64,000 nucleotides of DNA, from contig NZ_CP063353.1 of assembly GCF_014931565.1 (NCBI RefSeq), positions 992,001-1,056,000 on the forward strand, in the 5' to 3' direction. Positions within the stretch are counted from its first letter, which is position 1. Each line of letters starts with the position of its first letter. Source of the DNA: Clostridium sp. 'deep sea'. Its GTDB lineage: Bacteria; Bacillota; UBA994; PWPR01. The notes below the pieces were generated by a model, which was not told the origin of the DNA, searched no databases, and worked only from the letters and a program-made list of their open reading frames with translations. Below are positions 1 through 64,000 of the stretch, piece after piece. A program made the translations under genes and the position numbers.

Positions 1-1
1 A

Positions 2-1126
2 ATTAGAGCTAATCCTAACAAAAAAGAACGTGAAGAGGCTTGGAGATCACATACAGAACTAAATAATTTAGTAGCAGATGATATGCTAAGGCTATTTAGC
101 TTACGTAATGAGGCCGCTAAGCAATTAGGGTATAATACTTATGTAGATTTAAGACTAGAAAAGAACGGGATGCTCACTCGCCAACGTGTTGAAGACTTAT
201 TAAAAGAGTTAACTGAAGCTACCCAAAGCTATTATGAGGATTTAATTGAAGAAGGGGCACAAAAATTAGGTATAAACACTATTGATCCTTGGGATATTCA
301 ATATATATTAGAGCAACAAGGTGGTGTACCAAAGCAGTATTTTCCTAAAGACAAGTTAAACACCTCTTTAGAAGAATGGTGCAATCACATGGGTTTTAGT
401 ATGAGTGACTATGGAATTGAACCGGTATTTATTGATATACCTTATAATGGTCTTACTATGGGCTTAAGTAGAAATAATATTAAAATTTTAGCTAACCCAG
501 ATGATGGCTTCACTTATTATGGCACCCATTTTCATGAGCTAGGACATGCCTTACATGGTGCTTTAAAAACTGTTGATGCCTATATTCTAAACAGAGAATC
601 ATCAATTTATAACGAAGGTATGGCCGAAGTATTTGGTTATATAACCCATGACCTTGAGTGGCTAAAAAAGTTTCATAACCTAAGTGATGATATAGCTAAA
701 CAAGCGCTAAGAAGTAGTATTGGTCCTAAATACCATTATATTCGCCAAAGAACAGCTTATTGTTTATTTGAATACGAAGCATATAAGGATTTAGATCAAG
801 ATATGAATGAGTTAATGGCAAAAACTGAGGCTAATATATTACATTGTACTTATGACCCTACCCCACGCTGGGCTTCAAATGGTTGGTATGTAAGCTACCC
901 TGTATACTGGCAAAACTACGTTATTGCAGACTTTATAGCTAGCCAAATACATCACCATTTAAACGAACATATTGGTTCATTAACAACAGCTAAAGAGGCT
1001 TTTGATTATGTAGTTAAAAACTATATTGAACAAGGTGCATTAGTGCCATGGTTAGAAAAAGTTAAAAAAGGAACCAACAAAAATTTAAATGCAGATGCTA
1101 TTATTGCTGATTTAACAAATATTTAA
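2..1126 (+). CDS. M3-like zinc metallopeptidase, N-terminus cut by window edge
   Basis: The reading frame is open from base 2, so the gene starts outside the window; an internal ATG at 83 is not the true start because the upstream residues (RANPNKKEREEAWR) continue the same protein. A zinc-binding HELGH motif lies in HFHELGHALHG, and a downstream NEGMAE supplies the probable third (Glu) zinc ligand. This HExxH plus downstream Glu arrangement, with the long helical flanks, fits the M3/M2 gluzincin oligopeptidases, which degrade short peptides in the cytoplasm. No signal peptide can be judged because the N-terminus is missing. The M3 versus M2-like assignment is by motif only. Confidence 0.75.
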   Translation: MRANPNKKEREEAWRSHTELNNLVADDMLRLFSLRNEAAKQLGYNTYVDLRLEKNGMLTRQRVEDLLKELTEATQSYYEDLIEEGAQKLGINTIDPWDIQYILEQQGGVPKQYFPKDKLNTSLEEWCNHMGFSMSDYGIEPVFIDIPYNGLTMGLSRNNIKILANPDDGFTYYGTHFHELGHALHGALKTVDAYILNRESSIYNEGMAEVFGYITHDLEWLKKFHNLSDDIAKQALRSSIGPKYHYIRQRTAYCLFEYEAYKDLDQDMNELMAKTEANILHCTYDPTPRWASNGWYVSYPVYWQNYVIADFIASQIHHHLNEHIGSLTTAKEAFDYVVKNYIEQGALVPWLEKVKKGTNKNLNADAIIADLTNI

Positions 1127-1137
1127 TTATAATAACC

Positions 1138-1170
1138 AAAAAAACTATCTTTTTTAGAGATAGTTTTTTT
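1138..1170 (+). terminator. Rho-independent terminator after the metallopeptidase
   Basis: The arms AACTATCT and AGATAGTT pair around a short T-rich loop and are followed by seven T residues. It begins about 15 bases after the stop codon and separates the peptidase from the lipoprotein gene, which has its own promoter. Confidence 0.85.
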
Positions 1171-1192
1171 ATATTATATTAGCTATTGAACA

Positions 1193-1221
1193 TTGACTAC
1201 TTATGTAATATAATGTATAAG
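1193..1221 (+). promoter_or_regulatory. Sigma-A type promoter for the lipoprotein gene
   Basis: TTGACT and TATAAG are separated by 17 bases and lie 44 bases before the chosen start codon. The match to the vegetative consensus is good (5 of 6 in each box). No operator-like repeat is seen around it. Confidence 0.6.
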
Positions 1222-1264
1222 ATTACGCTTGTAAATAATGAGCAGAGGGAAAGAGGTACTGGCC

Positions 1265-2824
1265 ATGAAAAAAAAGTTGATTATTTTATTAAGTTTAGTT
1301 CTTATACTGGTTACTGGATGTAATAATGCCAAAAATACTGCTAATAATACTACAGCAGATGTTAAAGATGAGTCTTTAGTTTACACATACTTAAAGCAAA
1401 ATTTTTCAGATTTAACTGAAAAAACGTTTAAAGAATACATTCCTTTTTATGTAGACCTAAACAAAGACGGAACTATGGATGTTATTTATAATACTAAAGA
1501 GTGGTATGGAGAGCTAATATATGTTTTGGCAACAGAAAACGGTTACATACAACTTACAGCAAAAAAAAATGAAATACATAAAATCAATGATATTACCGTA
1601 CTTAACAACTTTATAGTTATAAATGGAGAAAACATCTCTAATGGATATAATGAAGTTAGCTGTGAAATCAACTATTTAAATGACAATAACATTACCTTTT
1701 TACACTCTTTTATCACCAAAGATCAAGCCTCTACCTTACCCCTAACTTGGAATGGTGTTGGTCAACTAAAGTTAGCAGATGGCTACAAACAGCTTGAATA
1801 CTCTTATGAGCAGTATGAAGAAGATATTAGTAACAACAATAAAACACTAATAAAAAGAATTAACATGAGTTATAGCTTTGACCAAGAAAATCTTAAATAC
1901 ATAGAGTCTGAGAATGGAGAAAACTTTGATATTGATGATAATAATCCTAATGACTCATCTGTACTGCTAACAGATTTTAAAAATGGAGATAAAGTTGAGG
2001 AGTTTACGATTACAGATATATATCATGATCCTAAACGTAGTACCAGCTTTACTCTTAGTGGTGATAAATGGGTCAATGCATCTCTCACCTATGAAGCTGA
2101 GGGATATGAAGGTTATTATTTTGCTGTAAAAGAACCAATTATTGATAAAGCTATTACCTTTGGCTCTGATTATGCTAATTATCATACCACCTATGATAGA
2201 CCTAGAGGTGCTTGTATACTAAACGAAACAGAAGTATTAAAAAAGTATTTTAACCTAGCCCATTTTAAACACCTAGAACAAGGCAAAACCATTGAGGTTT
2301 ATGCTCATATAAAAGACCCAAAAGTTTCAGTTTATTATGAATCAGAAGGCGGAGAAAGTGTTGAAATACTGGATTTAAAAATAACAAATGAATCATCAAT
2401 AAAAAAAGTGGAAATCCCAACTTTAGAGGGTTTTAAAAATGAAACTATTAATGAAACAGAGATAGATTATTCTCAATATAGGTGCGTATTAATACCAGAG
2501 TTTACTACTATCAATGCCGATAAACTCGATTATCAAAAAGTATATTTTTTAGAGAACCAAAATGCTAGTGTTAATTGTGCTGTTATTGGTACACTTCATG
2601 ATGTTACTATATTCTACAAAGACTACCTAGATGACCCTGGTACATCACATTATTATAAAGAATTAAGCAATGTCAATTTATCAATAAGAGCGCCTTATAC
2701 AAGTGATATGGCTTATGTAAGTATAGAAGGAAAAATTTACACTAGTGGTACTGAGTATAAAGAAGTTAGTGTTACTATTGACACAGTAAGTGATCGTGAT
2801 GAACTAACAATTGTAAAACATTAA
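1265..2824 (+). CDS. Secreted lipoprotein of unknown function
   Basis: The ATG at 1265 is chosen because AGAGG lies seven bases upstream and it begins a clean lipoprotein signal (MKKKLIILLSLVLILVTGC, lipobox LVTGC); an ATG 27 bases earlier would put charged residues before the signal. The mature 500-residue protein is acidic and rich in Asn, Asp, Tyr and Thr, with an alternating beta-strand pattern and no Cys pairs or catalytic motif that I recognise. It should be anchored outside the membrane by its lipidated Cys. It stands alone between two terminators with its own promoter. Function unknown. Confidence 0.8.
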   Translation: MKKKLIILLSLVLILVTGCNNAKNTANNTTADVKDESLVYTYLKQNFSDLTEKTFKEYIPFYVDLNKDGTMDVIYNTKEWYGELIYVLATENGYIQLTAKKNEIHKINDITVLNNFIVINGENISNGYNEVSCEINYLNDNNITFLHSFITKDQASTLPLTWNGVGQLKLADGYKQLEYSYEQYEEDISNNNKTLIKRINMSYSFDQENLKYIESENGENFDIDDNNPNDSSVLLTDFKNGDKVEEFTITDIYHDPKRSTSFTLSGDKWVNASLTYEAEGYEGYYFAVKEPIIDKAITFGSDYANYHTTYDRPRGACILNETEVLKKYFNLAHFKHLEQGKTIEVYAHIKDPKVSVYYESEGGESVEILDLKITNESSIKKVEIPTLEGFKNETINETEIDYSQYRCVLIPEFTTINADKLDYQKVYFLENQNASVNCAVIGTLHDVTIFYKDYLDDPGTSHYYKELSNVNLSIRAPYTSDMAYVSIEGKIYTSGTEYKEVSVTIDTVSDRDELTIVKH

Positions 2825-2839
2825 ACTTAATAACTATTA

Positions 2840-2887
2840 AATAAGAGATACCCTACCTTAAAGGCAAGGGCTGTCTCTTATTTTTTT
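2840..2887 (+). terminator. Rho-independent terminator after the lipoprotein
   Basis: AATAAGAGA pairs with TCTCTTATT across a 25-base loop that can itself fold (CCCTACCTT with AAGGCAAGGG), followed by a run of seven T. It closes the single-gene lipoprotein transcript. Confidence 0.85.
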
Positions 2888-2971
2888 ACAATAAGCAAAT
2901 AAAGTAAAAAGGATTGAGCATAATAAGCTAGAATACATAGAGGTATACAATATGCAAAGGAGGATGAGATT

Positions 2972-4126
2972 TTGTTAGCAATAAAAAACGGTTATGTAAA
3001 AACCATAACTAATGGTGACATAAAAAACTGTACAATTTTATGTGAAAACAAAAAAATTGTAGCCATAGGACAAAACATAGATATTCCTAAAGATGCTACT
3101 GTAATTGATGCCAGTAATTTAATAGTAACACCCGGATTAGTTGATGCCCATAGTCATGTTGGTGCTTGGGAAGAAGGCTTAGGTTGGGAAGGTTATGATA
3201 TTAATGAAATGACTAACCCTATAACTCCTGGTATGAGAATAATTGATGCAGTTAACCCTATGGATATTGGCTTTTGGGATGCTCGTAGAGGTGGGGTAAC
3301 TAGCGTGCAAACACTACCTGGCTCTGGTAATGTTATTGGTGGATTAATGATAGCCATGAAAACAGCTGGTAAGGTTGTTGATGAAATGGTTATTAAAGCC
3401 CCTACTGGTATGAAATCTGCCTTAGGAGAAAATCCAAAACGCTTTTATGGAACAAAAGGCAAAATGCCCTCTACCAGAATGGGTTCAGCAGCTCTATTAC
3501 GAGAAACCCTGCATAAAGCTAGTTTATATAATGAAAAGTTAATGAATGAAGAAAAACAAGATTTTAACTATGAAATGGATGCCTTAGCAATGGTAATCCG
3601 TAAAGAGATTCCTTTAAGAGTTCATTGCCATAGAGCTGATGATATTTTAACAGCCATTAGAATAGGCAAAGAGTTTAAGATAAATGTAACCCTAGAGCAC
3701 TGCACAGAGGGTCATAAAGTAGCCGATGTAATTGCAGAGAGTGATATTTGGGCTAATGTTGGTCCATCTATTTGGCAACGTGCTAAGGTAGAAACAAAGG
3801 ATATTTCCCCTAAAACACCTGCGGTAATTGTTGCTGCTGGTGGTAAAGTAACTTTAATAACAGACCATAATATAATTCCACAGCACTACTATAGGTTAGC
3901 AGCTGGCTTAGCAACTCGTGAGGGATTAGCCAAAGATGAAGCCTGGAAAGCTGTAACCATAAACCCTGCAAAGGTTATAGGAATAGAAGATAGAGTTGGT
4001 AGCCTTGAGCTTAATAAAGATGCCGACATAGCTATTTGGAGTGGTGATCCATTTGAGCCTCTTACCCATTGTTTATATACAGTTATAAATGGCAAAATTG
4101 TTTACACACGTGAGGAGGTAAAATAA
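2972..4126 (+). CDS. Amidohydrolase, HutI-related (first of a coupled pair)
   Basis: The start is TTG, supported by AGGAGG eight bases upstream. The 384-residue protein has the layout of the amidohydrolase superfamily: a small N-terminal beta domain, the metal-binding HxH in VDAHSHVG (about residue 60), further His ligands in HCHRADD and LEHCTEGH, and the catalytic Asp in LITDH, then the C-terminal DADIAIWSGDP closing strand. It belongs to the imidazolonepropionase-related group, but the hut-linked hutI elsewhere in this window is clearly different, so this is unlikely to be the histidine enzyme. The substrate is unknown; a cyclic amide or dipeptide is possible. The stop overlaps the next start by one base. 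Confidence 0.82.
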   Translation: MLAIKNGYVKTITNGDIKNCTILCENKKIVAIGQNIDIPKDATVIDASNLIVTPGLVDAHSHVGAWEEGLGWEGYDINEMTNPITPGMRIIDAVNPMDIGFWDARRGGVTSVQTLPGSGNVIGGLMIAMKTAGKVVDEMVIKAPTGMKSALGENPKRFYGTKGKMPSTRMGSAALLRETLHKASLYNEKLMNEEKQDFNYEMDALAMVIRKEIPLRVHCHRADDILTAIRIGKEFKINVTLEHCTEGHKVADVIAESDIWANVGPSIWQRAKVETKDISPKTPAVIVAAGGKVTLITDHNIIPQHYYRLAAGLATREGLAKDEAWKAVTINPAKVIGIEDRVGSLELNKDADIAIWSGDPFEPLTHCLYTVINGKIVYTREEVK

Positions 4127-5268
4127 TGAAGGCTTTTATTAATGCAACTATCTATCCAGCCTCTAGCCCTAAAATTGAAAACGGTACCTTGCTTATAGAT
4201 AATAATAAAATTAAAGCTGTAGGTAAAAATATTGACTTGCCTGAGAATTGTGAAGTTGTTGACTGCAAAGGAGCTTTTATTTTACCTGGCTTTGTAGATA
4301 GCCATACTCATGTAGGAATTTGGGGTGAAGGCGAAGGTGCTGCAAGTTACGATGGTAACGAAGGAACCAACCCAGTAACCCCTCATGTTAGAGCCTTTGA
4401 TGCAATTAACCCATTTCACAGTAGCTTTGCTGATGCTCGCATGGGTGGAGTAACAACAGTAGAAATTACTCCAGGATCTGGAAATGCCATTGGTGGCCAA
4501 ATGTGTGTGTTAAAAACAGGTGGTACCAGAATTGATCAAATGGTTTTAAGTGAATTTAACGGTGTAAAAGCAGCCTTAGGTGAAAACCCTAAGAGATTCT
4601 ATGGAACTGAGAAAAAGGTTTTTCCTTCAACCCGTATGGGTACAGCTGCTGCTATACGTAAAGCTTTATTTGATGCTCAAGAGTACCAAATTAAACGATA
4701 TACTGAGGATATTGCTATAGACCTAAAATTAGAGCCTTTAGTAGCTCTTTTAAATAAAGAAGTTCCTTTAAGAGTTCATGCCCATAGAGCTGATGACATT
4801 GTTACAGCTATAAGAATTGGTGAAGAGTTTGATATTAAAATTCAAATTGAACATGGCACCGATAGTGCAATTATTGCTGATTACTTGGCAACAAAAGATA
4901 TTGTTATTAATCTAGGTCCATCTTTTTGGAATAGAGCAAAAATAGAGACCCAAAGTGTTTCATTTGCTACTGCTGGGGTACTGGAAAAAGCAGGAGTAAA
5001 ATTCTCTTTAATCTCTGATCACCCCTTCTTCCCTATTCAATATGTATCGATGTCAGTAGCATTAGCACATGCTGAAGGAATGACAAAAGAAGGTGCTTTA
5101 AAAGCCTATACCCTATGGGCTGCTGAAAATATTGGAGTGGCTGATAGAGTTGGTAGTTTAGAGTCAGGTAAAGATGCTGACTTCACAATTTGGGATGCAG
5201 ATCCATATTCTATCTATAGTAAAATTAGGTTTACTTATTGTGATGGTAAAATAGTCTTTGAGCAATAA
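4126..5268 (+). CDS. Amidohydrolase, HutI-related (second of a coupled pair)
   Basis: This 380-residue paralogue of the preceding gene starts at an ATG in TAATG, with GAGGAGG in the end of the upstream gene, so translation is coupled. The metal ligands are conserved: HTH in VDSHTHVG, HAHRADD, IEHGTDS and Asp in LISDH. Shared stretches such as ALGENPKRFYGT, TRMGTAA and GSLESGKDAD show recent common ancestry with the first copy, while loops around the active site differ (GEGEGAASYDG against EEGLGWEGYDI). The two products may form a heteromer or act on related substrates; that is inference. Cytoplasmic, no signal peptide. Confidence 0.82.
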   Translation: MKAFINATIYPASSPKIENGTLLIDNNKIKAVGKNIDLPENCEVVDCKGAFILPGFVDSHTHVGIWGEGEGAASYDGNEGTNPVTPHVRAFDAINPFHSSFADARMGGVTTVEITPGSGNAIGGQMCVLKTGGTRIDQMVLSEFNGVKAALGENPKRFYGTEKKVFPSTRMGTAAAIRKALFDAQEYQIKRYTEDIAIDLKLEPLVALLNKEVPLRVHAHRADDIVTAIRIGEEFDIKIQIEHGTDSAIIADYLATKDIVINLGPSFWNRAKIETQSVSFATAGVLEKAGVKFSLISDHPFFPIQYVSMSVALAHAEGMTKEGALKAYTLWAAENIGVADRVGSLESGKDADFTIWDADPYSIYSKIRFTYCDGKIVFEQ

Positions 5269-5320
5269 ATTAGTTTTGTATTGTTAACAGTAAATTGTTT
5301 AAACTAGTGCTATTAATTTT

Positions 5321-5357
5321 AAGAGAGGCTTCTCAATTTGAGATTGCCTCTCTCTTT
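5321..5357 (+). terminator. Terminator between convergent genes
   Basis: AGAGAGGC pairs with GCCTCTCT, with an inner TCTCA/TGAGA helix, followed by CTTTTTA on the plus strand. It ends the amidohydrolase operon; on the minus strand the T-run is weak. Confidence 0.8.
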
Positions 5358-5494
5358 TTATTCAGAATTGTTGAAGTTAACAACATAAAAATTTTTTCAA
5401 CTAACTTATCTTCCTTTAAAATTAAGATGTTACTTATAATAAAATGTAGTTAATCATGAATAGCACCTTATAATTTAAACTACTATCTTATGTA

Positions 5495-6697
5495 TTACTT
5501 CCCCAATTGTAATTTACTTACATTATCAATCAACTTACCGGGGTTTACAATCTTAGCAGTTAAAACACCCTCCTTGTTTAACAGAGAATCACTTGTTTCA
5601 AAAGCTTCTAGCCAAAACAATTCAGGTATAATATCAGGCTTAACTTGACAAGCCAAGGCGTATAATCCAGCAACATAAGGAACTGACCAACTTAAACCTC
5701 CCTTAGAATAAAAAACATAATCTTTATCTCCAGTTGGGCTTGCTGTGCAACGGGAGTCCATTGGAATCCAAAGAGTATTTTTAGAAAATTCATCATGCTT
5801 CCAATGTTCGGCCTTAGTATATGAGGCAATTTCATCTGCACTAAGAAGTGGTTCACGACCAAGCCCTAAAAATTTATTAGATTCCACATGTACAGTATAA
5901 ATTTTTTCATGTTTAGCATCAGCAATTGACTTCACAACTTGTTGATAACCCTTCATTTTACTATTTATACCTAACGAAATAGAAATTACTCTAATTTTTT
6001 TATCTTTAGGCAACAATTTATTAACTTCAACAATTCGATCTATTGATTGAGCCACCCAAGTAAGATTATGTTCAAATTGGTTGTTTTCAATTCTTTCACC
6101 AAATTTACATGCAATATAATAAAGATCTGCTTCTGGTGCTACTCCAACAGTTTCACCAACTGCAATAGATGCCACAGCGGGGCCGTGCATTTCTGCCTCT
6201 ATATCTCTACACTGAATCTCTTCATACATTTTTAGCTGGTCTTTATACTCAATATGATTAACTAACAAGCAACTATCTATTATTGCTATGCCAACGCCCT
6301 TTCCTGTAATCCCAATTTCGTGTAGCTTTTTTACATTTAAACCTGGGTTTTTTCCTAGTTCCATAACTGCTTTTGGATCAAACTCTGCTGGCAACTTGAC
6401 TGGCCATTTAGTTTTACTATCAAAAGTAGAGTGAAATAAATCATCTAAGCTATTCCTTAAATCTAACATTGTTAAATCACTGCTTCTAAGCTCTATTCCC
6501 ATATCTTGTTTAGGACATGGTAATTCTGTTAATATACCAGGATTCATCAAAGAATAGTCTGCTGCAGATGGTTCTCTCACAATACCAATATTATTATTCT
6601 CTAAAATAGTATCGTATAACTTTTTTGAAGACGCTGAGTCTTTACAGCCAGTCATTACAAACATTAAAGCCAATAAACAACATAAAAATTTTTTCAT
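5495..6697 (-). CDS. S8 (subtilisin-like) lipoprotein peptidase, copy 1
   Basis: This 400-residue protein begins with a lipoprotein signal ending in FVMTGC (Cys18). A subtilase domain spans about residues 115-400: Asp141 in GIAIIDSCL, His171 in MHGPAVASIA and Ser336 in GGLSWSVPYVAG, the order and spacing of the S8 D-H-S triad. It should act outside the cell, tethered to the membrane. The segment between signal and protease domain (residues 20-115) could be a prodomain or linker. It is the most divergent of three tandem copies. Where subtilisins have AAGN for the oxyanion hole this copy reads HVESNKF. The start is ATG behind GGAGAGTAGG. Confidence 0.8.
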   Translation of the reverse strand: MKKFLCCLLALMFVMTGCKDSASSKKLYDTILENNNIGIVREPSAADYSLMNPGILTELPCPKQDMGIELRSSDLTMLDLRNSLDDLFHSTFDSKTKWPVKLPAEFDPKAVMELGKNPGLNVKKLHEIGITGKGVGIAIIDSCLLVNHIEYKDQLKMYEEIQCRDIEAEMHGPAVASIAVGETVGVAPEADLYYIACKFGERIENNQFEHNLTWVAQSIDRIVEVNKLLPKDKKIRVISISLGINSKMKGYQQVVKSIADAKHEKIYTVHVESNKFLGLGREPLLSADEIASYTKAEHWKHDEFSKNTLWIPMDSRCTASPTGDKDYVFYSKGGLSWSVPYVAGLYALACQVKPDIIPELFWLEAFETSDSLLNKEGVLTAKIVNPGKLIDNVSKLQLGK

Positions 6698-6792
6698 TTA
6701 ACCTACTCTCCTTTTAATTTAAAAATGACTTATAATGTATTAATAATAAATAGCACCTTACTATTCAAACTATTTCTTATGCATTTTTACTT

Positions 6793-7989
6793 TTATTGTA
6801 ATTTACTGATATTCTCAATCAACTTAACTGGATTTACAATTTTACCAATCTCAATTTCTTCATTATCAAGTAAAGTATCACTCGTTTTTAAAGCTTCTTG
6901 CCAAAACAATTCAGGTGTAATATTAGGATTAGCTTGACAAGCCACAGCATATAATCCAGCGACATAAGGCACTGACCAACTCATACCACCACTACGATAA
7001 AAAACATAATCAGTATCTCCCGTAGGGCTTGCCGTACACCTAGAATCCATAGGAATTAAAAGAATATTATCTGGGGCATCACAATTCCTCCAAGCTACTC
7101 CCTTAGTATATGATGTAATCTCATCTGCACTAAGAAGTGGCTCACGACCAAGCCCCCAAAAATCATCAGATCCTACATATACAGTATAAATACCTTCCTG
7201 TTCTGCATTCGCAATTGACTTCATTACTTCTTCATAACCCTTCTCTTTACTATTGAAACCTACTGAAATAGAAATAACTCTAATCTTTCTATCTTTAGGT
7301 AGTAATTTATTTACTTCAACAATTCGGTCTATTGCTTGTGCTCGATAATAAAAATCATTTTCAAGTTGACCTGATTCATTATAGGACGAATGTGTTTCAG
7401 CAATATAATAAAGGTCTGCATCTGGTGCAACTCCAACTGTTTTGCCAACAGCAATAGATGCTACCCCAGGACCGTGCATTTGTGCCTCGTTATCCCTACA
7501 ATGAAATTCTACATACATTTTTAGTTGGTCTTTATACTCAATATGATCAACTAATAAAGCTTGATCTATTATTGCTAAGCCAACTCCCTTTCCCGTAAAC
7601 CCATCTTTATGTAGTTTTTTCACATTTAAACCTGGGTTTTTTCCTAATTCCATTACAGCTTCTGAATTAAACTCTGCTGGCATTTTAAATGGCCATTTAG
7701 TTTTACTATCAAAAGTAGAATATAGTAAGTCATCTAAACTACTCCTTAAATCTAACCTCGTTAAATCACTGCTTCTAAGATCTATTCCTAAATATTGTTT
7801 AGGTTTTGGTAATTCTGTTAATATACCAGGATTAATAAAAGAATAGTCTGCTGCAGGTGGTTCTTTTACAATACCAATATTATTATTCTTTAAAATAGTA
7901 TTGTACAATTCTTCTGAATCTGACTCTGAAGCTTTACAGCCAGTCATTACAAACATTAAAGCTAATAAACAACATAAAACTTTTTTCAT
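6793..7989 (-). CDS. S8 (subtilisin-like) lipoprotein peptidase, copy 2
   Basis: The second tandem copy has 398 residues and the lipobox VMTGC. Its triad is Asp142 (LAIIDQALL), His172 (MHGPGVASIA) and Ser337 (GGMSWSVPYVAG). It is closer to copy 3 than to copy 1: both share HKDGFTGKGVGLAIIDQALL and WGLGREPLLSADEITSYTKG. The expected oxyanion Asn region reads YVGSDDF, so the Asn may be lost. The 95-base gap to copy 1 repeats the gap on its other side, so whole units including the upstream sequence were duplicated. ATG start behind AAAGGAGAG. Confidence 0.8.
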   Translation of the reverse strand: MKKVLCCLLALMFVMTGCKASESDSEELYNTILKNNNIGIVKEPPAADYSFINPGILTELPKPKQYLGIDLRSSDLTRLDLRSSLDDLLYSTFDSKTKWPFKMPAEFNSEAVMELGKNPGLNVKKLHKDGFTGKGVGLAIIDQALLVDHIEYKDQLKMYVEFHCRDNEAQMHGPGVASIAVGKTVGVAPDADLYYIAETHSSYNESGQLENDFYYRAQAIDRIVEVNKLLPKDRKIRVISISVGFNSKEKGYEEVMKSIANAEQEGIYTVYVGSDDFWGLGREPLLSADEITSYTKGVAWRNCDAPDNILLIPMDSRCTASPTGDTDYVFYRSGGMSWSVPYVAGLYAVACQANPNITPELFWQEALKTSDTLLDNEEIEIGKIVNPVKLIENISKLQ

Positions 7990-8085
7990 TAAACTACTCT
8001 CCTTTTATTTAATAAATGACTTATAATGTATTAATAATAAATAGCACCTTCTTATTAAAATTATTTTAAATGTATATGTTACCGT

Positions 8086-9279
8086 CTATTTTAATTTACT
8101 GATATTTTCAATCAACTTAACTGGATTTACAATTTTACCAATCTTAACTTCTTCATTGTCAAGTAAAGCATCACTTGTTTTTAAAGCTTCTTGCCAAAAC
8201 AATTCAGGTGTAATATTAGGGTTTACTTGACAAGCCACGGCGTATAATCCAGCAATATAAGGCACTGACCAACTCATACCACCATCACGATAAAAAACAT
8301 AATCAGTATCTCCCGTAGGGCTTGCCGTACACCTAGAATCCATAGGAATCAAAAGCATATTATCTGGGGCATTATACCTCCAAGTCAATCCCTTAGTATA
8401 TGATGTAATCTCATCTGCACTAAGAAGTGGTTCACGACCAAGCCCCCAAAAATTATCAGATCCCACATATACAGTATAAATACCTTCTTGTTCTGCGCTA
8501 GCAATTGACTTCATTACTTGTTCATAACCCTTTGTTTTACTATTTATACCTAATGAAATAGAAATAACTCTAATCTTTTTATCTTTAGGTAACAATTTAT
8601 TAACTTCAACAATTCGATCTATTGATTGTGCCAACCAAGTAAGATTATACTCAAATTGACCTGATTTTTTATATACCCCATGTGTTTCTGCAATATAATA
8701 AAGGTCTGCTTCTGGTGCAACTCCAACTGTTTTACCAACAGCAATAGATGCTACAGCAGGGCCGTGCATTTGTGCCATTTTATCACTACAATGAACTTCT
8801 TCATACATTTTTAGTTGGTCTTTATACTCAACATGATCAACTAATAAAGCTTGATCTATTATTGCTAAGCCAACTCCCTTTCCCGTAAACCCATCTTTAT
8901 GTAGCTTTTTTACATTTAAACCTGGGTTTTTTCCTAATTCCATTACAGCTTCTGGATCAAACTCTGCTGGCATTTTAGCTGGCCATTTAGTATTACTATC
9001 AAAACTAGAGTAAAGTAAATCATTTAGATTGTTTGTTAAATCTAACATAGTTAAATTACTACTTCTTAAATCTACTTCCATATTTTGATTAGGGCTTGGC
9101 AACTCTTTTAATATGCCAGGATGAAACCTAGAATAGTCTGCTGCAGGTGGTTCTTTCATAATACCAATATTATTATTCTTTAAAATAGTATCGTATAATT
9201 CTTCTGAATCTAACTCTGAAGCTTTACAGCCTGTAATTACAAAGATTAAAGCTAATAAACAACATAAAAATTTTTTCAA
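8086..9279 (-). CDS. S8 (subtilisin-like) lipoprotein peptidase, copy 3
   Basis: The third copy (397 residues) is the first in transcription order. It starts with TTG, six bases after AAGGAGGATAAA, whereas the other two start with ATG. Lipobox FVITGC, then the same protease layout: Asp in IIDQALLVDH, His in MHGPAVASIA, Ser in GGMSWSVPYIAG. The oxyanion region reads YVGSDNF. The whole set may be one transcript because no terminator hairpin is visible in the 95-base gaps, but each gap could also carry a promoter. Confidence 0.8.
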   Translation of the reverse strand: MKKFLCCLLALIFVITGCKASELDSEELYDTILKNNNIGIMKEPPAADYSRFHPGILKELPSPNQNMEVDLRSSNLTMLDLTNNLNDLLYSSFDSNTKWPAKMPAEFDPEAVMELGKNPGLNVKKLHKDGFTGKGVGLAIIDQALLVDHVEYKDQLKMYEEVHCSDKMAQMHGPAVASIAVGKTVGVAPEADLYYIAETHGVYKKSGQFEYNLTWLAQSIDRIVEVNKLLPKDKKIRVISISLGINSKTKGYEQVMKSIASAEQEGIYTVYVGSDNFWGLGREPLLSADEITSYTKGLTWRYNAPDNMLLIPMDSRCTASPTGDTDYVFYRDGGMSWSVPYIAGLYAVACQVNPNITPELFWQEALKTSDALLDNEEVKIGKIVNPVKLIENISKLK

Positions 9280-9563
9280 CTAATTTATCCTCCTTTAGTT
9301 TATCATAATGTAATTTTTTATCCTAAATAGATTTTTAATAGCTTACTACCTTATTTTTTCCTTATAAGAAATCTATAAACTATTATTAATAATTAAATAC
9401 CACAAAAATTTAAGTAACATACATCAACTACAACGTTTATAAATTAACCTTCATATCACCCTCAATTATTAATTTGCATAATAATATTCTATCATCATCG
9501 TATTAATCCTTCTATTTAAATAAAATTATTATAAATATATTTAATATCTATTTGTAAAAAATA
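9280..9563. other. AT-rich divergent intergenic region
   Basis: Between the S8 genes (minus) and the MFS gene (plus) lie 368 bases. Apart from the promoter and palindrome listed separately and the ribosome-binding site of copy 3, I see no gene. A minus-strand promoter must lie here but no convincing box pair stands out. Confidence 0.5.
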
Positions 9564-9592
9564 TTGACAAAGGATAGTATTGCTATTAGAAT
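9564..9592 (+). promoter_or_regulatory. Promoter of the MFS-ArsR operon
   Basis: TTGACA and TAGAAT are separated by exactly 17 bases, 56 bases before the MFS start codon. The -35 box is a perfect consensus match and the -10 box matches at five of six positions. A near-perfect palindrome begins inside the -10 box. Confidence 0.75.
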
Positions 9593-9613
9593 TATTTTAT
9601 CGATAAAATTATT
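9590..9613. promoter_or_regulatory. Candidate operator palindrome
   Basis: Two 12-base arms centred on the CG of ATCGAT at 9601/9602 match with one mismatch; the core TTTTATCGATAAAA is perfect. It begins within the -10 box and covers the likely transcription start, a position at which a bound repressor would block initiation. The operon encodes an ArsR-like DNA-binding protein as its second gene, so autoregulation is the simplest reading. That link is inference. Confidence 0.55.
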
Positions 9614-9647
9614 TTAATGTTAAAATTTTTATAAAACGGAGGAAAAC

Positions 9648-10928
9648 ATGAGCACATCAACTGTACAACCCACTAATCAACAGTCAAAAAAAATTGGCAT
9701 AAGAGATCTATTACCCTATAAGTCGTATTTGGCTGTTTTAGTAGCAACCACTATCTCTCGCTTTGGAGACTCTTTAGATTCTCTCGCTTTTAGCTACATG
9801 GTTTACCAACTTACAGGCTCTAAAACCATGTTAGGAGTTATACTAGCAGTAAACTTTATTCCTAGCTTATTATTTACACCTTTTACAGGAGTTATTGCCG
9901 ACAATTATTCTAAAAAGAAAATGATAATAATTAGCGATATTGGCCGAGGAGTTATGGTTACTCTAGTAGCTATTTTATATTATTTTAAGCTGTTACAGCC
10001 TTGGCATTTATTTGTTACCACATTTTTAATCTCTACTTTTGAGGCATTTTCTAATCCTGCCAAAAAAGCTCTCAGGCCTTTTTTACTACCTAAAGAGCTC
10101 TTTTTAACAGCAGAATCTATTACTCAGTCAGCATCATCTTTAGCTCAATTAGTAGGGGTAGCCTCAGTAGCTTTTTTTATTGCAACCATTGGAATATCCG
10201 GCGCTATAGCAATTGATGCCTTAACCTTTTTTGTTTCAGCCTTATTTATTTGTTTTATTAAATATAATGAAAAAAATAAAAATAAAAAAATAGACCTTAA
10301 ATTTAATGACTATATCAGAGAAATTAAAGGAGGATTAAAGTTTGTATTTAGTAATAAAATTATTTTAACTGTACTATTCTTATTTGCTTTAATTAATTTT
10401 AGTATTATGCCCTTTAATGTTTTAAGAGTACCTTATTTACAAGATATATTAGGTATGGGACCTGAGGGTTTAAGCTATATATCTATTGCTTTTTTAATTG
10501 GCACCTTTTTGGGTGGTATAATAATAGCGCAAATTGGTTCTAAATTTAAAAAGAGTACCTTAACAATTTTAGGAGTATTAATACTTGGGGCAGTTTATGC
10601 AATGTTTGGATTTCCTATGTTAGCCAATATGTCATTTATGAATCCTATAATTTATGTTTTTGCTTTGGGCATACCATTTGGTTTATCTATACCTTTATTG
10701 AGTAGTCCGGTATCTGCCTTATTTGCTGAAAAAACTCCTAAAGAACTGCTAGGTAGAGTTAGTTCCGTAGCAAGCCTCATAACCCTAAGCGCAGGTCCAT
10801 TATCAGCAAGTATCTCTGGTGTTGTGGCAGATTTTATACCGATACCTCAGTATTTTAGAATAATGAGTTACCTTATCCTTATAGCTGCAGTATTTTTAAT
10901 GCTAAATAAAAATTTTACTAAAGAGTAA
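9648..10928 (+). CDS. MFS transporter, probable drug or metabolite exporter
   Basis: The 426-residue protein has about 12 hydrophobic segments. The signature loop between TM2 and TM3 reads GVIADNYSKKKM, matching the MFS G-x-x-x-D-x-x-x-R-K-x motif, followed by a run like that of the MFS_3/EntS-type exporters. The start ATG follows ACGGAGGAAAAC. The N-terminus (SKKIGIRDLLPYKSYLAVL) is cytoplasmic. It is co-transcribed with a downstream ArsR-like regulator. Such pairs commonly make an inducible efflux pump; the substrate cannot be told. Confidence 0.82.
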   Translation: MSTSTVQPTNQQSKKIGIRDLLPYKSYLAVLVATTISRFGDSLDSLAFSYMVYQLTGSKTMLGVILAVNFIPSLLFTPFTGVIADNYSKKKMIIISDIGRGVMVTLVAILYYFKLLQPWHLFVTTFLISTFEAFSNPAKKALRPFLLPKELFLTAESITQSASSLAQLVGVASVAFFIATIGISGAIAIDALTFFVSALFICFIKYNEKNKNKKIDLKFNDYIREIKGGLKFVFSNKIILTVLFLFALINFSIMPFNVLRVPYLQDILGMGPEGLSYISIAFLIGTFLGGIIIAQIGSKFKKSTLTILGVLILGAVYAMFGFPMLANMSFMNPIIYVFALGIPFGLSIPLLSSPVSALFAEKTPKELLGRVSSVASLITLSAGPLSASISGVVADFIPIPQYFRIMSYLILIAAVFLMLNKNFTKE

Positions 10929-10963
10929 AACAGCTATATAATAGTGTACATGGAGGTGAGTTG

Positions 10964-11542
10964 ATGAAAGAAGTACAATCCTTAACAACAGTAGAAGAAA
11001 TTCGGGCTTTTGTAGATCCTTTTAGATTAGATATTTTACGAACTTATTACAATTTAGGCAAACCAGCTACTGTTAAACAAATTGCAGATGAAATGAATGA
11101 GGTTCCTTCAAAAATTCATTACCATGTAAAAAAACTTGAAAAAGTTAATATCTTAAAACTTCATCATACCGAAGAAATTAAGGGTATAATTGCAAAATAC
11201 TATTTACCAACAGCAAAGTCTTATGAAACCAAAAAAAAAGACGATAACGACCCTGAATTATTTTTAAGTGAAGCTCAGCAGATGGTTGAAAATGTAATGG
11301 ATACTTATAAAAAGAAAATATTTGACATTATAAAAGATAAATATGTACGTATTTGTTATCAAAATCTGTATTTAACTGATGATGAGCTTGAAGAATTTAC
11401 GGTTATGGTTGAAAGTTTTATAGACAGCCACAACACAAAAAGAGATAAAGCCAATATCAAAAAACACCCTGTTTTTTTTAGCATAATAGGAAATAAGTTT
11501 AGAAACAATACCTCTACTATATCTATTACAGAAGACCAATAA
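10964..11542 (+). CDS. ArsR-like winged-helix transcriptional regulator
   Basis: Residues 15-80 form a winged helix: VDPFRLDILRTYYNLGKPAT, then the helix-turn-helix VKQIADEMNEVPSKIHYHVKKLEKVNIL. A longer, charged C-terminal half (to residue 192) may bind ligand or dimerise; no metal-binding Cys motif is present, so a metal sensor is unlikely. ATG at 10964 is preferred over the adjacent TTG at 10961 because it sits seven rather than four bases from GGAGG. It lies 35 bases after the MFS gene and probably regulates that operon through the palindrome at 9590. Confidence 0.78.
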   Translation: MKEVQSLTTVEEIRAFVDPFRLDILRTYYNLGKPATVKQIADEMNEVPSKIHYHVKKLEKVNILKLHHTEEIKGIIAKYYLPTAKSYETKKKDDNDPELFLSEAQQMVENVMDTYKKKIFDIIKDKYVRICYQNLYLTDDELEEFTVMVESFIDSHNTKRDKANIKKHPVFFSIIGNKFRNNTSTISITEDQ

Positions 11543-11552
11543 TTACTACTAT

Positions 11553-11587
11553 AAAAAAAAGGCAGCTATATTAGCTACCTTTTTTTT
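11553..11587 (+). terminator. Terminator of the MFS-ArsR operon
   Basis: AGGCAGCTA pairs with TAGCTACCT with one mismatch and a three-base loop, flanked by A8 and followed by T7. Confidence 0.85.
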
Positions 11588-11690
11588 AATACTTATTAAT
11601 AACCATTTTTTTTAATTCAAAAAGAATAATTTATATGTTTATAATTTTTTAAAAGATCTATTCAAAAATAACTGAGTGTAACGCTGTGCC

Positions 11691-12998
11691 CTAATTACCG
11701 CTTTCTTTTATTAACTCATACACCTTTTCCATTTGAGGATCTCTACCTTGTTTTAAATCTTCTACTGTGGTGTATACTTCAATATCAGGAAATACAGCTA
11801 CATCGTCTTTTTTTGAACGATCAGGTCTTAGAGTATAAATATTAGGAACTATAAAACCAAATTCAGAAACAGGCAAATTAAAGAATTCATTTTGAGTATA
11901 ACTGTCTGGCTTATTTCCAGTTGGTTCTCCTATTAAGGTAGCTAACTTATTATCTTGCCAAATAAAAGCAGAAATATTACTAGCACTAAAGTTTACTTTT
12001 GATATTAACATATATGTATTGCCATCAAACTTAATTTTTTCATCTACCTTTTTATATAACTCTGTCTCATATGGATCTTTATGATTGTATTTTGTTATAT
12101 AACCAAATTCCATATATTTATGGACACCTTTGAGAAAGCCTATTGCATGTTTCATACCAAACCAGCTTCCACCTCCACAAAGTCTTAAATCATAAACAAC
12201 ATTCTTAACCTTTTTGTTAGCAACCTCAGTAAAGAATTTAGTTATTTCAGATATAAAATGATCATCATATATACTATTATTAATTTTTATATAACCAAGA
12301 TTATGCTCTTCATCGATATTCCAAGATATCCAATCTTTATTTAAAGTAGCACTACTGCTTTTTATTTTTTCAAAAGTTAAATAGCAGGTACTAAGCTTAC
12401 CATCTCTTAAATATTCAACCTCAACCTCATTTTTATCATTAATTAGCTTAAAATGATTTAATACATGTTTATATCTTATATAGTATTGACCCAAGTGCTT
12501 TACATAGTAGTCGTTTTCACTTGAAATTATTGACTTTAAATAATCAAATAGTTCTGCTGTAGTTTTTCCACCAATTTTTGTAATCTCGTCACCTAATTTA
12601 AATTGGTTTGAATCCTTATATAAATATAAACCATCGTGAAGCCATTTTAATGGTAAGTTAATTTTTTCCCTATTTTCATCTCTATAATAAATTGCAGTAT
12701 GTCCATCGTTTAAAGGAGTGACAATACTATTTACTATATAATAAAATTGCTCTTTTGTTTTTGGCTGTTTTATATCCTCTTCAGCTTTAGCTAAAGCATT
12801 AACGAAACACTCGGGTACTTCTTTTTTAAATAAAGGGTGATATTTTTTTACGTTTTTAACAACAAAATTAACATCTTTGTTCATTTGCTTTGGTGATAAA
12901 TAGCCCTCTGGAACTACAACAGTTTCCGTGGTACAGGCTGTTAAAAGTAGCATCGATAACAACACTAGTGTTACCGACTTAGATATTATATTTTTCAT
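11691..12998 (-). CDS. Possible separately translated second S41 lipoprotein
   Basis: Within the 885-codon frame the ATG at 12998 follows GAGGAG at six bases and is immediately followed by a full lipoprotein signal with lipobox LLTAC, which makes no sense in the middle of an exported protein. Independent initiation here gives a 435-residue lipoprotein with intact Ser and Lys of the S41 dyad. The ancestral state was probably two adjacent genes. Whether unit 1 now reads through into it is not decided by sequence. Confidence 0.55.
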   Translation of the reverse strand: MKNIISKSVTLVLLSMLLLTACTTETVVVPEGYLSPKQMNKDVNFVVKNVKKYHPLFKKEVPECFVNALAKAEEDIKQPKTKEQFYYIVNSIVTPLNDGHTAIYYRDENREKINLPLKWLHDGLYLYKDSNQFKLGDEITKIGGKTTAELFDYLKSIISSENDYYVKHLGQYYIRYKHVLNHFKLINDKNEVEVEYLRDGKLSTCYLTFEKIKSSSATLNKDWISWNIDEEHNLGYIKINNSIYDDHFISEITKFFTEVANKKVKNVVYDLRLCGGGSWFGMKHAIGFLKGVHKYMEFGYITKYNHKDPYETELYKKVDEKIKFDGNTYMLISKVNFSASNISAFIWQDNKLATLIGEPTGNKPDSYTQNEFFNLPVSEFGFIVPNIYTLRPDRSKKDDVAVFPDIEVYTTVEDLKQGRDPQMEKVYELIKESGN

Positions 12999-14348
12999 AA
13001 TAACTCCTCTTGACTTTTCTTTTGTATTAATTAATTCATAAACCTTCTCCATTTGAGGATCTCTACCTTGTTTTAAATCCTCTACTGTAGTGTACACTTC
13101 ATAATCTGGATACAATGCAATATCTTCATTTTTAGTTTCATCTATACGTTTTACAAAACCAGTAGAGACTTTCAGCAAATAATCAGTAACAGGCAAGTTA
13201 ATTTTTTTTATCGCTGTGTAGCTAGTAGGCTTATTTCCAGATGGCTCTCCAACTAAAATTGCAAAACCATTGTCCTTAGCCATAAAAGCTCCAGTATTAC
13301 TAGCACTAAAAGTATTATTTGATATTAATATGTAAATTTTTCCATTAAACTTTAAACTTTCAGCTATATTTTCCTTAGTATCCATAAGAAAGCTATTACA
13401 ATCATGTACCTTATATGGATCATGCTTTACTGATATATATCCATACCAAGCATACCTCTTAACACCCCTTAAATATTCGAACATATGAGTTGTAGTAGCT
13501 ACACTACCACCACCATTTTCTCTTAAATCAAAAACGATATTTTTCACTTCTTTATTAGCAACATCAGTAAAAAAACTATTTAGTTGCTTTTTGTAGTTAT
13601 CATCGAATTTACAACTATTATACTTAAAATAACCCATATTTTTATCTACACTAACATTCCAAGTAATTTCATTTTTATCATCATTTCTTAAATTCATTTT
13701 TTCAATTTTTAGCTCACATTGTTTAACTTCACCATTTCTTAAAAACTCAATATGAACCCTATCAGTATTTATTAAATCAAAATTACTTAAAAAATACTCT
13801 TTATTTATGTGCCTTTCACACAATGCTTCAAGATAGTAACTATTTTCATAAGAAAAAACAGACTTAGCATAATCAAAGATTTCACTCATTGATTTGCCAC
13901 CAATTCCAGTTATTTGGTCACCGATCTCAAACTCTTGAGTTTTATTGCATGCAAAAACTCCATCTTTGAGCCATACAATTGGTAAATTAATACCCATATC
14001 TTCATTATCAGGAAAAGCAAGACGAGTATGGGCGTCACCAAGTGAAGCAGCCACTTTATTTAAAATAAAGAAAAAAGACTGTTTTGTTTTAGGTTGCTTT
14101 ATTTCTTGTTTTGCAACACTTAATGAGTTTACATATGATTTTGGCATTTCTTTATTAACAGCAAAAATTGGATGATACTTTTCAATTTTCTCGGTTAAGC
14201 AACACAAATCTCTCTCCATATCGCTCGTTTTTAAAATATATGGTATTTCATCTCTACTTTTAATAGTAGCTTTAGTAGACATTGCAAACATAGTAGCAAC
14301 TACACATAATGAAACTACTAAAACCAATATTAGCTTTACCTTCTTCAT
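11691..14348 (-). CDS. In-frame fusion of two S41-peptidase-like proteins
   Basis: One uninterrupted 885-codon frame holds two homologous units. Unit 1 (residues 1-450) has an N-terminal signal or anchor; unit 2 (451-885) begins with its own lipoprotein signal (MKNIISKSVTLVLLSMLLLTAC). Both have the S41 hallmarks: LGDAHT or LNDGHT near the N-terminus, DLRENGGG or DLRLCGGG, the nucleophile Ser in FSAS (Ser348 in unit 1) and the general-base Lys 25 residues later in GNKP (Lys373). Both end in almost the same sequence, EVYTTVEDLKQGRDPQMEKV. Unit 2 has a ribosome-binding site before its Met451, so two proteins may be made; unit 1 lacks a stop. The start follows AGGAGG. Confidence 0.75.
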   Translation of the reverse strand: MKKVKLILVLVVSLCVVATMFAMSTKATIKSRDEIPYILKTSDMERDLCCLTEKIEKYHPIFAVNKEMPKSYVNSLSVAKQEIKQPKTKQSFFFILNKVAASLGDAHTRLAFPDNEDMGINLPIVWLKDGVFACNKTQEFEIGDQITGIGGKSMSEIFDYAKSVFSYENSYYLEALCERHINKEYFLSNFDLINTDRVHIEFLRNGEVKQCELKIEKMNLRNDDKNEITWNVSVDKNMGYFKYNSCKFDDNYKKQLNSFFTDVANKEVKNIVFDLRENGGGSVATTTHMFEYLRGVKRYAWYGYISVKHDPYKVHDCNSFLMDTKENIAESLKFNGKIYILISNNTFSASNTGAFMAKDNGFAILVGEPSGNKPTSYTAIKKINLPVTDYLLKVSTGFVKRIDETKNEDIALYPDYEVYTTVEDLKQGRDPQMEKVYELINTKEKSRGVIMKNIISKSVTLVLLSMLLLTACTTETVVVPEGYLSPKQMNKDVNFVVKNVKKYHPLFKKEVPECFVNALAKAEEDIKQPKTKEQFYYIVNSIVTPLNDGHTAIYYRDENREKINLPLKWLHDGLYLYKDSNQFKLGDEITKIGGKTTAELFDYLKSIISSENDYYVKHLGQYYIRYKHVLNHFKLINDKNEVEVEYLRDGKLSTCYLTFEKIKSSSATLNKDWISWNIDEEHNLGYIKINNSIYDDHFISEITKFFTEVANKKVKNVVYDLRLCGGGSWFGMKHAIGFLKGVHKYMEFGYITKYNHKDPYETELYKKVDEKIKFDGNTYMLISKVNFSASNISAFIWQDNKLATLIGEPTGNKPDSYTQNEFFNLPVSEFGFIVPNIYTLRPDRSKKDDVAVFPDIEVYTTVEDLKQGRDPQMEKVYELIKESGN

Positions 14349-14755
14349 TAAAAATCCTCCTGTTTAAGTCAGCGTGCAAGTAATGTTTTTTTCACACTTC
14401 GGTTATTGTATAGGTTAAAAAAAATCATCCCTACAATAATCTATATATTACTATTATTCCCTACAAATACTATGCACTAACTGTCTATTATCAAAATAAT
14501 GATAATAAAATAACGCTCTTATTAAATTCTATCACAATCAAAGATATTATTCTATTTAAACAGGAGAAATAAATTAGCTCACTACCTGTTATATCTGCTT
14601 TTAAACATGTACCTATTTAGAAATTAATAAATGGCTTTAAAAGACAAAAGTGGCTCAGCCTAAAAAGTTTCTGAACCACTAATGAAGGTAACTCCCCACA
14701 ACTCACCCTCACGTTATCCATTATTACCATTTTTTTTATTTTATATACATGTATA
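14349..14755. other. Intergenic region between the S41 gene and the aminotransferase
   Basis: These 407 bases hold the aminotransferase terminator (listed separately), the ribosome-binding site of the S41 gene, and an AT-rich segment near 14490-14515 with overlapping GATAAT/ATTATC words that weakly resembles a Fur box. I see no gene. Confidence 0.5.
14638..14680 (-). terminator. Terminator after the class V aminotransferase
   Basis: In the minus-strand RNA GUGGUUCAG pairs with CUGAGCCAC (nine pairs, one G-U) and is followed by UUUUGUCUUUU. It lies about 75 bases beyond the stop codon at 14756. Confidence 0.75.
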
Positions 14756-15895
14756 TTAAATTTGTTTCAAATAATCTCCAATTATTAAAGTAGCATTATC
14801 AATATCATCCATATTATTGTATAAATGTAGCCCTAGTCTTATACCTTCTCTTCTATTACTTAAAAACAACTTCTGTTTGCGTGCAAAACGTACCAAATCA
14901 TCTCCGTCTTCTCTATTAGCACAAACAATATGACTAAATAAAGGATTTTGATCACTCAATGCTGTTTTAATACCCAATACTTTGAGCTTTTGGTTTAACG
15001 CTTTAGCTAACTGATGTATATGTTTATAGATATTATCTACACCTATCTCAAGTAAAATATCTAGAGCACCATTCATTGATGCTAAACCAGCCAAATGAGT
15101 TGGCATAGCCATCATCTTAGCTGCTCCTGTTTTATAATAATAATCTGCATCTCCTTGACGAGTTTTAGCCTTTGGAGCAATAACATTTCTCTTATTTATT
15201 TCTATTGGAATTAAATCTTCTAAAACTTTTTTATCTATATACAAAAATCCACTACCGTAAGGTGACATTAAACCCTTATAAGCAGCAGATGCTAATGCAG
15301 AAATACCTAGTTTTTTAGGGTTTACTGGTCTAAATCCAATTGCTTGAATTGCATCTACTACTAAAAGAGCATTATGCTTTTTTGCTATTTCAGCGTATTT
15401 TTCAACCTCTAAGTATGCACCTGGATAAAAACTAACTAAGGATACTGCGATAATTTTAGTATTATCATCTACATATTTTATTAAGTCATCAGCATATGTT
15501 ATTCCATTTTTACATGGTACAGTTCTAACCTCTACTCCATACCTACGTAAATGCATCCAAGGGTAATAATTACTAGGATGCTCACAAGCTGGCATCACAA
15601 TGTTTTCTGTACCCTTCCATTGTATTGAATTGGCAAGTAAGTTAAAACCATGAGAAGTACAAGTAGATAAAATTATTTCATCACTACTCACCTGTAGTAA
15701 TTGAGCTAATTTATTGATTACTTCTGGTTTTAGATATTTGTTTTCGATACCTTCTGTAAAGTTTTGCCATCCCAATATTGCATTTATAGCTTGTTGGCTT
15801 ACATACCTTGGAACTAATCCACGGGCAGGGGTCTCTAAGTATATGTTATCTTTAGCAACCGGTGTCATTTCTCTTACATTATTTAGTGTAAACAT
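14756..15895 (-). CDS. Class V PLP-dependent aminotransferase
   Basis: The 379-residue protein has the fold-type I landmarks of class V enzymes (cysteine desulfurase and isopenicillin-N epimerase relatives): CTSHGFNLLANS for phosphate binding, the cofactor Asp in LLVVDAIQAIG, and the Schiff-base Lys in SAAYKGLMSPYGSG. The short active-site loop of cysteine desulfurases with a catalytic Cys is not evident, so a desulfurase role is doubtful; amino-acid lyase, epimerase or transaminase activity is possible. Cytoplasmic. It stands alone, divergent from the LysE gene. ATG start with TAGGTGA upstream. Confidence 0.8.
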   Translation of the reverse strand: MFTLNNVREMTPVAKDNIYLETPARGLVPRYVSQQAINAILGWQNFTEGIENKYLKPEVINKLAQLLQVSSDEIILSTCTSHGFNLLANSIQWKGTENIVMPACEHPSNYYPWMHLRRYGVEVRTVPCKNGITYADDLIKYVDDNTKIIAVSLVSFYPGAYLEVEKYAEIAKKHNALLVVDAIQAIGFRPVNPKKLGISALASAAYKGLMSPYGSGFLYIDKKVLEDLIPIEINKRNVIAPKAKTRQGDADYYYKTGAAKMMAMPTHLAGLASMNGALDILLEIGVDNIYKHIHQLAKALNQKLKVLGIKTALSDQNPLFSHIVCANREDGDDLVRFARKQKLFLSNRREGIRLGLHLYNNMDDIDNATLIIGDYLKQI

Positions 15896-16191
15896 TTAAT
15901 CACCTAACCTAGCTTTACTCATAATTTGGCTATCTGAATGTAATAAATCAATATAACTGCTTTATTATTTCGATACTATAATTATTTTACCTTTTTTTCT
16001 ACCTCTGTTACAACAGTGTTACTATTATGTAATTGTTTAAAAGGTATTTTGTATGTTTTTTAACAATAATTTAATATAAATTTGCCTTAAGCAAAACGAT
16101 ATAATTATTTTAGATTTTAGTTAAAAATAATAATAAGACTTTATAGATAAGTAAATATTTGCTATAATCCAAACATTATAGTGAGGTTTTT

Positions 16192-16797
16192 ATGAAAATT
16201 TATATTCAGGGTTTATTATTAGGATTAGCTTATGTTGCACCAATTGGTATGCAAAATTTATATGTTATTCAAAGCGCCTTGCAAGGGCTAAAAAAACAAA
16301 CTTTTTTTACAACTTTTTTTATAATTTTAAATGATATATCATTGGCGTTTGCCTGCTATTTTGGGGTAGGTAATCTATTATTGAAATTTCCTCGCATTCA
16401 GTTACCTTTGATTATAGGCGGGTTATTTGTTATGTTATATATTGCCTTTAGTTTGTGGAATAAAGATATTGAGAGTTTTAAAACTACAAAAAAATTACCT
16501 TTAAAAGTAACTTCAATATTAGCCACCTGTTTTGCTGTTACTTGGTTTAATCCTCAGGCTATAATAGATGGAACCATATTATTTGGAGGTATTCGGTCAT
16601 CACTACCTTTAAATGGAGATTGGTTTTTTATATTGGGGTTTTCTAGTGCCTCAATTATGTGGTTTACTACTATTACAATTATAGTTACCTTAACAAAAAA
16701 GTCATTCACCCCAAATTTTCAATTATTATTAAATAAAATATGTGCATTAATTTTAGTGTTATTTAGTATTAGATTATTTTTAAAATTTATAATTTAA
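16192..16797 (+). CDS. LysE-family amino-acid exporter
   Basis: The 201-residue protein has about six hydrophobic segments and begins with the LysE/RhtB pattern (QGLLLGLAYVAPIGMQNLYVIQSALQG). The second half holds the family's FNPQAIIDG motif. These proteins export basic amino acids or related compounds by proton exchange; the size and N-terminus fit LysE/ArgO more than RhtB. GTGAGG lies seven bases before ATG. A TATAAT box at 16163-16168 is a plausible -10, but the -35 is weak. It precedes the SanA-like gene by about 40 bases and may be the first gene of the van operon transcript. Confidence 0.82.
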   Translation: MKIYIQGLLLGLAYVAPIGMQNLYVIQSALQGLKKQTFFTTFFIILNDISLAFACYFGVGNLLLKFPRIQLPLIIGGLFVMLYIAFSLWNKDIESFKTTKKLPLKVTSILATCFAVTWFNPQAIIDGTILFGGIRSSLPLNGDWFFILGFSSASIMWFTTITIIVTLTKKSFTPNFQLLLNKICALILVLFSIRLFLKFII

Positions 16798-16837
16798 TTA
16801 GAGCATATCATAGAATTTGAATTTACAGGAGAAAAAC

Positions 16838-17611
16838 ATGAATACACAACCCAGAGAGCATAAAATATTAGACTTTTCTTTTTTTATTGTAGGTATTATC
16901 TTTATAATTAACTTCTTTGCCTTATACTTATTTGATGTCGAAAACATTGGAGTTTTCATGCAGGGAACACTTGGAGTTTTTTTAGTTATACTTCCTTCAG
17001 TCCGCAAAAAGGCATTATTAACACCCAAATACTGTAAGGTTAGAAAGTTTATATTTGTTATAATAATAATAGGTACTATCTGTTATTCTGCTCTTTTAGT
17101 ACCTATGGTATATAATGGAATAGCCAAAAGCTATGTTGATACAGAGTATTTACTAATTTTAGGTGCCAGGGTTCGTGGAGAAAAAATTAGTTTACCTCTT
17201 AAATTACGATTAGATAAAGGTTATGACTATTTAACTCAGTATCCTAATACAAAGGTAATAGTTTCTGGTGGTCAAGGCCCTGGAGAAGATATCACAGAAG
17301 CCCTAGCTATGAAAAGGTACTTAGAAGCTAAAGGAATAAATGAAAAAAGAATTATTATGGAAGATAAATCTACAAGTACTTTTGAGAACATTAAGTTCAC
17401 AAGAGAAATAATCGACAAAATAGATAATACTGAAAAAAAGACAATATGCATTGTTACCAATGACTACCATATGTTTAGATCAAAAATGTTGGCAAGCCGT
17501 AATAATTTTGATCCTGTAGGTATTCCCTGCTCAACTTATTGGCAAAGCTATATAAGCAGTTATTTAAGAGAATCTATTGCGTTTATTAAATCATTTTTAC
17601 TAGATAAATAA
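16838..17611 (+). CDS. SanA/YdcF-like DUF218 membrane protein
   Basis: Two to three hydrophobic segments fill the first 100 residues; the rest is a DUF218 domain: LILGARVRGEKISLPLKLRLD, the VSGGQGPGEDITEALAM turn, EDKSTSTFENIKF and VTNDYHMFRSKMLA. In Escherichia coli the family members SanA and ElyC affect envelope integrity, and SanA affects vancomycin sensitivity, so its place directly before vanRS is suggestive. The ATG at 16838 follows AGGAG by seven bases; an upstream in-frame TTG has no such site. It ends 25 bases before vanR. The biochemical activity of the family is not established. Confidence 0.75.
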   Translation: MNTQPREHKILDFSFFIVGIIFIINFFALYLFDVENIGVFMQGTLGVFLVILPSVRKKALLTPKYCKVRKFIFVIIIIGTICYSALLVPMVYNGIAKSYVDTEYLLILGARVRGEKISLPLKLRLDKGYDYLTQYPNTKVIVSGGQGPGEDITEALAMKRYLEAKGINEKRIIMEDKSTSTFENIKFTREIIDKIDNTEKKTICIVTNDYHMFRSKMLASRNNFDPVGIPCSTYWQSYISSYLRESIAFIKSFLLDK

Positions 17612-17636
17612 ATCTTAAAACTGAGGTGAATTAAAA

Positions 17637-18353
17637 GTGAGTATTAATATTTTAGTTGTTGACGACGAAAAAGAGATAGCAGATTTAGTAGAACTTTATT
17701 TAAAAAACGAGGGTTATAAAATATTCAAATATTATAATGGTGCTGATGCTCTGCAATGTATAAAGAATAATAGACTAGACTTAGCAGTTTTAGATGTTAT
17801 GCTTCCTGATATAAGTGGTTTTTCTATTTGCCAAAAAATACGTGAAAACCATCACTACCCCGTTATTATGTTAACTGCCAAGGTAGAAGATATTGATAAA
17901 ATTACTGGCTTAACAATTGGTGCTGATGACTATATAACTAAACCCTTTAACCCCCTAGAAATGATAGCTAGAGTGAAAGCCCAATTACGAAGATATAAAC
18001 GTTATAATATGTTTAAATCAACAGCAATATCGGCAAGTACAAATCAAAATGAATACGATTTTGCAGGGCTAATAATAAACAAAGATAAACATACCTGCTC
18101 TTTATTTGGTGAGGTATTATCACTTACTCCTATTGAGTTTTCTATACTATGGTATCTTTGTGAAAATAAAGGTAAAGTAGTTTCATCAGAGGCATTATTT
18201 GAGGCCGTTTGGGGCGAAAAGTTTTTAGATAATAACAATACTGTTATGGCACACATTGGGAGATTAAGAGAGAAAATGCACGAGAAACCTCGTAAGCCAA
18301 AATTCATAAAAACTGTATGGGGAGTAGGTTACAAAATTGAAAGTGAGCAGTAG
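17637..18353 (+). CDS. vanR: VanR-type response regulator
   Basis: This OmpR-family regulator has 238 residues. The receiver domain (1-120) has the acidic pocket VVDDE, the phosphorylated Asp in LAVLDVMLPD, and the conserved Lys in YITKPF. The C-terminal winged helix (about 140-235) has LTPIEFSILWYL and GRLREKMHEKPRKPKFIKTVWGVGYK-type ends. GTG start after GAGGTGAA. The partner kinase gene overlaps its 3' end. By context it is the regulator of the vanG-type cluster, expected to respond to cell-wall damage by glycopeptide through VanS. Confidence 0.85.
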   Translation: MSINILVVDDEKEIADLVELYLKNEGYKIFKYYNGADALQCIKNNRLDLAVLDVMLPDISGFSICQKIRENHHYPVIMLTAKVEDIDKITGLTIGADDYITKPFNPLEMIARVKAQLRRYKRYNMFKSTAISASTNQNEYDFAGLIINKDKHTCSLFGEVLSLTPIEFSILWYLCENKGKVVSSEALFEAVWGEKFLDNNNTVMAHIGRLREKMHEKPRKPKFIKTVWGVGYKIESEQ

Positions 18354-19461
18354 GTTCAAAAATAAATCAAAAATATATATAAAAATTTACCTAAAATTAT
18401 TAGTATCAATAGCCATAATGACTTTTGTTTTAGGTGGTATTTTTTTAGCTTTTTTTATTTTAGGACATGATCTTATTGTATGGTATAATACTAACTCTAT
18501 ATTTTATATAATAGGTAAACTACTAGATAATAATAGACTTTTTTTCTTTATAGTCTCCTGGATATTTTGTTTATTAATAATTATTTCTTATTATGTAAGA
18601 AAAACAATTTCTTATGTAGATACAATGACCTTAGCTATAGATAAAGTATTTACTGATGATTCTAACCCTATAAAATTACCAGATGATTTAGAGGATATCG
18701 AACTAAGGCTAAATGAAATTAAATATGATAGAAGCCAAAACCAAAAACTTGCTAAAGAGGCTGAACAGCGTAAAAATGATTTGGTGGTATACTTAGCACA
18801 TGACTTAAAAACACCATTAACATCGGTGTTAGGTTATTTAACACTATTACGGGATGAAGAAAATATATCACCAAGCTTAAAACAAAAGTATTTAGAAATT
18901 GCCACCGATAAAGCTGCTCGGTTAGAGATTTTAATAAACGAGTTTTTTGATATAACACGCTTTAACTTAATGGGTTTATCACTAGAAACAACAACCTTTA
19001 ACTTGGCATTTATGCTACAGCAGATTGCCTACGAGTTTAACCCATTGTTTGCAGATAAAAATCTTACCTGTAAAGTTGACGTGCCGGATGAACTTTTTAT
19101 TAAAGGTGATGTAGGTAAATTAGAGCGAGTTTTTGACAATTTAATACGAAATGCTATAAATTATAGTTTTAAAAATAGTGAAATACAAATTATAGCTATT
19201 GAAAACGAAGACGGTGTAATAGTAAAGTTTGCAAATAGTGGAGACTCAATACCACAGCATAAACTTAGACATATTTTTGAGCAGTTTTACCGTTTAGATT
19301 CTTCTCGTGGCTCTCACACAGGTGGTTCTGGTTTAGGTTTAGCTATTGCTAAACAAATAGTAGAGCTTCATAACGGAACTATAAAGGCCACAAGTGAAAA
19401 CGAAGTTATTGAATTTGAAATATATTTACCTTTATACACATCAGAAAATCTTAAGAATTAG
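18337..19461 (+). CDS. vanS: VanS-type membrane sensor histidine kinase
   Basis: The 374-residue kinase has two hydrophobic segments (about residues 18-45 and 66-88) around a short extracytoplasmic loop, then a dimerisation helix with the phosphorylated His in YLAHDLKTPLTSVLGYL, the N box (NLIRNAINYS) and G boxes ending in GGSGLGLAIAKQIV. The HDLKTPLTSV box matches VanS of the vanC/E/G group. The start is TTG at 18337 or GTG at 18343; neither has a strong ribosome-binding site because translation is coupled to vanR (17-base overlap). It phosphorylates VanR. Confidence 0.83.
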   Translation: MKVSSRFKNKSKIYIKIYLKLLVSIAIMTFVLGGIFLAFFILGHDLIVWYNTNSIFYIIGKLLDNNRLFFFIVSWIFCLLIIISYYVRKTISYVDTMTLAIDKVFTDDSNPIKLPDDLEDIELRLNEIKYDRSQNQKLAKEAEQRKNDLVVYLAHDLKTPLTSVLGYLTLLRDEENISPSLKQKYLEIATDKAARLEILINEFFDITRFNLMGLSLETTTFNLAFMLQQIAYEFNPLFADKNLTCKVDVPDELFIKGDVGKLERVFDNLIRNAINYSFKNSEIQIIAIENEDGVIVKFANSGDSIPQHKLRHIFEQFYRLDSSRGSHTGGSGLGLAIAKQIVELHNGTIKATSENEVIEFEIYLPLYTSENLKN

Positions 19462-19499
19462 TATAGAAAATATATAGCTTATATATATTTAAAACAAAT

Positions 19500-19556
19500 A
19501 AAAAGCCTTATTTATCTTAGTACAATTAGTTTACTAAGATAAATAAGGCTTTTTTT
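19500..19556 (+). terminator. Strong terminator between vanS and the ligase gene
   Basis: A perfect stem of about 23 pairs (AAAAAGCCTTATTTATCTTA with its complement) has a nine-base loop and ends in T7. It finishes only 20 bases before the ATG of the ligase gene. No promoter fits in those 20 bases, so transcription of vanG-XY-T must either pass through this hairpin or not occur. Confidence 0.9.
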
Positions 19557-19576
19557 AAAAAGGTAAGGTGTAAAAA

Positions 19577-20626
19577 ATGAAAAAAAAGAGAATAGCAGTA
19601 ATCTTTGGAGGTCACTCAAGCGAATACTCTGTTTCATTACAGTCTGCTTCAGCAGTAATTCAAAATATTAATCAAGAAAAATATGAAACATTACTTATTG
19701 GCATTACTAAATATGGTAATTGGTATAAATATAATGGTAACATTGCAAATATCTTAAATGATAGTTGGTATAATCCTATAGATTGTGTTCCTGCGCTTAT
19801 ATCTCCAAACCGCGGATCTTCTGAAATAATTGAATTAAATAGTAAAGCCGTTATTCGACATAAGGTAGATGTTGTATTTCCTATTTTACATGGCAAATTT
19901 GGTGAAGACGGTACTTTGCAGGGCTTACTTGAACTTAGTGGCATACCTTATGTGGGTTGTGATACACTCTCCTCTGCTCTATGCATGGATAAAGATTTAG
20001 CTCACATAATTGCTAAAGTTGCTGGTGTTAAAATACCAAACTATATTGTCATTAATAAAAACACTTCAATAGTGGAAGTAATCCACAAAATAAAATCTTT
20101 AGAATACCCTCTTATTGTTAAACCCGCTAAAGCTGGTTCTTCATTCGGGATTACTAAAGTCGATAATGAAAAAGAATTATCTTTAGCCATTAAAACAGCC
20201 TCAATACACGACAAAAAAATTGTGATTGAAGAGTTTATAAAAGGATTTGAAGTAGGTTGTGCCATTTTTGGTAATGATAAATTAACTATTGGTGAGGTTG
20301 ATGAAATAGAGTTAAGTAAAGGATTCTTTAATTATACAGAAAAATATAGCTTGCAAACTTCTAAAATTCATTTACCAGCAAGACTAAATAAAAATATTAC
20401 TAATAAAGTTAAAAACACAGCTTTAAAACTCTATAAGGCATTACAATGTAAAGGATTTGCTAGAGTAGATATGTTTGTTACACCTACTGGAGAAATAGTA
20501 TTTAATGAAATAAACACTATTCCTGGATTTACCACTCATAGTAGGTTTCCTAATATGCTAAAGGGCATTGGTTTGGGTTTTACTGAAATAATTGATAACT
20601 TAATAGATTTGGCATTACAACAATGA
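19577..20626 (+). CDS. vanG: VanG-type D-alanine:D-serine ligase
   Basis: The 349-residue ATP-grasp ligase matches VanG closely in length and motifs: IAVIFGGHSSEYSVSLQSAS at the N-terminus, LHGKFGEDGTLQG, GCDTLSSALCMDKD, KPAKAGSSFGITKV, the omega-loop EKYSLQTSKIHLPAR, and FNEINTIPGFTTHSRFPNM. VanG-type ligases make D-Ala-D-Ser, which replaces D-Ala-D-Ala in peptidoglycan precursors and lowers glycopeptide affinity. Neighbouring vanXY and vanT fit D-Ser rather than D-lactate chemistry. ATG follows AAGGTAAGGTG. Cytoplasmic. All catalytic regions look intact. Confidence 0.88.
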   Translation: MKKKRIAVIFGGHSSEYSVSLQSASAVIQNINQEKYETLLIGITKYGNWYKYNGNIANILNDSWYNPIDCVPALISPNRGSSEIIELNSKAVIRHKVDVVFPILHGKFGEDGTLQGLLELSGIPYVGCDTLSSALCMDKDLAHIIAKVAGVKIPNYIVINKNTSIVEVIHKIKSLEYPLIVKPAKAGSSFGITKVDNEKELSLAIKTASIHDKKIVIEEFIKGFEVGCAIFGNDKLTIGEVDEIELSKGFFNYTEKYSLQTSKIHLPARLNKNITNKVKNTALKLYKALQCKGFARVDMFVTPTGEIVFNEINTIPGFTTHSRFPNMLKGIGLGFTEIIDNLIDLALQQ

Positions 20627-21375
20627 AAACAATTCAACTAACCCAAAAGAATATATTCTTAGGCAACCTTATTCTTGTAAATGCTAATAACCCTATTAAT
20701 GATCAATATTACAGTATTGTGCACGATTTAATGCCCTTGCATAGCATAATAGAAAATATATCACTTACAACACAGGCCAGCCAACAATTACTAAAATTGC
20801 TGCATGCTTGTAATGGTGTTAATAAAATTATACCTATTAGTGGTTACAGATCTTTATATGAGCAAATTAAAATATTAAATGATTGTTTATCCGAAAATGG
20901 CGCTGAATTTACAAACAAGTATGTAGCTAAACCAAACTGTAGTGAACATCAAACTGGCTTGGCAATAGATGTAGCAAAAAACAGTAATAATATAGATTTT
21001 ATTTGTCCTAACTTCCCTTATACTGGTTTTTGTCAGCAATTTAGAGTAGAGGCGGCTGAGTATGGATTTATAGAGCGATATCCCAGTAACAAAGAGCATA
21101 TAACAGGTATTGCTGCTGAGCCTTGGCATTTTAGATATGTAGGTTTTCCGCACTCTAAAATTATGTACGAAAATGGTTTTACACTTGAAGAGTACTTAGA
21201 CTTTATTATGCAGTATAACGTTAGGAATCCTTTTGTTTATACAAATAAACAAAATAAAATTGAAATAAGTTTTATTAAAATATATGACTCTGCAATGTTT
21301 CTTAATGTACTAGATAAACCTTTTCAAATCTCAGGAACCAACACAGATGGGATTATATATACACAATGGACTTAG
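20623..21375 (+). CDS. vanXY: VanXY-type D,D-dipeptidase/D,D-carboxypeptidase
   Basis: The 250-residue zinc peptidase of family M15B starts in the ATGA overlap with the ligase stop. The zinc ligands are visible in SEHQTGLAIDV (His and Asp) and EPWHFRYVG (His with the catalytic Glu). There is no signal peptide, which is typical of cytoplasmic VanXY and differs from membrane-anchored VanY. The enzyme removes D-Ala-D-Ala dipeptide and the terminal D-Ala of ordinary precursors, so that D-Ser precursors dominate. A C-terminal tail of about 50 residues after HSKIMYENGFTLEEYL resembles VanXY of the G group. Confidence 0.85.
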   Translation: MKTIQLTQKNIFLGNLILVNANNPINDQYYSIVHDLMPLHSIIENISLTTQASQQLLKLLHACNGVNKIIPISGYRSLYEQIKILNDCLSENGAEFTNKYVAKPNCSEHQTGLAIDVAKNSNNIDFICPNFPYTGFCQQFRVEAAEYGFIERYPSNKEHITGIAAEPWHFRYVGFPHSKIMYENGFTLEEYLDFIMQYNVRNPFVYTNKQNKIEISFIKIYDSAMFLNVLDKPFQISGTNTDGIIYTQWT

Positions 21376-23471
21376 AAAACAAATACAGTTACGGTGGCAT
21401 AGACTGCTTTCGCTTAATAGCAGCCATACTAGTAATTGCCGTACACACATCTCCATTGTTAAACATTAGTGGTTATGCTAATTTATTATTAACAAGAATC
21501 ATTGCCAGAGTTGCAGTACCATTCTTCTTTATGACTACAGGTTATTTTATGTATCAAAAAACCTCTGTTAAAGATTTTAATATCAAAAGACATTTAATAA
21601 AAATAGGCAAAGTATATGTATTAGCAATAATACTTTACCTGCCTATAAATGTTTATATGGGCTATTTTTATCATAATAATTTGTTACTAAAAATAGTAAA
21701 AGATATTCTTTTAAATGGCACATTATATCATTTGTGGTTTATGCCAGCTCTTATGACTGGTATCTGTATAGTGCATTATCTACTTAAAAAATATAGTTAT
21801 TATAAAACATTCATAGTAGTTACAATCTTATATTTTTTTGCTTTGCTTGGAGATAGCTACTCTATACTAATGCAAAATTCATACTTTTTACATGCAATAT
21901 TTACTAGGGTATTTATAGTATTTAATTATACACGTAATGGTATTTTATTTGCTCCACTTTTTATTTTTATGGGCGTAACTTTAAGTAAAAAAAATAAACA
22001 TGTTAAAAAAACATGTAAGTTGGGTTTAACATTATCCTTTAAACTCTATAGTTGAGGGCTAATTCTGCACAATTAACTCTACCATTACATGATAGTATGT
22101 TTTGCTTTAATACAACAATTCTTTTTGTACCAGCTTATTTTAACAGTACACATCACAATACCAAAAATATTAAGAAGAATGTCCCTAATTATTTACCTAA
22201 TACATCCTCTAGTTATTGTATTAATAAGGGCTTTTGCAAAAATAATTAACAATGAATATTTAGTTGATAATAACTTAGTTTTTTTTGTTTTAGTAACAAT
22301 TTTATCTATTTTTATCTCTTATATTTTTTGCAAAATTACAGAAGATAAACAACCTCAAAACCTAAAAAGCAGGGCTTGGGCTGAAATAAACCTTAAAAAT
22401 CTACAGCATAATTATCAAGAAATAAAAAATATCTTACCCAACTCATGTGAATTCATGGCTGTGGTAAAAGCCAATGCTTATGGACATGGGTCAATAAAGG
22501 TTGCCAAAACACTACAAAAATTAGGATGTAACAGCTATGCTGTAGCCTCTATTAATGAAGCAATAGAGCTACGAAAAGCGCGTATTAAGGGAGACATATT
22601 AATACTCGGCTATACTAGTATTAATGACTTATATAAGCTTAATAAATATAACTTAATTCAAACAGCTGTAGATTATAATTACGCTAAGCAACTTAACAGT
22701 TTTAACAATAACATTAGAACTCATCTTAAACTAGATACTGGCATGCATAGATTAGGAGAAGATTATAAACACATAAAAACTATTGAAAATATGCTTAAAT
22801 TGCCGAATATAATAGTAGAAGGAATTTACACCCACTTATGCGTGGCAGACAGTTTGTCTGTTTATAATATCAAGTACAGTGAATTCCAAATAGAAAATTT
22901 TTATCAGGTACTTCAAAAACTAAAATCACTTGGCTTAAAAATTCCTAAACACCATATTCAAAGTAGTTATGGGGTTGTTAACTATCCTGAACTAAAATGT
23001 GATTACGCTAGAGTAGGTATTTTTTTATATGGTAGTAAAAGCCAAGTAAAAGATGAAGTTAAAATAGAGTTAAATCTAAAACCATTATTATCAGTTAAAG
23101 CCCGTATTTCTGCAATAAAAAAAATACCAGCTCATCAACCTATAGGTTATGGCAGAAAACATATACCTATAAAGGATAGCACAATAGCCACCTTAACTAT
23201 AGGATATGCTGATGGCATACCACGCAATCTTAACAATGCCTACGTGCTTGTTAAAGATCAAAAAGCCCCAATTATTGGGCTAATTTGCATGGATCAAATG
23301 ACTGTTGATATATCAAATATAAATAATGTAAACCAAGGAGACATAGTTACTATACTGGGGGTAGATATAAATAAGGAAATAAGCGCTTTACAATTAGCTA
23401 CTAGCGCAAATATTATAACAAATGAATTATATAGCAGACTAGGGGAACGTTTAAACAGGATTTACGTCTAA
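21366..23471 (+). pseudogene. vanT: Disrupted vanT (membrane serine racemase)
   Basis: VanT proteins join an acyltransferase-3-like membrane domain to an alanine-racemase-like domain. Here 21366-22055 codes for the first seven or so membrane helices (YGGIDCFRLIAAILVIAVHTS) and 22089-23471 for the last two plus an intact racemase (PLP Lys in MAVVKANAYGHG, ICMDQMTVDI). Both lie in the same frame but TGA at 22053 and TAA at 22074 intervene. Recognisable family residues between them fall in other frames: IVEG, then LILHN, then LTLPLHDSMFCF, implying about four single-base indels within 100 bases, mostly in short homopolymers. Either the gene is decayed or the sequence has local errors. The start overlaps vanXY by 10 bases. 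Confidence 0.8.
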
Positions 23472-23817
23472 CTAATAGCTTTTGTAAGAAAATTGTATGA
23501 TTTGTTTTTGAATTTCTTAAAACTTAATTAACTAAATAATAATAACTAACTGAATCATTTGTAGTAAAATATAAATATAGACAGCAACCAAAATAACAAA
23601 AAGACAACAAGGAAAGAGGGCGTTTATTATTAGCAAGAAGCTGAAAGTTTTATTTGCATTTATCTTAACCTTAACCCTAACCCTTATCTACAAAACTGCA
23701 AGAAGTTAACAATAAATTATATTATTTGTTTTTTTAAGGTAAGATATTTTCTTACACAATAATTCTTATAATACGATTGTTCTATATATACAACAGCACC
23801 CAATAAAACAGCAGCAG
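23472..23817. other. Intergenic region with a short hydrophobic reading frame
   Basis: After vanT lie 346 bases before the next terminator. A frame at 23626-23709 (27 codons) reads SKKLKVLFAFILTLTLTLIY and then KTARS, a Lys-rich start and hydrophobic core as in small membrane or signal peptides. GGAAAGAGGG lies five bases before it, but the only start codons available are ATT or a downstream CTG, so it may not be translated. Nothing else is recognisable. Confidence 0.3.
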
Positions 23818-23850
23818 AAAAGATCGCTTAATACTCAAGCGATCTTTTCG
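23818..23850. terminator. Bidirectional terminator
   Basis: AAAAGATCGCTT and AAGCGATCTTTT form a perfect 12-bp stem with a seven-base loop. The flanking A4 and T4 serve both strands, between the convergent vanT and DMT transporter genes. Confidence 0.85.
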
Positions 23851-23887
23851 TATTTTACAGTAAGAATGTAACAAACATTAAGCAATA

Positions 23888-24826
23888 TTATTGTGATAAG
23901 CTAGTGCTTTTTTCACTAATTTGCTGTTTTAGATACCTATTTACACCCCATACCCCTAATAAAATCATGGCTCCACCAATAAAGTGATACCATTCAAAGG
24001 CTTCGTGTCTAAAGGTAACCCCTGCAATAATTGAAACTACAGTAACCAAGTTAGAAAACACGGCAGTTTGAGTTGCAGTTATTTTAGATAACGTAAAATT
24101 CATTAACGCAAAGGCAATGACAGAAGAGAATACAGCCAAATACAATAAAGGTATTAAGATACTCATATCTTTTAAAGGAGCAAAATAGTTAGTATATGCC
24201 CCCACATGTTTATATCTTAAAAAGCCAATAATACTAAAATTAACAGCTGCAACAGCAACTATTACATAGGTTAGTTCAAAGGGTGTAAACTGGGTAGATA
24301 ACTTACGAGAGTATACTGTATAACCTGCAGCAGCTATTACAGCGCCCATAGCTACCACATAACCCCATATATTACCGTCACCGCTAAATCCACTTTGCAT
24401 CATAACAATAAAAATAACCCCAGCCACCGATAAAATAATAAAAAATAATTGTTTGGGAGTAACATACTCTTTTAAAAATATCGCACTAAAAATAGTAACG
24501 AAAATTGGAATAACAGCTATCATCATTCCTACCTGAGATGAGGATATCATTTTTATACTAAACGTTTCACAAATCATATAAAGAAAAGGCTCTAAAATAC
24601 CTAAATATATTGCTAACCTAATGTTTTTTCCTTTAAAATTAACCTTAACAATTCTTGTTAAAATTAATACCGTTAAAGCTAATGTTGCTAACATATACCT
24701 TAAACCCAAAAAATGAAACGGATCAATGTGATCTAAGGCATTTTTTGTAGCTAAAAATGAAAAACCAAAAATTGTAGCATAAGCTACTCCAGCTACATAC
24801 GGCAAAATGTTCACTCTATTCCTCAT
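23888..24826 (-). CDS. EamA/DMT-family transporter
   Basis: The 312-residue protein has ten predicted hydrophobic segments in two EamA halves (about residues 8-145 and 160-300), each starting with a pattern such as GVAYATIFGFSFLATKNAL and VAMGAVIAAAGYTVYSRKLS. Drug/metabolite exporters of this type move amino acids or other small metabolites. ATG start with GGGGACAGGG upstream. It stands alone, with a 500-base gap to the proC leader, so its partner process is unknown. Confidence 0.82.
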   Translation of the reverse strand: MRNRVNILPYVAGVAYATIFGFSFLATKNALDHIDPFHFLGLRYMLATLALTVLILTRIVKVNFKGKNIRLAIYLGILEPFLYMICETFSIKMISSSQVGMMIAVIPIFVTIFSAIFLKEYVTPKQLFFIILSVAGVIFIVMMQSGFSGDGNIWGYVVAMGAVIAAAGYTVYSRKLSTQFTPFELTYVIVAVAAVNFSIIGFLRYKHVGAYTNYFAPLKDMSILIPLLYLAVFSSVIAFALMNFTLSKITATQTAVFSNLVTVVSIIAGVTFRHEAFEWYHFIGGAMILLGVWGVNRYLKQQISEKSTSLSQ

Positions 24827-25335
24827 AACCCTGTCCCCTATTCTTTATCTTTAATTGTATCTCTTTAAACTACTGCTTGAATTATAATCTATATCTTAAT
24901 TATAAATAGTAGTTTTTGAAGATTACCTTGCAGATGAATTCTATTTATATACGATAAGAGACTGCTCTCTCTACTCATCCTCACGCTAATATACTATACC
25001 TGTTAATACTTATGTAAAGCAATAGTTTTTAAATATATTTTTATAAACTAAATAATTACCTGATACTACTTACCATTTTTATTAAATAAAATACCTTTTA
25101 CATTTTTATTAGGCTCTACAGATATTAAATGAATTAGTAATTCTTCATTAGCTGATATAATTGCAACAAAGCAAATCACGTCCTATTAACTTAATATCGT
25201 ATGCAAAAAAATAAAAGATCTATACTTAAAATAAGAACCAGCTAAAGCAGTTAAACGAATAAGCAAAGTAATGAAAATACATGTTATAAGTGTGCTTTAT
25301 AAAGATATTTAACATATATTGTAATAATATTTCAA
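24827..25335. other. Intergenic region before the proC promoter
   Basis: About 500 AT-rich bases between divergent genes. On the minus strand, 24960-24985 can form a small AGAGA/TCTCT hairpin in the DMT gene leader. No reading frame or riboswitch that I recognise is present outside the T-box. Confidence 0.4.
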
Positions 25336-25364
25336 TTGACATACCTTACTAATGGAGATATAAT
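25336..25364 (+). promoter_or_regulatory. Consensus promoter of the proC T-box transcript
   Basis: TTGACA and TATAAT are both perfect and separated by exactly 17 bases. Transcription should start near 25371, giving a leader of about 250 bases before proC. Confidence 0.88.
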
Positions 25365-25370
25365 CTATAA

Positions 25371-25571
25371 AAATTCATATACACAAGCAATGATAGAGAA
25401 TAGTAAATAACGTAATGTTGTACAGAGAGTAAGAAAATGCTGAAATTCTTACCAACTAGCCTATTGAACCTACTCTTACGCTATATAACATAACTAAGTG
25501 AGCCTTTAATGGCTAATTAGGGTGGTACCGCGGGTTAACTCTCGTCCCTTGTTGTGGGATGTGAGTTTTTT
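25371..25571 (+). ncRNA. T-box leader with proline specifier, controls proC
   Basis: The conserved T-box AGGGTGGTACCGCG lies at 25519-25532 and is followed by a terminator (AACTC-TCCC / GGGA-GAGTT, then T6) at 25537-25571. Stem I shows the AGTA of the specifier loop near 25400, a GTAAGAA/TTCTTAC distal hairpin, and GAA followed by CCT and A at 25466-25472. CCT (25469-25471) is a proline codon, which matches the downstream pyrroline-5-carboxylate reductase. Uncharged tRNA-Pro should stabilise the antiterminator and switch on proline synthesis. Confidence 0.9.
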
Positions 25572-25618
25572 GTTTTTAAACAACTTTAATTAAATAATAA
25601 AAGATAAGGATGAACATA

Positions 25619-26425
25619 ATGAACAAATCAATAGGTTTTATAGGAGCTGGTAATATGGCAAAAGCCATAATAAAAGGCTTAAGCCAAAATGACATGCAAA
25701 ATAGTGAGTTATATGTTTACGATACCGATGGTAAAAAAACTGCTGATTTAATCAATGAATTTTCAGTAAATCAATTACCCTGTAATACAGAAATAGCTAA
25801 ACAATGCGATATTATTGTTTTAGCTGTAAAACCTAATATTTATAACACTGTATTAACTGAAATTAAAAGCTATTTAAACAAAGAACAAATAATAGTCTCA
25901 CTTGGTGCTGGCATAACCATTAACCAGATTGAAAACTATAGTGATATTGCGCTTAAAATTTTAAGAGTAATGCCTAATATGCCTGTATCTGTTGGTCAAG
26001 GTATGATAGCAGTTACAACTAATGAAAACGTTACTGAAGAAGAGAAAATAGCTGTTTTAAACATATTTTGTAGCTTAGGAGAGGTAGACATTATAGATGA
26101 AAGCCTAATGAACATGATACCTGCAGTTAGCAGTAGTAGCCCCGCCTTTGTTTATATGTTTATAGAGGCCTTAGCAGACGGAGCAGTACTACAAGGCATG
26201 GGCAGAAAAAAGGCCTATAAATATGCTGCTCAAGCCGTACTAGGTGCCGCCCAAATGGTTTTAGAGGCGCATAAACACCCAGGAGAATTAAAGGATATGG
26301 TCTGCTCTCCTGCTGGCACTACAATAGAGGCTGTATATTCACTAGAAAAAAGCGGCTTTAGAGGCTCCATAATTGAGGCAATGAATATTTGCACTAAAAA
26401 AACTCAAAAAATGGCCTGTGATTAA
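25619..26425 (+). CDS. proC: Pyrroline-5-carboxylate reductase
   Basis: ProC reduces pyrroline-5-carboxylate to proline with NAD(P)H. The Rossmann fingerprint IGFIGAGNMAKAI is at the N-terminus, LAVKP closes the nucleotide domain, and the C-terminal dimerisation domain has the family signature around CSPAGTTIEAV. At 268 residues it has the usual length. ATG at 25619 is chosen over the one nine bases earlier, because AAGG abuts the first and because family members start with M-N-K. A T-box with a Pro specifier controls it, so it is induced by proline starvation. Confidence 0.93.
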   Translation: MNKSIGFIGAGNMAKAIIKGLSQNDMQNSELYVYDTDGKKTADLINEFSVNQLPCNTEIAKQCDIIVLAVKPNIYNTVLTEIKSYLNKEQIIVSLGAGITINQIENYSDIALKILRVMPNMPVSVGQGMIAVTTNENVTEEEKIAVLNIFCSLGEVDIIDESLMNMIPAVSSSSPAFVYMFIEALADGAVLQGMGRKKAYKYAAQAVLGAAQMVLEAHKHPGELKDMVCSPAGTTIEAVYSLEKSGFRGSIIEAMNICTKKTQKMACD

Positions 26426-26444
26426 AATATATTCTGTTAACCTA

Positions 26445-26479
26445 AAAATGAGCTATCATTTTTAAGATAGCTCATTTTT
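26445..26479 (+). terminator. Terminator after proC
   Basis: AAAATGAGCTATC pairs with GATAGCTCATTTT, followed by further T residues, about 20 bases after the stop codon. Confidence 0.88.
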
Positions 26480-26866
26480 ACCACATATTTTAAAAAAGAT
26501 TCATTGTTATTGAATGATATATATAAAGTTGATATAGTTAATTCTTACTCACTATCAGATTTTTGATTAGCCTTAAGTACTGTATAAATGAATTGATTTA
26601 ACAACAAAAGTCAAATGTCTGTATATTCTTATATATTTTTTTTAATAATACTTAATTAATCATATACTAAACTGAACAATGACTAAATATTGCTATAAAG
26701 ACTTTAACTTCATAATCCCTTAATCAATACGAGTAAGAGCATGAAGAGTTTTGAGATTGTTTATTGCCAAGGTACTAAAATATTAAGCAGGCAAAGGTAA
26801 TAAAATTGGTATGCGTTTGCTTGAAAAAACTAGCACAACACATAGAGTGGTCAATCTCAGACCCCA
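26480..26866. other. Intergenic region between convergent proC and aspS
   Basis: These 387 bases show no reading frame with a ribosome-binding site. On the minus strand an imperfect AGTG..GTC / GAC CACT hairpin near 26845 and a later T6 may end the aspS transcript, but it is not clear-cut. Confidence 0.4.
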
Positions 26867-28150
26867 CTAAGGCACTAACCGTTGTTGATCTCTAGGAAAT
26901 AAGGTGGCCTGTTTAATATTTTCAATACCTAATAACTGAGCTGTTAAGCGCTCTAAGCCGATAGCAAATCCACCATGAGGTGGCATTCCTAAGTTAAACA
27001 TTGTTAAATAATGTTCTATTTCAGTTGCATTTAGTCCTGCTTTAGTTGCACTTTTTAATAACTGCTCATAGTTATGAATTCTTAAACCCCCAGTGGTTAT
27101 CTCTACCCCATTATAAATTAAGTCGAAGCTTTGGGTTAGTGTATTATTTGCATTATGGGGCATTGTATAAAATGGTCGTGCCTCTGTGGGGTACTCTGTT
27201 AAAAATATGGCATTGCTATTGTATTTTTCTTTAACATAGTTACAGATTAATTTTTCACCTTTGGGGTCTATATCTATGGCCATAATTTCATAATTATATT
27301 CTTTTTTCAGTATTTTTCTTGCTTCACTTAGCGTTAAATTTGGTATTTCACCTAACCTTAGGGGGTAAACACTTAATAACTTTAACTCATATTCTCGTTC
27401 TTTATTTAGTTTGTTTACAATGTAATTTAATAACTCTTGTTCTAAACTCATTAACTGCTTAATACTTGTTATAAAGCCTATTTCAAGGTCTAGGCTAGTA
27501 TATTCATTAATATGTCGTGAGGTATTATGCGACTCTGCTCTAAACACAGGTCCTACTTCAAAAACTCTTTCTAAACCTGAACCTACCATCATTTGTTTAT
27601 AAAACTGAGGGCTTTGTGCTAAACAAGCAGTTTTACCAAAATAGTTCATACTAAAAACAGATGCCCCAGTTTCTGTAGCACCAGCAACAAGCTTAGGCGA
27701 CTTAATACTTGTGAAACCCTTACTTATTAAATACTCGCTAAAGCCAGCTGTAATAGTACTTTGCACCTTAAAAATAGCTGCTATATGCTCATTTCGTAAA
27801 CTGAATGCTCTATAGTTTAAAATTTTAGCTAGATTAGCCTGTATATCAGCACAGTTTACTTCAAATGGTAGCTCACTGCTTGCTAAAGACAAGATATTTA
27901 ACTGCTCTACATGAATTTCAAGGTCATACTTACCTTCTACTACTTGACCCAATACCTCTATTGAGCTCTCTTGTGTTAGACTTTTAGGTAGATTATTGCT
28001 AACTACCAACTGCACAGTTCCACTATAGTCACTTAGCACAATAAACATAAGCTTACTACCTACTTTGCGTATACGCTTTACAAAACCCATAAGCTTTACA
28101 GTTTTACCAATACAACATTCTAAGTTCTTAATTTCTTTTCGTAATAACAA
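26867..28150 (-). CDS. aspS: Archaeal-type (probably non-discriminating) aspartyl-tRNA synthetase
   Basis: The 427-residue class IIb synthetase has an N-terminal OB-fold (about 1-105) and the catalytic core with motif 2 in FEVGPVFRAE and motif 3 in GFAIGLERLTAQLL. The length and motifs (AQSPQFYKQMM, ATETGASVF, INEYTSLDLE) are those of archaeal AspRS rather than the roughly 590-residue bacterial form. Enzymes of this type often also charge tRNA-Asn with Asp for amidation by GatCAB. The start is taken as TTG at 28150, which has GGAGGTG seven bases upstream; an in-frame TTG at 28165 would put that site inside the gene. A T-box precedes it. Confidence 0.85.
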   Translation of the reverse strand: MLLRKEIKNLECCIGKTVKLMGFVKRIRKVGSKLMFIVLSDYSGTVQLVVSNNLPKSLTQESSIEVLGQVVEGKYDLEIHVEQLNILSLASSELPFEVNCADIQANLAKILNYRAFSLRNEHIAAIFKVQSTITAGFSEYLISKGFTSIKSPKLVAGATETGASVFSMNYFGKTACLAQSPQFYKQMMVGSGLERVFEVGPVFRAESHNTSRHINEYTSLDLEIGFITSIKQLMSLEQELLNYIVNKLNKEREYELKLLSVYPLRLGEIPNLTLSEARKILKKEYNYEIMAIDIDPKGEKLICNYVKEKYNSNAIFLTEYPTEARPFYTMPHNANNTLTQSFDLIYNGVEITTGGLRIHNYEQLLKSATKAGLNATEIEHYLTMFNLGMPPHGGFAIGLERLTAQLLGIENIKQATLFPRDQQRLVP

Positions 28151-28165
28151 AAAAGACACCTCCAA

Positions 28166-28537
28166 AATATATTACATCTCCCTCCTAAGGACGAAGAGAT
28201 GCATTTCGCGGTGCCACCCTAGTTTTCGTTAAAATTCCTAAAAAAGATCGCTCTCTTTGTCACTAAAATTTTATCAATTTCCTGCGTATAGTTATACTGC
28301 ATAAAGCTGCTAAAATTTTAGCGCCTAAACAGCAAACATTATCAGCAATTTAACTGATATATTTTAGGTAAGGAATTATTACACGACTCACTAATCTTAT
28401 AACGTAGATTAACCCGATTTGTTTTTAACAAACAGCTCCACAATTGTCCCTTATTGTTTTAGAATACCAGTTTTCAGCATATTCTGGCTCTCTGTTAAAC
28501 AAAACAATAATTTTTTTGTATCATTGCTTTTATAAAT
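28166..28537 (-). ncRNA. T-box leader of aspS
   Basis: On the minus strand the T-box AGGGTGGCACCGCG (28220-28207) is followed by a CATCTC/GAGATG hairpin. Stem I is near the 5' end: TTATTGTTTT (28510-28501) pairs perfectly with AAAACAATAA (28460-28451), with an ACAGAGAG word and a CCAG/CTGG distal hairpin between. Directly after this helix come GG, GAC (28448-28446) and AAT (28445-28443), so the specifier could be Asp (GAC, followed by the usual A) or Asn (AAT). The terminator is followed by only a weak U tract. Confidence 0.85.
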
Positions 28538-28543
28538 ATAATT

Positions 28544-28572
28544 ATTTTAAATTATGATAAAAGCTTTGTCAA
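28544..28572 (-). promoter_or_regulatory. Promoter of the aspS T-box transcript
   Basis: On the minus strand TTGACA (28572-28567) and TAAAAT (28549-28544) are 17 bases apart. The predicted transcription start near 28537 places stem I of the T-box at the 5' end of the RNA. Confidence 0.8.
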
Positions 28573-28700
28573 TAGCTGTTAATAGTTTAGTATTTTTGCT
28601 ATACGTTAATTACTTTTAATCAAACTACTATATATAATTAACTGTCATTAACAACTAGCCTATATAATATATGTTACAATAAAAATTAATTTTACATCAT

Positions 28701-28844
28701 TTAACTTTCTTTCTCTTCTTCCGCGATGACCTCATCAACAATTTCCTCTAACATTTCTTGCACTTCTTCTACATCAGAAATTAACACAACTCCACTAACA
28801 GGCTGACCACTTATTGCTTTTTTAATTTTATCAAAAATTTTCAT
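28701..28844 (-). CDS. Small acidic protein, last gene of the GlmL operon
   Basis: A 47-codon frame starts at ATG 28844 with GGGGGA four bases upstream, nine bases after the stop of the 332-residue gene. The product has a short basic N-terminus (MKIFDKIKKAISGQPVSG), a hydrophobic VVLIS stretch, and a strongly acidic helical tail (EEVQEMLEEIVDEVIAEEEK). No signal peptide. I do not recognise it; the acidic helix suggests a protein-binding partner or small regulatory subunit of the same operon. Confidence 0.65.
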   Translation of the reverse strand: MKIFDKIKKAISGQPVSGVVLISDVEEVQEMLEEIVDEVIAEEEKES

Positions 28845-28853
28845 AGTATCCCC

Positions 28854-29852
28854 CTATTGTAAACTAAATGTAGGTGAGTTTTGCTTCTTCTTTTTGTCTT
28901 TAACTGGTACATACTGAGGTAAATTTCCAGATTTTAACCAATTCTCTACTACACAATAGCTAAAAACTAAGTAAACCATTTGGTTAAAGCTAAATTCACT
29001 AATTTCAACTTGGCTATCTTTACGATTTTTATAAAGTTTGTTTGAAATGCTGGCTAGTTTAGGATAAATACTGTAAAATAGCTCTGCAAATTTCTTTAAT
29101 TCAGACTTAATTTTATTCACATGATATTTATTAACCTCAGGTAATGAAACATGGGTTGTAGTCATTCCTGCATTACCTTTTTTATTTTTATACATTTTTA
29201 GTTTAGCTAATAAAACTAAACCATTGCCAATAGGAATAAATTCATAGTTATCATCTAAAGAGCGCATGCTTTTAACTACGTTTATATTATTTAGTATATC
29301 ATAAACAATATCTGGATGACATAGTAACTCACTCTGCCAATACACAACCGAGCTATTGCCAAATAACGGGTATATTTCATTATAAAATATATGGTTTAGG
29401 TCCATATCTGGCAATAATATAGCTACGCTATTATTAGCCTCATTGCCTAGCTTTAGGTTCATATTAAACCACATAATTCCTAATACCAACTGAGTTATTG
29501 TTGCATGACCTATGTGTTGCCAATCAGCTTCAAGCTTTTTAGCCATACTGGCTACTATTTTGCTGCCTGAAAAATCTATATCTTTTAACTCTTGTTTTAT
29601 ATTAAGCTCAATTTCCTTACTTAAATTACAGCTTAACATAGCAATTTTTGAATAATAGCCGTTATTCTTTTTTACAACTATATTATGCTTAATAAGCTTT
29701 TGTAAAATCTCATTATCTACTGGTTGACCAGACTGTAAATTACACAACTCTATTGCTACCTGGTGGTCAATTACACTAGGCAAAAAGCCATTAAACTGGG
29801 TAATAGCTCTTTGAGCGTTAAGACTTCTATAAAATAATCTCATATTCTGCAT
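28854..29852 (-). CDS. Unknown protein in the GlmL operon (332 residues)
   Basis: No family is recognised. The protein is cytoplasmic, with no signal or clear membrane span. It has mixed helical content, a possible small N-terminal helical domain (about 1-90), a central region with AILLPDMDLNHIFYNEIYPLFG, and a Lys-rich C-terminal tail (KDKKKKQNS). Start ATG 29852 overlaps the upstream stop by one base, with GGAGG eight bases before, so it is translationally coupled to the 433-residue gene. The tight coupling argues that it works with the GlmL-like ATPase. Confidence 0.75.
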   Translation of the reverse strand: MQNMRLFYRSLNAQRAITQFNGFLPSVIDHQVAIELCNLQSGQPVDNEILQKLIKHNIVVKKNNGYYSKIAMLSCNLSKEIELNIKQELKDIDFSGSKIVASMAKKLEADWQHIGHATITQLVLGIMWFNMNLKLGNEANNSVAILLPDMDLNHIFYNEIYPLFGNSSVVYWQSELLCHPDIVYDILNNINVVKSMRSLDDNYEFIPIGNGLVLLAKLKMYKNKKGNAGMTTTHVSLPEVNKYHVNKIKSELKKFAELFYSIYPKLASISNKLYKNRKDSQVEISEFSFNQMVYLVFSYCVVENWLKSGNLPQYVPVKDKKKKQNSPTFSLQ

Positions 29853-31153
29853 TAGCTTAACCTCCCAACTGTTTGTAAATTGGTTAGTGGAACTACATAA
29901 ATTTCTCCATTCACCTCAACCTCAGCAACTAATACCTTTATTAAAGAAGGCAGTAATACAGGTTTAGCTAAGATAGACTTAACTACACCCTTTTTACCGT
30001 GTAGTTTACCTGTTCTTTTAATCTCTACAAAGCTACCTTCTGTAACAGGACCCTCAAACTCATCTACATTATAGCTAAATTCTTTTTTTATTGGTAGAAT
30101 TAATTCAGGTCTTAAAGCACCTGCTCTTATATGAGTAGTACCAATCATTGATACCCATTCATTATTATAGTTACTAATAAAATCTACTATGTCTTTTTCG
30201 ATAGACTGATTAACAAATCCATTTACTAATAACAATGCTGTGGTAATGTTTTCTCCCCCAGTTATTCCAGGAACAAAGTCTATTCCAGCATATTTTTTCA
30301 CCTGTAAAAATGGCATATATGATGTAATAACTGCCTGTACTCCAATTGAGTTAGCTTGTTGTAAAGCCTGCAATTCTATACCATCTGGAGCAAAAATAAT
30401 TTTGTCTGTATCAGTAGCTAAAATGTGTTGGGACTTTAATACTCCTTTTACAACTCTTAAATGACCTTGCCTTTCGCCACCTAAACCATATACTCCCTGT
30501 AACTGATAAACCTCTCCTGCAACCTTAATAGAATCTCTTCCTAGAATATTAGTTATTTTTCCGGGTATATAGGCCCTAAGTTGGCTATTAATTTTGTAAG
30601 CAGAAATAACAATTTTATTATTATCAGTTGACATAACTTGTCCGTAAACATTACATATTACAGTTTTTTTAAGAGAAATCTGGGCTAAAAGTTGATTAGG
30701 GCTTACCTTTTTGCCAGGCCTTACTATAATTTTTCGCTGAAGTATATCTTTTTTTACATCAGGAAAAAGCTCATTTAAATCGAACACAACATCGTCTTTA
30801 ATATTATTATCTAGCGGAATATAATCTCTTATATACATTTGACCCATATGCCTTGAAATAATGCCAACTACTCCCTTTTTAGGAGATTTACAAACAAAGG
30901 GTTGATAAAATACATTATTAATAGCTAAAACTTGACCTTCTTCAACATGGTCACCTACTTTAACAACAGTAATTTGCTCTAGCTTTTCTTTAGGCAATGA
31001 CAAAATCTTAGCCACAGGTACTTTTACTACATTACCGGGAACATAGTCTAATACAGCAATAATATCATTATTACAAACCTCTTGACCAAGTTTAACAGTA
31101 ATTTTACCAGGATAAGGTAATGATCTTTCTTTATGCAATAACACTTTTTTCAT
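29852..31153 (-). CDS. Unknown barrel-sandwich protein in the GlmL operon (433 residues)
   Basis: Function unknown. The first half contains repeated short hairpins with lipoyl/biotinyl-like turns (LPYPGKITVKLGQEVCNNDIIAV, KVGDHVEEGQVLAI, VRPGKKVSPNQLLAQI), suggesting two or three barrel-sandwich modules; no MKM-type attachment Lys is seen. The middle has GLGGERQGHLRVV and ITGGENITTALLLVNGF. The C-terminal RTGKLHGKKGVVKSIL resembles a KOW-like turn. The gene is coupled to the GlmL gene by a one-base overlap (ribosome-binding site TAGGAGGGG). A reactivase partner or scaffold is a guess. Confidence 0.72.
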   Translation of the reverse strand: MKKVLLHKERSLPYPGKITVKLGQEVCNNDIIAVLDYVPGNVVKVPVAKILSLPKEKLEQITVVKVGDHVEEGQVLAINNVFYQPFVCKSPKKGVVGIISRHMGQMYIRDYIPLDNNIKDDVVFDLNELFPDVKKDILQRKIIVRPGKKVSPNQLLAQISLKKTVICNVYGQVMSTDNNKIVISAYKINSQLRAYIPGKITNILGRDSIKVAGEVYQLQGVYGLGGERQGHLRVVKGVLKSQHILATDTDKIIFAPDGIELQALQQANSIGVQAVITSYMPFLQVKKYAGIDFVPGITGGENITTALLLVNGFVNQSIEKDIVDFISNYNNEWVSMIGTTHIRAGALRPELILPIKKEFSYNVDEFEGPVTEGSFVEIKRTGKLHGKKGVVKSILAKPVLLPSLIKVLVAEVEVNGEIYVVPLTNLQTVGRLS

Positions 31154-32952
31154 TAATTACCCCTCCTAACCAATTCTATTTCTTGCTGAGTAAATGAACC
31201 ACTATCTATTAACCACTTGCTAATATCACTAATGGTTACTTCATGGTTTACAACTGCTTTTCGCATATCAACAATAAAGCCAGCTTTTCCTCCAGCAACA
31301 TTTATTGATTTACTCTTACCTGTTCCTTCACCTATATCTATAGACTTAGCTGGCACTAAATTAAGCTTAGCTAGTTCATTTTCACCTAATTCATAAAATT
31401 TAAGCTCACCAGCATTTATAGTGTCCTTTACTTTTTTTGAACCTATAGTTCCACTAATCTGTAATGCCATTTCATGTTTTTCGCTTTCACCATAACCAGT
31501 AACAACTGTGCCTAAAGGAATAAAGCAGTCTTTAATTAAAACGTTTAAAGCAATATCTGGGTAGTGTTGCGATAACACCCCTAAATGAGGCATCATAAAT
31601 ATACTATCTACTGCAAGATTAGTTACACCTTTTAACTCACTTGAATCCATTATCATTAAGGCAGCTTGAACTCTACGAGGGGCATGAGATAACACTCCAC
31701 CACTACCTATTACTAAACCAACACTATTCATGTTAAGTAGGCTTTTATCTTCTTTGGTACTTGCTATGCGAGCCTCTTGAGATTTAAAGAAATTATCCAT
31801 TACTGACTGTTCTTCTGGCAAAGCAGTTATTAGCTGCTCATGGTGATTAATAGATATTCTCAATGCCTCACGTGCCACAGCCTGTTCTACCATTAATTCT
31901 TTTAATGATACTGGTAGCGTTGTAGGGTATAACATTTTTGTAGCTATCATATCGCTAAGCTCTTCATCGCTAATTACAAATGGTAACCACCGCTTTACAT
32001 TACTTATTCCAGCATTCTCTAACACATTGCCAATACTATAAGACATACCCATATTGGCACTTACAGTACGGTAGAACTCATTGTTTAACACAGAGAAAAC
32101 ATCTGTTGTTGCTCCACCTATATCCATACCTAAAATATTTAAATTTTGACGCTCTGCTAAAATAGTCATTATGGCACCCACTGCTTTAGGCGTTGGTAAA
32201 ATTTTAGCCGACGTTGCAGCACTTAATTTACTGTATCCGGGTGCTTGTTGCATTACATGACTTAAAAACAACTCATGTATTTCATCTCTGGCTGGGGCTA
32301 AATTTTCTGTACTTAGGGTTGGCCTTAAATTAGGAACAATATGCAAGTCAAAATCATCTGCTAATGTATCTTTTACTAAATCGGTAGCATCTTTATTACC
32401 AGCAAAAATTACTGGCAGCTTTATATCTTTACCAAAACGAGGTTTAGGATTAGAGGCATTGATTATGTCTGCAAACTCTAGGGCAAACTCAACACTTCCT
32501 CCATCTATTCCACCTGTTAGTAATATCATATCTGGTCTACTATTACGAACAGATTCGATAATTTCATAAATAGGTCTTTCATCATCGGCTGAAATTACAT
32601 CTAATAAAATAGCTCCAGCACCAAGGGCAGCTCTACTTGCGCTAGCACCAGTAACCTTACTGTATAAGCCAATAACTAGCACCTGTAATCCTCCCCCTGC
32701 ACTGCTTGAGGTATAATACTCTATTCCTTCTGCTGTTACTTTAGGGTCACTATTGGATTTAATATCTCTATCTATAATTTTTCCTAATTTTGCAATAGCG
32801 CTTTTCACGCCAATGGTAACATCTTCAAAAGGCTCTTCAACTGTTGTTGGTGACTCAGCTCTACTTACTAAGCGGTATCCATCACCTTTTTTTTCTATTA
32901 AAATAGCTTTAGTAGTTGTACTGCCAACATCAGTGATTAAAAATGACGACAT
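31153..32952 (-). CDS. glmL: GlmL/MutL-family ATPase
   Basis: The 599-residue protein is of the GlmL (MutL) family of actin/HSP70-fold ATPases that accompany B12-dependent mutases such as glutamate mutase and ornithine aminomutase. The phosphate-binding loops are FLITDVGSTTTKAIL at the N-terminus and ILGMDIGGATTDVFSV in the middle; VIGSGGVLSHA is the adenosine motif. The start ATG at 32952 follows GAGGTG; a longer frame with a hydrophobic N-terminus has no such site. No mutase subunit is present in the window, so the client enzyme is unknown. It heads a coupled operon after the histidine genes, from which a strong terminator separates it. Confidence 0.82.
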   Translation of the reverse strand: MSSFLITDVGSTTTKAILIEKKGDGYRLVSRAESPTTVEEPFEDVTIGVKSAIAKLGKIIDRDIKSNSDPKVTAEGIEYYTSSSAGGGLQVLVIGLYSKVTGASASRAALGAGAILLDVISADDERPIYEIIESVRNSRPDMILLTGGIDGGSVEFALEFADIINASNPKPRFGKDIKLPVIFAGNKDATDLVKDTLADDFDLHIVPNLRPTLSTENLAPARDEIHELFLSHVMQQAPGYSKLSAATSAKILPTPKAVGAIMTILAERQNLNILGMDIGGATTDVFSVLNNEFYRTVSANMGMSYSIGNVLENAGISNVKRWLPFVISDEELSDMIATKMLYPTTLPVSLKELMVEQAVAREALRISINHHEQLITALPEEQSVMDNFFKSQEARIASTKEDKSLLNMNSVGLVIGSGGVLSHAPRRVQAALMIMDSSELKGVTNLAVDSIFMMPHLGVLSQHYPDIALNVLIKDCFIPLGTVVTGYGESEKHEMALQISGTIGSKKVKDTINAGELKFYELGENELAKLNLVPAKSIDIGEGTGKSKSINVAGGKAGFIVDMRKAVVNHEVTISDISKWLIDSGSFTQQEIELVRRGN

Positions 32953-33079
32953 AATAAACACCTCAGTTTTTTTATTTAGTATTACTATTTTACAACAAAA
33001 TAAAATTAAAATCATTATATTATTTAGGCTAGCCAATTGTTATTAATTTATTAGTAGAAATATTAAATACATTTTTTAA

Positions 33080-33131
33080 TAGTTAAAAAAATCTACAATC
33101 ACCATAATAGCTAATTGGCAATTGTAGATTT
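33080..33131 (-). terminator. Terminator after the ftcD-hutI-fchA operon
   Basis: AAATCTACAAT and ATTGTAGATTT form an 11-bp stem around a 21-base loop; on the minus strand T7 follows. It lies about 20 bases beyond the fchA stop and shows that the GlmL operon needs its own promoter. Confidence 0.85.
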
Positions 33132-33152
33132 ATATTTTTTATTGTTAAATCT

Positions 33153-33785
33153 CTATAAAGACTCATCCATGGCCTTATAAATTTGTTGGCTTAACTCACT
33201 TACTTCAGTTTTTAAGTTAGTTAAATCGTTCTCCATTTTAGCAACAAACTCTTCATCTTTTAATGAACCTAAGTTAATTTTTACATTATAAACAGCACCT
33301 CTAAATGCTGCTTCTGCCATTCCTGCACCAACACCAGCATCGCTTAGGGCATTTTTATTGCCTTTTAAGGCAGCTTCTTTACATAACTTTAGGACGTCAA
33401 CACTTATTTTAGCCATTTCAAAGGGTGTAGCAGTTGCTTTTTTAGTGCCCTCTTGAATCGCCTTTCGGCGGACTGATTTTTCCTCTTGTGTTGCTTTGGG
33501 CATTTTAAATGCAGCCATAACTTCATTAAAGGCCTCGGTATCTTCATCAATAAGTTGTAAATAACGGTCTTTTAATAAGTTTGCTTTTTCTCTTAAAACC
33601 TTCATATCTAGCTCTACTTCGGCATACTTCTTTTTGCCTACTGTTAAATTGCCTACCATTGATGCTAATGCTGCACCTAAAGCACCAGCCACTGCAGAGG
33701 CACTTCCACCACCCGGAGCTGGAGATGATGAGGCTAACTCCTCACAAAAACCTTTTACTGTTAAGTTTACTAATTTAGTTGTCAT
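33153..33785 (-). CDS. fchA: Formimidoyltetrahydrofolate cyclodeaminase
   Basis: The 210-residue protein converts 5-formimino-THF to methenyl-THF and ammonia, the last step that salvages the one-carbon unit of histidine. The conserved N-terminal ELASSSPAPGGGSASAVAGALGAAL-type segment, LIDEDTEAF and the helical all-alpha composition match the FTCD cyclodeaminase domain, here a separate protein as in clostridia. The ATG at 33785 (TTKLVNLTV) is preferred over one eight codons upstream, because the AAGGAAGAG site lies before it. It overlaps the end of hutI by 11 bases. Cytoplasmic. Confidence 0.9.
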   Translation of the reverse strand: MTTKLVNLTVKGFCEELASSSPAPGGGSASAVAGALGAALASMVGNLTVGKKKYAEVELDMKVLREKANLLKDRYLQLIDEDTEAFNEVMAAFKMPKATQEEKSVRRKAIQEGTKKATATPFEMAKISVDVLKLCKEAALKGNKNALSDAGVGAGMAEAAFRGAVYNVKINLGSLKDEEFVAKMENDLTNLKTEVSELSQQIYKAMDESL

Positions 33786-35037
33786 AAATAACTCTTCCTT
33801 CCTCTGCAACTTTCACACCTTTTTTATAAACCTGTTTGGCATGATTTTTTCCAAATCTATAGGCTAAATAATCTAAATTATCGGTATCCCATATAATAAA
33901 ATCTGCCTGTTTACCCTTCTCTAAGCTACCCAATTTATCCGCCATATTTATGGCATAAGCAGAGTTTAAAGTACAAGCGTTTAAAATTTCTGCCGGGGTC
34001 ATTCGTAAGTATAAGTATGCTAAGTTAAAAACAAACTGCATATTATCACTAGGACAGCTACCAGGATTAAAATCTGTAGCAACTGCTACGGGAACCCCCT
34101 GTGTTATCATTTTACGAGCAGGAGCATAGTCTTTACGTAAATAAAATGATGTACCTGGCAAAATAACTGCAATTGTTTTACTTTTTGCCATATCTTCTAT
34201 GCCTTTATCCGAAATAGCCATTAAGTGATCAGCCGAGGTTACTTGTAGCTTAGCAGCTAACTCTGCCCCACCAATAGATACAATTTCATCTGCATGCATT
34301 TTTAATTTAAAACCATGCTTTTTAGCGGCTACTAATATTTTTTCACTTTCAGGCACTTCAAATACACCTTTTTCACAGAACACATCACAAAACTGCGCTA
34401 AACCACTTTTAGCAACAGCTGGAATCATATCATTAATAATGTGTTCAATATATGCCTCTCTGTTTGCTTTATACTCTGGTGGCACAGAGTGAGCACCCAT
34501 AAAAGTATGCGCTAAGTCCATAGGATGAATCCGAGCTAATTCGTGCGCTACCTCTAGTTGTTTTAACTCTTCATTAAGAGCTAAACCATAGCCGCTCTTA
34601 CTATCAACTGCTGTAACACCTAAAGATAACATATGGTTAAGGTCTTTTGTTGCCTTGTTAACTAACTGATCTTTGCTTGCTTTACGAGTAGCTTGTACGG
34701 TACTATTTATGCCACCACCAGCTTTGTGGATCTCCATATAGGAGGCACCTTTAAGCTTTAACTCTATTTCGTGCTCGCGTGAACCACCGTGCACTAAATG
34801 AGTATGAGGATCAACAAAACCTGGTGTTAATAAACAGCCTTTGGCATCTATTACTTCTGTAACAGCCGGCAAATTATTTATATCTACATCAATGTCTTCA
34901 ATATAACCATCTTTTATTAATAGGGCAGTATTATTAATAGTCATTACACTGCCTTGCTGTTCACCAGCTAGTGGTACACCTATATCAATAGCAGTAACTA
35001 AATTGGCATTTATTATTGCCTTATATACAAAAGCCAT
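33775..35037 (-). CDS. hutI: Imidazolonepropionase
   Basis: HutI hydrolyses 4-imidazolone-5-propionate to N-formimino-glutamate. The 420-residue metal enzyme has HTH in VDPHTHLVHGGSREHE, the substrate-binding KSGYGL, HADE and the Asp in ATDFNPGS, all typical of HutI. It lies two bases after ftcD and overlaps fchA. It is clearly distinct from the two HutI-related amidohydrolases at 2972-5268, which lack the VHGGSREHE box. Confidence 0.93.
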   Translation of the reverse strand: MAFVYKAIINANLVTAIDIGVPLAGEQQGSVMTINNTALLIKDGYIEDIDVDINNLPAVTEVIDAKGCLLTPGFVDPHTHLVHGGSREHEIELKLKGASYMEIHKAGGGINSTVQATRKASKDQLVNKATKDLNHMLSLGVTAVDSKSGYGLALNEELKQLEVAHELARIHPMDLAHTFMGAHSVPPEYKANREAYIEHIINDMIPAVAKSGLAQFCDVFCEKGVFEVPESEKILVAAKKHGFKLKMHADEIVSIGGAELAAKLQVTSADHLMAISDKGIEDMAKSKTIAVILPGTSFYLRKDYAPARKMITQGVPVAVATDFNPGSCPSDNMQFVFNLAYLYLRMTPAEILNACTLNSAYAINMADKLGSLEKGKQADFIIWDTDNLDYLAYRFGKNHAKQVYKKGVKVAEEGRVIYDN

Positions 35038-35039
35038 AA

Positions 35040-35942
35040 TTAACCCTGTAATCTACGCTCTAAAATTTGATTTTTCTTAGAGAAACCCTCTAGTTGTAGA
35101 TAATATCCAGCACAATCAATTAAAGCGTCCATTGGCACTAAACCAACAATTTCACTGCCAACAACATTAACACCATAACGCTTAGCTTCCATTTTAATCA
35201 TTTCAAAAGAACGATATAGGGCAGTTTTTTTGTAGTTAGTCATGTTCATACTAACCTGAGCAATGTTACGGTCTTCAAGCATTACTCCCATGCCTTTAAC
35301 ATTTTTTAAACCACCATTGCTTTCACGTACTTTTTTGGCTATTTTATTAGCAATTTCAACATCACTAGTATCGAGGTTAACATTAAAAGCAACCAAAGCT
35401 GGACGAGCACCAACTACAGTAGCACCAGCTGTAGGATGTAATTTAGACTCACCAAAATCAGGAGCCCACTCAGGATCATTAATTTTATTTTTAAATCCTT
35501 CGTATTCGCCTTTACGTACTACAGATAAATTTTTTCTTTTATCAGTTTTTGCTGCTCTTTCATATAAATAGATAGGTATGTTTAGCTCTTTAGCAATACG
35601 CTCACCAACCTCATTGGCGATTTCAATGCAGTCTTTTAATTTTACACCCGAGATAGGAATAAATGGAACAACATCTGTGGCACCCATACGTGGATGTCCA
35701 CCCTCGTGTACATTCATATCAATAAGTTCAGCTGCCTTAGCAGTAAGCTTAAAAGCAGCCTCAGCACAGGCCTCAGGAGTACCAATATAGGTTACAACTG
35801 TACGGTTATGGTCGGCATCAGAAGAATAATCTAATAAGATTGCACCAGCAGTTTCTCTTACTTGATCTACAACTTGTTCTATAATTTCGGGTCGACGTCC
35901 CTCACTAAAATTCGGTACGCACTCTACAATTTTTGCTGACAT
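35040..35942 (-). CDS. ftcD: Glutamate formiminotransferase
   Basis: The 300-residue enzyme moves the formimino group from formimino-glutamate to tetrahydrofolate, releasing glutamate. Motifs include ECVPNFSEGR at the N-terminus, DADHNRTVVTYIG and HEGGHPRMGATDVVPFIP, which hold the catalytic His and folate-binding residues. Only the transferase domain is present; the deaminase is encoded by fchA. ATG follows AAGGAGAAC. It is first in the ftcD-hutI-fchA unit, 435 bases downstream of hutU. Confidence 0.93.
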   Translation of the reverse strand: MSAKIVECVPNFSEGRRPEIIEQVVDQVRETAGAILLDYSSDADHNRTVVTYIGTPEACAEAAFKLTAKAAELIDMNVHEGGHPRMGATDVVPFIPISGVKLKDCIEIANEVGERIAKELNIPIYLYERAAKTDKRKNLSVVRKGEYEGFKNKINDPEWAPDFGESKLHPTAGATVVGARPALVAFNVNLDTSDVEIANKIAKKVRESNGGLKNVKGMGVMLEDRNIAQVSMNMTNYKKTALYRSFEMIKMEAKRYGVNVVGSEIVGLVPMDALIDCAGYYLQLEGFSKKNQILERRLQG

Positions 35943-36377
35943 AATTGTTCTCCTTATACGTTTTTCGTTTGTAGCAAAGCATTTATTAGTTTGTCATCCA
36001 CACAGAGACATAAGTATTAAATGCTTTGCCTAATTTATTCGTTTTAATTAGTGATATTTTCGTTAACCACAAAGTACTGTTAACACCTTGTGGTTTTATT
36101 AATTATTCCTATAGGTTTAGGTTTAAAAATTTAGTTTAAAGCTTTTTGAAGCTCTTTTTTGCATAACCACCAAGAACACACTAGACACAAAGGTGATAAT
36201 TAGTAGTTATTTGAGCTTTTGCTTTTAATACTGCTATCTTTGCTTAAAACTTATGAACAACACAGAGGTTGTTCACTACGGAAACCACCTTACAATATGC
36301 ATAACGCGTAAACGTAGGTAAGTCACCTGTGAAATATACACCACACGATGATAAAATCGAGTGCACTACCGGGTCTT
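35943..36377. other. Hairpin- and repeat-rich gap between hutU and ftcD
   Basis: The gap interrupts the histidine genes. It holds a perfect 12-base inverted repeat GCAAAGCATTTA/TAAATGCTTTGC (35974-36029), AACCACAA/TTGTGGTT (36068-36095), GAACAAC/GTTGTTC (36255-36274), and at least four degenerate CACA(A/G)AG words (near 35999, 36072, 36190 and 36261). The T-runs after the hairpins favour the plus strand, where no gene is transcribed. No reading frame of note. It may carry the ftcD promoter. Confidence 0.55.
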
Positions 36378-38357
36378 TTAGCTCTTCATCATTTTACTCA
36401 TTGTTGCCTTAATTAAATCATCATTGGCAATGTAAGGCAAAGTAATATGATCTGTACCCTTACAAACATTGTTATAATCAGCAGCTGTTTGCATGGCGTT
36501 TTTGTTGCGAGCCCAGCCTCTGCGAGCTACACCACCCATTACATCCCATAACATGGCTGACTTAATTATTTCATCTATTCTTTCACTGCCATCTAGTACT
36601 AAACCAAAACCACCATTAATAGATTTACCAATTCCTACTCCTCCACCATTGTGCAAAGCAATTAAGCTCATACCACGAGCAGCATTACCAGCAAAGCAGT
36701 GAGTAGCCATATCAGCCATAATGTTACTTCCATCTTTTATGTTAGAGGTTTCTCTAAATGGAGAGTCTGTTCCACCAGTATCATGGTGATCTCTACCAAG
36801 CATAATAGCTCCTACTTCACCTTTACGAACCATTTCATTAAATTTAAGAGCAATATTCATTCTGCCATAGGCGTCTTGGTATAAAATACGAGCCTGAGTA
36901 CCAACTACTAATTGATTTTTTTCTGCATCACGTATCCAAGCCCAGTTATCTCTATCTTGGAATCTACGGTTAGGATCAATACAATCCATGGCAGCTTTAT
37001 CTGTTTTAATTAAATCCTCGTGTTTACCACTTAAACATACCCAACGAAATGGTCCATAACCATAGTCAAATAACTCTGGTCCCATTATATCCTCTACATA
37101 TGATGGGAAAATAAATCCTTCTGTTGTATCGTAACCATTTTTAGCTATTTCTTTAATACCAGTATCGTAAACAGCCTTTAAGAATGAATTACCATAGTCA
37201 AAGAAATATGTTCCTTGCTCTACTAAAGACTTAATAACTTGGTAATGGCTTTGTAGAGTATTATCTACTAGTTTTTTAAACTCGGCTTTGTTATTTTCTA
37301 GTAAACTAGTACGCTGCTCAAAGCTAATACCTTGTGGGCAATACCCACCCTCATATACTGCATGGCAAGAGGTTTGGTCGGATAATAAATCTATTTTAAT
37401 GTTATTATCAACCGCATACTTTAGTAAATCTACTACATTACCATAAAAAGCTATCGCAAAAGCCTCACCTTTATTCATCCTTTGTTTGGCTTGTTTAAAT
37501 GCCTCTGCAGGGTTATCGATAATGCATACTGCCCAACCTTGTTCATGACGGGTAACAATACGACTATAGTCTACCTCAGCATCGATAATGCAATCTACCC
37601 AACCTTTATTGCCTTTAAGGTCTTTGTCGGCAGCAATACCTAACTTAGAGCGGCCTGCATTAAGTAAAGTACTATAAGTACCGTGTACAATACCCTGTGG
37701 ACCAATATACATCCAACCACCAGCTGTCATTTGACCATAGTTTGCAACACCAAGTTGCATAGCTCTATGCCAGTCTTCATGGTTATCATACATGCCTATC
37801 ATTAAAGCGTTGGTAATAATAACACGTGGAGCTCCTGCATGTGATTTAAACAATCCTACAGGATGCCCAGAGGCTACTACCAAAGTTTGCTCATTTGTCA
37901 TTAACTCTAAGTATCTCTTAATTAGTTGGTACTGCATCCAGTTTTGGCATACCTGTCCTGTTTCACCATAAGTGACCAGCTCATAAGGGTATAAAGCAAT
38001 ATCAAAATCAAGATTATTGTCTATCATTACTTGAAATGCCTTGGCATCTAGACAATTTCCTTTGTATTCATTAATTGGCTTACCTTTTAAACCACCGTGA
38101 GGACGAAAACGATAGCCATAAATTCTTCCTCGGGTTAATAACTCCTCTAAAAATTCAGGAGCCATTACCTCATGCCACTCTTCTGGCACATAACGAAGAG
38201 CATTACGTAAGGCCAACTCTGTTTCTCTTTCATTAAGGGTAAACTCACGTTTAGGGGCTCTACGTTTGTCTTTTAAAAATTCAGGATACGCTGGTAGCTG
38301 CTTAAAGATACTATCAAGTTTTACTGTCATACTTTCGCTTACAAAATTGTTTAACAT
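36378..38357 (-). CDS. hutU: Urocanate hydratase
   Basis: The 659-residue enzyme adds water to urocanate to give imidazolone propionate, using tightly bound NAD+ as electrophile. Typical segments are NYGQMTAGGWMYIGPQGIVHGT, DQTSCHAVYEGGYCPQG with the active-site Cys, GRDHHDTGGTDSPFRET and GGVGIGKSINGGFGLVLDG. It is about 100 residues longer than the proteobacterial enzyme, which is usual for the form found in Firmicutes and Fusobacteria. The ATG overlaps the hutH stop by one base. Confidence 0.93.
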   Translation of the reverse strand: MLNNFVSESMTVKLDSIFKQLPAYPEFLKDKRRAPKREFTLNERETELALRNALRYVPEEWHEVMAPEFLEELLTRGRIYGYRFRPHGGLKGKPINEYKGNCLDAKAFQVMIDNNLDFDIALYPYELVTYGETGQVCQNWMQYQLIKRYLELMTNEQTLVVASGHPVGLFKSHAGAPRVIITNALMIGMYDNHEDWHRAMQLGVANYGQMTAGGWMYIGPQGIVHGTYSTLLNAGRSKLGIAADKDLKGNKGWVDCIIDAEVDYSRIVTRHEQGWAVCIIDNPAEAFKQAKQRMNKGEAFAIAFYGNVVDLLKYAVDNNIKIDLLSDQTSCHAVYEGGYCPQGISFEQRTSLLENNKAEFKKLVDNTLQSHYQVIKSLVEQGTYFFDYGNSFLKAVYDTGIKEIAKNGYDTTEGFIFPSYVEDIMGPELFDYGYGPFRWVCLSGKHEDLIKTDKAAMDCIDPNRRFQDRDNWAWIRDAEKNQLVVGTQARILYQDAYGRMNIALKFNEMVRKGEVGAIMLGRDHHDTGGTDSPFRETSNIKDGSNIMADMATHCFAGNAARGMSLIALHNGGGVGIGKSINGGFGLVLDGSERIDEIIKSAMLWDVMGGVARRGWARNKNAMQTAADYNNVCKGTDHITLPYIANDDLIKATMSKMMKS

Positions 38358-39865
38358 TATTCTACCTCCCTGTTAAATTTCCACTCACGAATTTCTTTAG
38401 CTAGGTTCTCAAAGTCAACATTCATAACTCTATCTTTAACAATAGGTTCAACAACATCTCTTATAGTTTTATATATAACCTCGGTTCCTTTACCAAGCTG
38501 TACATCGTCATAAAACTCTAGGGCTTGAGCAGCAGAAATTAACTCAATAGCCACTACATAACAAACGTTATGATAAATTTGTCTCGCTTGGCGAGCTGCA
38601 GTTGTGCCCATACTAACGTGATCTTCTTGGTTAGCAGAAGAAGGAATAGAATCTACAGACGCTGGGTGTGCCAGTACTTTGTTTTCACTAACAAGTGAAG
38701 CAGCTGTATACTGGGCAATCATTAAACCTGAGTTTAATCCACCTTGAGCTGTTAAAAATGCTGGTAAACCACCACTTAATTGAGGATTAACTAATCTCTC
38801 AATTCTACGCTCGGAAATATTAGCCAGCTCAGCTAAGGCAATCTTTAAAAAGTCCATAACTATAGCTATTGGTTGGCCATGAAAATTACCAGCAGAAATA
38901 ACTTGATCCTGCTCTGGAAAAATTAATGGATTATCTGTTGCCGCATTTATTTCACGACTGACTACGCTTTTTACATACTGAATGGCATCATAAGAAGCAC
39001 CATGTACCTGAGGTGTGCAACGTAATGAATAGGCATCTTGTACCCTTATTTCACCCTGCTCTGTTACCATCTTACTATTTTTTAGCAAATCTAAAAGCTG
39101 CTTTGCCACAATTAATTGACCTGGCTGTTGACGAACCTCATGTACCTTTTCGTCATAAGCAAAAGGTATTCCTCTTAAAGCTTCAACAGTTAAAGCAGCA
39201 GCACTAGTTGCTGTATTTATTAATTTTTCAGCATCTGCTATTAATAGGGTGCCAATAGCAGTCATAGCTTGAGTACCATTTATTAAAGCTAAACCCTCTT
39301 TAGCATGTAGTGAAATTGGTTTAAAGCCAGCTTTTTTTAAGGCCTCAGCACCGTCTAAAACTTCACCTTGATATTCGGCTTTGCCTAAGCCTAACATTGG
39401 TAATACAATATGAGCTAAAGGTGCTAAATCTCCACTTGCCCCTAAAGAACCCTGCTCTGGTACTTGAGGATGCACACCTGCATTTAATAAATTAACTAAT
39501 AATTCTACTGTACTTAATCTTATACCTGAATTACCCTTAGATAATGCATTGGCTCTTAAAAGCATTATTGCTCTTACAACCTCTGTAGGTAAGGGTTTAC
39601 CAACTGCACAGGCATGACTAGTGATTAAATTATGCTGTAAATCTCCTACTTGATCCTTATTAATTACCACATCACTAAACTTACCAAAGCCAGTGGTAAT
39701 ACCATACATTACCCGCTCTTCCTCTAAATACAAATCTACTAACTTACGCGCTCTGTTAATGCCTTTAATAGCTTCAGCAGTTAACTCTACTTGATAATTA
39801 TTTCTGGCTACATTAACTACGTCGGCAATAGTAAGGTCATTACCATTAATTAATACCTTTCCCAT
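38357..39865 (-). CDS. hutH: Histidine ammonia-lyase
   Basis: HutH removes ammonia from histidine to give urocanate. The Ala-Ser-Gly that forms the MIO cofactor is in GSLGASGDLAPLAH, and ERRIERLVNPQLSGGLPAFL, NQEDHVSMG and YGITTGFG are family landmarks. At 502 residues it has the usual length. The ATG follows AAAGGAGATG. Only 31 bases separate it from a 12-bp terminator hairpin upstream, so the level of transcription reaching hutHU probably depends on that hairpin. Confidence 0.94.
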   Translation of the reverse strand: MGKVLINGNDLTIADVVNVARNNYQVELTAEAIKGINRARKLVDLYLEEERVMYGITTGFGKFSDVVINKDQVGDLQHNLITSHACAVGKPLPTEVVRAIMLLRANALSKGNSGIRLSTVELLVNLLNAGVHPQVPEQGSLGASGDLAPLAHIVLPMLGLGKAEYQGEVLDGAEALKKAGFKPISLHAKEGLALINGTQAMTAIGTLLIADAEKLINTATSAAALTVEALRGIPFAYDEKVHEVRQQPGQLIVAKQLLDLLKNSKMVTEQGEIRVQDAYSLRCTPQVHGASYDAIQYVKSVVSREINAATDNPLIFPEQDQVISAGNFHGQPIAIVMDFLKIALAELANISERRIERLVNPQLSGGLPAFLTAQGGLNSGLMIAQYTAASLVSENKVLAHPASVDSIPSSANQEDHVSMGTTAARQARQIYHNVCYVVAIELISAAQALEFYDDVQLGKGTEVIYKTIRDVVEPIVKDRVMNVDFENLAKEIREWKFNREVE

Positions 39866-39887
39866 CTCTACATCTCCTTTACTCTGC

Positions 39888-39924
39888 TAAAGTATAAAAG
39901 GCAAGGGAATTATCCCTTGCCTTT
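39888..39924 (-). terminator. Terminator or attenuator directly upstream of hutH
   Basis: AAAGGCAAGGGA (39924-39913 in minus orientation) pairs perfectly over 12 bp with TCCCTTGCCTTT, loop TAAT, and is followed by TATACTTT. It could end the transcript of the 40086-41186 lipoprotein gene, but it is 160 bases from that stop and only 31 from hutH. A small reading frame ends in its loop, as expected for an attenuator. Confidence 0.8.
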
Positions 39925-39981
39925 ATTGTTAGCAATTAAAATAACATTATTATGATTATGTTTATGTTTAAACCTTAACAT
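39910..39981 (-). CDS. Candidate His-codon leader peptide of hutHU
   Basis: The 23-codon frame starts at ATG 39981, seven bases after AGGTG. It reads M-L-R-F-K-H-K-H-N-H-N-N and continues with VILIANNKGKG. His codons (all CAT) are at positions 6, 8 and 10. The stop TAA lies exactly in the four-base loop of the terminator hairpin. A ribosome reaching the stop would cover the 5' arm and stop the terminator forming; one paused at the His codons would not. That gives read-through into hutHU when charged tRNA-His is plentiful, which suits a catabolic operon. The mechanism is inference. Confidence 0.5.
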   Translation of the reverse strand: MLRFKHKHNHNNVILIANNKGKG

Positions 39982-40085
39982 ATAATCACACCTAAAATTT
40001 GTTATTAACTTTATTCTATTTTACTTTTTGAAATCCTTTTTTTTGCTTATAAAAATTTATTTATTTAATAAAATTAAATACTGCT

Positions 40086-41186
40086 TTACTTCATCTCACA
40101 CGAAATATATTTAAAACCTTTATCATGCTCTACTATATTTAATGTAACATTTTTTGAGTTATTACCACTAGTTTCTTTTACAGTAAATACAATTTGCATA
40201 TTTTCACCTGCTAGAGTAAAATCTCTTAGCTCTATTACTGGATTATAACTGGTATCTATCGTAAAGTTACCCACAAAACAATTTTCTAAGGCATTATAGG
40301 CGTTGGTAAGCTTTAAAAAATTCTCTGGTAAATCAAATTTTTTATTAAGTTGTTTTTCAATTAGCTCTGCTGGTATATGTAAAAAATTATCTTCTTTTAA
40401 ATAATCATCATAGTTTATGTTGGCATTTAAAAAAGGTATGCTAGCATAGGCAAGTAAATCATTTGCATCTATTTGCTCTGCTTTATTCCAGGAATATTTG
40501 GCCAAGCCAGCATTAACAAAAGGTTTAATATAGTAATTGATATAAAATGATTCATCTTTTTGCTTTATACTTTGTTGCAAGTTTTCATTTAATGTTTTAG
40601 TAACAGAGATATATTTATAAGCTTCTTTTGTTAGTTTTATAGTGTAGGTTTTGCTATAAAGTTTATTAAGCTTATTAATATCAAAAGGGTCATAGTAGTC
40701 TGCAACTAAAATTAAATTACCACCTGTAACTTGCTTATTACTTAAATAAATACACTCAAGCTCTTTTTTTATAAAATCATATTTACGTTTAGGACCTATA
40801 AACACCTTTTGAGCGTGATCGTAAGATATCATGTCTTTTTCATTAAATCTATAAGTCTTAAAATACCTTTCTAACAGCCACTTAGCTCCATGTTGGGTTA
40901 AGTAATACTTGCCATCGTCATATTTAACAATATTAAGCTTATCTTTATAGTCTATAAAATGAATAAATTCATAAAGAGTTTCAACATTAAGCTCACTAGC
41001 ATTATTAAACACAAACTCGTTTTCATTAGTTAAGTAATTATCTATATACCTTATGTATTTATCTATTAACTCCGTATTATTATGCTTGAGAGCCTGCTTA
41101 GCATACATAGATGAACAGCCACTTAGTAATGTAAACATTAATGCACAAACAACCACTCTAATAACTAACTTATTGATAATAATCAC
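40086..41186 (-). CDS. Lipoprotein of unknown function
   Basis: The 366-residue product begins with a lipoprotein signal ending in LLSGCSS (Cys24). The mature part is rich in Lys, Tyr, Asn and Asp with alternating helices and strands and no catalytic motif that I know. The start codon is uncertain: GTG at 41186 abuts the AGGGAGA site, and no better in-frame start follows before the signal core. It is upstream of and in the same direction as hutH, with 220 bases between them. Surface-anchored by prediction. Confidence 0.72.
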   Translation of the reverse strand: MIIINKLVIRVVVCALMFTLLSGCSSMYAKQALKHNNTELIDKYIRYIDNYLTNENEFVFNNASELNVETLYEFIHFIDYKDKLNIVKYDDGKYYLTQHGAKWLLERYFKTYRFNEKDMISYDHAQKVFIGPKRKYDFIKKELECIYLSNKQVTGGNLILVADYYDPFDINKLNKLYSKTYTIKLTKEAYKYISVTKTLNENLQQSIKQKDESFYINYYIKPFVNAGLAKYSWNKAEQIDANDLLAYASIPFLNANINYDDYLKEDNFLHIPAELIEKQLNKKFDLPENFLKLTNAYNALENCFVGNFTIDTSYNPVIELRDFTLAGENMQIVFTVKETSGNNSKNVTLNIVEHDKGFKYISCEMK

Positions 41187-41291
41187 TCTCCCTGCTTCAT
41201 GTTAATTTTAAATAATCTTTTAGTTAATTTTAACATGTCTACTACTTACTTGTATATTATTAATTTACTAATGCACTCTATAGAATTAAGC

Positions 41292-41325
41292 AAAAAAAAT
41301 AAAGGTTAAAATCATTTAAACCTTT
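41292..41325 (-). terminator. Terminator after the YwaF-like gene
   Basis: AAAGGTTTAAA and TTTAACCTTT pair; on the minus strand ATTTTTTTT follows. It lies 30 bases after the stop of the membrane protein gene. The same stem also has T-residues on the plus side. Confidence 0.85.
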
Positions 41326-41354
41326 ATTTTTTATATTATTTCCTGAGAAATACC

Positions 41355-42143
41355 TTAATCTCTAAATAAAGTGCGTGACTCAAACCTAAGGGGTTTCGGT
41401 TTTCTTAACTCTAATACTTTAAACGGAAAGTACAGCAAATAGTAAATTACAAACATAGCTAACAGCATTAAAGGTATGTAGTAAGGGTATTTAGGAAATA
41501 TATCCAAAATAGTTTTACCTTGGGGTTTGGCCATTAAATAAGAATAATTGCCTTTTACTAAAATATTAATTATCACTGTAAATACCAAATATACAAAACT
41601 GTAAATATAGGTCTTTTTTAATGAACTTCCACAGGGTTTATACTTAAAGGCAGTCATCATAAATACAGTAGATATTAACATACCTCCATGCCCTATAAAG
41701 AACTGAAAATACATCCAGTGAGGAAAAGCATATCCTCCAATATCACAATTGAACAGCCCTATTAAGGCTCCACTCATAGTCCAAAAATAAACTACTTCAA
41801 ATACTTTATATTTTTTTGCTATTAACATAACAACACATAAAATCATAGCTATTCTACATAAGTACAAAGGCAATGATTCTTTTAAAGTATACTGACCTCG
41901 TTCATAGTACCAAAACTGCACTAAAAAACTATGACTAAACATAATAAAAGCCAAAAAATTAGCTATGCCTTTACGGTGTTTAGTAAAAAAATCATTAAAT
42001 AATACCAACAAAATTATAATTGAAAATATAATTGCTAAACCTATTAAATGCTCTGTAGAAAACAATTTAAATACTGCACTTCTATCTGTAGATAACCAAA
42101 ATTTCTCAAAAAAATCTTCACCAGCAAAGCCAACTCTGCTCAT
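41355..42143 (-). CDS. YwaF/TMEM164-type integral membrane protein
   Basis: The 262-residue protein has about seven hydrophobic segments. Features such as FSTEHLIGLAIIF near the N-terminus, LPLYLCRIAMILC, FPHWMYFQFFIGHGGMLISTVFM and the closing YYLLYFPFKV match the YwaF/TIGR02206 family, which is widespread in Firmicutes and has no established function. ATG start; no obvious partner gene. A GGGTGTAT/ATACACCC inverted repeat lies in the 108-base gap upstream. Confidence 0.75.
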   Translation of the reverse strand: MSRVGFAGEDFFEKFWLSTDRSAVFKLFSTEHLIGLAIIFSIIILLVLFNDFFTKHRKGIANFLAFIMFSHSFLVQFWYYERGQYTLKESLPLYLCRIAMILCVVMLIAKKYKVFEVVYFWTMSGALIGLFNCDIGGYAFPHWMYFQFFIGHGGMLISTVFMMTAFKYKPCGSSLKKTYIYSFVYLVFTVIINILVKGNYSYLMAKPQGKTILDIFPKYPYYIPLMLLAMFVIYYLLYFPFKVLELRKPKPLRFESRTLFRD

Positions 42144-42251
42144 TATTTTCCCCCTGTTCTTTATATCTTTTTATCTAAAGGGTGTATTTAAATTAACTTT
42201 TAAATTTAAGTTTTAATTTTTATATCTTTCATACACCCTGCTATTTATTTA

Positions 42252-42677
42252 CTAATAAGCTAGCGTTTCTTGATACCAACCTTTTACTAAATCTGCCAAA
42301 CTATCTGCTACCCATATTCTGTCATCTGTTTCATGACTCCAGTAATAAATTTTATCTGGATCTAATTCACCATTAGCAAAAATAGGATAGCCGTAAAAAT
42401 CTCCAGCACCATTACGTGCTACAAATAGTAAACAATCAAGTGTCATAAAGTAGTCTTGATATACCTCTCTTAAGTTTAAATTAGCCTCTAAGATTTCAGT
42501 AGCAGATAATAAAAAGTCACCATCTCCATTGATCTCCTGTAGCATTTCTGTTAAATCCTTTGGCAAATCTACCTTTAGGGTTTTACTAATTTCAGCCAAC
42601 TCATTTTGTGTTGCTGGTTCACCAAACTTAATATATTTACTATCGCTTTCTAAAGCAGAAATAACTTCTTTCCACAT
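42252..42677 (-). CDS. SUKH (SMI1/KNR4) family protein
   Basis: The 141-residue protein has the SUKH fold pattern: an N-terminal helix, FGEPATQNELAEISKTLKVDLPKDLTEML with the family's LP...L..., the G-D-G turn EINGDGDFLLSATEIL, and VARNGAGDFYGYPI then IYYWSHETDDRIWVADSLADLVKGW. SUKH proteins are often immunity proteins against secreted toxins, but no toxin gene is adjacent. The ATG at 42677 follows AAGGAGTTTAAAG; a longer frame is not supported. It lies two bases after the GIY-YIG gene. Confidence 0.8.
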   Translation of the reverse strand: MWKEVISALESDSKYIKFGEPATQNELAEISKTLKVDLPKDLTEMLQEINGDGDFLLSATEILEANLNLREVYQDYFMTLDCLLFVARNGAGDFYGYPIFANGELDPDKIYYWSHETDDRIWVADSLADLVKGWYQETLAY

Positions 42678-42679
42678 CT

Positions 42680-43096
42680 TTAAACTCCTTTTTTCACTGT
42701 AAAATCTAGGTTGAAAATTTGCCACGCATCGTCACGTAATCTAAAATATGTTAAGTGGCTATAACATCGACAATCACTTGCCCCAAATCCCTTAACTGGC
42801 ATACTAGCATTGCGTAATTTTAAAGTAGCATTATGCAACTCGCACTCACTAAAGCTTGGTGTTAAATAACACCTATGAGCGATACATAAAGCTCTGCTAG
42901 TTAAATAATCAATATGCCATCGTAATTTCTTTTTATGTTTTATATGCCTACTTACACGGGCATTTAAATTACGTTTAGCACTACCAGTATAAATATAGTA
43001 GCCGGTATTAAAATTAAAAACGCCCTTACTACCTACTATTATTCTTTTATTCTCGGGCAAATATAATAAAAGCTGATATAAACCACTATCTTTCAT
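42680..43096 (-). CDS. DUF123 / GIY-YIG-like nuclease domain protein
   Basis: The 138-residue protein resembles the stand-alone DUF123 proteins of the GIY-YIG superfamily: GLYQLLLYL, GYYIYTGSAKRNLNARVSRHIKHKKKLRWHIDYL with the Arg and His usual for this group, and conserved Cys/His in SECELHN and KGFGASDCRCYSHLTYF, which may bind metal. These are predicted nucleic-acid nucleases of unknown role. The ATG directly abuts the stop of the SCIFF maturase gene, so it is part of that operon. Confidence 0.75.
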   Translation of the reverse strand: MKDSGLYQLLLYLPENKRIIVGSKGVFNFNTGYYIYTGSAKRNLNARVSRHIKHKKKLRWHIDYLTSRALCIAHRCYLTPSFSECELHNATLKLRNASMPVKGFGASDCRCYSHLTYFRLRDDAWQIFNLDFTVKKGV

Positions 43097-44452
43097 TTAT
43101 TTATTACTCGCAATTAAAGCTTTAATTGCTAAAGCACACTCTAACCTTTTTTTTGTTAGCTCACAACTAAACTTAACGGGTTTATACAGATCATTATTTC
43201 TGTAAAAGGCATCTGCATGACATCCACCGCTACAGTAGTACCTTGCCCAACACTCTTTACACTCTGGCTTATTAAAAATATGTGCATCTAAAAACTGTTG
43301 TGAAATCTCTTTATTTAATTTCTTTTCAAAAACTGTACCCACTTTAAATTCAGGTAAACCTACAAACTGATGACACGGATAAATGTCTCCATTAGGAGCT
43401 ATTGCCATATAATCAAAACCAGCACCACAGCCAGTTAACCTTTTAGCCAAACAAGGGCCTTGGTTTAAATCTACTTCGTAATGAAAAAAGGTAAAAGGCT
43501 TGCCTTTTTTATATTGCTCATAATAGAATTCGGCTAACTTTTCATATTCATTTTTAATTTGCTGTAATTTATCAAATCCTAAGGCATAATCATCAGCAGG
43601 ATCTGTAACTACTGGCTCAAAGGAGATATATTTAAAACCAATATCTAATAAGTGTTTTACATCGGTGGTAAAATCGGTGTTATAGGTTGTAAAGGTACCC
43701 CTTGCATGATAATCTTTAACACCTTTCTCTAAAGCATTTTTAAACTTTTTGGTTACTAAATCATATGAGGATTTGCCACCTATTAATGGTCGCATTTTAT
43801 CATGTACCTCTTTACGTCCATCATGGCTCATAATAAGCTGAATATTATTTTCATTAACAAAGTCTATTACATTATCATTTAATAAAATACCATTTGTAGT
43901 TATGGTATAACGAATATTTTTATTGAATAATTTGGCTTGCTCTTGAGCATACTCAAAGACTTGTTTAATAATTTCAAAGGACATTAATGGTTCTCCACCA
44001 AAAAAATCAATCTCTAAATTAGTGCGTGAAAATGACTGGCGAACCAATAAATCAACAGCATTTTTACCAACCTCAAAGCTCATAAACTCTCGTTTACCAA
44101 CTTTATATTCTCCTGTTTCAGCAAAGCAATATTTACATCTCATATTGCAATCATGAGCAATGTGTAAACATAAAGCTTTTACAACCGTATCGCTTAGCTC
44201 TGGATGATACTCAGATAAAGCATCTTTAGAAAATAACAAATTATTTTCGCGTAAAGAGTTAACTTCATTAATAACATCTAGTACATCTTCACTATTAAAC
44301 TGATTTAACTCATTTATAATTTGAGTATTTGGCTTATTTTCTTGTATGCCTTTAATCACTTCAGCAGCTAACTTATCTATTTGATGCAAAACCCCACTGC
44401 CTACGTCTAGTACAAAATATTCGTCTTTAAGGTTAAAAACATGAACTTGCAT
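43097..44452 (-). CDS. scfB: Radical SAM SCIFF-peptide thioether maturase
   Basis: The 451-residue protein has a RiPP-recognition-like N-terminus (about 1-90: VHVFNLKDEYFVLDVGSGVLHQID), a radical SAM core with CNMRCKYCFA, and a C-terminal SPASM domain with Cys-rich GPCLAKRLTGCGAGFDYMAI, DIYPCHQFVG and KPECKECWARYYCSGGCH, which hold auxiliary Fe-S clusters. This matches the maturase of the six-cysteine SCIFF peptide, which makes thioether links (ranthipeptide type). The precursor gene is 2.3 kb away at 46792-46926 rather than adjacent. GIY-YIG and SUKH genes follow in the same operon. Confidence 0.9.
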   Translation of the reverse strand: MQVHVFNLKDEYFVLDVGSGVLHQIDKLAAEVIKGIQENKPNTQIINELNQFNSEDVLDVINEVNSLRENNLLFSKDALSEYHPELSDTVVKALCLHIAHDCNMRCKYCFAETGEYKVGKREFMSFEVGKNAVDLLVRQSFSRTNLEIDFFGGEPLMSFEIIKQVFEYAQEQAKLFNKNIRYTITTNGILLNDNVIDFVNENNIQLIMSHDGRKEVHDKMRPLIGGKSSYDLVTKKFKNALEKGVKDYHARGTFTTYNTDFTTDVKHLLDIGFKYISFEPVVTDPADDYALGFDKLQQIKNEYEKLAEFYYEQYKKGKPFTFFHYEVDLNQGPCLAKRLTGCGAGFDYMAIAPNGDIYPCHQFVGLPEFKVGTVFEKKLNKEISQQFLDAHIFNKPECKECWARYYCSGGCHADAFYRNNDLYKPVKFSCELTKKRLECALAIKALIASNK

Positions 44453-44791
44453 AGTTATAAAAATCCCCTCTATTAGTTATTTACCATTCTGTATATCTTA
44501 ATTATAAGCTTGAATTTTGCTTTTATATGCTTAAAACCTAAGCATTATATAACAACTTATAATAACATCTCTATGTTTTATGTACAACCATTTAATATAG
44601 AGTTTTAATTATAATAAGCGGGTATGTTTAACACCAACTTATATTGTGTAGCCTTTTATATAATTACTTATGTGATTATAAAACTTTTTTTAGGCTAGAT
44701 TGTGTGTATTATTAAAGCTTACTATACACTTATAGCAATATGCTAACTAAAAATGATATATTAAAATTACGTATACTAGGAGGTGTTTGAT
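44453..44791. other. Divergent intergenic region between scfB and the NUDIX gene
   Basis: About 330 AT-rich bases hold both promoters presumably. I see the GGAGG of the NUDIX gene and no reading frame, strong hairpin or repeat. Confidence 0.4.
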
Positions 44792-45253
44792 TTGCAAAAC
44801 AATGACATAACATATAATAATGAACTAGGTAATTTTACTTTTAGAGTGGGTGCAATTATTATCAACAAGGGCAGATTACTGATGATAAAGCATGTAGATA
44901 TAAACGGTTACTACTCTGTTGGAGGTAAGGTAAAGCTTAATGAAACCACAGAGCAAGCAGTAATTAGAGAAACCTACGAAGAAACTAATGAAATTTTTGA
45001 GATAGAGAAACTAGCATTTGTACATGAATACCTATATAACCATCCAACTAAACAAATACCACTACATGAAATAGCTTTTTATTATTTAATGAAACAAAAT
45101 AGTAACATTACTTTTTATAATGGTAACAAAAAAGAAAGCCTTCACTGGATTGCTCTTAATGATTTACCTAACACTCATCTATATCCTACTTTTTTCAAAA
45201 CAAAATTACTCAATGGGTTTACAGAAATTGAGCATATTGTGAGTAGATTATAA
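44792..45253 (+). CDS. NUDIX hydrolase
   Basis: The 153-residue protein has the NUDIX box GGKVKLNETTEQAVIRETYEET, with the Glu residues that bind the catalytic metal, flanked by beta strands (FRVGAIIINKGRLLMIKHVD) and the trailing HWIALNDLPNTHLYPTFF. NUDIX enzymes cleave nucleoside diphosphate compounds; the substrate is not predictable. The TTG at 44792 is eight bases after GGAGG; an upstream GTG at 44783 overlaps that site and is less likely. The AraC-type gene follows 170 bases later. Confidence 0.87.
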   Translation: MQNNDITYNNELGNFTFRVGAIIINKGRLLMIKHVDINGYYSVGGKVKLNETTEQAVIRETYEETNEIFEIEKLAFVHEYLYNHPTKQIPLHEIAFYYLMKQNSNITFYNGNKKESLHWIALNDLPNTHLYPTFFKTKLLNGFTEIEHIVSRL

Positions 45254-45420
45254 AATAAAATACCACCAAAAAAATACTATTGTAAGTTCCTTTTAGCTGT
45301 TCATATTTTCATTTTACATAATAGAGAGCAAAAAATGACTTAAAAAGCATTTTCCATCAAGAAATTTAAAAGTTGCAATGCTACTATAAAACTATAAAAT
45401 ATGAAAATGAGGAGATACAT

Positions 45421-46362
45421 ATGAACAGTCACATAGATATGCAAAACATAATTGAATACATTGAGAAACACCTACATACAGAACTAAACATTGATAAGTT
45501 ATCTGAGAAAGCAATGTTATCAAAATTTTATTTTCAACGACTATTCTATAAGCTTGTGGGAGTAACTGTTATGGAATATGTAAAGTTAAGGCGTGTGGCA
45601 AAGGCAGCCGAGAACATTAAGAATGGTGAAAAGATTACTGACATTGCCTTTAGTTATGGCTTTAATAGTTTAGAGACTTTTATAAGGGCCTTTAAATCTA
45701 TCTACGAAATGACACCTACTCAGTACAGAAAAAGTAATATACCTCTTGCTCACTTTTATAAACCAGATTTATCACTAAAGTATCGTATTGCAGATATAGC
45801 AGTTCCTTTAATAGCAGCTGGAATTGTGTTAGAGATGAGTATTAAAGAAATAACAGAAGAGATTAAAATAGCTGGTGTTATACAAGAGTGTTCAATGGCA
45901 CCTGCTGGTCAAGATAATCCAGGTGTAGCTTGGAACAAATTCTTTACTGTTAAAAACAGCATATCAAATATAAGACCAGGTGTACAATTTGGTATTTCTT
46001 TTCCATCTAAAAACAAAGGAAAATTTAACTATTTAGCCGCTGCTCAGGTTGAGCAGTTAACCGAGAGTCACCATGATTTATATCAATATACTATACCAGC
46101 AGGATTATATGCTGTTTGTACGTTTTCAGCAGAAACTTTTCATAATCTAACTAACGATGCTCTTGACAAGGCTTTTAATTACTTTTTACAAACATGGCTA
46201 CCCAATAGTAATTACGAAATGATAAGCACCTTTGCTGCAGAACATTATGACTACCGTTGTCTAAAAGACCACCCCTTACCACAACAGGTTTTAACAGCAC
46301 CAGATGAAATAATTAAAAACCCACCAGAGATGGATATTATAGCTCTTGTGAAAAAGAAGTAA
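45421..46362 (+). CDS. AraC-family regulator with GyrI-like ligand domain
   Basis: Residues 1-105 carry two helix-turn-helix motifs of the AraC family (LSEKAMLSKFYFQRLFYKLVG and ITDIAFSYGFNSLETFIRAFKSIYEMTPTQYRKS). Residues about 130-313 look like a GyrI/SOUL-type small-molecule-binding domain (YTIPAGLYAVCTFSA, HYDYRCL). The N-terminal position of the DNA-binding domain is as in Rob-like and BltR-like sensors of drugs. ATG at 45421 follows GAGGAG; an upstream ATG lacks a site. Confidence 0.85.
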   Translation: MNSHIDMQNIIEYIEKHLHTELNIDKLSEKAMLSKFYFQRLFYKLVGVTVMEYVKLRRVAKAAENIKNGEKITDIAFSYGFNSLETFIRAFKSIYEMTPTQYRKSNIPLAHFYKPDLSLKYRIADIAVPLIAAGIVLEMSIKEITEEIKIAGVIQECSMAPAGQDNPGVAWNKFFTVKNSISNIRPGVQFGISFPSKNKGKFNYLAAAQVEQLTESHHDLYQYTIPAGLYAVCTFSAETFHNLTNDALDKAFNYFLQTWLPNSNYEMISTFAAEHYDYRCLKDHPLPQQVLTAPDEIIKNPPEMDIIALVKKK

Positions 46363-46371
46363 TACTTAATA

Positions 46372-46395
46372 AAGTCGCCAGTTGGTGACTTTTTT
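46372..46395 (+). terminator. Terminator after the AraC-GyrI gene
   Basis: AAGTCgCC and GGtGACTT pair around a short loop and run into T6, ten bases after the stop codon. Confidence 0.78.
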
Positions 46396-46791
46396 GCTAT
46401 CCACAGATTATTCTATTTATTTTAACTGCATCTTTTTTCCTTCTACACTTAGGGATAAAGCTCTATTCTTTTGTATAACTTTGCTTCCACACCCGTATAG
46501 CGCATGGTTTATTCTTTCTCAGTTTCGCAATCTCAACTAGCCAAAACCCATAATAAAAAAGCATACCTTTAGTATGCATTTTATGTTTGTAATAGTAACG
46601 AAATTAAAGAAGCGTTACATTTTTAGGGTAAAATTTAGTGATCGCTTGCTGTCAAGGCGCTAGAAAATTTTCACTGAAGCTATTCGAACGAGTATGCTAA
46701 ATTAAAAATTTTCGTACAAAAGGAGTTTTGATTGACAAAGTCTCCTACCTTAAAAATCATTATATAATGAGAGCAGAGCAATATAGGAATT
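46396..46791. other. Intergenic region with several inverted repeats
   Basis: Between the AraC gene and scfA lie 396 bases. Visible are GCATAC/GTATGC (about 46561-46577, flanked by A6 and T4, a likely terminator), GTAACG/CGTTAC (46595-46618), and a GC-richer element at about 46640-46735 with GAAAATTTT/AAAATTTTC arms around a CACTGAAGC...CGAACGAG centre, ending near an AAAGGAGTTTTG. No credible reading frame. Confidence 0.5.
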
Positions 46792-46926
46792 TTACTTACT
46801 TTCGCAGTTTTGGCTACTGACAGTACAACTAGTCTTACAGGCAGACTGACAGCTAGTTTTGCACTCTTTACAAGCTTTTTTATAAGTAGCTAATGTTGGC
46901 TTATTAATTGTTTTAAAATGTTTCAT
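46792..46926 (-). CDS. scfA: SCIFF ranthipeptide precursor
   Basis: The ATG at 46926 gives a 44-residue peptide, with GGAGAGGAG eight bases upstream; a longer frame starting 49 codons earlier has no site and is unrelated to the family. The leader MKHFKTINKPTLATYKKA precedes a core with six Cys (ACKECKTSCQSACKTSC and a final NC), the six-cysteines-in-forty-five pattern. It should be modified by the ScfB maturase at 43097-44452 to form thioether bridges. The two genes lie on the same strand but are separated by the NUDIX and AraC genes on the other. Confidence 0.92.
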   Translation of the reverse strand: MKHFKTINKPTLATYKKACKECKTSCQSACKTSCTVSSQNCESK

Positions 46927-47075
46927 TGTATGTACTCCTCTCCAAATTGCTGTATTTATTATAGTATATTTTTTGGTATGGGGCAATATGTTAAAAGAAG
47001 ATAGATAATCATCTAACGAAGCAAAATGAAAAGCGAAACCCATGCAATGCGTTCCATATACAGCTGTAACCACTA

Positions 47076-47092
47076 TTAATGATAATCATTCA
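47076..47092. promoter_or_regulatory. Weak Fur-box-like palindrome upstream of scfA
   Basis: AATGATAATCATT at 47078-47090 is a perfect 13-base palindrome that matches the left half of the Fur consensus (TGATAAT) and part of the right. It lies about 150 bases before the scfA start. AT-rich DNA makes chance matches common. Confidence 0.3.
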
Positions 47093-47114
47093 TAAATTGT
47101 TAATTAGCTATTCT

Positions 47115-47357
47115 TTAGCTTTTATACTTGTTTTTTCGTTGATCGTCCCAATTGGCTATGGCATAAATTATCATTAAAACAACACTAACACAGCTAAAAA
47201 AGATTACTTCTTTTAGTTGTATTGGATGTTTTTTTATTAAATTTAGTATTAGTAAAAATAAAGGTATTTGTAGTATTGTATAAATTGGTTTAGTTAGTGG
47301 GTAACCTTTACGTTGGGGCGAAACTAACCAATTTAGTATGTTAAATATTATATTCAT
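47115..47357 (-). CDS. Small membrane protein of unknown function
   Basis: The 80-residue protein has two hydrophobic segments (PIYTILQIPLFLLILNLI and VIFFSCVSVVLMIIYAIA) joined by a basic loop, and a charged C-terminus (NWDDQRKNKYKS). The ATG at 47357 is used because GGAGAC lies eight bases upstream; the ATG five codons earlier overlaps that site. It lies upstream of scfA on the same strand and could share its transcript. No family recognised. Confidence 0.6.
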   Translation of the reverse strand: MNIIFNILNWLVSPQRKGYPLTKPIYTILQIPLFLLILNLIKKHPIQLKEVIFFSCVSVVLMIIYAIANWDDQRKNKYKS

Positions 47358-47493
47358 TTTATTTGTCTCCATTTTTTAATATACATAAGTATTTACCCAT
47401 TTCTTTTTGGTTTTAAACAAAAAAAGAATAATACTTTAATGTATTACTCATTTATTGGTTATAAATATAATATGTATACTCCAAAATAATTGC

Positions 47494-48237
47494 CTATATA
47501 TATGTGTTAATAGAATATGATATAGAATTTACTAATCTTTCAATACAATTGTACATTGATGATTGCTGTAATTCATGGGCAAGTTGTTCTTGTGCTATGG
47601 TGTTTATTTCAGCCCAAGTAGTCCACAATACTATGGGTTCAATTTTCCTTAATGCTTCTTCGTAATAATATGGGTACTCTCCAGCTTCTTTAATAGCATC
47701 TTTTAAGTAAATTTGAATTGCTTCTTCTATTGGGAATTTACCGGCTCTATTAAGAATTATTGGTGGTTTTTCACCTAATATAAGAAATAGTGCTGGCTTT
47801 TTAATACTACTATTTTTAGTGAGCAAAACAAAATCTCGAGCTAGTTGTTTAATGTGAAATGATCCTCTTTTAGGTCTTTTCGCTTCAACTATTATAAAAT
47901 GTTTATTCGATTCTAAAATTGCATCTGGTTGCACCGCAAAACCTTCCTCATGTGTTTTGGGATTAGGTTTTAAATAGTAATTTCCCGGTAAAATTGTTAA
48001 GTTCAGTTGTTCTGCATCTTTACATAAAGACTTTTTTGTTAGTTCGTTACCATGTGCACTACAAAAAATTTTACCAAGATAATTCTCTCTTGGTAAATAG
48101 TCAAGAGCTTGTAGTACTTCTGTTGTTAGTACATTATCGTAGCCAAAACCACCTCCTCCAAAATCTCTCATGCCATTATTAGCCCAAGATAATTCATCTA
48201 CAAGCCTTCCAATAGCACTTCCGTTCTCAGGTCTCAT
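47494..48237 (-). CDS. PD-(D/E)XK-nuclease-like protein
   Basis: The 247-residue protein contains a PD-(D/E)XK-like core: PDAIL (acidic residue) followed eight residues later by FIIVEAKRPKR (E-x-K), then a basic helix (FHIKQLARDFVLL). Upstream, a Gly-rich N-terminus (RDFGGGGFGYDNVL) is unusual. No domain for target recognition is recognised. It may be a nuclease of a small defence system or a stand-alone DNA-cleavage protein; the TIR-like gene lies 395 bases upstream in the same direction. ATG at 48237 follows AGAGGTG. Confidence 0.62.
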   Translation of the reverse strand: MRPENGSAIGRLVDELSWANNGMRDFGGGGFGYDNVLTTEVLQALDYLPRENYLGKIFCSAHGNELTKKSLCKDAEQLNLTILPGNYYLKPNPKTHEEGFAVQPDAILESNKHFIIVEAKRPKRGSFHIKQLARDFVLLTKNSSIKKPALFLILGEKPPIILNRAGKFPIEEAIQIYLKDAIKEAGEYPYYYEEALRKIEPIVLWTTWAEINTIAQEQLAHELQQSSMYNCIERLVNSISYSINTYI

Positions 48238-48573
48238 ACCTACCACCTCTTATACTTATACTTTTATAAAAATTCAAATGAAAGCAAATTTAGTGATACT
48301 GAAAACAATATTTATATATAGGTGTATTATGTAATTTTGTATTTATTTATGTAATTATAATTCCTTATGAAAATTATACTCTACAATAAACTAAATTTCT
48401 ATATAAGATTATAAATTTTATGTTCTTTTTATAAATATTTTATTTAAATTACCTTTAATGTAGATTAAATTTAAAATGTATATAGCTAAGAATTATTACA
48501 TTTTGTTTTACCACAATCTTCATAGTTACAAACAATTATTTTAGTTTTTAATTTAAAATTACCATTTTAAATT
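48238..48573. other. Very AT-rich gap between the PD-(D/E)XK and TIR genes
   Basis: The gap has no credible reading frame. Its far end carries a second inverted repeat (TTTTAATTTAAAAT / ATTTTAAATTAAAA, about 48546-48577) abutting the TIR-gene terminator. The promoter of the nuclease-like gene must lie here. Confidence 0.45.
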
Positions 48574-48610
48574 AAAATCAGAGATAAGTTAGCTATTTAT
48601 CTCTGATTTT
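48574..48610 (-). terminator. Terminator after the TIR-like gene
   Basis: AAAATCAGAGATAA and TTATCTCTGATTTT form a perfect 14-bp stem, followed on the minus strand by AATTTAAAA. It lies about 22 bases after the stop codon. Confidence 0.82.
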
Positions 48611-48631
48611 ATACTTATTTATTCTTACTCA

Positions 48632-49393
48632 CTAAAGAAGACTATTAGCATCAACTTTATATTCTACATTGTTTAAAGCCTTAATTAAGCTTAACTTCCA
48701 GCAGTCGTTATCGTAGCTATAGTATACTACCCCTCCAAAATCGGAAAGTATCTCTAGGTTTTCTCCTTTAACAATTGTAAAAACTCTGTTACGACCTATT
48801 CTGCCAATAAAAAAACCCATCTCAAATATTACATTTTGTCTAGCACGATAGGTTTCGCTGCTTTTACCACTTAGGTTGCTTGAAAGAACTTTGTCATCTG
48901 GGCTCAGTAAAGCTATCGCAAAGCCTATATTTGAGTAACCCTCTATTCTTTCCATTATTGTTTCACCTGTTTTTATTTGTTCATGAAGAATCACTGCTTT
49001 TAGCCCTAATTTTTCTATAAATCTAGCTACTTCTTGTTTTAACTCTCCGTCGTGACCATGAATGATAAATACTTTATCATTCGCTAGTTTTTTTTTATAA
49101 CACTTAATATCATCTGTAGTTAAAGATAAATCTTCAAGTATTATTGTTATGAGATTACACAGTTTATTAGTTGCTTTTTGCCAAGAGTAACGTTGTAAAT
49201 CTTCATTACACGTATTCCAGCAACCAAACTGTATTTCACTAAGGATAACTAAATACTCGCTATTTTTACCAAAGATTTTATTAATATAAAGTTCTAGCTT
49301 TTTAATAATCTCATTTTTTTTCAACTCATCTTTATACTTAAGTTCTGTTATTACGCTTTGCTTTAAATTATTTAATATAACACTATAATTCAT
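48632..49393 (-). CDS. TIR-like (CAP12/Pycsar-type) nucleotide-binding protein
   Basis: Residues about 110-240 form a TIR-like domain of the type found in CAP12 and related proteins: KVFIIHGHDGELKQEVARFIEKLGLKAVIL, the conserved Glu in IMERIEG, FAIALLSPDD, and ARQNVIFEMGFFIGRIGRNRV. Related TIR domains degrade NAD+ in anti-phage systems when triggered. The N-terminal 105 residues are helical and unassigned; they may sense or oligomerise. No cyclase (CBASS or Pycsar) gene is next to it, so it may be a stand-alone protein. ATG follows AAAGGGGA. Confidence 0.8.
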   Translation of the reverse strand: MNYSVILNNLKQSVITELKYKDELKKNEIIKKLELYINKIFGKNSEYLVILSEIQFGCWNTCNEDLQRYSWQKATNKLCNLITIILEDLSLTTDDIKCYKKKLANDKVFIIHGHDGELKQEVARFIEKLGLKAVILHEQIKTGETIMERIEGYSNIGFAIALLSPDDKVLSSNLSGKSSETYRARQNVIFEMGFFIGRIGRNRVFTIVKGENLEILSDFGGVVYYSYDNDCWKLSLIKALNNVEYKVDANSLL

Positions 49394-49724
49394 TTATCCA
49401 ATCCCCTTTAATAAACTTTTTTAATCAACAGCTAAATGAGCTAATATTTTTCACGTTAAAAGTTTATTTATAGTTTTACGAGTTTTGGTTTGTCAAGTTT
49501 TAAGCTAAATTTTACGAAAAATGGCGAGTATCAAAAAGTAATTATACTTAAAATATTATAATCATTTTATAATTTGCATAATAGCTTTTCTACTAATATT
49601 TTATTAAGATAATAAGGTTATGTGACAAGCTTACCTAAAATAAAATGTGTTTATATAATAACTATTAAGTTCAATATTGTTACTACACTAAATACCTAAT
49701 TATATGTTTTATTTTGTTTAAAGC
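49394..49724. other. AT-rich intergenic region upstream of the TIR-like gene
   Basis: About 330 bases with the ribosome-binding site of the TIR gene at one end and the terminator of the MORN-protein operon at the other. No reading frame or repeat seen. Confidence 0.4.
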
Positions 49725-49752
49725 AAAAATAGGCCACTTAATAGCCTATTTT
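49725..49752 (-). terminator. Terminator of the trypsin-fold/MORN operon
   Basis: AAAATAGGC pairs with GCCTATTTT around a nine-base loop and is followed on the minus strand by TGCTTT. It lies 12 bases after the stop of the second protein. Confidence 0.75.
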
Positions 49753-49763
49753 ATAGGTTATAT

Positions 49764-51101
49764 TTATTTTTTAGTTTTTTTATAGGCCTGAGTTACTTTT
49801 ACAAATTTTTTACTAACCTCTTTATCATTTCTATAAATCACGTAATAAACTCTACCCATTTTATCTACTTCTATAAAAACACCATTTTTTGAATCTTTTT
49901 TCATTGTTCCATATTGTATTGATCCATCTTTTTTTTCAAAACAACCTATACCGCTAAATTTCCCCTTCTCAAACAAACCTTTGTAGCGATCTCCATTAGC
50001 CCAGGTGTAAATACCATAACCATAGGGTATTCTGTCTTTAAATAAACCTACATAAGTATTTCCAGAGTCATAATATATTTCACCTAAACCTTCTTCTTGA
50101 TTATATCTAAAGATACCTTTATATGCTCCACCATCGCAATAGATTATTTTGCCATAACCATGCCTCTCACCTAGTTCATTTATTTCACCAACATAGGTTG
50201 CACCACTTTCATAAACAATAGCTATTACATCATCTGTCGTATTTTGTACTTTAGTTAGATAATCTTTAATATTTTTACTAGTACTAATTAAATAGATTTT
50301 TTCACCATCTATAAGTTGTTCTACTACCATACCTACAAGCTCTCCATATTTATCAATAATTGCACTGCCTAAATGTTCTTTAGAGAGCTTATAGTTTATT
50401 TTTAAATAAGATTTTTCATTTAGCTCCACTATATCAGTTACTTTCACTTCTTTTACAGCGGGTGTCTCACTAAGCGGGCTACCTAAAAGATATAATACAT
50501 CACTTTTAGTTACCTCAATATTTGATAAAGCAATTGTATCAGTATACTCTGGCACATTAATAAGTGCAAAATCAAGTTCTTTATCTACCCTTTTAAGATC
50601 TAAATTTTCAAAATCTTGTATTGCTTTATTTTTATCTTCTATATTAAATGTAAATGCATCATGTAGGGTTAGGTAACTGGTAAGTATTATCTTATTAGTA
50701 ATTTTTATTGCAGTACTTTTTGTTAAGAACTGACCCTTATGATCAAAGGAATTAACTACTATTGTTTTAGCTGCTACTTTCCATAGTTCCTCTTTAGAAA
50801 GTTCCTGCTTTTCTTTAACTATTTGGTTAATAGTTATTGGTTTTTTGCTATATTTTTTTACTAAAACCGATTGGCTTTCGTTATCCCAAGATATGCTGAC
50901 ATCACCAAATTCTTTTAGTGATTTTATTGGTATCATGGGTGTGTTCTCTACTATAATTACAGGCACTTCACCTTTATACTCTTGGTTATTTATATATAGA
51001 CTACCAGTAGAGTAGCCATCTATGGTTTTATTTGATTCAGCATAAGCTATATTGGCTGTTAATAATACTGCTAAACATAAAATACTTAAGAACTTTTTCA
51101 T
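49764..51101 (-). CDS. Secreted inactive trypsin-fold protein with MORN repeats
   Basis: The 445-residue protein has a signal peptide (AANIAYA-type end near residue 21), a copper-amine-oxidase-N-like stalk domain (about 30-85), a trypsin-like domain (110-275) and four to five MORN repeats (298-400: GYGKIIYCDGGAYKG, GLGEIYYDSGNTYVG, GYGIYTWANGDRYKG). Compared with the adjacent paralogue the catalytic His is Leu144, the nucleophile Ser is Leu244, and only the Asp (178) remains, so it should not be a protease. It may bind or regulate the active paralogue, whose gene ends two bases upstream. Confidence 0.8.
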   Translation of the reverse strand: MKKFLSILCLAVLLTANIAYAESNKTIDGYSTGSLYINNQEYKGEVPVIIVENTPMIPIKSLKEFGDVSISWDNESQSVLVKKYSKKPITINQIVKEKQELSKEELWKVAAKTIVVNSFDHKGQFLTKSTAIKITNKIILTSYLTLHDAFTFNIEDKNKAIQDFENLDLKRVDKELDFALINVPEYTDTIALSNIEVTKSDVLYLLGSPLSETPAVKEVKVTDIVELNEKSYLKINYKLSKEHLGSAIIDKYGELVGMVVEQLIDGEKIYLISTSKNIKDYLTKVQNTTDDVIAIVYESGATYVGEINELGERHGYGKIIYCDGGAYKGIFRYNQEEGLGEIYYDSGNTYVGLFKDRIPYGYGIYTWANGDRYKGLFEKGKFSGIGCFEKKDGSIQYGTMKKDSKNGVFIEVDKMGRVYYVIYRNDKEVSKKFVKVTQAYKKTKK

Positions 51102-51103
51102 TT

Positions 51104-52432
51104 TTAATCCTCTTTTCCAAGTTCAAGATAATCTATTTGCTTTCTGAATATTTCTTTACCCATTTTGTACTCAACAATATACATCTCCCTTGGAGAATAA
51201 ATTTCAAAAAATATGCCATTTTTTTTGCCATCTTTCATCGTGCCATAGGCAAATGGTATTTCCTCAGAGACAGCTAAAACCACACCTTGAAATCCTGTCT
51301 CCGTTATGTTGCCAGATAATAAGCCTTCATCTTTGGCGATTATAATACCATAACCATCTTGTTTATCATTTTTCATATATCCTACATAGGATGTATTTTC
51401 ATTCAGATTAATAGATACATTACCATTTATATCTCCGTGTTGAAATGTTCCTTCCATAAATTCTCCGTTAGGGTATGTTAACTTACCTTTACCATGAGGG
51501 TATCCATAAATATCGACCTCTCCAAAATAAGTACTACCGTCTTCATTCTCATAAGATAATACTCTTGATGGATTATTACGCTCTCTATTTAAGTATTTAA
51601 GCAATTTATCACTTGGAATTGCTAGGTTTATGTTTTGTCCCATAACCATTGAGGCACTTGTTATTCCTATAATTTCTCCGTAGGTATTTAAAAGTGCTCC
51701 GCCTGAACTGCCTGGAGAAATTGGGGCACTGGTTTGAATATATGATTGACCGTCAACTTCAGGGTAACCACTAATAATACCTGTAGATACAGAGTTTAAA
51801 CCTAAGGGACATCCTATAGTTATTACATCTTCACCTAACTTTGTTTTTGAAGTTGCTATAGTTAAACCCTCTTTAGCATTAGGAATCTTTATAAGGGCTA
51901 AGTCCCAATAAAAACTCCATCCTAATATTTGGCAATCCTTAAATTCAATTATATTTTCATCATTATCTGTAATTTGAAACGTATAGGCGTCTTTTAATAC
52001 ATGATAATTAGTTACAATTGTACCATCACCAATAATAATTCCAGAACCTCTTGATATAAATTCACCTTCACCATCAAAACACTCTATTAATACGGTGTAT
52101 TTTGTTAATTCAGATAACTGTACTGTAGTTAGTTGTTTTTTGTCTTTGAGTGGCTCAAAGATTTTAAATTTATCTTCATCTTCAGTACTTATATGTATGC
52201 TATTATTGTCTCTATTCCACTCTACAGAAGCTGCCATATACTCAGCAAAATACTCAGCTGGCACCATTGTACTATCTCTAAACTTTATAGCAGGTATATC
52301 TCCAGCGTATTGCTCACCATCGATGTTTACATTTACAGTTGGTAATCCACCAAAATTACCATTACCTTCAGCATAAGCTACTCCAGAGAACATTGTTAAT
52401 AACATTGTTATTACTACAAGTATCTTTTTCAT
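51104..52432 (-). CDS. Secreted trypsin-like (S1C) protease with MORN repeats
   Basis: The 442-residue protein has a signal peptide (cleavage after AYAE near residue 22), an amine-oxidase-N-like stalk (about 33-82), an HtrA-type protease domain with His144 (TNYHVLKDAY), Asp177 (WDLALIKIP) and Ser243 (GSSGGALLNTYGEIIGI), and C-terminal MORN-like repeats (about 285-400). No PDZ domain is present, unlike HtrA; the MORN repeats take its place. It likely acts at the cell surface. It heads a two-gene operon with its inactive paralogue. ATG follows GAGGAAAA. Confidence 0.85.
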   Translation of the reverse strand: MKKILVVITMLLTMFSGVAYAEGNGNFGGLPTVNVNIDGEQYAGDIPAIKFRDSTMVPAEYFAEYMAASVEWNRDNNSIHISTEDEDKFKIFEPLKDKKQLTTVQLSELTKYTVLIECFDGEGEFISRGSGIIIGDGTIVTNYHVLKDAYTFQITDNDENIIEFKDCQILGWSFYWDLALIKIPNAKEGLTIATSKTKLGEDVITIGCPLGLNSVSTGIISGYPEVDGQSYIQTSAPISPGSSGGALLNTYGEIIGITSASMVMGQNINLAIPSDKLLKYLNRERNNPSRVLSYENEDGSTYFGEVDIYGYPHGKGKLTYPNGEFMEGTFQHGDINGNVSINLNENTSYVGYMKNDKQDGYGIIIAKDEGLLSGNITETGFQGVVLAVSEEIPFAYGTMKDGKKNGIFFEIYSPREMYIVEYKMGKEIFRKQIDYLELGKED

Positions 52433-52740
52433 TTTTCCTCATTTCTTTATAAACAAATATGTAATACTTACAATTTATTCTATACAAATTATTACTATAA
52501 TAACAAATGTAATTTGATACACCAACTTATATAATTCCACAATTAACATATTATTACATAAATACTTACGTTAATTTCTAATATAGTGCTTTTTATGAGC
52601 ACTAATAGCTATTACTATTTAGATAATTTGTTGTTAATTAAACAAATTTATCATTATATAAATTAACTAAAAAATAATTATAAGAATCAAAGTAACCTTA
52701 AAGTTTTCTTTAACTTAAAATTTTAGTTCATTGCTTCTTT
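52433..52740. other. Intergenic region upstream of the protease operon
   Basis: The 308 bases hold a TAGTGCT/AGCACTA hairpin (52584-52604) without a minus-strand T-run and the AT-rich promoter region of the protease gene. No reading frame seen. Confidence 0.4.
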
Positions 52741-53751
52741 TTAGCTCAACATGCTTTTGTAAAGTACAGCATATAAAGCTATTGCTATTACTGAAGTATA
52801 TAGTCTACATAAACGACTATGTAAGCTATGCTTTTTTATAACTAAAGGCAAAAATATAATTAAGAAGATTGTACCTAATATAATAGTAATATTTAAAGAA
52901 CTAATAATAACATTTAATAGTCCATAGTTTATTGGCACATTATTAAATAAAATTACTGTAATAGTAAATAACATTGCTAATAAAATTAGTATTGTTAGTA
53001 CCAATATAATATCATTAACAAATTCATTATTTTTATAGCCTATTAATATTTGATCAACCACAGGAGCAATACAAGCTAAAACTAAAATGTTAATTAATAT
53101 AAGCTTGTTTTTTATAAAGTTTAGAACTGTGTAATACCAAGGTACTTCATCATAAACTACAACACGTTTAGGAGTAGAAAAATCCTTTGGGTTATATGGC
53201 TTATCAAAATAGATATTATTTAAATCTACCTCAGCTAAAACTGGTAGATGTACTGGATCTAATAAATATCTACTGCTGTGAAATTGTTTACTTTTACTAA
53301 ACGTATTGTGTAAATACCTAACTCTAATATTTAATTCATCTCTATGTAAGTTATTAAAATATAACTTTCCTTTACCACTATATAAGTAGTATATTCTATT
53401 GTTTTTTGTATAAGTGTGTGGAATTTTTGCTTCGCCGTTTTCGTTTAAGGGTACTGTTGTTCTAACTTTACTATAGTCATTAAAATATTCACAGAGTATT
53501 TGTGACTTGTTAATATTAAGAAAAGGGTCATCTTCAAAAAAAACAACTATAAAATCATCCGTACTGTTTAAAGGAGTTTTGTTCCATCTAAAGTTTATTT
53601 CTACTTCAAACTCATTACTTGTTGCTGTATGGTATTCTGTAATATTTGCCATTAAATTTAATTGCGCTGGTTCATAATTAGCTACTTCTTTATATGAATA
53701 CATTATAATTATAAGTAAACAAAAGCTCACTATTCTTATTATCTTTTTCAT
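52741..53751 (-). CDS. Membrane protein with N-terminal extracytoplasmic domain
   Basis: The 336-residue protein has an N-terminal hydrophobic signal-anchor (MKKIIRIVSFCLLIIIMYSY), a beta-rich extracytoplasmic region (about 30-205) and four or five hydrophobic segments in the last 130 residues. No family recognised. The ATG at 53751 follows GGAGAG; four further upstream codons are not supported. It is divergent from the radical SAM gene, and the two might be functionally linked, but nothing in the sequence shows this. Confidence 0.7.
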   Translation of the reverse strand: MKKIIRIVSFCLLIIIMYSYKEVANYEPAQLNLMANITEYHTATSNEFEVEINFRWNKTPLNSTDDFIVVFFEDDPFLNINKSQILCEYFNDYSKVRTTVPLNENGEAKIPHTYTKNNRIYYLYSGKGKLYFNNLHRDELNIRVRYLHNTFSKSKQFHSSRYLLDPVHLPVLAEVDLNNIYFDKPYNPKDFSTPKRVVVYDEVPWYYTVLNFIKNKLILINILVLACIAPVVDQILIGYKNNEFVNDIILVLTILILLAMLFTITVILFNNVPINYGLLNVIISSLNITIILGTIFLIIFLPLVIKKHSLHSRLCRLYTSVIAIALYAVLYKSMLS

Positions 53752-53958
53752 AAAACTCTCCATATTTATTTTTATGTGTATATAATAGCATAATTATGTA
53801 CTGTTATATTTATTAAAAATAAATTTATTATGGGTATAAGAGTTATAAACCACACATTCTTACCAAACATTAACCATTACTTAAAGATATTGTATTAAAA
53901 TAAAATAGGTAATAACTATATTAAAGCTAATATTATAGCTTACTAGGAGAACTTATTT

Positions 53959-55062
53959 ATGAAAGAAACTTTAATACCTGCAGTAGAAAACAAAGAGCTG
54001 ACCAAAAAGCTTAATAATAATATAAGTATTTTAATAAAAGAATTTACTAAAATAGCTTTAGCAGATTTTTCATCAGTCAAAAATATTATTAAAATCACCT
54101 TAAAACAAAAGAATAGTGAAAAAAAACGCAACTATTATGAAGAGCAAAACATACATGTACCACCCTTTTTAATTGCCTCTATTACAAAAAGCTGTAACTT
54201 AAAGTGTAAAGGCTGTTATGACCAACAGAAACCTACAGCAAGTGGTATTGAATTAACCGCTAATGACTGGAGTAATATTTTTGTGCAAGCTAGAGATTTA
54301 GGAATATCATTTATTTTATTGGCTGGTGGTGAACCTTTACTAAAAAAGCAGTTATTAAAAGACTGTATTAACTATCCAGAAATAATTTTTCCGATGTTCA
54401 CTAATGGCTTACTAATTAATGATGAGTGGGTTAATTACTTTGCCTTAAGTAGAAATATTGTGCCTATTGTAAGTATTGAGGGAGATAAAACTCTTACCAA
54501 TAATAGGAGAGGTAAGGGTGTTTATGAAGTAGTAATTGCTAATTTAGACTTATTAAAAAAGAAAAGAATTTTTTATGGTATATCATTAACTCTTACTACT
54601 GAAAACTATATTAAAGTTTTAAGTGAAGAATATATTCAGCAGTTTATTAATAAAGGCTGTAGAGTATTTATGTATATAGAGTATATACCATTTGACCCAA
54701 CAACTGAAAACTTAGTTATCAATGAAAGTCAGCGAATAAATTTAAATAATAGGCTTAATTATTTACGAGAAAAGTTTAATGCTATTTTTATTGCTTTTCC
54801 GGGAGATGAAGCAGATTTTGGCGGTTGTTTAGCAGCTGGTAGAGGATTTATGCACCTTAATGCAATGGGCGACGTAGAGGCTTGTCCATTTGCTCCCTAC
54901 TCCGATATTAATTTAAAGAATGTTAGTCTTAAAGAGGCCCTAAACTCAAGAATGTTAGCAAATATACGTGATACCCATGCCCTATTAGAGGAACATAATG
55001 GTGGTTGCTCTTTATTTGAGAATAAAGAGTTGATTGAGAGAATTTTATTTAAAAGTAGATAA
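53959..55062 (+). CDS. Radical SAM protein of unknown substrate
   Basis: The 367-residue protein has the radical SAM cluster motif CNLKCKGCYD at about residue 77, followed by AGGEPLL and an SVEGD region. Cys residues near the C-terminus (GGCLAAGRGFMHLNAMGDVEACPF and GGCSLF) suggest a second iron-sulfur cluster, as in SPASM/twitch proteins. The helical N-terminus (about 1-60) has no assigned domain. No precursor peptide is seen close by, so its substrate is unknown. ATG follows AGGAGA; a single-gene unit ended by a clear terminator. Confidence 0.82.
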   Translation: MKETLIPAVENKELTKKLNNNISILIKEFTKIALADFSSVKNIIKITLKQKNSEKKRNYYEEQNIHVPPFLIASITKSCNLKCKGCYDQQKPTASGIELTANDWSNIFVQARDLGISFILLAGGEPLLKKQLLKDCINYPEIIFPMFTNGLLINDEWVNYFALSRNIVPIVSIEGDKTLTNNRRGKGVYEVVIANLDLLKKKRIFYGISLTLTTENYIKVLSEEYIQQFINKGCRVFMYIEYIPFDPTTENLVINESQRINLNNRLNYLREKFNAIFIAFPGDEADFGGCLAAGRGFMHLNAMGDVEACPFAPYSDINLKNVSLKEALNSRMLANIRDTHALLEEHNGGCSLFENKELIERILFKSR

Positions 55063-55084
55063 TATTTATTATCAAGATAAGTAC

Positions 55085-55121
55085 AAAATACGCAATTAGA
55101 CTATGTCTTTTTGCGTATTTT
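55085..55121. terminator. Terminator between the radical SAM and ABC genes
   Basis: AAAATACGCAA pairs with TTGCGTATTTT around a 15-base loop. Flanking A and T residues allow use from both directions. A second hairpin (TTAGTGGT/ACCACTAA, 55170-55190) adjoins the ABC gene stop but lacks a T-run. Confidence 0.8.
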
Positions 55122-55191
55122 ACTACCTAATATATTAAATAGACTCTCCTAACTTGGGTAACTTAGTTATTAGTGGTAAGCCACCACTAAC

Positions 55192-56928
55192 TTATTTTTT
55201 TACTTTCCAGCTACTTGCTTGTTGTCTTCTAAGCCAAAAATCATAATATTGACCTTTGTTTTGTAGTAGCTCTTGATGTATGCCTTTTTCAATTATTCTA
55301 CCATTATTAAGTACTATAATTTGGTCTGCTGCCTTAATGGTAGACAACCTATGAGCTATCACAATTAAAGTTTTATCTTTTACTAATTCATTAATAGCCA
55401 TTTGAATATGTTTTTCGTTATCTGGATCTACACTCGCAGTGGCTTCATCTAATAATATTATAGGAGCATCCTTAAGCATAGCACGGGCTATAGAAATTCG
55501 TTGCTTTTCTCCTCCCGATAAGTTAGAACCACTCTCTCCTACCATTGTGTCATAGCCATGTTCTAGCTGCATTATAAAGTCATAACACCTTGCTTTTTTG
55601 CAAACATCAATAACCTCTTGCATGCTAGCGTTAGGTTTACCAAACTTTATATTGTTTAGTATTGTATCGTTAAATAAGTATACCTTTTGAAATACCATAC
55701 TAATATTTTTTAGTAAGCTATCACAGGAAATTTCTTTAACATTAACTCCACCGACTTTAATTTCACCACATTGTACATCCCAAAAACGAGCTATTAAATT
55801 GGCTATTGTTGTTTTACCACAACCCGATGGGCCTACTAAGGCTGTCATGCTTTGTTGTGGTATTTTAAAATTAATATCATGCAAAACATCCTTAGAATCA
55901 TAGGCAAAGGTTACATTACTAAACTCTACTTCATAGTTATTTAACTCAATATTTTGGGAATTTTCATCTATAATTTTAACCTGCTTTACAGCCTCATATC
56001 TATCAAGAGCAGCGTCCATCACCCTCATCTTGGCTGTAAGTATACCCAGTGCTTTTGTTGGCATGTAAAACTCAAAAATAAAGACTAAAAGCATTAATAA
56101 TACGTTTAAGCTTAACGTTCCACTTAACCAAAATTCAGAAGAAAAATAAACAGTTAACGTTATACCAATGTAAAAACACATATCATACAAGAAATTTGGT
56201 GGAATAAAACTTTCTTCAAACTCAATTGAATGATCTCTTGTTAATTTAAATGAATTTAGTAAATCCTTACTTTTACCACCAGTCATATTAAAGGCCTTTA
56301 TTACAGATATACCCTGAATATACTCTAATACAGCTCCGCTTAGCTTTGCTTGAATTTTTTGCTTTTTAAAAGACTGTTTTTTACCAATCTTTTGAATATA
56401 GCTTAATAAAATCATTGCCAAAACATACACAGTTAAAGAGATTAAGGCAATTCGATAGTCTAAAAAAAATAAAAATATACTTCCGATAATAATTGATATA
56501 AAGCCATTAGCCACTTTATAGATAGAGTTCATAGCAAACATTTCAACAAATGTTATATCTGAGGTCACTACTGCAGTAAGATTACCTAGGTTTCCTTCAC
56601 TAAAATATCCCATAGGCAATCTTTTTAAATGATCACCAATTTTAAGTCTTTCACGCTCAAATATCATATAGCCAGTTTCGTCTTGATATTTGTAAATAAG
56701 TCTCTTAAATACATATTGACCCAGTAATCCTATTGCAACAAGTACAGCACTTATCTTCACTGTGCGCAAGGTTAGATCATTGTTTATAGCCCTTGAAAGC
56801 ACTAATAGCATTGCAAAAATAGTAAAATTAATAAATATGCCTTCAAAAAAGCCAAAAATCAAGGAAGCTTTAATTCGTGCTGCAAAGTTATCTGCAAGTC
56901 TTAATAACCTTTTTATTATACCTATCAT
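55192..56928 (-). CDS. ABC transporter, fused permease-ATPase, subunit 2 (YbtQ-like)
   Basis: The 578-residue half-transporter has six membrane segments (residues 1-310) and an ATPase domain with Walker A GPSGCGKTT, signature LSGGEKQR and Walker B IILLDEATAS. Together with the preceding gene it forms a heterodimer of the exporter-fold type. The siderophore importers YbtP/YbtQ and IrtA/IrtB have this fold, and the surrounding genes (substrate-binding protein, AraC regulator, Fur box) support an import role. The ATG directly abuts the upstream stop, so the two are coupled. Confidence 0.85.
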   Translation of the reverse strand: MIGIIKRLLRLADNFAARIKASLIFGFFEGIFINFTIFAMLLVLSRAINNDLTLRTVKISAVLVAIGLLGQYVFKRLIYKYQDETGYMIFERERLKIGDHLKRLPMGYFSEGNLGNLTAVVTSDITFVEMFAMNSIYKVANGFISIIIGSIFLFFLDYRIALISLTVYVLAMILLSYIQKIGKKQSFKKQKIQAKLSGAVLEYIQGISVIKAFNMTGGKSKDLLNSFKLTRDHSIEFEESFIPPNFLYDMCFYIGITLTVYFSSEFWLSGTLSLNVLLMLLVFIFEFYMPTKALGILTAKMRVMDAALDRYEAVKQVKIIDENSQNIELNNYEVEFSNVTFAYDSKDVLHDINFKIPQQSMTALVGPSGCGKTTIANLIARFWDVQCGEIKVGGVNVKEISCDSLLKNISMVFQKVYLFNDTILNNIKFGKPNASMQEVIDVCKKARCYDFIMQLEHGYDTMVGESGSNLSGGEKQRISIARAMLKDAPIILLDEATASVDPDNEKHIQMAINELVKDKTLIVIAHRLSTIKAADQIIVLNNGRIIEKGIHQELLQNKGQYYDFWLRRQQASSWKVKK

Positions 56929-58677
56929 TTATGCCTCCTCCTTAACTCTTATATCCCAGTTAAGTGACTCGCAATGAGAACTCCACATTAATTGATAAAG
57001 CTCTGAGTCTTTAAGTAGTTCTTTATGAGTACCCTGTTTAGCTATTGTGCCTTCATTTACTAAAATTATATTATCTGCTTCTACAATAGTAGATAACTTA
57101 TGAGCAATAACTATTAGTGTTTTACCATTTATTAAGCCATTTAAGGCACGCTGTATTTTGTCTTCATTTTCAGGGTCAGTAAAGGCTGTTGCTTCATCTA
57201 GTACTATTATGGGAGAGTCCTTTAATAATGCTCTAGCAATAGAAATACGCTGGCGCTGTCCACCTGAAAGCTTTGCTCCACTATCACCAATATTACTGTT
57301 ATATCCCTGCTCCATTTGCATAATAAAGTTATGGCACTCAGCTAGCTTAGCAACTTTTACTACTTCTGCATCACTAGCACTTGGTTTACCCATTCTAATA
57401 TTCTCTATAATAGAGGTGTTAAAAAGATGAATGTCTTGTGATACATAACTAACACAATCCATTAGCATTTTAAAAGACATATCTTTAATACTTACTGAAC
57501 CAATACTTATCTCCCCATCTTTAACATCCCAAAATCTAACTAATAGCTTTGCTAATGTTGATTTACCACTACCAGATTTGCCTACTAGGGCTGTGACCGT
57601 ATTTTCTTTAGCCTCAAATGATATACCTTTAATAACTTCTTGTTGATCATAGGCAAAGCTTACGTTGCTAAACTTAACATTGTAGTTATTAGGCTTAATA
57701 GGATTAGTGGTTGTTAGTAGCTCTTTTTTAGTTAAGATTTCATCTATAATACGACTTTTTTGGGTGACTAACTGAAAATTAGTACCAAACTCTGTTAATC
57801 TCAAAAGTGGTGTTCCTAAGCTTAAAGATAACAACATACAAAGAATATAAGCCTGAATGCTTAAGGTGCCTTGTAAAATAAATAAGGCTCCTAAAGGTAA
57901 GGAAAGCAATACAGTACAAGGTAAAATAACATAAAAGGCTGTTAAAGATGGCCAAGAATCTCTCGACCAACCAAGAGTAAAGTCTTTATAATCCTGTACT
58001 GAACTGGTGTATTTCTTAAACGAAGAGGTCGTTTGGTTAAATATTTTAATAACCTCCATGCCTCCAATAAACTCAACAATATTATTATTCATTTTTTGAG
58101 AAGATGCTAAAAATCCCTGGAGTTTTTTTAGTCTTCCTCTCATCATAATTTTAAAGAATATTAAAGCAATTGGAATTACAGCTAAAGTTAATAAAGCCAT
58201 TCTCCAGCTAACTGCAAACAAAAAAATTACTACAGCTATAGGTACTACCGTATTTGAGATTCCCTCTGGAATTAAGTGCGCTATAATAGATTCCGTATCT
58301 TCAATTAAATCCACAAATATCTGTTTATATTCACCTGAGCCCTTTTTACTTATTTCTCCCATAGGCATTTTTATCAGTTTTTCTGCCATATTGCTTCGCA
58401 TTCCTAACAAAGTATCAAAAGCAGCATGGTGAGAAAAACGCATTGCATTAAAAAATAGCAATGACTTTAGTAAAAAGCAGCCAAAAATTAGTAGCACATT
58501 TTGTAATATAAAACTACTAGTAACTAGCTGAGGTTGCAAAAACTCTATTACCATTCGGTAAACAAAATAATAAGGCATAATACCAATTAAAACACTTAAA
58601 GTAGCGAGTATAATTGCGTAATAAATTTTACGTTTATGCTCTTTAGCATAAGAAAATACTTTTTTAATTTCTTGCAC
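56929..58677 (-). CDS. ABC transporter, fused permease-ATPase, subunit 1 (YbtP-like)
   Basis: The 582-residue paired half-transporter has six membrane segments and an ATPase domain with GKSGSGKST, LSGGQRQR and IIVLDEATAF. The N-terminal half resembles YbtP/IrtA-type proteins rather than lipid or drug exporters such as MsbA, but the similarity is by eye. It follows the substrate-binding protein gene by 12 bases and precedes its partner with no gap. Walker and signature motifs are intact in both subunits. Confidence 0.84.
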   Translation of the reverse strand: MQEIKKVFSYAKEHKRKIYYAIILATLSVLIGIMPYYFVYRMVIEFLQPQLVTSSFILQNVLLIFGCFLLKSLLFFNAMRFSHHAAFDTLLGMRSNMAEKLIKMPMGEISKKGSGEYKQIFVDLIEDTESIIAHLIPEGISNTVVPIAVVIFLFAVSWRMALLTLAVIPIALIFFKIMMRGRLKKLQGFLASSQKMNNNIVEFIGGMEVIKIFNQTTSSFKKYTSSVQDYKDFTLGWSRDSWPSLTAFYVILPCTVLLSLPLGALFILQGTLSIQAYILCMLLSLSLGTPLLRLTEFGTNFQLVTQKSRIIDEILTKKELLTTTNPIKPNNYNVKFSNVSFAYDQQEVIKGISFEAKENTVTALVGKSGSGKSTLAKLLVRFWDVKDGEISIGSVSIKDMSFKMLMDCVSYVSQDIHLFNTSIIENIRMGKPSASDAEVVKVAKLAECHNFIMQMEQGYNSNIGDSGAKLSGGQRQRISIARALLKDSPIIVLDEATAFTDPENEDKIQRALNGLINGKTLIVIAHKLSTIVEADNIILVNEGTIAKQGTHKELLKDSELYQLMWSSHCESLNWDIRVKEEA

Positions 58678-58689
58678 AGCTCAACCTCC

Positions 58690-60285
58690 TTATTTTAGCT
58701 TTACACCTGCAATATCAATATAAAAAGGTTGCCCAAAAAAAACATAGTCACTAATCTTATCATTGTAGATTGCTAACTGTTTCATAAATGAAATAGGTAC
58801 TGAGGTATAATTATCATATATATCTTTAAGTACAATGTTATATATTTCAGTAATTCTGTCTTTATTTGTGCAACTAAGTAGTTCTTTTAGCATATTATCT
58901 ATATTTTTACTTGAAGCCATAATTCTCATGGTAGCTGGATCTGCACTGTTACTACCTAAATTATTTATTGTTGTATATGGGTCATACGGAAAACCATAGG
59001 TTTCATTATAGCCAATATCGAAATTACCTTTTGCTAAAGAGGTATACCAAGTTAACATCTCTAAACCCTCTGTTTTTACTTCAAATCCAATTTCATGTAA
59101 GCTATTTGCTACAGCTAAAACCATATCTTCTTCTGCACCCATACCACTACGGTGTACTATTTTTATGGCTAGTTTTTTACCATTTTGCTCTCGTATACCA
59201 TCGCCATCTTTATCCACCCAATTAGCCTCTGTTAAGAGTTTTTTTGCCAGATTAATATTAAGCTTTTTAGGCTCTAAATCTACATTGCAGTAAGGTAGTT
59301 TTTTACTAAGAAAGTTGTCTGTTTGTTCTTCTATATTATTTAATATATAAGTACATATTTTACTTTTATCTATTGCTAAAGATACAGCCTGTCGAACCCT
59401 AATATCTCTAAAATATTCAGTTTCTGAATTTAAAATAAAGTATCTAGTTTTTATATCTGCGTTAGATATTTTTGTTTCAAAATTAGGTTGTTCTCTAAAA
59501 TCAACAAAGCTATTGTAAGAGGTTTTATCGTCGCCAATAATTATGTCGACCTCACCTAAACGCAGTGCTAAAGCTTTAGCTTCGTTATCGGGGATAACCT
59601 TAATTGTAAATTTCTCAACGTCGGGTTGTTCACCCCAATAGTATGGATTCTTTACAAAGGTATAGGAGATATTTTCTTCAAAACTTTGTAACATATATGG
59701 ACCAGTTCCCATGGTTGAGCTTAATAACTTAGGAGAACATCCCTCTTTAGTAAAGGCATTAGGTGACATCATAGCCATAGGACGCAACATTGTTAAATCG
59801 TATAATAGTCCGTAATAAGGCTTTGTAAACCTAAGTTTTACAGTTAAATTATCAACTACCTCAACTTCTTTAAGTAAGGTTAAAACTTTACCATAAGCAC
59901 CTAAGTATCTTTCACCTAATAACTTAGGAATATTTTCAAAATTTAGTTTAACAACATTAGCATTAAACTCTTCTCCATCCGAAAATTTTACATTATCTCT
60001 TAGCTTAAAGGTTATGTCATTTCCTTGTATTTCCCAGCTTTTTGCTAACCCTGGTTTTATTTTGCCATCTTCATAAATAACTAAGGTATCATAAAAGTTA
60101 CTTAGGTAATAAAATATACCCAAAGACTCACCCACTACTACAGTTGAAAAGCCTGTATCAAAACCCCAGCTCTCACAGATGTTTATCTCTTTAGCTACTG
60201 TGGTAGTAGCTTTAGTATTGTTACAGCCAATAATTGAAATACTTAATACTACAATAAGCAATACTGTTAAAAATTTTTTACTCAT
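58690..60285 (-). CDS. Family 5 extracellular substrate-binding lipoprotein
   Basis: The 531-residue protein is a solute-binding protein of the peptide/nickel family (SBP_bac_5), with the lipobox ISIIGC after a short signal (MSKKFLTVLLIVVLSISIIGC). Family landmarks: LRDNVKFSDGEEFNANVVKLNFEN, GTGPYMLQSF, IVVRQAVSLAIDK-like RVRQAVSLAIDKSKI and EANWVDKDGDGIREQNGKKL. Members near metallophore genes (NikA, CntA) bind Ni or metal complexes. The ATG at 60285 follows AAAGGGG; a longer upstream frame overlaps the Fur box. Expression is probably iron-repressed. Confidence 0.86.
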   Translation of the reverse strand: MSKKFLTVLLIVVLSISIIGCNNTKATTTVAKEINICESWGFDTGFSTVVVGESLGIFYYLSNFYDTLVIYEDGKIKPGLAKSWEIQGNDITFKLRDNVKFSDGEEFNANVVKLNFENIPKLLGERYLGAYGKVLTLLKEVEVVDNLTVKLRFTKPYYGLLYDLTMLRPMAMMSPNAFTKEGCSPKLLSSTMGTGPYMLQSFEENISYTFVKNPYYWGEQPDVEKFTIKVIPDNEAKALALRLGEVDIIIGDDKTSYNSFVDFREQPNFETKISNADIKTRYFILNSETEYFRDIRVRQAVSLAIDKSKICTYILNNIEEQTDNFLSKKLPYCNVDLEPKKLNINLAKKLLTEANWVDKDGDGIREQNGKKLAIKIVHRSGMGAEEDMVLAVANSLHEIGFEVKTEGLEMLTWYTSLAKGNFDIGYNETYGFPYDPYTTINNLGSNSADPATMRIMASSKNIDNMLKELLSCTNKDRITEIYNIVLKDIYDNYTSVPISFMKQLAIYNDKISDYVFFGQPFYIDIAGVKLK

Positions 60286-60318
60286 TTTTACCCCTTTACC
60301 AAATTTATTTACATTAAT

Positions 60319-60337
60319 AATAACAATTATCATTATC
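60319..60337 (-). promoter_or_regulatory. Fur box upstream of the uptake operon
   Basis: In minus orientation it reads GATAATGATAATTGTTATT, matching 16 of 19 positions of the classical Fur consensus, including the first 12. Two more GATAAT-like words adjoin it. It lies 34 bases before the substrate-binding protein start codon, where a bound repressor would block transcription. Confidence 0.72.
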
Positions 60338-60349
60338 ATTTAATGCCTA

Positions 60350-60383
60350 AATTAAAAGTAGCATTCTATTCAAAGAATGCTAC
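60350..60383 (-). terminator. Second terminator-like hairpin before the uptake operon
   Basis: GTAGCATTCT and AGAATGCTAC form a 10-bp stem with a short loop, followed by TTTTAATTT on the minus strand. It lies between the AraC gene terminator and the Fur box and isolates the uptake operon from upstream transcription. Confidence 0.78.
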
Positions 60384-60469
60384 TATCTTATAATTTTGCA
60401 ATATTAGGCTTCTATTTTCTCCCCTAAAAGTACATAAATATATACCGTTTAGCCTTTTAACTATTAATA

Positions 60470-60506
60470 AGTAAAAAATAAGAACTCAATTTAATCTTGA
60501 GTTCTT
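60470..60506 (-). terminator. Terminator overlapping the end of the AraC gene
   Basis: AAGAACTCAA pairs with TTGAGTTCTT and is followed by ATTTTTTAC on the minus strand. The AraC stop codon lies in the loop, so the hairpin is partly coding. Confidence 0.82.
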
Positions 60507-61489
60507 ATATTGTGATTTAATGCTTTTCTATATTTTAAAGGATTTACCTCATACGTATTTTTAAACGCAACTCCAAATTTACTGGGTGAAGTATACCCTA
60601 CTCTATTTGCTATTTCCAGTATATTAAAATCGCTATTTTCTAGCAGGTCTTTGGCTATCTTCATACGATAATTTTTTAAGTACGAATATGGGCCTACCCC
60701 ATATACATGTTTAAAACACTCTTTTAGCTTTGTTTTACTTAAACAAAACCTATGTGCTAAGTCTTCAATTTTATAGTGATCTGTTATATTCTGCTCTATA
60801 AAATCTTTTATCAACCCCATTTTTTTAATAGTTGTTTTTTGGTAATATCTATCTGGTGCATTATTATAGCTTTTATAATTGTATATCTCAAACAAAAATA
60901 ACTCTAGTGCTCGTAGCTTTAACAATCCTAAATTATTTACTAAACCATTTTTTTTTAGTTCTCCAAGAAAATTAAGTATTTTTAAATTTTGCAAGTTTGT
61001 ATTTATTATTAAGTAATCTTTTCTTGCATCTAAATTATAATAAAACTGCCAAACCTCATCTAGAGTAATCCCTAATATATTACTAATGCTACTATCTAAA
61101 TCATTTAAATAACACATTAAGCAAAAACTATTATAGACCTCGTCACTGTATTGCACCTCTGTAAAATTGTTTACTCCAGTATAAAAAATACTATTACCTT
61201 TTTTTACCATGCCTACAAGTTCATTGTTAAGCTCAAATTTATAATAACCATTTAAACAGTAGTCTATTTTAATATAAGTTTTTTTAGTTTTTGGAGTATC
61301 ACTAGATAACACTCTGTTATTAACTCTAAAATCATTATATACTAAAAACAAACCTGGTATAATTTTAGTTATTTGTAACCTGCCTGATCCATAATTAGGA
61401 AGAATATTAAAGCAGGTGATATCCGATGTTATTACATTTTGTAGCTTCAATTTACTCATAAAGGCAATATCACTTTGGAGAGTGTTCAT
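60491..61489 (-). CDS. AraC-family regulator (YbtA/PchR-like)
   Basis: The 332-residue protein has a C-terminal AraC DNA-binding domain (about 228-325) with two helix-turn-helices: IEDLAHRFCLSKTKLKECFKHVYG and ILEIANRVGYTSPSKFGVAFKNTY. The N-terminal 220 residues have no recognised fold but fit the ligand-binding region of the PchR/YbtA siderophore-responsive activators. Position next to the YbtPQ-like transporter genes makes it their likely regulator. ATG follows GGGAGCC, 20 bases after the MATE gene. Confidence 0.82.
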   Translation of the reverse strand: MNTLQSDIAFMSKLKLQNVITSDITCFNILPNYGSGRLQITKIIPGLFLVYNDFRVNNRVLSSDTPKTKKTYIKIDYCLNGYYKFELNNELVGMVKKGNSIFYTGVNNFTEVQYSDEVYNSFCLMCYLNDLDSSISNILGITLDEVWQFYYNLDARKDYLIINTNLQNLKILNFLGELKKNGLVNNLGLLKLRALELFLFEIYNYKSYNNAPDRYYQKTTIKKMGLIKDFIEQNITDHYKIEDLAHRFCLSKTKLKECFKHVYGVGPYSYLKNYRMKIAKDLLENSDFNILEIANRVGYTSPSKFGVAFKNTYEVNPLKYRKALNHNIRTQD

Positions 61490-61508
61490 TTTTAGGCTCC
61501 CATAACTT

Positions 61509-62876
61509 TTACGCCATTAAATTTACATTATTAGTATTAAGCGTTTTTAGGGTTTTAAACTCTCCTATAACCATAATAATAGCAATAGTTATGGTTACTA
61601 TATCTGCTAGTGGCAATGCTAACCATACACCTAACTCTTTAATAAATATTGGTAAAATTAAAGCAGTTGGGATAAAGAATATAATTTGTCTTCCCATTAC
61701 CATAAACGCTGCTTTACCACCCCGACCTAAAGCTTGGAATAGGGTAATTGTGGTAACAAAAAATCCATACAGTAAAAAGACTCCCAAAAAAATTCTAAAA
61801 TTAGTTATACCAGATAACACCATAGCTTTATCTGTAATAAACCAACTAAGTATGGTTTTAGGAAATAACATAAAGCAGAGCCAAACAATACTAGCCATGA
61901 TTGATGCTATTTTAGTAAATGAGCCGTACGCCTTTTTAACTCTATCAAATTTTTTCGCACCATAGTTAGCACCTAATACGGGCTGTAAACCCTGACTAAT
62001 ACCCCACATTGGTATAAATGCAAACATCATAATACGATAGGCAGCACCCATAATTATAACACTACTATTACCACCATAATGTGAAAATGATTTTAGTAAA
62101 ACTGCTAATTGCAAAGCACTCATTATTTGCATTAGCATACCTGAAACCCCTACAGAGAGTATTTTTGGCATTAACTCAAACGAAATTTTAAAACTTTTTT
62201 TGGTAAGATTAATAATGCTTTTTCCTGATTTAAAGTATATAAAATCACCAATCAAATAAACAAATTGACTTATTACAGTTGCTATAGCAGCTCCCTCTAT
62301 ACCAAAGCCTAGTACTTTAATAAAGATTGGGTCAAGTACAATATTTAATACTGTTCCAACACAAATGATAGTCATAGCTGACTTCATTTTACCCTCACCT
62401 CTTATTAACATGTTTAAGGCTGGTCCTACACTACTAAATAAAAATCCTAAGGAAATAATTCGAATATATTTTATGCCTAATTCCAATATTTCACCCTTAG
62501 CACCAAGAAACTGTAATAATGGACTAGCAAAAACATACACAAAAAAAGTTAAAATTACGGATAAAACCGCAACACTAATTAGTACATTGCCAAACAATTT
62601 ATCTATTGTTTTTTGATCCTTTTCACCCATAGCTCTCGATAATAAAGACATAGCGCCAGTTGCAAATAACGATAAAATAGCTTGATTTAACAATACAATA
62701 TTGTATCCCATAGTTATTGCACCTACACCATCAGCTCCCACAAATTGGCCTACAAATATTGCATCAACCATATTATATAAACCAACAGCTAACATACCTA
62801 TTATGCCTGGTACAGCAAGCTTTACAAATAGTTTACTCATATTCATTTCTAATAAATTTTTACGATTGCTGTTCAT
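61509..62876 (-). CDS. MATE-family efflux protein
   Basis: The 455-residue protein has 12 hydrophobic segments in two halves and the MATE pattern MLAVGLYNMVDAIFVGQFVGADGVGAITM in TM1-2, GPALNMLIRGEGKMK in the first half, and ANYGAKKFDRVKKAY after TM7. MATE transporters export cationic compounds or drugs with Na+ or H+. In this cluster it could export a metallophore, but no biosynthesis genes are in view. ATG follows AGGGTGATATA; the AraC gene follows 20 bases downstream. Confidence 0.87.
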   Translation of the reverse strand: MNSNRKNLLEMNMSKLFVKLAVPGIIGMLAVGLYNMVDAIFVGQFVGADGVGAITMGYNIVLLNQAILSLFATGAMSLLSRAMGEKDQKTIDKLFGNVLISVAVLSVILTFFVYVFASPLLQFLGAKGEILELGIKYIRIISLGFLFSSVGPALNMLIRGEGKMKSAMTIICVGTVLNIVLDPIFIKVLGFGIEGAAIATVISQFVYLIGDFIYFKSGKSIINLTKKSFKISFELMPKILSVGVSGMLMQIMSALQLAVLLKSFSHYGGNSSVIIMGAAYRIMMFAFIPMWGISQGLQPVLGANYGAKKFDRVKKAYGSFTKIASIMASIVWLCFMLFPKTILSWFITDKAMVLSGITNFRIFLGVFLLYGFFVTTITLFQALGRGGKAAFMVMGRQIIFFIPTALILPIFIKELGVWLALPLADIVTITIAIIMVIGEFKTLKTLNTNNVNLMA

Positions 62877-62946
62877 TATATCACCCTCTATTTTTAGTAA
62901 TCTGCAACTTTAATTATTTACCAAATATCTTTTATTAATAGCTAAG

Positions 62947-63999
62947 TTATTTAGTCTTTACACCTGCTAAATTAACAATAGATGGCTGACCAAAAAACTC
63001 ATAATCTAATATCTTGTTTGAATTAAAAACAACTAGTTCATTCATATGTGAAATAGGTACAAAGGTAACATTTTTGTGAATTTCATTAAGAAGATAGTTA
63101 TATTTTTCTTGAATAACATCTTCATCTGTTAAGGAATTAAGCTCTATAATACGGTCATTTCCATTTGGCAAATGGCTTAAGGCTTGAATTATTGCATTAT
63201 CTACCATTATGGATGAATTCATATTAGTTATAGTTGTATAAGGATCAAAAGGTATATCATAAGTCTCTTTATAGGCAATTGAATAAGCCCCTTCTTGCAA
63301 CTTTGCATACCAAGCCATAAAGTCTAAGCCTGTTAGTTTAATATCTATACCTATTTTTTTAAAAACTGAGGCAAAAGTTAAAACTAATTGCTCTACATTA
63401 CCCTTACCACTTGGATACAAAAACTCTGCAATAAGTTTTTTACCATTTTTTTCACGTATTCCATCACCATTTTGGTCAATCCAACCAGCCTCTGTTAATA
63501 GCTGGTTAGCTTTATCAAAATCATGTTCATAGGGTGTTATATTTACATTACAGTATGGTAGTTTTTTATTAAAAAAGCTATCTGATTTTTTTTCTAGCCC
63601 GTATAAAAGGTTATCAATAATACTTTGTTTGTTAATTGCATGATTAACTGCTAATCTTATATTTTTATCATTAAAAGGATCTTGATTTAAGTTAAAACAT
63701 AAAAATCTAGATTTGATGCTAGTATCAGAAACTTTAGTATTAAAATCTTTGTTATCTGTAAACTCCTTAAATCCATCGTAAGATATTTTACTCGATCCAA
63801 AAATTAAATCTATTTCTCCATTACGTAATGCTAAAGCCTTAGCCTCATTATCTGGAATAACTTTAACGTAAAACTTTTCTATATCAGGCTTTTGTCCATG
63901 GTAATTTGGGTTGTAAACAAAAACATAGTTACCTGTATCAAGCTTACTGTCGAACATATATGGACCAGTACCTAAGGTGGTTGCTATAATTTTGTCAGA
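62947..63999 (-). CDS. Family 5 substrate-binding protein, N-terminus beyond window edge
   Basis: The frame is open to the right edge, reading TTLGTGPYMFDSKL before an internal ATG at 63957, so the gene begins outside the window. The visible 350 residues are a paralogue of the binding protein at 58690: GTGPYMFDS, KNDAEAKALALRNGEIDLIFG-like IPDNEAKALALRNGEIDL, AVNHAINKQSII, AGWIDQNGDGIREKNGKKL. It lies 70 bases upstream of the MATE gene and may be the first gene of that operon. Ligand unknown. Confidence 0.83.
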   Translation of the reverse strand, partial: SDKIIATTLGTGPYMFDSKLDTGNYVFVYNPNYHGQKPDIEKFYVKVIPDNEAKALALRNGEIDLIFGSSKISYDGFKEFTDNKDFNTKVSDTSIKSRFLCFNLNQDPFNDKNIRLAVNHAINKQSIIDNLLYGLEKKSDSFFNKKLPYCNVNITPYEHDFDKANQLLTEAGWIDQNGDGIREKNGKKLIAEFLYPSGKGNVEQLVLTFASVFKKIGIDIKLTGLDFMAWYAKLQEGAYSIAYKETYDIPFDPYTTITNMNSSIMVDNAIIQALSHLPNGNDRIIELNSLTDEDVIQEKYNYLLNEIHKNVTFVPISHMNELVVFNSNKILDYEFFGQPSIVNLAGVKTK

Positions 64000-64000
64000 T

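Follow-up and report, generated by a model that had tools for sequence, protein, structure and literature searches.

The window analysed here, a 64-kb stretch of the genome that we call G000, carries a hut operon and its leader on the minus strand (Table 1). Ahead of hutH lie a short reading frame with histidine codons, a hairpin resembling an intrinsic terminator, and a palindrome of the HisR type.

Table 1. The hut leader and operon, with positions in the window and the basis of each assignment
Feature	Position	Strand	Basis
Shine-Dalgarno AGGTG of the leader frame	39989..39993	-	direct reading; AGGTG also in G001 and G002
Leader frame, MLRFKHKHNHNNVILIANNKGKG and stop	39910..39981	-	direct reading
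Leader His codons, all CAT	39966-39964, 39960-39958, 39954-39952	-	direct reading
Intrinsic-terminator-like hairpin, perfect 12-bp stem, loop TAAT, weak U-tract	39897..39924	-	terminator scan, folding
HisR-type operator (candidate), TACTTTAGCAGAGTAAAGGA (TTTA-N6-TAAA)	39875..39894	-	consensus match, enrichment, HisR co-occurrence
Shine-Dalgarno AAAGGAG of hutH	39874..39880	-	direct reading
hutH, histidine ammonia-lyase	38357..39865	-	PF00221, E = 1e-200
hutU, urocanate hydratase	36378..38357	-	three urocanase domains
Formiminotransferase, FTCD N-terminal type	35040..35942	-	PF07837, PF02971
hutI, imidazolonepropionase (inferred)	33775..35037	-	amidohydrolase family match and gene order

Everything that an earlier note on this DNA described at the level of bases is confirmed. 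The Shine-Dalgarno (SD) sequence AGGTG (39993-39989) is followed after seven bases by an ATG at 39981 and 23 codons, with histidine as codons 6, 8 and 10; the TAA (39912-39910) sits inside the TAAT loop (39912-39909) of the 12-bp stem, and the hairpin ends 31 bases before the hutH ATG (39865). The note missed the palindrome at 39875-39894, a candidate HisR operator that directly follows the hairpin and overlaps the hutH SD. The U-tract of the hairpin is poor (UUUUAUACUUU). A terminator scan over 1.7 kb gave one terminator-like site where 0.4 was expected, and 205 nt of the leader fold better than shuffled sequences (z = -4.1). An Rfam search of the locus found no T-box or other RNA family at the leader, and a scan found no promoter on the minus strand close upstream. 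Next to the start codon of the leader, UGAUUAU has its complement, AUAAUCA, within the run of His codons (39950-39988, minus strand); the hairpin predicted from this pairing is not kept in G001, a genome of the same genus. A second DNA match to the leader within its own genome (33 bases, 84%) was taken as AT-rich chance. Elsewhere in the window (25381-25552, plus strand), a T-box leader (RF00230) lies upstream of a 271-aa frame resembling pyrroline-5-carboxylate reductase (ProC).

Neither HisG nor HisD was found in G000, a single-contig genome of 97.6% completeness, which is therefore a predicted histidine auxotroph, whereas G001 and G002, the latter from the other genus of the family, encode both. 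A HutP gene was found in none of G000, G001, G002 and leader family f3, with Bacillus subtilis detected as a control, and antitermination by HutP was rejected for that reason. Phylum-wide, HutP-family genes occur in many genomes without a hutH match (for example G016, G018 and G027), where they may serve something other than hut.

All 15 genomes of the class have hutH, and the leader family of G000, f1, includes three genomes (G000, G001 and G002). hutH genes from a search in named genomes were distant only and were left out of the leader comparison. The earlier note named relatives as the place to look for conservation of the frame, its His codons and the stop in the loop, and what they offer is divided. 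In G001, whose HutH is 78% identical, a GTG-started frame (MLRSKHNHDNVVYTVNNKGRGISPAFYALVE and stop) keeps two His codons and differs by an in-frame indel of 6 nt. Its stop, however, comes only after the hairpin, at the ribosome site of hutH. In 5000 dinucleotide shuffles, no alignment was as good as that of this leader. G002 keeps AGGTG and ATG; its frame has 15 codons and ends with a TAG in the loop, but shows no His run. Nor does such a run occur in any other hutH leader examined beyond the genus, and the His-codon leader is not a general rule for hutH. No run of three consecutive His codons appeared in the stretches fetched from before the his operons of G001 and G002. The stem is kept with altered sequence in both genomes and the gene upstream of the leader is divergent in both, so the hairpin belongs to hutH and is ruled out as the terminator of that upstream gene. 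This part of the note's case for a catabolic His leader stands. Against it, the G000/G001 leader substitutions fall 3, 5 and 4 times on codon positions 1, 2 and 3, with no coding-type (third-position) bias. As far as comparison of leaders can tell, the His-codon leader appears real in one genus, with a putative role in control. The note's interpretation as a whole finds partial support.

Beyond this genus, SD-led frames of other composition than His pass through the terminator before hutH in f3 (four genomes) and in the distant families f66 and f85; a putatively translated frame entering the hutH terminator is found in four families. In f12 and f54 (L026, L112, L109, L118, L063, L070, L101 and L114), hutH is preceded by a strong long hairpin and then CTTGANNNNGCTAAAGGRGGAAAG, with no leader frame upstream of the stem.

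The translated-terminator geometry is enriched before hutH. Under one rule applied to 107 hutH upstream regions, 26 had a hairpin, and an SD-led frame enters 9 of these 26 against 4 of 108 background leader terminators (P = 5e-5, which is optimistic, the sequences being related and not independent). Chance was gauged on 1.26 Mb of stretches from G000, both strands, where SD-led short ORFs with at least three His in six codons number 13, the hut frame among them. Terminators ahead of a gene are entered by an SD-led ORF in 2 of 55 cases, or 2 of 71 with looser rules, hut being one. The other (L173, 4421-4460) has the frame MTVTVFTKVFCRRITSVSLVIRLFCFHF, and its next gene resembles an amino-acid permease.

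The most widely conserved element before hutH is the putative HisR-type operator, and the wider conserved architecture is a candidate terminator followed by this operator. The published Firmicutes HisR operator consensus is the 20-bp cacTTTAnnnnnnTAAAgtg (TTTA-N6-TAAA; PMC9413887); the hut palindrome matches its core exactly (8/8) and 3 of 6 flanking bases. At 14 of 107 loci the exact core is found within 90 nt of hutH; control stretches gave 1 and shuffling 0.5. When a core of 7 or more is combined with C..G flanks, there are 19 cases before hutH and 0 in controls. The hairpin ends 2-26 nt before the motif in 23 of 28 loci. YerC/HisR is present in all 27 genomes judged motif-bearing, an assignment made partly by eye, against 20 of 36 others; under the exact-core rule the counts are 13/13 and 34/50 (P = 0.013), P values for this co-occurrence being optimistic since the sequences are related. 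Among same-class genomes it is present in 7 of 7 with the motif and 0 of 7 without. The YerC/HisR gene of G000 (G000:C1:2485931) matches PF01371 and TIGR02531. Exact CTTTA-N6-TAAAG sites number 20 in that genome, most of them intragenic, and the hut site is the only one immediately ahead of a recognised histidine gene; hut is predicted to be the plainest HisR target found in G000. No exact TTTA-N6-TAAA core was found upstream of the G000 hisR gene. In G058 (L006, 998-3000, minus strand), a YerC/HisR gene lies between hutH, which it directly follows, and a UvrD/PcrA-like helicase gene.

How the frame might act on the hairpin was modelled by folding. The earlier note held that a ribosome past the His codons opens the hairpin while a stalled one leaves it, and the model agrees: a ribosome anywhere on codons 1-15 leaves the terminator formed at about 0.9, one at codon 18 or beyond abolishes it, and G001 and G002 behave similarly. 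No antiterminator alternative appears with ribosomes placed on the His codons; a classical antiterminator mechanism was accordingly rejected, and the ribosome would act by opening the hairpin directly. What weighs against the proposal is a case in E. coli, where translation lowered the efficiency of a terminator located 30 bp into a frame by only about 10% (PMC4824070). In B. subtilis, moreover, polymerase outruns ribosomes (PMC7858274). Given both observations, a polymerase pause would be needed. If the front edge of RNA polymerase is assumed to lie about 18 nt ahead of the active centre, a polymerase stopped at the operator has its active centre at the hairpin loop in 3 of 3 f1 genomes, which is geometry and not functional evidence.

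We propose a model where HisR targets the hut operon and a layer of terminator and leader lies immediately upstream, two adjoining devices under histidine control, and we consider the chances that it is right to be about even. HisR, its DNA binding stimulated by histidine, would bind the TTTA-N6-TAAA palindrome between hairpin and hutH, and bound HisR would form a roadblock inside the transcribed leader; the active centre of a polymerase halted there would be in the hairpin loop. During translation of the short frame, a ribosome would cover the 5' arm of the terminator and keep the hairpin open. In this genus, a ribosome waiting for His-tRNA would be halted at the His codons, too early for the terminator to be opened, and leader translation would favour read-through when His-tRNA is charged. 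HisR would repress until urocanate, an imidazole-acrylate, displaces histidine. Indole-acrylate displaces the ligand of TrpR, a model for urocanate and HisR, and repression by HisR that urocanate may relieve is the sign we favour.

HisR binding, the direction of the HisR effect and the sensing of His-tRNA are all steps that we infer, and some points tell against them. HisR is known for histidine-activated control of genes for synthesis and uptake, and an additional assumption is required if it is to repress a catabolic operon in response to histidine. As to the sensing of histidine, the His codons occur in one genus only, in a frame without coding-type substitution bias. It is tempting to speculate that HisR with histidine is a programmed roadblock, keeping polymerase in the terminator loop while the leader ribosome closes the gap, such that a DNA-bound regulator would serve as the pause element of an attenuator and histidine and charged His-tRNA would jointly license hut transcription. 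We regard this as improbable, and plain repression by HisR is a simpler reading than a roadblock pause.

Plain HisR repression, with hairpin and short frame lacking a regulatory role, would rest on the most widespread element, which tracks the HisR gene. It leaves unaccounted for the hairpin directly before the operator in most loci (the 23 of 28 above) and the translated frame that enters the hairpin in four families, and we think it quite unlikely as a full account. Conversely, the leader might work alone, with reversed sign: a ribosome past the His codons would melt the terminator and turn hut on, with no DNA-binding regulator. The His codons in both genomes of the genus suit this reading, as do the lack of an antiterminator and a model in which the hairpin stays while a ribosome is at the His codons and opens once it is past codon 17; the predicted histidine auxotrophy of G000 suits the sign. 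It is nonetheless unlikely, as neither G002 nor any other hutH leader examined beyond the genus has the His run, translation in E. coli does little to relieve a terminator early in a frame (PMC4824070), and the conserved palindrome is left unexplained.

The frame could instead report ribosome supply or coupling, as a general attenuator of translation status like that of pyrBI or ampC, with the His codons being incidental AT-rich sequence. Frames without His run through the terminator in f3, f66, f85 and G002, and SD-led frames enter hutH terminators more often than background ones, but His-rich SD-led frames are rare (the 13 in 1.26 Mb), and this one, found again in a sister species, stands before a histidine gene; we hold this explanation doubtful. 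Very little probability attaches to the idea that the palindrome is an RNA hairpin sequestering the hutH ribosome site and not a DNA operator. Its halves CUUUA and UAAAG are able to pair, and in f1 the second of them overlaps the hutH SD. The N6 spacing nevertheless does not vary between families, the TTGA..TAAA of f12 and f54 disrupts the RNA stem, the SD of hutH is at another place in f3, and presence of the motif tracks the HisR gene.

The proposed combination of HisR site and leader shares parts with several known systems. In E. coli, the pyrBI leader responds to UTP by way of polymerase pausing. Its frame overlaps the terminator, as at hut, and there a following ribosome prevents termination, as is proposed here, but no such pause is known at the hut leader; pyrBI is named in PMC4824070. 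The leaders of tnaC and speFL, which act by arrest (PMC8429421, PMC7815308), likewise place a peptide before an amino-acid catabolic operon. Unlike these, the hut leader lacks a conserved arrest motif at its C-terminus, which differs entirely between G000 and G001, and no arrest peptide near the stop codon is conserved among G000, G001 and G002. Candidate ribosome-mediated his attenuators have been described in the Bacillus cereus group and Peptostreptococcaceae (PMC9413887). These and the E. coli his operon share with hut a short leader frame with His codons before a terminator; hut differs in that the operon is catabolic, the His codons alternate and are not consecutive, the frame runs into the terminator, there is no antiterminator, and the predicted sign is reversed. 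The Firmicutes HisR regulon (PMC9413887) resembles hut in the presence of the TrpR-family regulator, the TTTA-N6-TAAA palindrome and a histidine-pathway target, but at hut the target is catabolic and the site is located beyond a terminator, within the transcribed leader. The paper on that HisR (YerC) regulon covers synthesis and uptake genes, with hut only as neighbours of a hisR paralog in Oscillibacter (PMC9413887). The HutP system of the B. subtilis hut operon also has an intrinsic terminator just before hutH, and differs in its HutP gene, which G000, G001, G002 and f3 lack.

To our knowledge, the control of histidine breakdown has been little studied outside Bacillus (HutP) and Proteobacteria (HutC). 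The literature searched contained no His-codon leader for hut, and we know of none proposed before, so that the leader in this one genus would be the first. In a broader context, if hutH is preceded by a terminator and a HisR-type site in several families, a regulon of synthesis and uptake would gain catabolic genes, and a testable puzzle would arise: a histidine-activated DNA binder serving a histidine-degrading operon.
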